Positions 1 through 25,993 of a DNA stretch of 25,993 nucleotides are shown piece after piece (the first letter of the stretch is position 1; every line of letters begins with the position of its first letter). This DNA is from a virus, in the IMG/VR virus record IMGVR_UViG_3300020477_000116, positions 1-25,993 of that record; one strand, given 5' to 3'. The position numbers and the translations under genes are program-made. The notes under the pieces were generated by a model, which ran no database searches, had not been told where the DNA came from, and saw only the letters and a program-made list of their open reading frames with translations.

Positions 1-719
1 TGTTTTTTATAGCTGACGGCATCGGCGCCCCAACACGCGCGGCAGTCGCCACAGTGGCCGGCCCGCTCGGGAGCGCTGCAGGCTTCGAAACCGGTTAGCG
101 GGTTGCCGGTGTGGACCCCCGACACCGCGAGACCCGGCGCCATGCGCCGCAGAGACTCAAAACCGGCCGGTGTTGGCTGATCTATGCGCGGTGTGGATAG
201 CCGGACCCGCAGGTTATCAGGCAGCGTGTTACCAGCTAGAAAGCGCTTCACCATGCCGGCTTCGCGAGTCGGAAGCCAAAACCGAACACCGGGAACGGCG
301 CGCGCGATATCGGCCAACACCGCTAGGTGTGCGACGCTCTGAATATCGCCGCTATCATGCCAACGAAAAAACCGGCCGTCGTCGCGGCCGATAGGCTTCC
401 CGCGTTCTAGGTTGCGCAGGGTCCGGCGCTCCCGGTGTTCTAGGATCGCGACCCAATCGGCAACCCACCGCGCGCGGGTCTCGGGTGTTTCTAGCGCTGC
501 CATAAGCGCTGCATAGCGGCGTTCCATTGCGTTCTTAGTGGACCGCCAGGAGTAGCTACCCTTTAGGGCGTAGCAGCCGTGGCATGTGCTACCGGGTTGC
601 TGCGCGAGTATCGCGCCCAATTGGCATCGGGTCGCGGGGATCGACCACGAATATCCCGGCATTTTACTAGGGTTAGATAGACCGCCAACGCGGGCGGCGA
701 GCGATTGCAGGGAAGCCAT
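1..719 (-). CDS. GP88-family phage protein (partial, C-terminus just off the left edge)
   Basis: Seen: an open frame of 239 codons runs from an ATG at 719 to the left edge without a stop. The ATG shares one base with the upstream gene's stop (TAATG), implying translational coupling. Cysteines sit at residues 32, 46, 49, 214, 223, 226 and 229, including TCHGCYALKGSY (45-56) and CGDCRACW (223-230). The block FRWHDSGD (118-125) and WLPTRE (148-153) follow. Known: this order (C..CYA, RWHDSGD, PTRE, CxxCxxCW, then an SYxK end) is the signature I associate with the mycobacteriophage 'gene product 88' family, whose function is unknown to me. Family members end close to the SYKK reached here, so only a few residues are probably missing. 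The seven cysteines suggest metal or Fe-S binding (inference). Leucine codon CTA is unusually common (about 9 of 21 by my count), unlike the structural genes. The family call is fairly firm; the biochemical role is open. Confidence 0.85.
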   Translation of the reverse strand, partial: MASLQSLAARVGGLSNPSKMPGYSWSIPATRCQLGAILAQQPGSTCHGCYALKGSYSWRSTKNAMERRYAALMAALETPETRARWVADWVAILEHRERRTLRNLERGKPIGRDDGRFFRWHDSGDIQSVAHLAVLADIARAVPGVRFWLPTREAGMVKRFLAGNTLPDNLRVRLSTPRIDQPTPAGFESLRRMAPGLAVSGVHTGNPLTGFEACSAPERAGHCGDCRACWGADAVSYKK

Positions 720-1270
720 TAGAGCTCCCTTCCATCTATTCGCTCGAATCGCGAAACGATATCCGCCGGCAGCGCGTCGTAGCAGGGGGCGCAAATAACC
801 GCAGCCCTAGTGGCGCTCTCAAGCAAAACGGCCCGGCGCGCGTCCATAATACGGCCGCAATCGGGTTGGGGGCAGGATATCGCGCGCCCTACCGCGCTAC
901 GCAGTAGCGCTCGATTGGCGGTGTGTTCTAGTTCCCCGGTTACCGATTGCGCAACCCTACGGCGCGCCGGGTTAGCCCGCGGCTTTTTGACGCGTACCTT
1001 TTTACCATCCAAAAGCCGAGCCGCATCGATAACCGACAACTCGACGGAAAAAGCCCGCACCCACTGCCGGCCTATCCGTTTTTCCATCCGTACTGTTCGG
1101 CGCTTGACGATTGCACGGCGCCGGCCGCTGGGGGCGGTGAAAATAGCGTTCACCGTCCCCGACTCGCGCCAACCCCGCACGCGGTAACCGCGGGTCACAT
1201 ACGCGCGCGCCTCCGCGACCGAACGCTCCCGAGCCCGTCGTATCGTTCTAGAGTTGTTTTCCAATGCCAT
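719..1270 (-). CDS. small basic protein with C-terminal zinc-ribbon-like cysteines
   Basis: A 183-residue minus-strand protein. The start is supported by a GGGAG Shine-Dalgarno sequence about 7 nt upstream of the ATG and by a promoter at 1309-1337. The first 120 residues are rich in Arg and Lys. The C-terminal third carries CPQPDC (C-x4-C) and, about 25 residues later, CAPC (C-x2-C), spacing consistent with a four-cysteine zinc ribbon. The gene ends inside TAATG, which starts the GP88-family gene, so the two are co-transcribed and probably coupled. I do not recognise a named family. A nucleic-acid-binding or regulatory role is possible from the basic charge and the zinc ribbon, but this is inference. 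Its reality is supported by the SD, the promoter and the junction with a recognisable gene; the plus-strand frames overlapping it lack these. Confidence 0.75.
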   Translation of the reverse strand: MALENNSRTIRRARERSVAEARAYVTRGYRVRGWRESGTVNAIFTAPSGRRRAIVKRRTVRMEKRIGRQWVRAFSVELSVIDAARLLDGKKVRVKKPRANPARRRVAQSVTGELEHTANRALLRSAVGRAISCPQPDCGRIMDARRAVLLESATRAAVICAPCYDALPADIVSRFERIDGREL

Positions 1271-1295
1271 AGCTTACTCCCATATATAGGCGTTA

Positions 1296-1311
1296 AATGC
1301 CCAAAGGCATT
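1296..1311. promoter_or_regulatory. inverted repeat over the -10/start site, candidate operator
   Basis: AATGCC-CAAA-GGCATT is a perfect 6-bp inverted repeat with a 4-nt centre. It overlaps the -10 element and the predicted transcription start of the minus-strand promoter. That is where a repressor operator would lie; it could equally be a small 5' hairpin in the leader RNA. No repressor gene is visible in the window. Confidence 0.35.
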
Positions 1312-1337
1312 ATCGGCGCTCGAGTGGTTTTTATCAA
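1309..1337 (-). promoter_or_regulatory. sigma70-type promoter for the minus-strand operon
   Basis: Read on the minus strand, TTGATA (1337-1332) and GATAAT (1314-1309) are each 5/6 matches to the -35 and -10 consensus and are separated by exactly 17 nt. Transcription would begin near 1302, about 30 nt before the ATG at 1270, with a GGGAG Shine-Dalgarno sequence in the leader. The position directly upstream of a well-formed gene strengthens the call. Confidence 0.7.
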
Positions 1338-1591
1338 CCCCTAAAAGGGTCTTCCGTAAATTCTCTTGGCGATGTGGGCTTTACGCTACGTAGCCCGATA
1401 GCTCCGGAGTAGGGCTAGCCCCACGCGGGGATCTCGCGGCGTAGCGGTTTGGGGGCGTGGGTAGATGGCACCATGGCGCGCTGCGTCGCGATTGACGCGC
1501 CCCCGCGGGTCCCTTCCCCAGAGCGTTAAAACCGGGTTACGCGCGTCCCGGGCTAAACCTAGTTAGTTCCAACTATGGGGGTTCCACCACG

Positions 1592-2179
1592 ATGGCGATG
1601 CAGCCGAAGGAGTGGACGCTCAGCGCCCTCAGTGTCGAGCTCAAGCATGACAGACGAACGCTCGCGAAAAAACTGTCGGACGTTGATCCCGTTCGTTCGA
1701 AGGGGCGGGTGAAGTACTGGCGGCTGAGCGATGTGCTCGAGGCGCTCGGCAACACGCAGAAAGCCGCAGAGAAGTCTGAGTCGGAGTCGGCAGCGCGAAC
1801 GCGCCTGACCGTTGCCCGCGCGGATATCCACGAAGCAACCGCATCTCAGATGGCGGGTGACTTGATCCCGATGGATCAAATCGCGACCGCCTGGTCGAAG
1901 ATCGCGATCCGCCTACGCGGCTCCTTGATCGCGTTGCCGAATCGGGCAGCGCCACTGGTTCAGCACACGACAGACCTCGAAGAGATTCGCGAGCTACTGC
2001 GAGTCGTCGTCTACGAGGCGCTCGAAGAACTTGCCAACATGGAGGTCGAGGTCGAGACAGATGACAGCACCGAAGGAAAACCCCCCGGCGATCAAACTGT
2101 CAGGCCACCGCGGCCTCGCACTCGCCGGCCGAACGGCTCTGGATCTTCTGAGGCCACCCCCGAAGCTCACGGTCTCTGA
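1592..2179 (+). CDS. terminase small subunit, lambda gpNu1-like
   Basis: A 195-residue protein in the first position of the packaging module, directly before an unmistakable gpA-type large terminase. The N-terminus (about residues 8-52, from WTLSALSVELKHDRRTLAKK through RVKYWRLSDVLEAL) looks like the winged helix-turn-helix with which gpNu1-type subunits bind cos DNA. The middle (about 65-150) is helical and would mediate oligomerisation. The C-terminal 45 residues are a low-complexity, charged, Pro-rich tail encoded where the gene overlaps terL. Lambda gpNu1 is 181 residues, so the length fits. A GGGGG stretch at 1576-1580 is a weak Shine-Dalgarno for the ATG. Role: recognises viral DNA and positions the large subunit for cutting and packaging. 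Confidence 0.85.
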   Translation: MAMQPKEWTLSALSVELKHDRRTLAKKLSDVDPVRSKGRVKYWRLSDVLEALGNTQKAAEKSESESAARTRLTVARADIHEATASQMAGDLIPMDQIATAWSKIAIRLRGSLIALPNRAAPLVQHTTDLEEIRELLRVVVYEALEELANMEVEVETDDSTEGKPPGDQTVRPPRPRTRRPNGSGSSEATPEAHGL

Positions 2180-4082
2180 GTTTGCGGACCAGCACAGATT
2201 TCTAAGCCGCGAAACATCGAGCGAGGGTGGCGGAAGGTGGCGCACCGATCGCGTCCCCTACCTGCGCGAACCCATGGACTGCTTCACCGACCCGAAGGTC
2301 GAAAAAATCGTCATGATGACAGGAGTACAGGTCGGGAAATCTGAGTTTTTGAACAACTGCATACTGTATTTCATGGTGGCCGACCCTGCCTCGATAATGA
2401 TGACTCAACCCCGCGAGTCGGACGCCAGGAAATACAGTCTGTCTCGGCTAAAGCCGATGTTTCGCGACTCGCCAATCTGCAAAGGGTTGGTCAAGCCTCC
2501 CAAGGCGAGAGACTCTGAAAACACGATTCTCCAGATGAACGGCGACGGATGGCGCCTGGTTCTCACGGGAACGCAGAGCCCCCGAGGCGTCCGGGGAGAT
2601 CCGATCCGGATTCTCTTGATGGACGAGCTCGACGCGAGCCTCGTTTCAAACGCAGAAGGCGACGTTCAGGAGCTCGCGACGGCTCGCACAACGACCTTCA
2701 GCAATAGGAAGGTGGCGCTCGTTAGTACTCCCACGGACGAAGAAACCAGCCGAATAAAACAGGCCTACGATGCGAGTGACCAACGTGTGTACTTGGTGCC
2801 ATGCCCAAGCTGCACAGAGCTGCAAACGCTTCGCTGGGCAAATGTTCGCTGGGAAAAAGACAGCGAGGGAAACCATCTCCCCGCGACTGCAAAGTATTAT
2901 TGTGAGCACTGCGGTGTAGAGTGGACGGAATCCGAGCGCCACCAGGCTGTGCGGCAGGGCCAGTGGCGCGCTACAGCTGAGTTTAACGGAACCGCCGGGT
3001 TTCACCTCAACGGCCTGTACGCACCTTGGGCAAACCTGTCTCTGCCAAAGCTCGCGGAAAAATGGGTCAACGCAACCTCTGGCGGGGGAAAACCGCATCT
3101 GCTCCGAACATTCACTAACACCATTTTGGCTGAATGTTGGTCGGAGTCGTATCAGTCGCTGGACACGACAGGCCTCGCTGAGCGGATCGAAAAATATCCC
3201 GAAGAAAACGGGGTTACCGTGATCCCCGCTCAGGTTGTCGTCTTATGTGCCGGCGTCGATGTTCAGGCAGACCGAATTGAGTGCAGCGTCGTCGGCCACG
3301 GCAGAGCCGACGAGCAATGGGTGATCGAGCACGTTGTCTTCGCAGGATCTCCCGGCGAAAAAGACGTTTGGAATCAACTTTGGGAGTACTTGACGCGGCC
3401 ATGGCAGATCGAGAAGCGCGGAGAGGAGTACATCCGCGCGACGTGCGTCGATACCGGGTTTCACACCCAGGCCGCATACGACTTCTGCAGAGCTCGATAC
3501 CGATATCCAACTCCTGACGGTCGCCGCGGAATGCTCTTTGCGATTCGAGGACAGGCTGGCGGAAGCGGTGGGGACATCTGGCCTCGGAAGCCACTGCGGT
3601 CGAAGACTGCGAAAACGCCGGTCTTCGGCATACGCGTAGAGCCCGCGAAGGAAGTTCTCTTCTCCAGCATCACGAAAATCGTCGCTCCCGGGCCTGGGTA
3701 CATCCACTTTCCAGAGCGACTCCCGCAGGACTATTTCAAGCAGTTGACTGCCGAGCGGGTCGTTACGCGGTACGACGCGCGGGGATTTCCAAAGCGCGTC
3801 TGGGAGCTCAAGGGTCAGGGCCGACGTAACGAGTGCCTTGACACATTTGTCTATCAGTACGCTGCGAAATGCGCGTTGGAGGCCGGCGGGATGGTCGTCG
3901 ATCGCGAAGCGGAGCGTATGGACGCCTGGCTCGCGGCGGCTGAGCAGGAAACTCCTGTCTCGCCGTCGCCCGCCACGCCGGCCTCGGTGCCTCCTTCGCC
4001 GGGGTCGGCGGAACACAACCCCGGGACAGCCGTGAGCCCGAGGCAGCAAAAGATTTCCCGTTCAAACTATCTGGGGAGATGA
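2061..4082 (+). CDS. terminase large subunit, lambda gpA-like (packaging ATPase/endonuclease)
   Basis: A 673-residue motor that powers DNA packaging and cuts concatemers. The ATPase half shows a Walker A-like GVQVGKS (about 88-94) and Walker B ILLMDE (184-189). A four-cysteine zinc ribbon follows (CPSC at 248-251, CEHC at 281-284). The C-terminal RNase H-like nuclease has acidic candidates in AGVDVQADRIE (D400), CVDTG (D464) and a late NECLDTF. Lambda gpA is 641 residues. The frame stays open back to a TTG at 2031, but the ATG at 2061 is the only ATG before the conserved LLRPPPKLTVSEF block; neither start has a strong SD, suggesting coupling with terS. The overlap with terS is 119 nt, longer than usual. 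The last 50 residues are Pro/Ser/Ala-rich and probably disordered; in lambda this end docks on the portal. Confidence 0.97.
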   Translation: MTAPKENPPAIKLSGHRGLALAGRTALDLLRPPPKLTVSEFADQHRFLSRETSSEGGGRWRTDRVPYLREPMDCFTDPKVEKIVMMTGVQVGKSEFLNNCILYFMVADPASIMMTQPRESDARKYSLSRLKPMFRDSPICKGLVKPPKARDSENTILQMNGDGWRLVLTGTQSPRGVRGDPIRILLMDELDASLVSNAEGDVQELATARTTTFSNRKVALVSTPTDEETSRIKQAYDASDQRVYLVPCPSCTELQTLRWANVRWEKDSEGNHLPATAKYYCEHCGVEWTESERHQAVRQGQWRATAEFNGTAGFHLNGLYAPWANLSLPKLAEKWVNATSGGGKPHLLRTFTNTILAECWSESYQSLDTTGLAERIEKYPEENGVTVIPAQVVVLCAGVDVQADRIECSVVGHGRADEQWVIEHVVFAGSPGEKDVWNQLWEYLTRPWQIEKRGEEYIRATCVDTGFHTQAAYDFCRARYRYPTPDGRRGMLFAIRGQAGGSGGDIWPRKPLRSKTAKTPVFGIRVEPAKEVLFSSITKIVAPGPGYIHFPERLPQDYFKQLTAERVVTRYDARGFPKRVWELKGQGRRNECLDTFVYQYAAKCALEAGGMVVDREAERMDAWLAAAEQETPVSPSPATPASVPPSPGSAEHNPGTAVSPRQQKISRSNYLGR

Positions 4083-4085
4083 CAC

Positions 4086-4304
4086 ATGGCTTTCAGCGCC
4101 GCCGACCTAGTCGCCGTCGAGACAGCAATCAAAAGCGGAGAGCTCCGCGTTCAGTATAACGACAAGATGGTCGTATACCGATCGATCGCAGAGCTCTTGT
4201 CCGCGCGAGATTTGATCCGCTCCGAAATCAACGCCCCGGCTTCTTCCAGCAGTCGAATCGCCAAACAAGTTCGGTTTGCGACGAAGACGGGGTTTGGAAC
4301 ATGA
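4086..4304 (+). CDS. head-tail joining protein, gpW-like
   Basis: A 72-residue protein between terL and the portal gene, the exact place of lambda W (68 residues). It has the expected pattern: an N-terminal helix (AADLVAVETAIKSGELR), a short hairpin (VQYNDKMVVYRS) and a second helix (IAELLSARDLIRSEI), then a polar tail. The start follows the terL stop by 3 nt and is preceded by a GGGGAGA Shine-Dalgarno sequence. Its stop overlaps the portal ATG as ATGA. gpW-type proteins bind under the portal after DNA filling, stabilise packaged DNA and build the platform for FII-type proteins. Confidence 0.88.
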   Translation: MAFSAADLVAVETAIKSGELRVQYNDKMVVYRSIAELLSARDLIRSEINAPASSSSRIAKQVRFATKTGFGT

Positions 4305-5803
4305 GCGACACCGTAATCCTCTACGGAGCCGATGGCAGGCCGATGAAGATTCACGCGGTCGGCTGGGACGCTGCAAAGCCGTCCTCCGCTAAAGATCGCG
4401 TCCGCGCCTTCAACTGGACTTCGAGCACCGACTCGATCAACAGCTTGCTTGCGACGGGCGGCGTCGGGACGATGCGAGCTCGATCACGCGAGGCTGTCCG
4501 AAACGACCCGGTCGCAGCCAGGTCTATCGACGCATTCGTCGCAAACTGTATTGGAACAGGCATCAAGCCGATGCCAATCGTAGAAGACGAGGATTTTAGG
4601 GTTGAGGTCAACGAAGCGTGGAGTGAATGGTGCTACGAGTGCGACGCAGATGGAAGGGCTGACTTCTACGGCCTCCAAGCCTTGGCAGTGCGCGAGATCC
4701 GCGAAGGCGGCGAGGTCTTCGTCCGGTATCGACCGAGGCGACTGTCAGACGGCCTCTCAGTGCCGCTGCAGGTACAGCTCCTCGAAGCAGAGTTTTGCGA
4801 CTCGACCAAGGATCAAAGCCTTGACGGTGGAAACGTAGTCCGTGCCGGAGTCGAGTATAACGCGATAGGAAAGCGCACCGCCTACTGGATGTTCCGACAG
4901 CATCCTGGCGACATGATATCGATGGGAAACTTCTCATCGGTTCCGGTCCCCGCGGACTTGATCATTCATGCATTCCAGACTGTTCGCGCTGGACAGTGCC
5001 GCGGAGTCCCGTCAGCGGCTCCGATTCTCCAGCACCTGTGGGAGCTCCGTCAGTTCCAAGACGCCGAGCTCGTTCGCAAAAAGCTAGCTGCGATGCTTTG
5101 TGCTTTTCAGACAACACCAAACCCCGATATGGACATCCTCGGGGCTGGATCGGTTGCGACAGCGACCGACGGTGTAGAGATCGGTTCGCTCGAGCCGGGA
5201 ACTCTCCAACTCCTTCCGCCGGGCCACGACATCCGGTTTTCTGACCCGGCAGACGTGGGCGGGAGCTACGAAGCGTTCATGGCGCAGCAGCTTCGGACGA
5301 TCGCAACCGGCGTGGGACTGACCACGGAACAGCTTTCTGGCGACTACTCCAACGTCAACTACTCGTCCGCGCGAGCGGCACTCATGGAGTTCCGCAAGCA
5401 GATGACGCAGTACCAGCACCAAGTGGTTGTGCATCAGATTTGCCAGCCGATTTGGCGCAAATGGTTCCAGTCCGCGGTGCTGTCTGGCCGTCTTGCCATT
5501 CCGGCCGGTCTCGACCTGCGCCGCGCTTCTCGCGTCCGATGGGTCACACCCGGATGGGATCAGGTCGATCCCCTCAAGGAGGTTCAAGCCTCGGCGGCAG
5601 CGATCCAGGCCGGCATCAAGAGCCGGGACCAAGTGATCGCCGAAAGGGGTATCGACCCCGAGGAGCTCGACGCGGAGATCGCCCGCGGGCTGGAACGTGA
5701 AAAGGGCCTCGGTCTCAAGTTTGAGCCGCACATCGACGGTGAACTTCCCGAGAGCAACGAAGAAACTTCCGAAGAGGAAGGGGGATCTGTTTATGCACTC
5801 TAA
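4301..5803 (+). CDS. portal protein, lambda gpB-like
   Basis: A 500-residue portal subunit (lambda gpB is 533). It forms the dodecameric ring at one capsid vertex through which DNA enters and leaves. Recognisable blocks: RSREAVRNDPVAARSIDAF followed by NCIGTG (about 60-90), EGGEVFVRYRPRR (about 137-150), the HAFQTVRAGQCRGVP segment (about 225-240) and SGDYSNVNYSSARAALMEF (about 345-365), the last two being hallmarks of the lambda portal family. The start is fixed by the ATGA overlap with the W-like gene. The acidic C-terminus overlaps the start of the protease gene by 11 nt. Within the family, the N-terminal residues may be removed by the capsid protease during maturation. Confidence 0.96.
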   Translation: MSDTVILYGADGRPMKIHAVGWDAAKPSSAKDRVRAFNWTSSTDSINSLLATGGVGTMRARSREAVRNDPVAARSIDAFVANCIGTGIKPMPIVEDEDFRVEVNEAWSEWCYECDADGRADFYGLQALAVREIREGGEVFVRYRPRRLSDGLSVPLQVQLLEAEFCDSTKDQSLDGGNVVRAGVEYNAIGKRTAYWMFRQHPGDMISMGNFSSVPVPADLIIHAFQTVRAGQCRGVPSAAPILQHLWELRQFQDAELVRKKLAAMLCAFQTTPNPDMDILGAGSVATATDGVEIGSLEPGTLQLLPPGHDIRFSDPADVGGSYEAFMAQQLRTIATGVGLTTEQLSGDYSNVNYSSARAALMEFRKQMTQYQHQVVVHQICQPIWRKWFQSAVLSGRLAIPAGLDLRRASRVRWVTPGWDQVDPLKEVQASAAAIQAGIKSRDQVIAERGIDPEELDAEIARGLEREKGLGLKFEPHIDGELPESNEETSEEEGGSVYAL

Positions 5804-7118
5804 GGGTACGGGCAGTCAGGCAGCGATGGAGCTCGCGAGCCGCGTTTACAATCAGCCCCTTGCGATCGACGCAGATAGCCTGCGTTTTTTCACATGGGCG
5901 CGGGCGGACATCGAAGACATCGAGACGTGGATGGCGATGGCTCTCGAACGGTACGAGCAATCGAAAGAGGCTAATCGAGAGGGCGTTGCGATCATCCCTA
6001 TTCGCGGAAGCCTTTTTCGAGGCACCTTTTTCGATGACTACGAAGCAATCGGTGACGCACTCGATGCCGCCGTTTCCGACCCGAGCGTTTCTTCGATTTT
6101 GCTCGACGTAGACTCTCCGGGCGGCGAGGTACGGGGAATGTTCGACCTCGCTCATCGAATCCGAGAAGCGCGCGGCACAAAACCGATTGTCGCCCTGGCG
6201 GACGACCAGGCGACTTCCGCCGCCTACGCGCTAGCAAGCGCCGCCGACGAGGTTGTCGCGAGCCCCACCGCCACAATCGGATCGATAGGAGTTGTCGCTG
6301 CACACGTCGATACGAGCAAGGCAGCCGACCAGGCTGGCGTGAAGATCACAGAGGTCGCCTCGGGACATCAGAAGACAGCTCTTTCGTCCAACCAGCCGCT
6401 ATCGAATCTGGGCAGAGGGATTCTGGAGAAAGCCGTCGATTCTGCGGCTTCGCAGTTTTTCAACCTTGTATCCGAAAATCGAGGGATCCCGGTCGAAAAC
6501 GTCGAGGCACAAGAGGCCGGAATCTACTTTGGCGAGGAGGCCGTAGCGGCGGGCCTTGCAGACCGCGTTGCCTCTCGCAGCGAGGTGTTATCGAGCCTCT
6601 CTTCAAACTCATCCGCACCGACCGGCCACAGCGTTTCGGTGTCGGCAAATTCCAGCGCGCCCACAGTGGGCGCTACGGACACCCCAGCAGTATTAACCAC
6701 GAACACGGAGGAGAAGCCAAAAATGGCCGAATCCGAACAGACCACGACCGAGGTCGTCGAGCCGGAGCTCGAAGAAACGGTCGAAGAGGCGGTGGTGGAA
6801 TCCTCCGTCGATGAGAGAGAGGTCATTGACCTCGACCAGGCCCGCGCCGAAGGGCGCGAAGCCGCGACCGCAGAAGCCCGAGAGATTGTCGAGCTCTGCA
6901 CGATCGCTGGTCGCCCTGCGGCGGCAGCGGAATTCATCAGTTCCGGGGCGAGCATCGAACAGGTGCGAGCGAACCTGCTTGAGGCGAAGGCCTCGAACGC
7001 CGGATCCGAAATCAACAACGCCGTCGATGCGCTTGCGTCGAGCGGTGAACCCCAAGTCGAGCTCGACCCCTACGCGATTTATCGCGAACGGGCGGCTCGG
7101 CCCAAGGAAGGGAGGTAG
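5793..7118 (+). CDS. S49-family prohead protease with C-terminal scaffold, lambda gpC-like
   Basis: A 441-residue protein. The ATG at 5793 is chosen because a strong purine-rich Shine-Dalgarno sequence (GAGGAAGGGGG, 5774-5784) precedes it; the open frame begins earlier, inside the portal gene. The protease domain (about 60-280) is SppA/ClpP-like: LLDVDSPGGEV (oxyanion/strand region), the presumed nucleophile Ser142 in ATSAAYALASA, and the presumed general base Lys194 in ASGHQKTALS, 52 residues later. S49 enzymes use a Ser-Lys dyad. The region after about 285 is Ser/Thr-rich and disordered, then becomes an acidic helical scaffold. Role: cleaves scaffold, portal and itself inside the prohead before packaging. 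The last 131 codons are also an independent gene with its own start. Confidence 0.93.
   Translation: MHSKGTGSQAAMELASRVYNQPLAIDADSLRFFTWARADIEDIETWMAMALERYEQSKEANREGVAIIPIRGSLFRGTFFDDYEAIGDALDAAVSDPSVSSILLDVDSPGGEVRGMFDLAHRIREARGTKPIVALADDQATSAAYALASAADEVVASPTATIGSIGVVAAHVDTSKAADQAGVKITEVASGHQKTALSSNQPLSNLGRGILEKAVDSAASQFFNLVSENRGIPVENVEAQEAGIYFGEEAVAAGLADRVASRSEVLSSLSSNSSAPTGHSVSVSANSSAPTVGATDTPAVLTTNTEEKPKMAESEQTTTEVVEPELEETVEEAVVESSVDEREVIDLDQARAEGREAATAEAREIVELCTIAGRPAAAAEFISSGASIEQVRANLLEAKASNAGSEINNAVDALASSGEPQVELDPYAIYRERAARPKEGR
6707..6716 (+). promoter_or_regulatory. internal ribosome binding site for the nested scaffold
   Basis: GGAGGAGAAG, a near-perfect anti-16S match, lies in the middle of the protease coding frame, 6 nt before an in-frame ATG at 6723. 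This strength and spacing are not needed for the protease itself and mark a second translation start. Confidence 0.8.
6723..7118 (+). CDS. nested capsid scaffold protein, lambda gpNu3-like
   Basis: A 131-residue protein predicted to be made from an internal start in the same frame as the protease, sharing its stop. The ATG at 6723 is 310 codons after the protease start and follows a GGAGGAGAAG ribosome site with 6-nt spacing. The product opens with a very acidic stretch (TEVVEPELEETVEEAVV), continues with a helical region (DLDQARAEGREAATAEAREI) and ends with a basic tail (YRERAARPKEGR), as expected for scaffolds that bind capsid protein through a charged C-terminus. In lambda, Nu3 is encoded in the same way inside gene C. 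The protease-scaffold fusion would be incorporated by its scaffold half. Confidence 0.85.
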   Translation: MAESEQTTTEVVEPELEETVEEAVVESSVDEREVIDLDQARAEGREAATAEAREIVELCTIAGRPAAAAEFISSGASIEQVRANLLEAKASNAGSEINNAVDALASSGEPQVELDPYAIYRERAARPKEGR

Positions 7119-7124
7119 CCAAAA

Positions 7125-7451
7125 ATGGCGACCAAGACTGAAACTCAGCACACGGCATCGTTCATCGTGAGCGAAGCCAACGGGAATCGTTCCCGCGAAG
7201 AGGTGACCATCAAGTCCGGTCAGAATCTCGCAGCGGGCACGGTCATCGGTCTCCACTCCGGTGGCGACTACGCTGCCTACGACGACAGTGACCCTGCTTC
7301 CGCTTACGGAATTCTGATCGAGGCGACCGACGCTTCGTCCGCAGCGAAAAACGCTGCCGTCCTCGTAAGGGACGCAGAAGTCGTCGAAGCGGAAGTAACC
7401 GGCGAAGACGCCAACGCGAAGACCGATCTCGCGTCCATCATCTGGCGATAG
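7125..7451 (+). CDS. head decoration protein, lambda gpD-like
   Basis: A 108-residue protein (lambda gpD is 110) placed between scaffold and capsid genes as in lambda. It has the family's small beta-rich core, with IKSGQNLAAGTVIGLHS near residues 29-45, the segment ASAYGILIEATDASSAAKNAAVLVRDAEV (given in parts: SAYGILIEA, AAVLVRDAEV) and a short C-terminal part. The start has GGAAGGGAGG (7106-7115) as Shine-Dalgarno. gpD trimers bind the threefold sites of the expanded capsid and stabilise it against DNA pressure. The N-terminus (about 20 residues) probably becomes ordered only on the capsid. Confidence 0.9.
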   Translation: MATKTETQHTASFIVSEANGNRSREEVTIKSGQNLAAGTVIGLHSGGDYAAYDDSDPASAYGILIEATDASSAAKNAAVLVRDAEVVEAEVTGEDANAKTDLASIIWR

Positions 7452-7479
7452 CGCCGGTTAGAAAACGAGGTAAATCACC

Positions 7480-8472
7480 ATGGCAACCATGGATGTTTTC
7501 GAGAGTGACGCATTTAATATGCGCTCTCTCACAGCGGCGATCAACGCCACTCCCTTTGTTCCCGGTCGCGTTTCCGAACTCGGGATTTTTGAAGAGTCGG
7601 GCGTGACGACGACCAAGGTTTCGGTCGAACGTCTCGCTCCGTCGGTCGGTCTGGTCGCGACCAGTGCGCGCGGCGCACCCCCGGTGCAGAACACCGCGGA
7701 CCTCCGCACTCTGTACGACCTGAACACCAGTCGCATCGCGATCAGTGACACTTTGTACGCTGACTCTGTGCAGGGGGTGAGAGCGTTCGGTAGCGAGACC
7801 GACGTGCAAGCTCTGCAAGCCGAGGTCAATTCTCGGTTTGAGAAACTGGCGCAGCGCATCGCGGCCACAATCGAATTTCAACGCTTTACTGCCCTCGAAG
7901 CGGTCACTATGGATAGTAACGGAACGACCGCACTCGTTACGAGTGCTGACGTGTTCCCCGGATCCGTTCCGGCCGCGCTCGACATGGCGCTGGGTTCGAC
8001 GGGTGTTCGCACGAAGATCAGTCAGGTGATCCGAAGCATCGAGAATGCGCTCGGAGGACGTTCGTACAGCAGCATTCATTGCTTCTGCGACGACACGTTC
8101 TTCGACAATCTCGTTTCGAACGCAGACGTGATCGACTCCTACAAGTACGTCGATGGCGGCGCACTGCGAGACCGCACCGCACGACGGTCGATCTCGGTAG
8201 GTGGCATCGACTTCGAAGAGTACCGACCCGGCACTCCCGATCCGCTCGGGAACGGAACCGCAATCGCGTTTCCCATCGGTGCGGGCATCTTCAAGTCGGT
8301 GTTCGCCCCGGCCGACTACAACGACACCGTAAACACCACAGGGCTCCCCTTGTACGCTCGGCAGTTCGCCGATCCGCTCGGGGATCGCTTCCGGCTTCTG
8401 GAGGCGCAGTCCAACGTGCTCAACGTGTGCGTCGAGCCTTCGGCGGTCTACCCGCTGGACGACGGCGTATAG
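7480..8472 (+). CDS. major capsid protein, lambda gpE-like
   Basis: A 330-residue protein (lambda gpE is 341) right after gpD. The N-terminal segment (FESDAFNMRSLTAAIN, then PFVPGRVSELGIFEESG) and a C-terminal block (PLYARQFADPLGDRFRLLEA, ending SNVLNVCVEP) match the lambda E family with HK97 fold. An ACGAGG Shine-Dalgarno (7465-7470) precedes the ATG by 9 nt. It is the last gene before two hairpins, so transcripts ending there would carry the head genes in excess over the tail genes. I saw no CTA leucine codons in it, in contrast to the minus-strand operon. It forms the hexamers and pentamers of the shell. Confidence 0.95.
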   Translation: MATMDVFESDAFNMRSLTAAINATPFVPGRVSELGIFEESGVTTTKVSVERLAPSVGLVATSARGAPPVQNTADLRTLYDLNTSRIAISDTLYADSVQGVRAFGSETDVQALQAEVNSRFEKLAQRIAATIEFQRFTALEAVTMDSNGTTALVTSADVFPGSVPAALDMALGSTGVRTKISQVIRSIENALGGRSYSSIHCFCDDTFFDNLVSNADVIDSYKYVDGGALRDRTARRSISVGGIDFEEYRPGTPDPLGNGTAIAFPIGAGIFKSVFAPADYNDTVNTTGLPLYARQFADPLGDRFRLLEAQSNVLNVCVEPSAVYPLDDGV

Positions 8473-8491
8473 CGTAAACACAGTCGGAGTA

Positions 8492-8525
8492 GTTCGCCGT
8501 TCCTGGGGTGGGACGGTGGGCGAAC
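8492..8525 (+). other. bulged RNA hairpin directly before the terminator
   Basis: GTTCGCC (8492-8498) pairs perfectly with GGCGAAC (8519-8525). Inside, GTTCC (8499-8503) pairs with GGGAC (8510-8514) with one G-U pair, leaving a 6-nt loop and a 4-nt bulge (8515-8518). The structure abuts the terminator stem with no base between. It could protect the 3' end of capsid mRNA, be an RNase III substrate, or modulate read-through (inference). Confidence 0.55.
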
Positions 8526-8562
8526 GGGGCGGGGTCGCTTTGCGGCCTCGCCCCTTTTTGTT
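8526..8562 (+). terminator. strong intrinsic terminator after the capsid gene
   Basis: A 13-bp stem (GGGGCG at 8526-8531 pairs with CGCCCC at 8549-8554, continued inward through two G-U pairs and CGC/GCG) closes a TTT loop at 8539-8541. It is followed by TTTTTGTT (8555-8562). All elements of a Rho-independent terminator are present. It lies between the major capsid gene and the first joining gene, so downstream tail genes depend on partial read-through or antitermination. Confidence 0.88.
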
Positions 8563-8574
8563 GGGGGTGGCTTT

Positions 8575-8889
8575 ATGGGTTGGCTGGACTTGGCTGCGCG
8601 CGTGCAAACCGCGAGTCAAACCGTTTTCGGTGAAAGCGTGACGTTTACTCCGGCGGGTGGAAGCCCGGCGACAGTAACCGGAGTGTTTGAAGCCGAGCAC
8701 GCCTTCCAAGAGGTGATGGGGGACACAACGATCGAGACAGCTCGTCCGGTCGTGGCGTTTCGCATCGCTTCGCTGTCCCAAACCCCAGTCCGAGGCGACT
8801 CGATTACGGTGAGGTCAACAAACTACACCGCGATCGAGATTCAACCTGACGGGCATGGCGACGTAGTCGTCGTGCTCGAAAAGGCATGA
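8575..8889 (+). CDS. head-tail joining protein, lambda gpFII-like
   Basis: A 104-residue, mostly beta protein. The pattern GVFEAEHAFQEV (39-50 or so), PVVAFRIASL, GDSITVRSTNYTAIEIQPD and a final VVVVLEKA fits FII-type joining proteins: a central barrel with a 'GD-x-hydrophobic-x-hydrophobic' strand. Lambda FII is 117 residues. It is the first gene after the terminator and starts 12 nt beyond the T-run with a GGGGGTGG ribosome site. Joining proteins of this kind sit beneath gpW and receive the finished tail. No separate FI- or Z-like gene is seen around it. Confidence 0.72.
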   Translation: MGWLDLAARVQTASQTVFGESVTFTPAGGSPATVTGVFEAEHAFQEVMGDTTIETARPVVAFRIASLSQTPVRGDSITVRSTNYTAIEIQPDGHGDVVVVLEKA

Positions 8890-8890
8890 A

Positions 8891-9325
8891 ATGGCGCATG
8901 CAAGGCGACGACTTCTCGATGAGGTCAAATCTCTTCTCACCAACCTCGTAACGACGGGAACGCGGGTGTTCGAAGACCCTGCTTCGGCGGTGTCCGACGA
9001 CTCACTGCCCGCGTTGATCATCGAAGCGAACGACGAGGAGGTCTCCCCGTTGGGAGAGTACTCGTTCGGTGACGAGGGATATCGCCAGCTCCGACGACTC
9101 AGCGTTTCTGTGACCTCTATCGCGAAGTCCGCTTCGCAACGAGATCAGTCTGCGCTTGAAGTCGAAGAGGCTCTAATGCGCTCGGACATCGGCGACATGC
9201 GAGAGCTCGAGAGAAGCTCTTTCGACTCGACGGCAGACGGTAACTACCGGCTGTGGTCTTCTGCTCTCGCGTTTCGTCTCACCTACCAGACAGAATCAAA
9301 GTACCCGCGCGTAGCTGTTCGCTAG
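8891..9325 (+). CDS. tail terminator, gpU-like minor tail protein
   Basis: A 144-residue protein starting 2 nt after the preceding stop. Its order is an N-terminal helix (RRLLDEVKSLLTNLV), a strand and loop (TRVFEDPASAVSDDSLPALII), a second helix with SQRDQSALEVEEALMR and a final strand (YRLWSSALAFRLTYQTE). This alpha/beta layout is that of lambda gpU and related tail completion proteins, which cap the tube when it reaches full length and offer the surface that binds the head. Position between the joining protein and the tube protein supports the call. gpZ-type is a less likely alternative. Confidence 0.7.
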   Translation: MAHARRRLLDEVKSLLTNLVTTGTRVFEDPASAVSDDSLPALIIEANDEEVSPLGEYSFGDEGYRQLRRLSVSVTSIAKSASQRDQSALEVEEALMRSDIGDMRELERSSFDSTADGNYRLWSSALAFRLTYQTESKYPRVAVR

Positions 9326-9399
9326 GCGCATTTCCAACACGCGGTGCAGTCCGCTCGCGAGTTGCTAAGTCGGCATAGCCGGCTCAGGAGACCATCATT

Positions 9400-9831
9400 A
9401 TGGCTACTGGACTACTGGGGCAAAGCTCCTCGCTTGCCTACAGCACCGACGACTTTTCGTCGTCTAACGTAACGATCGCAAATGTGACCTCGGTGTCGGG
9501 TCCGACGACAAGCGCCGACTCCGTTGAGGTAACCAACCTGTCCAGCACGGCTGGATATCGTGAGTACATCCAGGGGTTGATTTCCCCAGGGACGATGACC
9601 ATCGAGTGCAACCTCGACCCATCAGACACGTCGCATCAAGCGATCTTCACGTACATCGAAGACCAGGCGAATACCGCCCTGCACTTCAAGCTAACCTTCA
9701 GTGACGCCACCTACATCAAGTTCAAGGGCGTCGTCACCGGAGCCGAAGTGTCTAACCCCATCGACGGAGCCATCACGCTTTCCATCACTATCCAAGTGAC
9801 GGGTAATGTGGACTGGCCCGGATCGGCATAA
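9400..9831 (+). CDS. major tail tube protein, lambda gpV-N-like
   Basis: A 143-residue beta-rich protein with CAGGAG (9385-9390) as ribosome site, 9 nt before the ATG. Hallmarks: ANVTSVSGPTTSADSVEVTN followed by a YREYIQGL loop and a 'GTMTIECNLDP' strand (about 30-75), then IKFKGVVTGAEVSNPIDGA and a final LSITIQVTGNVDW strand. This is the usual pattern of lambda-type tube subunits. Unlike lambda gpV there is no C-terminal Ig-like domain. The 74-nt gap before it (9326-9399) shows nothing I can call. Confidence 0.9.
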   Translation: MATGLLGQSSSLAYSTDDFSSSNVTIANVTSVSGPTTSADSVEVTNLSSTAGYREYIQGLISPGTMTIECNLDPSDTSHQAIFTYIEDQANTALHFKLTFSDATYIKFKGVVTGAEVSNPIDGAITLSITIQVTGNVDWPGSA

Positions 9832-9843
9832 GGAGACTGATTC

Positions 9844-10263
9844 ATGAGTGGAACCAACGGCGGTTACGCCACCAAGGATCTGATCCTTAGTGTCAAAGAC
9901 CTCAAATCCGAAGACGTGTTCGTCGAGGAATGGGGTGCGACCGTGCGCGTCCAAGAGCTCAGGGGAAGCGAGCGCGGTGCGTTCGAGGCTTCGCTCTCGA
10001 ACATTTCCGCGAAAGGCGACGCCCAGCCGGATATTCGCAATATGCGAGTTCGTCTGTGCGCCATGTGTATCGTCGATGAGTCGGGCAATCGACTATTTAA
10101 CGATACAGAGCTCGGAAAGCTGGGCTCGAAATCCGCGAGAGCACTTCAAACCGTGTACGAAGTAGCCGCCAGGCTTTCGGGTGTTTCCGACGACTCCGTG
10201 GAGGAGGCCGTGGGGGAATCCGAAGCCATCCCGCAAGACGAATCCTCCTCGCTCTCTGCATAG
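9844..10263 (+). CDS. tail assembly chaperone, gpG-like
   Basis: A 139-residue protein (lambda gpG is 140) directly after the tube gene, with AGGAG (9831-9835) 8 nt before the ATG. It has the expected layout: an N-terminal beta part (DVFVEEWGATVRVQELRGSE), a helical part around RNMRVRLCAMCIVDESG and NDTELGKLGSKSARALQTVY, and an acidic C-terminal tail (DDSVEEAVGESEAIPQDESS). Chaperones of this type coat the tape measure before the tube polymerises. The -1 frame is open across its 3' half and continues as the T extension, so a longer GT product is predicted. Confidence 0.88.
   Translation: MSGTNGGYATKDLILSVKDLKSEDVFVEEWGATVRVQELRGSERGAFEASLSNISAKGDAQPDIRNMRVRLCAMCIVDESGNRLFNDTELGKLGSKSARALQTVYEVAARLSGVSDDSVEEAVGESEAIPQDESSSLSA
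10212..10218 (+). promoter_or_regulatory. candidate -1 ribosomal frameshift site
   Basis: Five Gs then AA (G GGG GAA in the G frame) lie near the 3' end of the G-like gene. A slip here lets the P-site tRNA re-pair perfectly on GGG and enters the downstream frame at GGA (10215). The heptamer is not an ideal X-XXY-YYZ, since the A-site codon re-pairs imperfectly, but it is the best candidate in the region where both frames are open (about 10101-10263). Confidence 0.5.
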
Positions 10264-10604
10264 CGCTGGGGATTCCGTCTGTTCGAGAGCTCTATGCGAG
10301 GGTGACTTCCTCGGAGCTCACAGAGTGGTTTGCATACTACCAGTTGGACCCGTGGGATGGTTCTAGACGGCATGATCTGCCGGCCGCGATCGTTGCGAGC
10401 ACGGTCGCCAATGTAAATCGGGGGAAGAATTCAAGGCCACTACAGCCGACGGATTTCATGCCCGACTTTGACGGCAGACACAGCCAGCAGACCGCCGAAG
10501 ACATTTTCGGCCAGTTTAGGCTCGCGGAAACCCTGACGAAGGCCTCGGACGAAGCACCGTCCGAGGCCCGGGTCAAGGTTGTAACACCCGGAGAGGAGAA
10601 GTAA
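10215..10604 (+). CDS. T extension of the GT tail assembly chaperone (made by -1 frameshift)
   Basis: This frame has no good start of its own: its first usable codon is a GTG at 10302 in the middle of the conserved motif and without a convincing ribosome site. Upstream of that GTG the frame already encodes RRILLALCIALGIPSVRELY, which joins to SSELTEWFAYYQLDP. This is the 'LALALG..VxEL....SxELTEWxAY' pattern of lambda-like T domains (DUF4035-type). So it is read only after a slip from the G gene, giving a GT product of about 253 residues from 9844. The later part, with ANVNRG and DFMPDF, also fits the family. The stop overlaps the tape-measure ATG (TAATG). In lambda, G and GT act in a ratio set by slip frequency. 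Confidence 0.85.
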   Translation, partial: GIRSHPARRILLALCIALGIPSVRELYARVTSSELTEWFAYYQLDPWDGSRRHDLPAAIVASTVANVNRGKNSRPLQPTDFMPDFDGRHSQQTAEDIFGQFRLAETLTKASDEAPSEARVKVVTPGEEK

Positions 10605-13600
10605 TGGCGCGAGGAAATATGGGCGATCTTGTCGCCTATCTTCGTCTCGAAGACAAAAAATTCGTCACCGGGTTAAAGAAAGCCGAGCTTCGCGTAAATA
10701 AACTCGGAGCGTCTGCCCAGAGAATTGGTCGCAGCCTCAGCGTTGGCTTATCGCTTCCCCTCGCGGCTGCGGGCGGTGCATCGGTAAAGCTCGCAACAGA
10801 CTTCGACCGATCGATGACCAAAATCGAAACGCTCGTCGGTCGGTCAAAGTCCCAGGTGGATGCCTGGCGCGAAGACTTGGTTGCGATGGGCCCTGCTCTT
10901 GGAAAGACCCCCCAAGAGCTCAGCGACGCGCTCTTCTTCATCACATCCGCCGGCATTGAAAACGCAAAGGCCCTCGACGTACTCAGTAAGAGCGCAAAGG
11001 CTTCCGCTGTAGGCCTCGGCGAGACGAAGGTCGTCGCCGACGCCGTAGTGAGTGCGATGACTGCCTGGAAGCAGCAGGGTCTATCTGCCGCAGAAGCGAC
11101 CGACGTTCTGACAGCTACCGTTCGATACGGAAAGCTAGAGGCTGCGGACTTGGCTGCAGTTCTAGGCCGCGTCACATCGACAGCCGCCGAAATGGGAGTC
11201 TCATTCGCCGAGGTGGGCGGGTTTATCGCGGCGTTCTCTCGAACGGGCGCAAACGCGGAGATCGCAGCGACCTCTCTGCGCGGCACGTTGAACACCTTTC
11301 TAAAGCCAGGCGAAGAAGCGCTGAAGGTGTTCGACGATCTCGACATCAGCATCGACGACGTGCGGAAAGCTATCCGAGAAGACGGTCTCAGTGTCGCCCT
11401 TTTCGAGCTCATCGAGGGCTTCGATGGCAATCTAGACGTTTTGGGAGACGTTATCCCGAACGTCCGTGCCCTTGCTGGCGTGCTCTCTGCCGCACGGTCG
11501 CAGGGAATCTCATACGTCGCCATAGCGAAGATGATCGCAGAGTCGGAAGGCATGATGGAAAGGGCCTTTGATCGGACTCGCCAGACCTTCGCTTTCCAGT
11601 TTGACGTTTTTGTCGCAAAGGCGTCTGCGATGGGAGTGGCGATCGGCAACATCCTAATGCCGAAGGTTCTGAAGCTGACAACGCACATCGGTGATTACAT
11701 CACCAAACTCACTGACGCCGGCCGCGAAAATCTCGTTATGGCGGTCACGGCTGGAGCGATAGCGATTGCGCTAGGGCCTGTCTTGTGGTCTCTCGGAATC
11801 TTTACCAAGACGATTGGGCTTCTGGCTTTCAGTTGGCTACCGAAGGCCGCTGCGGCGATCATCACATTACGTAAGGCGCTTACCAGCCTCAATATAGTCG
11901 CGGCGATTGCCGCTGGCCTGTGGGGCTTGGTCGCTGGTCTTGTGGCTGCCGCAGTCGCTGCGGCCGGGTTTGCCACTACGGTGTTACTCGTCGATGACAA
12001 GAAGTTTCGAGACTTTCTGCGATCGATACCCATGATCGGTGAGTCGCTTGACTGGGCTCGCGTCAAGGTCGAGACATTCGTCCTTGAGCTGAAAAAGGTA
12101 GGCGTCGTCGCTCACGCGCTTGTTGAGCCGTTTTGGACGTGGGCGAAGTCCATTGGGCGGGTATTTACATCGGTAGGAGTGTTCATCGCGGAGGCGTTCG
12201 AGAAGGTCTTCGGCTCCATATCCGTAAACGCCGAATCGTTGTTCCGAACGCTGTTTCCCGGCGCATCCATGCTGCTCGACGTGTATGGATTCGTGGCAGA
12301 AAAGGTGTCCGATGTTTGGAGCGACGTATCGGCTCAAGTCCACGACGAACTTCAGTCCATCGAGTCCGAGATAGCGTCTCTGAACGAAGAGTTCGAGACG
12401 TTTTGGGCGAAGCAAAAGATTGCCGCAGCGGAAGTCCAAAAGATCCGGATGCTGGAAGTTCTCGGTCTGGGCGACACGCTGCCGGAAGACATGCGTAGCC
12501 AGACCGGAAGTGCTCTCAAGCAAGAGCTCGAGGAAATTGTAAAGGGATTCAACTTGGAACCCGGCCACCTGGGGAGCTCGATGGGCCCCGGCGGCGCGGC
12601 AGACCCCTCGAAGGAGATACTTGCACAGTCCGACAGGATGAAGACTTTCTTTCGCGACGTAAAGCGAAGCATCGAAGACGCCCTAGACCTCTCACCCGCC
12701 CAAAAGTTCAACCGGGAAATCGAGCGCGGAATAGAAGAGGTCACCAAGATGCACAAGGAGCTAAGCGCTGGTGGTGAGAAGGGCCAGGCGCAGCTCGATG
12801 CACTGGCGAATTCGCTTGGCCTCTATGACTCGAAACTCTCAACTTTCATCGAACACTACAAAAAGGGGATGGGAGAGCTCGACGCCGCGACTGAAAAAGC
12901 CGGCAAAGCGATCCGATTAAACCTTGGAGAGTCCATCAGCTCAACGATCGACGAGATGTTCACCGGGTTTTTGCGCGGGACCAGAGACCTTGAGAGTTTC
13001 ACTGAAATATGGGCGAACTCTATGATAGGAATCGTTGAGAACATGTTTTCTCAGTTCATCAAGTCAAAGCTGAACTTCGATGCAATCTTCGAGAAGAACT
13101 TCATGGAAGACCTTCTGCCAACAGTCAAAGATTTCGCGACGCAGGCGATGAGTGCTATCGGCAGGGTCTTCGGCTTCGGAGGTTTCGATTCCACGTCCCT
13201 GGGCGACCTGAAAAACCCAGCCATCGCAAACATGGACTTCAGCAGCCGAGCAGCGTCGATCGACAGCCTCGGATTATCCGGTCTCGTACCAGGCCACGCG
13301 AAGGGGGGAATCACGACCGGGCCGCAGCTCGCCGTCGTTGGCGACAACCCGAGCGGTCGGGAAGCGATCATTCCGCTGGAGCGCTGGCAGGAAGTCATGG
13401 GCGGCAGTGGCGATGCGGCGCCAGAAATCCACATCCACTCTCCGAGCGCTTTGCAATCGCAGCGCAGCGGTCGCGACACAAACGGTCGGAAGTTTCTCGA
13501 ACTGATCTTCGAGGGTGCGAAGGGCGCCGTGGCCGACGATATCGTGCGCGGTGGCTCGGTTGGGCGGGCTATTTCCGCCACCTTCGGAAGCCAGCCGACG

Positions 13601-13612
13601 GGAGGGGTCTGA
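10604..13612 (+). CDS. tail tape measure protein, gpH-like
   Basis: A 1002-residue protein with GGAGAGGAG (10590-10598) 5 nt before the ATG. Residues about 1-330 form the TP901-type minor tail region (FDRSMTKIETLVGRS, GKTPQELSDALFFITSAG, the RTGANAEIAATSLRG block). Two long hydrophobic stretches follow at about 378-410 and 425-465, candidate membrane-inserting segments during DNA ejection. Next comes a helical, partly coiled-coil region to about 780. The C-terminus has the common GHAKGGITTGPQLAVVGD and REAIIPLERW motif. At roughly 1.5 angstrom per residue, the family rule predicts a tail near 150 nm. I see no lysozyme or peptidase motif inside. It is chaperoned by G/GT from the gene before it. 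Confidence 0.95.
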   Translation: MARGNMGDLVAYLRLEDKKFVTGLKKAELRVNKLGASAQRIGRSLSVGLSLPLAAAGGASVKLATDFDRSMTKIETLVGRSKSQVDAWREDLVAMGPALGKTPQELSDALFFITSAGIENAKALDVLSKSAKASAVGLGETKVVADAVVSAMTAWKQQGLSAAEATDVLTATVRYGKLEAADLAAVLGRVTSTAAEMGVSFAEVGGFIAAFSRTGANAEIAATSLRGTLNTFLKPGEEALKVFDDLDISIDDVRKAIREDGLSVALFELIEGFDGNLDVLGDVIPNVRALAGVLSAARSQGISYVAIAKMIAESEGMMERAFDRTRQTFAFQFDVFVAKASAMGVAIGNILMPKVLKLTTHIGDYITKLTDAGRENLVMAVTAGAIAIALGPVLWSLGIFTKTIGLLAFSWLPKAAAAIITLRKALTSLNIVAAIAAGLWGLVAGLVAAAVAAAGFATTVLLVDDKKFRDFLRSIPMIGESLDWARVKVETFVLELKKVGVVAHALVEPFWTWAKSIGRVFTSVGVFIAEAFEKVFGSISVNAESLFRTLFPGASMLLDVYGFVAEKVSDVWSDVSAQVHDELQSIESEIASLNEEFETFWAKQKIAAAEVQKIRMLEVLGLGDTLPEDMRSQTGSALKQELEEIVKGFNLEPGHLGSSMGPGGAADPSKEILAQSDRMKTFFRDVKRSIEDALDLSPAQKFNREIERGIEEVTKMHKELSAGGEKGQAQLDALANSLGLYDSKLSTFIEHYKKGMGELDAATEKAGKAIRLNLGESISSTIDEMFTGFLRGTRDLESFTEIWANSMIGIVENMFSQFIKSKLNFDAIFEKNFMEDLLPTVKDFATQAMSAIGRVFGFGGFDSTSLGDLKNPAIANMDFSSRAASIDSLGLSGLVPGHAKGGITTGPQLAVVGDNPSGREAIIPLERWQEVMGGSGDAAPEIHIHSPSALQSQRSGRDTNGRKFLELIFEGAKGAVADDIVRGGSVGRAISATFGSQPTGGV

Positions 13613-13613
13613 C

Positions 13614-14009
13614 ATGCCGACCTGGCCGGGTTCACTTCCGACGACTTTTCCGCTGGGTACGAAAGAGGAGGCCAACCAGAACACGGTCGCTTCAGATATG
13701 GATGCCGGCGTGAGAAAGATGAGGCCGCGTTACACCGCCCTGGTCAGGTTCCTTGAGCCGCCCGGCGAACGCTTCATCTTTACCGAATCACAGAAAGAGG
13801 CGCTGTTTACTTTTCACGACACGACCTGCGGATTTGGCTCGCTCGAATTCGATTGGGTCTCGACGGGCCCGACCCCAGAGTTTGACGGTGTCACAACCGC
13901 CCAAAAATTTCGGTTCGACGGGCGTCCCACTGCCCAGGTGATTCGGCCTGGCAGCGCATCGACCAGGCTCTGGTCTGTCGCAATGCGCCTCGAAGTGCTG
14001 CCGGTCTGA
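13614..14009 (+). CDS. minor tail protein, gpM-like
   Basis: A 131-residue protein. The start at 13614 follows the tape-measure stop by one base and has GGAGGGG (13601-13607) as ribosome site; the frame is open earlier but only inside the tape-measure gene. Content: LPTTFPLGTKEEANQNTV, then MRPRYTALVRFLEPPGERF, an EALFTFHDTTCGFGSLEFDW block, and a closing RLWSVAMRLEVLPV strand. A 'RxR..' followed by '..F....gxFxW' and a final beta strand fits gpM / distal-tail-type proteins that close the tube around the tape measure. Sequence similarity to lambda M is weak; position (H-M-L-K-J order) carries much of the call. Confidence 0.72.
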   Translation: MPTWPGSLPTTFPLGTKEEANQNTVASDMDAGVRKMRPRYTALVRFLEPPGERFIFTESQKEALFTFHDTTCGFGSLEFDWVSTGPTPEFDGVTTAQKFRFDGRPTAQVIRPGSASTRLWSVAMRLEVLPV

Positions 14010-14959
14010 TGCCGCGGCAGGTAAGCGATGCGTTTCGAGAGGCGTTCTCAGCCAGCTCGACTGACCAGATTGCACTAGTCATGCTCGAAATCACACACGC
14101 CACCATGGCGACCCCGGTACGCGTTGTACTCGATACCGTCTCGCACGGATTCGGCGAGACCGGGACGGCGACGACGCTTTTAGGAAACCACAGTGCTGCC
14201 GGGTCGGGTCTTTCGGAGATACTGGTGGCGGACCACGCGAATTTCGCAGTCGGCGACCAAGTGCGCGTAATGGAAAACGCCGGCCAGGTTCGATCCACGT
14301 CACAGAACGCCGTGGCCGGAGACACGCGTTTACAGCTAGATAGCGTTGGAGGTTTAGCGGTCCACGATCCGATTCACATTGGCCTCGACTCTGGCGCTCT
14401 CGACTTCCGCTGGATCCGGAAAATCTCCGGCCTGACGGTAACACTCGACGACGGACTTTCTTCGGCGTCCACCTCACCAAAGTCGGTGACTAAAATCGGG
14501 TGGTCGTATGGACGAATCGGCGTGAAAGATACTACGGGTGGTGACAGGCTGGAATTCGTGAAGCCCGCCGCACACAACTGGCCCGGAGGGAATTCTGGTA
14601 ACCCTGTCCAGAAACTGAACGAATACCTTCCCTACCCGTTCGAGATCGAGCTTGGCAACTCAGAGCCCGGGTCTTTCACTGGTGCGCGCCTCCGGATAGA
14701 CAACATCGATCGGTCGATCTTGGCAGCGTTCCGAGCCCTAAAACCAAGTGACGAAGCGGCAGAGGTGACCATTCGCGTTGTTCTTGCCGACACGCCCGAG
14801 GTGGTCGAATTTGAGACGCCGCCGCTCGCATGGCGCGGTCTCGGCTTTGACAACCAGACTATACAAGGGGATCTGTCGGCCCCTTCGTTTTTGGTAACCG
14901 CGTTTCCTGCGACGTACTTCACACCGACGAATTTCCCGAACATCTTTTCGCAGATATGA
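14009..14959 (+). CDS. DUF1833-like minor tail protein with an inserted beta-module
   Basis: A 316-residue protein coupled to the previous gene by TGATG. The outer parts match what I know of DUF1833 tail proteins: SSTDQIALVMLEITH and PVRVVLDTVSHGF (about 16-48), then YLPYPFEIELGNSEP, GARLRIDNIDRSILAAFRAL (about 206-244) and VVLADTPEVVEFE. Between them, about residues 66-168 form an insert with two similar strands-and-turn units: SEILVADHANFAVGDQVRVM (69-88) and TRLQLDSVGGLAVHDPIHIG (106-125), the latter followed by RKISGLTVTLDDGLSS. The same kind of unit occurs in the big tip protein downstream. It occupies the L position of the lambda order, so it probably links the distal tail ring to the tip complex. 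Confidence 0.72.
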   Translation: MPRQVSDAFREAFSASSTDQIALVMLEITHATMATPVRVVLDTVSHGFGETGTATTLLGNHSAAGSGLSEILVADHANFAVGDQVRVMENAGQVRSTSQNAVAGDTRLQLDSVGGLAVHDPIHIGLDSGALDFRWIRKISGLTVTLDDGLSSASTSPKSVTKIGWSYGRIGVKDTTGGDRLEFVKPAAHNWPGGNSGNPVQKLNEYLPYPFEIELGNSEPGSFTGARLRIDNIDRSILAAFRALKPSDEAAEVTIRVVLADTPEVVEFETPPLAWRGLGFDNQTIQGDLSAPSFLVTAFPATYFTPTNFPNIFSQI

Positions 14960-15360
14960 GCTCTGGCTGGGAATCGAGCTACATCGGTATCCCTTACCAA
15001 AACCGAGGGCGAGACCGCGAAGGCATCGACTGCTACGGCCTTGTGGTTCTGGTTTTCAGAGAGGTATTCGGGGTCCGACTTACGTCTTTCGATGACTTCG
15101 ATATCGAGTCCCCCGACATCCATCAGGTCTGGGACGATTCGAGGAGATCGGAATGGGTGCGCGTGGCCGACGAGGACGTGAGGCCCGGCGACGTGGTGGA
15201 CGCGATTCTTATGCGAATCCCGCACTGCGGGATCGTGGTCGATACAAACAGAATGATTCACAGCCGCGTCGGCGTAGGCGTGCTGATCGAAAACTTTTCG
15301 AGGGGATACTTTTGTCGGAGAATTCGGGGTATTTACCGACACCGCGACATGGTGTCCTAG
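14956..15360 (+). CDS. NlpC/P60 peptidase of the tail tip, gpK-like
   Basis: A 134-residue peptidoglycan peptidase starting at an ATGA overlap with the gene before. A full catalytic set is visible: Cys26 in GIDCYGLVVLVFRE, His90 in PHCGIVVDT, and His102 in RMIHSRVG; VRPGDVVDAI supplies the usual 'GD' turn before the histidine strand. Lambda gpK has an extra N-terminal JAB/MPN metalloprotease domain that is absent here, so this is the minimal NlpC form. It would cut peptide cross-links in the cell wall during entry, or process a tip protein. The last 49 nt overlap the J gene if the TTG start is right. Confidence 0.93.
   Translation: MSSGWESSYIGIPYQNRGRDREGIDCYGLVVLVFREVFGVRLTSFDDFDIESPDIHQVWDDSRRSEWVRVADEDVRPGDVVDAILMRIPHCGIVVDTNRMIHSRVGVGVLIENFSRGYFCRRIRGIYRHRDMVS
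15300..15305 (+). promoter_or_regulatory. ribosome site deciding a TTG start for the J-like gene
   Basis: GAGGGG lies 6 nt before a TTG at 15312, inside the 3' end of the peptidase gene. The next in-frame ATG (15420) has only a GGGAG 3 nt away, too close for good initiation, so the TTG is preferred. Confidence 0.55.
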
Positions 15361-18300
15361 AAAAGCTCTATCCGTCTGACGGATTTGCGCCCGATGGATA
15401 CGTCCGCTTGCGGGAGCAAATGTCGATCTTCGACAAGTCGGACAGTCGTGAAATCGTTCTTCCGGTCGGCATGAGTCTTTCCGAGATGGCTCTTCAAGAG
15501 TTAGGCGGTCGTCTCAGTGATCGGCACGTCGTGACCGTTGGCGATCAGATCGTTTCGCGCGAACACTGGGAAACGACAGTCCCCGAATCGGGGCAACTCG
15601 TCCACTTCGTCGAGGCTCCAGGCGGAACCGAACTCATCATCGCCTCTCTGGTCGCCACACTGGTTAGTGTCTCACTAACGGTGGCAGGTGCGATCACGGG
15701 GAACAGCTATCTCATGATTGCAGGTGCAGCAGTCGGGCTACTCTCGATGGGGCTTGGCGCGTGGGGGGTAGGCGCCGCACCGCTCACGTCGGTGGTCTCC
15801 AACAAGGTTCTAGTCGCTGGCTCCGGTATCGCTCTCGGTGCGGCGAACGTCCTTGCCGGCTTTATTGCGCGTCCCCAGAGACAAAAAGGAAGAGACTCCG
15901 GTTTCAAGGCGAGCCCGCACCTCGTCGGCCTGCGAAACACCATCCGAAAGTTCGATCCGGTGCCGAAGGTTTTGGGAAAGGTGCGAGTGGCTCCGCCTTA
16001 CGGACAGCACCCCTACGCCCGCGTGATCGGCGAAGATAGATTTTTTTTCGGTCGCTTTATCGTGTCGAAGGGGCCCACGCTGATCTCCGACATTAAGATC
16101 GGCGAGACACCTCTCGAAAACTACTACGTGAGCGACGGCTATCAGTCGATGAACTTTCCACACTTAACGCACACCGGAAGTTCCCAACCCGACGCTGGAG
16201 ATTTTCAAGTCACAAACTTAAAAGTTTATCTGCGATCGGGCGATTACAAGTACGGGGTGATCTCGAGCCAAGGGTACCTCGCCACCGATTCAAAGATGTG
16301 GCTCTTCCCATATAAGACGACGAGAACCTCGGATGCCGAAGGGAATTTCACTGACCCGGGACAGCACCAGCCATGGACATGGGGAGAACGAGAATGGTGG
16401 GACGCCCGAAAGGTTCTAATTCCGACGACGCGCGGTGATTTCATCGCAAGGTGGGTAACCCAGGTATGCATGCCACCTCACCCAAGTGTCTCTGTGACTT
16501 CGACGATTGTCAGCGACACTTTTGTCCACGCAAATATGTATCGCACCACAGCATGGTTTCGAGACGACGTTCCCTCGTTTCGAGACCTTGAAGGTATGTC
16601 TGGCGTCGCGGGTGAGACATGGTTGCCAGTAACGGATGCGTCTGAATTCTTGGTCAACGACTGGATCGAGGTACCGATCAAAAACCAGGGCGACGTTCTG
16701 GAGTGGGATACAGCGCCGATCTCCGAACTCGACAGCACATGGAACACAAACGCAGGACGGTACCTCGGTGGGTATGTGACTGCGGTCGATACGGCCAGCT
16801 CTCCTAACCGAATACGGTTTCGGCCGAACGCAAAGTACAGCTCCGCTCCATATGCTGGGACGGTGCCTGCGAATGCGCCTATTACGATGTGTTGGGGGGG
16901 CGATAACGCACACAACGGAAACTACGCTTCCGATACAGACTCTGTCTCGTATCAGCATCGGGCTTATTTGTACGCGGGAACATCCTCAACAGCATCGAGC
17001 GTAAACCAGAGAAACAAGAGCGCGCACAGGTACTCTGAGTGGGATAGCGCACGACTGTATCGGTTCGACCGCGCCCTTGGGACGCCGGTCAAGTTCGAGT
17101 GGCACAAAAACTTAAAGTCGCTCAAAGAGGACGTGCTCTTTCAGCAGCGAACAGGCTTTCCTGAAGAACCACGTCTCAACATGATTCAGGAAAGCGTGTA
17201 CCTCGACGACAACGTCACGCCTTTGAACTCGTACACAGGTGGGTTTGAATCGGGGCTTCGAGCCGACCCTAAGATCCGCACCAGTGCCGAAAATGCCACA
17301 CGCATCCGCGTAAGCTTTTCGCTCGCCCCGATGTTCTATCAGGATAAACTGGACGGAGATAAACACGCGGCGGATAGCATTTTGCACTTCGCTATTCGCG
17401 AGACCCCCGAAGACTCATCGGGATCGACGCCGACATCGCCGGCTTTTGGGAACGACTTCCGATGTGAGGCCGGCGGACAAACGAGCGGATGGGTTACGGG
17501 AGCCAGGACAAAGGTTTTCCGCGGCGAAGGAATCTCGACTCCTACAATTGCCGTGAAAGTCTCGAACAAAAGCGACAGCGTGAAGAATGTCGCTTTTGAC
17601 ATCATCCCCGATTCGGCTTCGCCCAGCTCCGGTAAGCAGTACGACGTGAAAGTTGGAGTGGATGACTACGGGTACAAGGGCAAGTCCAATTTTTACCGCG
17701 ACATCAAGTGGATCGGGCTCGAGTCCACGCTGACTTCGGATGCGGTCATAGAGTCGGACTTGTCTGAACTTCAAATCCGGCTTAAAGAAAACTCGCTCGT
17801 CGAAGACCTTAACTGTGTCGCGCAGTCGCTCATCGCGTACTACGACGGATCGAGTTGGGTTGAGCCGGTATTCAATATGGACGAGGCGCAGCTCACGAAA
17901 TTCCAGGCTGCATCTGATAATCCTGCTTGGCAAATTGCGGACATTGTGCGCGGCAAAGCCTGCGCTAAGCCTGTGGACGATCGATACATCGATGGGGACT
18001 CGTTTCTGGAGTTCGCGAACTGGTGTGACAACCCTTACACCGGAGAAGCGGCGACGGTCGGAAACAACGTCGGGGACGGTTCGTCGAGCTATGCGGCAAA
18101 CGATACCGAGGTCGATTTAACCTGGGGAGAGTTCTGGGCAACGCGCGACGATCTCACGATGACGGAAAAGCTGCCGGCCACAAGCGCTGGCTACACATCC
18201 GAATACTGGGAGACGGTGCAAACGCCCACCGCAATCCCTTTGGGGGCGGCGACCGGCTCGAAGTTCCTGCACGCGACAATTCGCCGCCCGACCACAGAGG

Positions 18301-21300
18301 CATCGCACTGGGATACGTCTGACTGGAGTTTTCAGGCGGAAATCATTGCTTCCGACAGCTCAACCACGGGTGTCAAGACCGCCCCTTCGGTCGAACTAGT
18401 CGCAGGTGATTGGGTGACGCTCACTTGGGATTTCACTGACGAAACCGTCGCTACCACCGCCAACGACTGCAAGATCAGAATCTTCGGTTTGACCAACCAG
18501 CAACTTCTACCAACGATCTCTGAAATAGCGACTGGCTGGACTGGGCACACGACTGCTCAGATTTCTCGCGTCTGGATCGATGACAGCTCCACCGGCAACG
18601 GCACCTCCGTTTTCGACCACAGCTTTTTCCTGAAGTCCAATGTCCTCGACAATACCGCGAACGCGATTGTTCGATGGCGCCACGCTTTGATTCTACCCGG
18701 CGGCAGCAATTCGTATGAAGACGCGAATGTTTCACAGCTACCGTTTGATCCTCTTACGTTTTCGTACAACGGAATCAGACTTCACAACGTCAAGTTTACG
18801 CAATCCTCCGGAGGCGCTTTAACGGAAACGAAAAAGGCGGTTGGAACCCTGGAGTCAAGCGCGAGCTACGGTGCCTCCTACCGACTTTCCTTCACAAACG
18901 GCCTTGAGGGCGCGGTCGCGGCGGGAAGTACGGCCTACGAGTTGTTCCTGCCAATGCGCTGCAACGCGGTTGTGGACTACTCGACGACCGCTGCGGACAT
19001 CATGGAGCAAATCGCGGCGGTTGGATGGGGGAGCGTCCATTATCGCGACTCGAAGATCGGGATAACGATCGATAAGCCCAGGAAATCGCAGGCGGGTGTG
19101 GCGGACACTCCGGTTACGTTGATCACTCCGCGGAACACGAAGGCCGGTTCATTGCGTGGTACCAGGCAGTTCCCAGAGATCGCCCACGCGACAAGGGTAA
19201 ACTTTCAAACCGAAAAGGGTGTGACATCAGAAAGAATTGTCTACCGCCCAGGATACGCATCAGCCGCAGGGGATGGGGTAAAGAAGGCGACGATCTTCGA
19301 CCAGATGGACACCTGGGGCGTGGTCGATCCTGACCAGGCCTACCAGATGGCGAAATTCAACATCATCGCGCGAGACTACCGAAATGAAGTGATCGAGGTG
19401 GAACTCGACCTCGAAAACCTGTGGATCGAGCGCGGTGACCTCGTCGAGTTTTCTCACGACACCCCGATGATCGGAACGAGCTATGCCCGCCTGACAGCGG
19501 TTGCGCTCGATGGCTCCAACGAACTCGACACCATCACAACGGACGAACCGTCAACGCTGGAATTTGGCAAGGCGTATGGCGTGAGAATCCGATCCGCGGA
19601 CGGTCAATTCGTGACCACTCCGGTCACAAACCCGGCCACTTCTGGGAATCCGAGCGTTTCGACGAAAACGCTGACGGTTACCGGGTCGATCGCCGCAAGC
19701 TCTGCACCGGAAGCTGGTGATTTGGTCGCCTTCGGCGAGCTCGGCGTGGAAACCAACAGGATGGTCGTGATCGGAATCTCCCCCACCGACGATCTATCCG
19801 CGCGCATCACGATGGTGAGCGAAGCAGCGGACATGTGGCCGGCGCTTCGACAGGAAAACAGCATCCGGCCGACATACACGCCCGGCACCCAGATCACCGA
19901 CGACACGAAACCGGGCGAACCGACGGTACTCGGATGGATCTTCGGACCCGACTTCGTCGATATTGACCTCGCGACAAAATCGTTTGAGCACGTCCCGGCA
20001 GGCCAGATCGAAGGCGCCTGGCGAGACAACGCTGGAGGCAGTTGGAATCCGACAGTGACGGTGATGGCAGAGGCGACTACAACCATCCGTTTCGAGTGGC
20101 CGTACACCAGCAACCAATCAGGACGGGGAAAGCGCTGGTTCCAATTCCGCGCGATCCGATCGGATACGTTTTCAGCGTCGAACTGGACTGCCCTGGGACC
20201 GCTCGAGCCAGAGCTCGACGCAGCATTCATTCCTAATGACATATCCACCTCCCACCTAGAGGCAGCGGTGGAGGATGGTGATTGGGTACTGGATTGGGAG
20301 TTAAACATCGGGTCGGCCGCTCCCGACACTCTCACTGAGAGTGAGAATGTGAGCGCCAGCATCGACGTTCTGAGATCAGAAACTCCAGTACTGGAAGGAA
20401 GGCGTCCCGCCGAGCTCTCGCGATACGTCACAAACTTTCGCATCATCGTCATCGAGTGGCCTGGAAACGAAGGCCTCCACCTCGCACCCAACTACGACAA
20501 CCTTCCGATTTCTGCCCATCGACCAGAGGGGAAGTGGTTTCCAAGCGAGCGACGGAACGGATGGGCGCCTACCGACGACTTTGTCAACTCCTCCCACGTA
20601 AAAGTGAGGGAAGAATCGGTCGGTGGCGACGTGAGAAACTGGCGGTACACACACGAAATGAACGCGGCGGACCACGACGGAGTTGCGTCAAGGGGGGTTT
20701 TCCAGTTTAACGTCATCCCGGTTGTGGAGAAGGTTCCGAGCTTGGGTTGGGGACACGGTCGAAAATACGAAACCAAGTACGACCCGCCGCCGCCGACTCC
20801 GACCCTCAGCTACATCTCTCAGCCAATGGGCCGCGCCGCAGTCGATTTCGAGTTTGCGGGCCAGGTCAAAAATCCCGATGTTGAAGGCATTCTGATCTGG
20901 GCGACCGAGACGAGCGGCTTCAAGCCAATGGCCGACAACCTCGTCTATTCCGGGCCGGCGTCGGATGTTGTTTCGGTCATCGGCCTGGCTCCGACGCGAA
21001 CGTATTTCCGCTGGGCGACGTTCGACAAATTCTACCGAGCAGGCGACCCCCCCTCGACGCTGCACGTCCACCCTGACGAGGCGACGTTCTCGCCGGTCGC
21101 CGCGTCAGGAACGAGCGACATCGCGGTGGGGGATATGACGAATCTGTTCCCAGACCCGAGCTTCAACTACGTTGGCGGGTCGGCTTCGCTGAAAGATTTG
21201 TTCTCCGTTTACACCGAGGGGCGAGACCCTTACATGACGCACCCTTTGTCGCCCGACGGAGTTGGAGAAGAATCATGGGGCGTCGTCTCGATGATCGATC

Positions 21301-23486
21301 CCCTCGACAACCTTCCGGGGAACTTGATCTATCCAAAAGCCGGCACACAAATGCTCTCGTTCAACCCCGCAAAGTCGCTCGGTTTTGACGGCCACGGGAA
21401 ACGGTTGTTCCAATTTTTCTGGCAAGCCACTGGTAACTACGCCGACGGAACAGCTCCGACCGACTGGACAAAGTTCGAGGTCGGCGCAGAAATCGAGTGG
21501 CAGATCAATAACACAGGCCCCACCTACTACGGGACAATTTTCGACCTCTTGCTAGACGAGTCGGGAGCCACCCAGACACCCGGAGTAATCGAACCGGAGT
21601 TCGTCAACTGCTATGCGCACCAACCCGGCACCCACCCTATCGATAAAACCGAAGACGACGAGACGACGAAGACGATGATCCGGCTCCGATCCGACCCGAC
21701 AAATCACTTCGGTCGGGTCGCGTATAGCGTCAACATGACTGGCGGCTTTTCTGCCTCAAATGCTCCGCCGAATACGATGTTGCTATTCCCAAAGTTCGAG
21801 AGCCGGATGCCGCTTTTCGCTGACAAAGCGCAGAATGGTTTCGGCACCTCCGGCATTGCGACGGCGTTTTCGTGGTCTACATCGAACTCGATGCTTCCGG
21901 CGGACGCGCAGATTATGTCAGTCAGACCCGGCGACCAGTTCGAGTTGGATCTGTGGTTTAACCGAACGCGCTGGTTCTACGGTAGCGATGGCCGGATGTT
22001 CAACGCGCAGTTGGTTATGTACGACGGAGACGGCTACTACATCACAAAATACAGTGATGACGGCGGCTCGACATACAAGTCCACCGGAACCCAACACTCA
22101 ATGGAATGTCTCGTCGCGAGTGAAAGCCCCGCATCCGACGCTGTTGGTGGCTTCGACCTGGGGGTGCAGACCTGGGATACGTGGATCAGCATAACGCACG
22201 AATTCACAGTTCCTTCGCACGTCACCCGCGCAACTCGCACCGTCGCAGAACACGTCGAGCATGGCACAGACGGGGTGCCGACAACGGTCTCTCGGATGGG
22301 TCTAGCGATCGTACCCGAGGGCTCATCCCTTTCCAGTCGGCTGATTTCCGGGCCTCGCTGGGAACCAAGCGGTGGCGTTTTGAATACGGCGGCGGCGGCG
22401 GGCGACGGAGACAGTTCCAACAAATTGTTGGTTGACCAAGACGTTTCCAACACAGGAACTCTTCCGCTTAGAGTCGCTCCGAACGGGAGATACAACTACG
22501 ACGTGGAGATAGAACTCGACGACGGCAGCACGCACGGGGCACGGCTGATTTCGACGACTACGTTGAATAGTGACCCTTCCACGACCGAGGTCGAGATCGC
22601 CCCGGTTTTGTCGGGGGCGGCGGGTATCGGAAAACGCATCTACCACCGAAAAAACGGCGAAGCGGTACTTCTGTTTGACCAAGTCGAATTCAAGCCCGTT
22701 ACTCAATCGCGGGGCATCGCGACCTCGGCGGTGGTCGCGGACAAAATCGGCGCGTCGGCGGTGGTCGCGGAGAAGCTCGCCACCGGCTCCGTCGAGACGG
22801 CGAAGATCCTCGACGCCAACGTCACGACGCCAAAGATCGCGGCCGACTCGGTGACCACCAGGGCAACTGTGAAAACCTCCGCAGTGCAAACATCGGGAAC
22901 GATCAACTCCTATTTGCAGACACTGTCGGTGGAAAACGCTGACACAGCAACACGCCCGGTTGAGGTTACTTGGACCGGCGAGATTTACCGCCCGACCGAC
23001 TACTCAACCAATGCGGACTGGGCGCCCTACTTCTCTTGCTACACCTACTCAACCGAAACCACGCTTGCCGCAGCTTGGCCGAGCGGCACCAGCTCAATAC
23101 AGGTTTCATCCGTGACTGGCTTTGCGGTCGGCGACAAGGTCAGCGTCGGGCTGCACACGCTGAACCAAAACATCACACACGGATGGGAGATCCAGTCCAT
23201 CTACCAGAACATCATCACGTTTACGCAAAACAATTTCTGGGCGGCAACCTCCGGAGCCTTGGTTTTCAAAGAAGACGACATCGTCTTGAGTGACGAAAGG
23301 GTGGTACCGGCAGAGACCACAGGCACGGGGGCTTTGCAGTCCTTTTCTTTTTCAGCTCTTTCCACCTTGCCGTCGGAGACGACGAGCAAGATTCTGTTCA
23401 GCTTCAGGAACAACGGAAACAACTTCTGGCAACACGCCGCTATCGCCGCTGGAGCCCATTACGACGCGAAGGTCGTGAAGCGGTGA
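15312..23486 (+). CDS. giant gpJ-like tail tip / host specificity protein
   Basis: About 2724 residues from a TTG with GAGGGG 6 nt upstream; ATG 15420 (residue 37) is the alternative. Order: a beta-grasp, gpI-like part (about 45-106, with IVLPVGMSLSEM and ESGQLVHFVEAPGG); hydrophobic segments at about 108-187; the J-family block SPHLVGLRNTIRKFDPVPKV plus RVAPPYG (about 201-232) and ISDIKIGETPLENYY. A long beta-rich insert region follows. The hub core is near 1260-1510 (GTRQFPEIAHATRVNF, LDLENLWIERGDLVEF). Then come a fibronectin-III-like domain (about 1827-1927), a NLFPDPSF-led jelly-roll-like region, AVVADKIGASAVVAEKLA fibre repeats (about 2472-2517) and a terminal receptor region. Lambda J is 1132 residues, so this is more than twice as long. 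It carries the central spike that touches the host and probably includes a gpI-like domain as a fusion. Confidence 0.93.
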   Translation: MSENSGYLPTPRHGVLEKLYPSDGFAPDGYVRLREQMSIFDKSDSREIVLPVGMSLSEMALQELGGRLSDRHVVTVGDQIVSREHWETTVPESGQLVHFVEAPGGTELIIASLVATLVSVSLTVAGAITGNSYLMIAGAAVGLLSMGLGAWGVGAAPLTSVVSNKVLVAGSGIALGAANVLAGFIARPQRQKGRDSGFKASPHLVGLRNTIRKFDPVPKVLGKVRVAPPYGQHPYARVIGEDRFFFGRFIVSKGPTLISDIKIGETPLENYYVSDGYQSMNFPHLTHTGSSQPDAGDFQVTNLKVYLRSGDYKYGVISSQGYLATDSKMWLFPYKTTRTSDAEGNFTDPGQHQPWTWGEREWWDARKVLIPTTRGDFIARWVTQVCMPPHPSVSVTSTIVSDTFVHANMYRTTAWFRDDVPSFRDLEGMSGVAGETWLPVTDASEFLVNDWIEVPIKNQGDVLEWDTAPISELDSTWNTNAGRYLGGYVTAVDTASSPNRIRFRPNAKYSSAPYAGTVPANAPITMCWGGDNAHNGNYASDTDSVSYQHRAYLYAGTSSTASSVNQRNKSAHRYSEWDSARLYRFDRALGTPVKFEWHKNLKSLKEDVLFQQRTGFPEEPRLNMIQESVYLDDNVTPLNSYTGGFESGLRADPKIRTSAENATRIRVSFSLAPMFYQDKLDGDKHAADSILHFAIRETPEDSSGSTPTSPAFGNDFRCEAGGQTSGWVTGARTKVFRGEGISTPTIAVKVSNKSDSVKNVAFDIIPDSASPSSGKQYDVKVGVDDYGYKGKSNFYRDIKWIGLESTLTSDAVIESDLSELQIRLKENSLVEDLNCVAQSLIAYYDGSSWVEPVFNMDEAQLTKFQAASDNPAWQIADIVRGKACAKPVDDRYIDGDSFLEFANWCDNPYTGEAATVGNNVGDGSSSYAANDTEVDLTWGEFWATRDDLTMTEKLPATSAGYTSEYWETVQTPTAIPLGAATGSKFLHATIRRPTTEASHWDTSDWSFQAEIIASDSSTTGVKTAPSVELVAGDWVTLTWDFTDETVATTANDCKIRIFGLTNQQLLPTISEIATGWTGHTTAQISRVWIDDSSTGNGTSVFDHSFFLKSNVLDNTANAIVRWRHALILPGGSNSYEDANVSQLPFDPLTFSYNGIRLHNVKFTQSSGGALTETKKAVGTLESSASYGASYRLSFTNGLEGAVAAGSTAYELFLPMRCNAVVDYSTTAADIMEQIAAVGWGSVHYRDSKIGITIDKPRKSQAGVADTPVTLITPRNTKAGSLRGTRQFPEIAHATRVNFQTEKGVTSERIVYRPGYASAAGDGVKKATIFDQMDTWGVVDPDQAYQMAKFNIIARDYRNEVIEVELDLENLWIERGDLVEFSHDTPMIGTSYARLTAVALDGSNELDTITTDEPSTLEFGKAYGVRIRSADGQFVTTPVTNPATSGNPSVSTKTLTVTGSIAASSAPEAGDLVAFGELGVETNRMVVIGISPTDDLSARITMVSEAADMWPALRQENSIRPTYTPGTQITDDTKPGEPTVLGWIFGPDFVDIDLATKSFEHVPAGQIEGAWRDNAGGSWNPTVTVMAEATTTIRFEWPYTSNQSGRGKRWFQFRAIRSDTFSASNWTALGPLEPELDAAFIPNDISTSHLEAAVEDGDWVLDWELNIGSAAPDTLTESENVSASIDVLRSETPVLEGRRPAELSRYVTNFRIIVIEWPGNEGLHLAPNYDNLPISAHRPEGKWFPSERRNGWAPTDDFVNSSHVKVREESVGGDVRNWRYTHEMNAADHDGVASRGVFQFNVIPVVEKVPSLGWGHGRKYETKYDPPPPTPTLSYISQPMGRAAVDFEFAGQVKNPDVEGILIWATETSGFKPMADNLVYSGPASDVVSVIGLAPTRTYFRWATFDKFYRAGDPPSTLHVHPDEATFSPVAASGTSDIAVGDMTNLFPDPSFNYVGGSASLKDLFSVYTEGRDPYMTHPLSPDGVGEESWGVVSMIDPLDNLPGNLIYPKAGTQMLSFNPAKSLGFDGHGKRLFQFFWQATGNYADGTAPTDWTKFEVGAEIEWQINNTGPTYYGTIFDLLLDESGATQTPGVIEPEFVNCYAHQPGTHPIDKTEDDETTKTMIRLRSDPTNHFGRVAYSVNMTGGFSASNAPPNTMLLFPKFESRMPLFADKAQNGFGTSGIATAFSWSTSNSMLPADAQIMSVRPGDQFELDLWFNRTRWFYGSDGRMFNAQLVMYDGDGYYITKYSDDGGSTYKSTGTQHSMECLVASESPASDAVGGFDLGVQTWDTWISITHEFTVPSHVTRATRTVAEHVEHGTDGVPTTVSRMGLAIVPEGSSLSSRLISGPRWEPSGGVLNTAAAAGDGDSSNKLLVDQDVSNTGTLPLRVAPNGRYNYDVEIELDDGSTHGARLISTTTLNSDPSTTEVEIAPVLSGAAGIGKRIYHRKNGEAVLLFDQVEFKPVTQSRGIATSAVVADKIGASAVVAEKLATGSVETAKILDANVTTPKIAADSVTTRATVKTSAVQTSGTINSYLQTLSVENADTATRPVEVTWTGEIYRPTDYSTNADWAPYFSCYTYSTETTLAAAWPSGTSSIQVSSVTGFAVGDKVSVGLHTLNQNITHGWEIQSIYQNIITFTQNNFWAATSGALVFKEDDIVLSDERVVPAETTGTGALQSFSFSALSTLPSETTSKILFSFRNNGNNFWQHAAIAAGAHYDAKVVKR
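22725..22771 (+). repeat. 17-nt direct repeat with 30-nt period in the fibre segment of J
   Basis: TCGGCGGTGGTCGCGGA occurs exactly at 22725-22741 and again at 22755-22771. It encodes the repeated peptide SAVVA-(D/E)-K-(I/L) in a run of about 10-residue units (VVADKIGASA, VVAEKLATGS, VETAKILDAN, TTPKIAADSV). Such units are typical of trimeric fibre stalks. Confidence 0.85.
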
Positions 23487-23857
23487 TGAACGAGCTGGAA
23501 CTCGCGCGCCACCTTCGGCGCGGCCAACTCAACGAAAACTTCCGAGCCAAAATCAAACAAGGGCATCTGTTTTCCGGCTGGTTGATTTCCTTCGACGACC
23601 GCGCTGTCTCACGTATGGCAACCGTCCTCGCTGAACTCCGGGCCGGCGAGTCGGGCGCACATGGCGGGTTCTGGATCTGTCAGGACAACGAACGAATCGA
23701 ATTGAATGACTCGGAGGCGGTCTTTCTTCTGGCGTCCGCAATCACCGCCCGGCTCGAGCTCGACCAGGCGTATCTCGAAGCGAGAGACGAAATCAACGCA
23801 GCGACGACCGAAGAGGAAATCCTCGCCGTCGAAATTGAGATTGGAGGGGGGAGTTAG
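23486..23857 (+). CDS. DUF4376-like fibre-associated protein
   Basis: A 123-residue protein starting at TGATG, sharing a base with the J stop; a GTG one codon earlier is possible but less likely. Content: RAKIKQGHLFSGWLISFDDR, an RMATVLAELRAGESG helix, a WICQDNERIELNDSEAVFLL stretch and a final INAATTEEEILAVEIE. The pattern (D-R-x-R-hydrophobic helix, 'W..D..N...L...E...L', terminal 'INAATTxEEI') resembles DUF4376 domains found in phage tail-fibre or fibre-assembly proteins. The role is likely structural or in assembly of the receptor-binding proteins on either side. The family call is tentative, but the reading frame and the coupling to J are convincing. Confidence 0.7.
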   Translation: MNELELARHLRRGQLNENFRAKIKQGHLFSGWLISFDDRAVSRMATVLAELRAGESGAHGGFWICQDNERIELNDSEAVFLLASAITARLELDQAYLEARDEINAATTEEEILAVEIEIGGGS

Positions 23858-24868
23858 ATGGCACAGGTCTCCGGCGGGAGTGTTCGGGTTGAGAACGGCT
23901 CGAACACAATCCGACACATTTGGGACGTGCAGCTCGAAAACGGGGCGTCCGCCTTTGCTGAAGGTGACGTGATTACCTGGGACGGAGGCAGCGGCAGCAC
24001 AGGGGGTGACGGGGTCGTCGCATCGTTTACGGCCGGCACACTGAGGCTGTACTTCTACCGAACAGCCGGCGCAAATCCGACTGTCGGGGAAACGATCACC
24101 GACAGTACCACTACAAAAACTGGAGCCATCGCTAGCTTCTACCCAAACTCTCCACCAAACTGGAGCACCGACCCAGACATCACCTCGGGTGGAACGAAAA
24201 TGGTGGTGTTTGGATCGGACGCGACGGGGAACTACACGCTAGCCGCGTCCACCCAGCACACTTCAGACACGTTTGAGTTGACGACGAACTACGTCGGAAC
24301 GACTGGAACCATCGTCTCTTACGGCATCCACACTGATTTCACACCGAATCTCGGGCTTCCCACGGTCAACTACGGAGACGTAAACGCGGTTGCGCTAGTG
24401 ACGCGCGGCCTAGTCGAACTCGACCGGCGTGGGAAATTCCGAGGCGCGATGGTCACGATGACGGCGCAGCAGACAATCGCCGCCGCGACCGAAACGACGA
24501 TCGTGCCGGGCACGACCGCCTACGACACGGACACATGGGTCGCGACGGCAAACGCGGGGTTCTTCACAGTGCCGAGCGGCGTGGCGAAGGTGAGAGTTTC
24601 GTTCTCCGTCCGCGCCGTCGCGGACGTTGTCTCGACCTGGCGCTGCCATGTGCTGAAAAACGCGACGACGAGTTACGCCGGGTTTACGGAAACTAACTAT
24701 GCGGCGGTAGACGACGCCACTCCGATCACCGGAAACTCTCCGGCCATCGCAGTGGCGGCGGGCGACACGCTCAAATTGCAAACCCTGGTTTCGGCGGAAA
24801 CGATCGTCGCGCTCGACTCAGCGACGTGGTTTGCGATCGAAGCCGTCGAGCTCACAGCGGCGAGCTAG
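23858..24868 (+). CDS. putative tail fibre / receptor-binding protein with C-terminal jelly-roll-like domain
   Basis: A 336-residue protein whose ATG directly follows the previous stop, with a GGAGGGGGGAG ribosome site. Residues about 1-100 are beta-rich with AFAEGDVITWDGGSGST and ASFTAGTLRLYFYRTAG. The middle (about 100-180) is Thr/Ser/Gly-rich. The C-terminal 140 residues have the feel of a C1q/TNF-like jelly roll: GFFTVPSGVAKVRVSFSVRA, WRCHVLKNATTSYAGF, AIAVAAGDTLKLQTLV and WFAIEAVEL form alternating strands in the right order. Such domains commonly end phage receptor-binding proteins and make trimers. No catalytic motif is seen. Lies between two small cassette genes after J, so probably on the virion surface. 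Confidence 0.7.
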   Translation: MAQVSGGSVRVENGSNTIRHIWDVQLENGASAFAEGDVITWDGGSGSTGGDGVVASFTAGTLRLYFYRTAGANPTVGETITDSTTTKTGAIASFYPNSPPNWSTDPDITSGGTKMVVFGSDATGNYTLAASTQHTSDTFELTTNYVGTTGTIVSYGIHTDFTPNLGLPTVNYGDVNAVALVTRGLVELDRRGKFRGAMVTMTAQQTIAAATETTIVPGTTAYDTDTWVATANAGFFTVPSGVAKVRVSFSVRAVADVVSTWRCHVLKNATTSYAGFTETNYAAVDDATPITGNSPAIAVAAGDTLKLQTLVSAETIVALDSATWFAIEAVELTAAS

Positions 24869-24877
24869 GAGAACCCA

Positions 24878-25225
24878 ATGGCCGAGGTCGAATTGACGGT
24901 GACGAAATTCGGGGAAACAGTCCAGTGGGTGCAGGCGAACGCGGACGGACACGCCTACACGAATGACGGGTTGACGATCTTGATGGTCGATAACACTTCC
25001 GGTGGGGCGTTCACCGTTCAGCACAATGAGCAGAGACAGTGTGACTTTGGGCACGCCACCGTCAATGACACCGACCCGTGCCCTGACGGCGGGATCACCC
25101 GCGTGTTCCGAGCGCAGAACATCGTGCGTTTTAACGACTCAGCGGGAAAGACGCACATCGAATTCACGACCGCAGTTCCAGGCGACGCGACTCTCCGGGT
25201 CGCCGTCGTGTCATATACCTCTTAG
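24878..25225 (+). CDS. small putative virion protein of unknown family
   Basis: A 115-residue all-beta protein with AGGAGA (24867-24872) 5 nt before the ATG. Motifs include DGHAYTNDGLTILMVDNTSG (about 27-46), a QRQCDFGH segment, an 'IVRFNDSAGKTHIEFT' stretch and a closing ATLRVAVVSYTS strand. I recall similar short proteins ('..NDG.. LxVxNG..', '..xFND..G..') in tail regions of other phages, often labelled structural, but can give no firm name. The compact beta-sandwich look suggests a decoration or fibre-accessory protein. Cys and Pro content (CPDGG) is ordinary. Confidence 0.6.
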   Translation: MAEVELTVTKFGETVQWVQANADGHAYTNDGLTILMVDNTSGGAFTVQHNEQRQCDFGHATVNDTDPCPDGGITRVFRAQNIVRFNDSAGKTHIEFTTAVPGDATLRVAVVSYTS

Positions 25226-25234
25226 GAGTCAAAC

Positions 25235-25993
25235 ATGAAACGCGCCCTCCTCGTCGCAGTCCTCGTCGCCTTTTTGACCGGCGGCTATAGCTTTGCCCAG
25301 ACGGAATTCCAGCCCAGCGTGAGTTCAACCGCAAAAATCGCGGACGAGGGGACTACGGTCACCCGCCGCGACGTGCTGAATTTCACGGGCGTCGAGATCA
25401 CTTGCACGGACGACGCCGGAAACGAGCGGACGAACTGCGCCCTCGACACCGGCCTCGCGACCGGCACCTCGGGGACGATCCCGAAGTTCGGAAGCTCCAA
25501 CACCCTCGTCGATTCAATCGTAACCGAGAGCGGGACGACCGCGACGGTGGCCGGATCGGTGAACACGACCGGCGGCGTTGACGTACAGGGCGCAGCGGGG
25601 ATCACACTCTCGAACGACGAGACGATCACCAACGCTGTGGACGGCACGGTGAAGGTTTTGGGGATCTTGAGCGTCCGCGATTCGAGCGACCTCAACGCAA
25701 CGGGCGGCGGAGTTGTTCACGTTGGCAGCAGCGACACCGACTACCTGGCCCTCGACCCGAACGAGATACAAGCGATGACCGGCGGCGCGGCGGGCGAGCT
25801 GCATATCAATACCCACGGAGGCGGGACAAACGTCCACAGCGTCACCGACGGGGTGTTCTCGGTGAATACGAGCGACCTCTACGTGGAGGCGCTGGGCGAC
25901 ATTGGCGCGGGGACGACCGACCCCGACGGAAAATTCCACATCTGGGCGGGCAGCTCCGGCGGTAGCCCGAGCGGCGACTTCATCGTCGAAGAC
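25235..25993 (+). CDS. signal-peptide-bearing tail fibre-like protein (partial, 3' end missing)
   Basis: An open frame of 253 codons runs to the right edge with no stop. AGGAG (25224-25228) lies 6 nt before the ATG. Residues 1-23 are a classic Sec signal peptide: MKR, then ALLVAVLVAFLTGG, then SFA before Q (probable cleavage). The next part has a DEGTTVTRRDVLNFTG block and two cysteines (ITCTDDAGNERTNC) that could form a disulfide. Then come Gly/Thr-rich beta repeats (VNTTGGVDVQGAAGITLSND, DGTVKVLGILSVRD) and, at the edge, FHIWAGSSGG followed by DFIVED. I associate this 'lHIWaGSxG..(L)VVE(D/N)' block with phage fibre proteins that end in an S74-type self-cleaving chaperone, but the C-terminus is outside the window. 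A secreted or lipoprotein-like host-modifying protein is the alternative. Confidence 0.75.
   Translation, partial: MKRALLVAVLVAFLTGGYSFAQTEFQPSVSSTAKIADEGTTVTRRDVLNFTGVEITCTDDAGNERTNCALDTGLATGTSGTIPKFGSSNTLVDSIVTESGTTATVAGSVNTTGGVDVQGAAGITLSNDETITNAVDGTVKVLGILSVRDSSDLNATGGGVVHVGSSDTDYLALDPNEIQAMTGGAAGELHINTHGGGTNVHSVTDGVFSVNTSDLYVEALGDIGAGTTDPDGKFHIWAGSSGGSPSGDFIVED

What the first reader, a model, noticed from the sequence alone, without database searches (positions are those of the whole stretch)
25235..25993. Tail-fibre-like protein with a Sec signal peptide
Virion fibres are normally assembled in the cytoplasm. Here the protein begins with a textbook export signal (positive start, 14-residue hydrophobic core, S-F-A cleavage site) fused to fibre-type beta repeats, and a nearby Cys pair is compatible with an oxidising compartment. 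It may be a fibre-like protein displayed on the infected cell, a decoy or superinfection factor, or a fibre exported and then picked up by phage. The signal is directly seen; the function is inference.
Basis: partly seen in the sequence, partly recalled or inferred. Interest (0 to 1): 0.65.

Follow-up and report, generated by a model that had tools for sequence, protein, structure and literature searches.

The report
Phage fibre protein with export signal
A marine tailed phage encodes, just after its tail-tip gene, a fibre-like protein that starts with a secretion signal, and distant phages carry similar genes, so some phages probably send fibre-type proteins out of the infected cell instead of only building them into virus particles.

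Summary
The ORF at 25235 has one credible start (in-frame TAG three codons upstream, AGGAG six bases before the ATG) and begins MKRALLVAVLVAFLTGGYSFA|QT; 0.4% of shuffles pass the same signal rule. The window is a whole IMG/VR record and the gene is cut by its end; a 99.9% identical contig in a Chloroflexi MAG confirms it and adds 55 residues of fibre repeat. The phage is lambda-like; the gene lies in the lom/stf interval after J.

The signal is unusual for a phage fibre: 1 of 70 S74-type phage fibres passes the same rule, but 8 of 29 viral proteins sharing this protein's NDETITN repeat do. Several of these lie in head or tail gene modules; other exported proteins match the S74 or Collar domain.

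Best reading: a Sec-exported, disulfide-stabilised distal-fibre module lacking the usual virion-attachment half, acting at the host surface. Docking onto virions after lysis is not excluded. Secreted S74 proteins are common in Chloroflexota, so this is a new variant of a known kind.

The parts
25223..25234 (+). Upstream stop TAG overlapping the Shine-Dalgarno AGGAG (25224-25228), 6 nt before the ATG
   Evidence: sequence, gene-start table
25235..25993 (+). Fibre-like protein with N-terminal Sec signal, truncated by the contig end (continues at least 55 residues in L046)
25235..25297 (+). Sec signal peptide, residues 1-21, predicted cleavage SFA|QT
25331..25453 (+). Small beta domain 'DEGT..LNFTG..ITCTDDAGNERTNCAL' (residues ~33-73) with Cys pair C57/C68 on opposite strands of a predicted hairpin
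   Evidence: strands 54-58 and 67-71 in a low-confidence model
25538..25669 (+). Fibre repeat 'DVQGAAGITLSNDETITNAVDG'
25898..25993 (+). Start of the 'GAGTTDPDGKFHIW...' fibre repeat, resembling GIGT.SP..LHV repeats of S74 fibres; continues in L046 as RIDFGD..GRIEYHHSADRMDF
24878..25225 (+). 115-aa protein directly upstream, weak tail-protein match, no signal
23858..24868 (+). 336-aa protein without signal; possible receptor-binding or tail-tip protein (inference)
23483..23857 (+). 124-aa DUF4376 protein, weak tail-fibre match
15357..23486 (+). Lambda J-like central tail fibre / tail tip protein
   Evidence: PHROG 31, E 3e-46

Best explanation
A late gene of a lambda-like siphophage encodes a fibre-type protein that is exported by the host Sec pathway, cleaved after A21, and folds outside the cytoplasm, where C57 and C68 form a hairpin disulfide. 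It corresponds to the distal half of a fibre: signal, small beta domain, repeats and probably a C-terminal chaperone, without the long N-terminal half that ties cytosolic fibres to the virion. It most likely acts at the surface of the infected (or lysogenic) cell or as a soluble decoy, for example masking the phage's own receptor so that progeny and competitors do not adsorb to the dying cell. Shown: start, signal-like N-terminus, gene position, repeat homology, Cys-pair comparison. Inferred: export itself, disulfide, trimer, receptor masking.
For: Signal and start; same gene in a second assembly. Only 1 of 70 phage S74-type fibres passes the same rule, against 8 of 29 viral proteins with this protein's repeat (Fisher p 2e-4), so the signal is not a usual fibre N-terminus. 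The DEGT domain starts at residue 29-34 in the two exported phage proteins, both with the Cys pair, and at residue 284 or later in eight cytosolic proteins with a defined start (a ninth, L127, is 5' open), none with the pair (Fisher p 0.018). In nine exported fibres 20 of 31 Cys have a partner 3-16 residues away against 2.5 expected; in 84 cytosolic fibres 19 of 175 against 15.3 (p 2e-6). Exported proteins in phage-like records match real tail families: S74 in L125, Collar in L032. The nearest isolated relatives by terminase include CRP-823, whose S74 fibre directly after the J-like gene has no signal.
Against: No SignalP and no experiment. The signal rule is home-made. The Cys-pair range was chosen after seeing the data, L036 and L038 are related, and 20 other exported ORFs show no such enrichment. 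In L016, L030, L036 and L038 the exported gene follows the capsid gene directly, which rather suggests a virion part. The C-terminus is unknown, so receptor binding is not shown.
Confidence: 0.5

Rival explanations
1. Exported, folded in the periplasm or outside, and then docked onto finished virions at or after lysis as an accessory tail or head fibre.
For: The gene sits in the structural cluster nine bases after a structural-type gene. In other phages the exported fibre gene follows the major head protein directly: L016 and L030 (PHROG 1005), L036 (PHROG 10), and L125 a few genes later.
Against: Only about 12 residues separate the cleavage site from the first fibre domain, leaving little room for an N-terminal docking domain; no precedent was found.
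Confidence: 0.25
2. The N-terminal hydrophobic segment is not cleaved; it anchors a cytosolically made fibre to the inner membrane or within the virion.
For: Some relatives have weak cleavage sites (L016, VQG|Q) or an internal hydrophobic segment (L012/L032, 816-aa frame).
Against: SFA|QT is a standard site; the uninterrupted core is only about 11 residues; the Cys pair fits an oxidising place.
Confidence: 0.1
3. A cargo gene for a host-surface protein of cellular origin (lysogenic-conversion adhesin), like the secreted S74 proteins of Chloroflexota.
For: 13 of 18 S74 proteins with a defined start in Chloroflexota genomes pass the signal rule, and the second copy of this phage lies in a Chloroflexi MAG.
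Against: No direct homology was tested between this protein and those; the known part has no S74 domain; the MAG binning may be wrong and the best terminase matches are proteobacterial phages.
Confidence: 0.12
4. Amber readthrough fuses the fibre to the 115-aa upstream protein, making the hydrophobic stretch internal.
For: ORFs 23483, 23858, 24878 and 25235 are all in one frame, separated only by TAG and at most three codons.
Against: Each has its own start codon (the last two with a strong ribosome site), and TAGGAG plus 6 nt before ATG is automatically in frame; the portal, terminase, tape-measure and J genes (about 4,870 codons) hold no internal TAG.
Confidence: 0.03

Closest known systems
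Phage tail fibres with a C-terminal S74 (endosialidase chaperone) domain, e.g. Roseobacter phage CRP-823 fibre
   Same: Same kind of GIGTTSP..LHV / RI.FGD...G.I.Y..S..M.F repeats; gene after the J-like gene
   Different: CRP-823 has a normal cytosolic fibre N-terminus and no signal; S74 is not seen here because the gene is cut
Secreted S74-domain proteins of Chloroflexota
   Same: Signal peptide on a protein of the S74 class (13 of 18 with a defined start)
   Different: Cellular genomes, not a phage tail module; no sequence relationship to this protein was tested
Phage lambda Lom (from general knowledge)
   Same: Exported protein encoded just downstream of J in a lambda-like genome
   Different: Lom is an outer-membrane barrel; this is a fibre-repeat protein, and no family link was found
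Prophage-encoded surface adhesins of the Eib / trimeric autotransporter kind (from general knowledge)
   Same: Exported fibrous surface protein encoded by a phage
   Different: No autotransporter anchor seen; the C-terminus is unknown; not searched for with a dedicated model

Membership tests
Sec/SPase I exported proteins | Positive n-region, hydrophobic core, small-x-small cleavage site | tested here: met
   KR / ALLVAVLVAFL / SFA|QT; 0.37% of shuffles pass
Sec/SPase I exported proteins | Observed translocation and cleavage | not testable with these tools
   needs a reporter fusion or N-terminal proteomics
Lipoproteins (SPase II) | Lipobox Cys at the end of the core | tested here: not met
   no Cys before residue 57; LPAM_1 E 0.43, below cut-off
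S74 (endosialidase-chaperone) phage fibres | S74 domain at the C-terminus | tested here: inconclusive
   no match in the 253 known residues; the gene is cut, and no S74 was found elsewhere in the MAG
S74 (endosialidase-chaperone) phage fibres | Fibre repeats before the S74 domain | tested here: met
   repeat matches to phage fibre-type proteins, mostly weak
Virion tail fibre | Cytosolic N-terminus that attaches to the tail | tested here: not met
   signal at the N-terminus, and the shared beta domain at residue 34 instead of 284-666
Virion tail fibre | Presence in the particle | not testable with these tools
   needs virion proteomics
Lambda Lom | Homology to the Lom barrel family | tested here: not met
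   no Lom-type match among Pfam and PHROG families

The most novel reading that the evidence does not exclude
Several lineages of uncultivated tailed phages have independently moved fibre modules behind a Sec signal, forming a class of exported, disulfide-stabilised phage fibres encoded inside the head or tail gene cluster that either block receptors or are loaded onto virions outside the cytoplasm.
Probability: 0.35. Interest if true: 0.75.

Novelty: new variant of a known kind. Interest (0 to 1): 0.5.

Why it matters
Textbook tailed-phage fibres are made and assembled in the cytoplasm. If phages routinely export fibre-type proteins, then 'tail fibre' annotations in phage genomes can mark receptor-masking or surface-display factors rather than host-range determinants, and structural proteomics that looks only at purified virions will miss them. 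The set of exported fibres listed here (window, L016, L018, L023, L027, L030, L032, L036, L038, L125, L135) makes the question testable.

Tried and rejected
Searching viral contigs with the 115-aa neighbour, the J core and the minor tail protein gave no relatives, so no close homologue exists to compare starts. The last 28 bases of the MAG contig find no continuation, and S74 is absent from that MAG, so the 3' end stays unknown. PDB sequence matches are weak and not fibre-like. The AlphaFold model without an alignment is poor (mean pLDDT 41) and was not fold-searched. A 15-column cleavage-site matrix built from 23 remembered E. coli signals is too small to rank sites. A regular-expression hunt for the hairpin found nothing further. 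Cys-pair enrichment does not extend to the other exported ORFs. TAG recoding was considered and rejected. Chimeric assembly was rejected because a second assembly agrees. Literature searches found no description of exported tail fibres; the library is open access only.

Full report
What is there. The window is a complete IMG/VR record of 25,993 bases. Its genes follow phage lambda's order: small and large terminase, portal, S49-type head protease, lambda-D-like decoration protein, capsid protein E, tail terminator, lambda-like tail tube, tape measure, minor tail proteins and a J-like tail tip. After J come a 124-aa DUF4376 protein, a 336-aa protein, a 115-aa protein and the gene in question, cut by the record's end. 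A contig of a Chloroflexi MAG, PBAZ01000028.1, is 99.9% identical over window 15538-25993 and runs 167 bases further. It confirms the gene, rules out an assembly joint, and adds 55 residues (DDAYVNLTLSSPSDKTGRIDFGDVLSNNAGRIEYHHSADRMDF...), resembling the repeats of S74 fibres.

The start and the signal. An in-frame TAG lies three codons before the ATG, and AGGAG sits six bases before it, the same TAGGAG arrangement as at the previous gene. A GTG at residue 29 is a possible later start but has no comparable ribosome site. The first 21 residues fit a Sec signal: KR, eleven hydrophobic residues, GGYSFA|Q. The rule used accepts 21 of 23 known E. coli signals and 74 of 20,000 shuffles of this protein. 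SignalP was not available.

Is it unusual? Phage fibres were collected by two searches and judged by a slightly relaxed form of the rule. Of 70 S74-type fibres with a defined start, one passes; of 30 proteins sharing this protein's NDETITN repeat, nine do, eight of them in viral records. The rule passes 16 of 414 predicted ORFs of 300 residues or more across the loci, and many of those are the same fibres. So the signal is rare on ordinary fibres and recurrent in this group.

The relatives. Several exported proteins lie in phage gene clusters. L016 and L030 encode theirs directly after a PHROG 1005 major head protein, L036 after a PHROG 10 major head protein (L038 looks the same), and L125 a few genes after a major head protein. 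L125's is a full fibre with an S74 domain (E 5e-17), and L032 has a further exported protein with the phage Collar domain (E 2e-21). L027 and L026 carry runs of consecutive exported proteins, one matching a beta-helix model. The metagenomic siphovirus MW202637 carries several, including a lipoprotein-like one that matches a tail-protein family.

The Cys pair. Residues 33-73 form a small domain found in other phage tail proteins. In MW202637 it follows a signal peptide and keeps both Cys (GVSCTDSGGKTVCTI). In nine cytosolic proteins neither Cys is present, and where the start is defined the domain lies at residue 284 or beyond. More generally, in nine exported fibres 20 of 31 mature Cys have a partner 3-16 residues away against 2.5 expected; in 84 cytosolic fibres 19 of 175 against 15.3. 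This test is post hoc, and 20 other exported ORFs do not show it, so it is support, not proof.

Mechanism. Export is the best-supported step (my estimate 0.85). What follows is inference. The exported protein lacks the long N-terminal half that cytosolic fibres have before the same domain, and only about 12 residues precede it after cleavage. That argues against a normal tail attachment and for a surface or soluble role such as receptor masking. The capsid-adjacent genes in other phages keep virion docking alive.

Comparison with the known. In Chloroflexota genomes 13 of 18 S74 proteins with a defined start carry a signal, so 'signal plus S74-class protein' is a known cellular design. In lambda the exported Lom is encoded just after J (general knowledge). 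What is new is a phage fibre-repeat protein of this design inside the tail module and its recurrence in other phages. No description was found in the open-access library. I rate it a new variant of a known kind.

Noticed in passing
window 23483-25993: Four consecutive ORFs (124, 336, 115 and 253+ aa) share one reading frame and are separated only by TAG stops; readthrough would fuse them, though each has its own start codon.
   Followed up: partly
L027:5129-16082 and L026:4674-8799: Uncultivated phage-like contigs with three to five consecutive signal-bearing fibre- or beta-helix-type proteins.
   Followed up: partly
L135:2720-8049 (MW202637.1): Cluster of exported proteins late in the genome, including a lipoprotein-like 489-aa protein matching a phage tail family (PHROG 5939).
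   Followed up: partly
L032:9433-10368: Phage tail-collar protein (Pfam Collar) with a Sec-like N-terminus, in a contig with a PHROG 1357 major head protein.
   Followed up: partly
L046 (PBAZ01000028.1): A contig filed in a Chloroflexi MAG is this phage; either a host clue or a binning error.
   Followed up: no
window 3-794, minus strand: Gene product 88 family protein (PF17338) at the record's left end.
   Followed up: no
L047 (Marinimicrobia MAG): Run of large signal-bearing proteins, one with the NDETITN repeat, in a cellular MAG contig.
   Followed up: no
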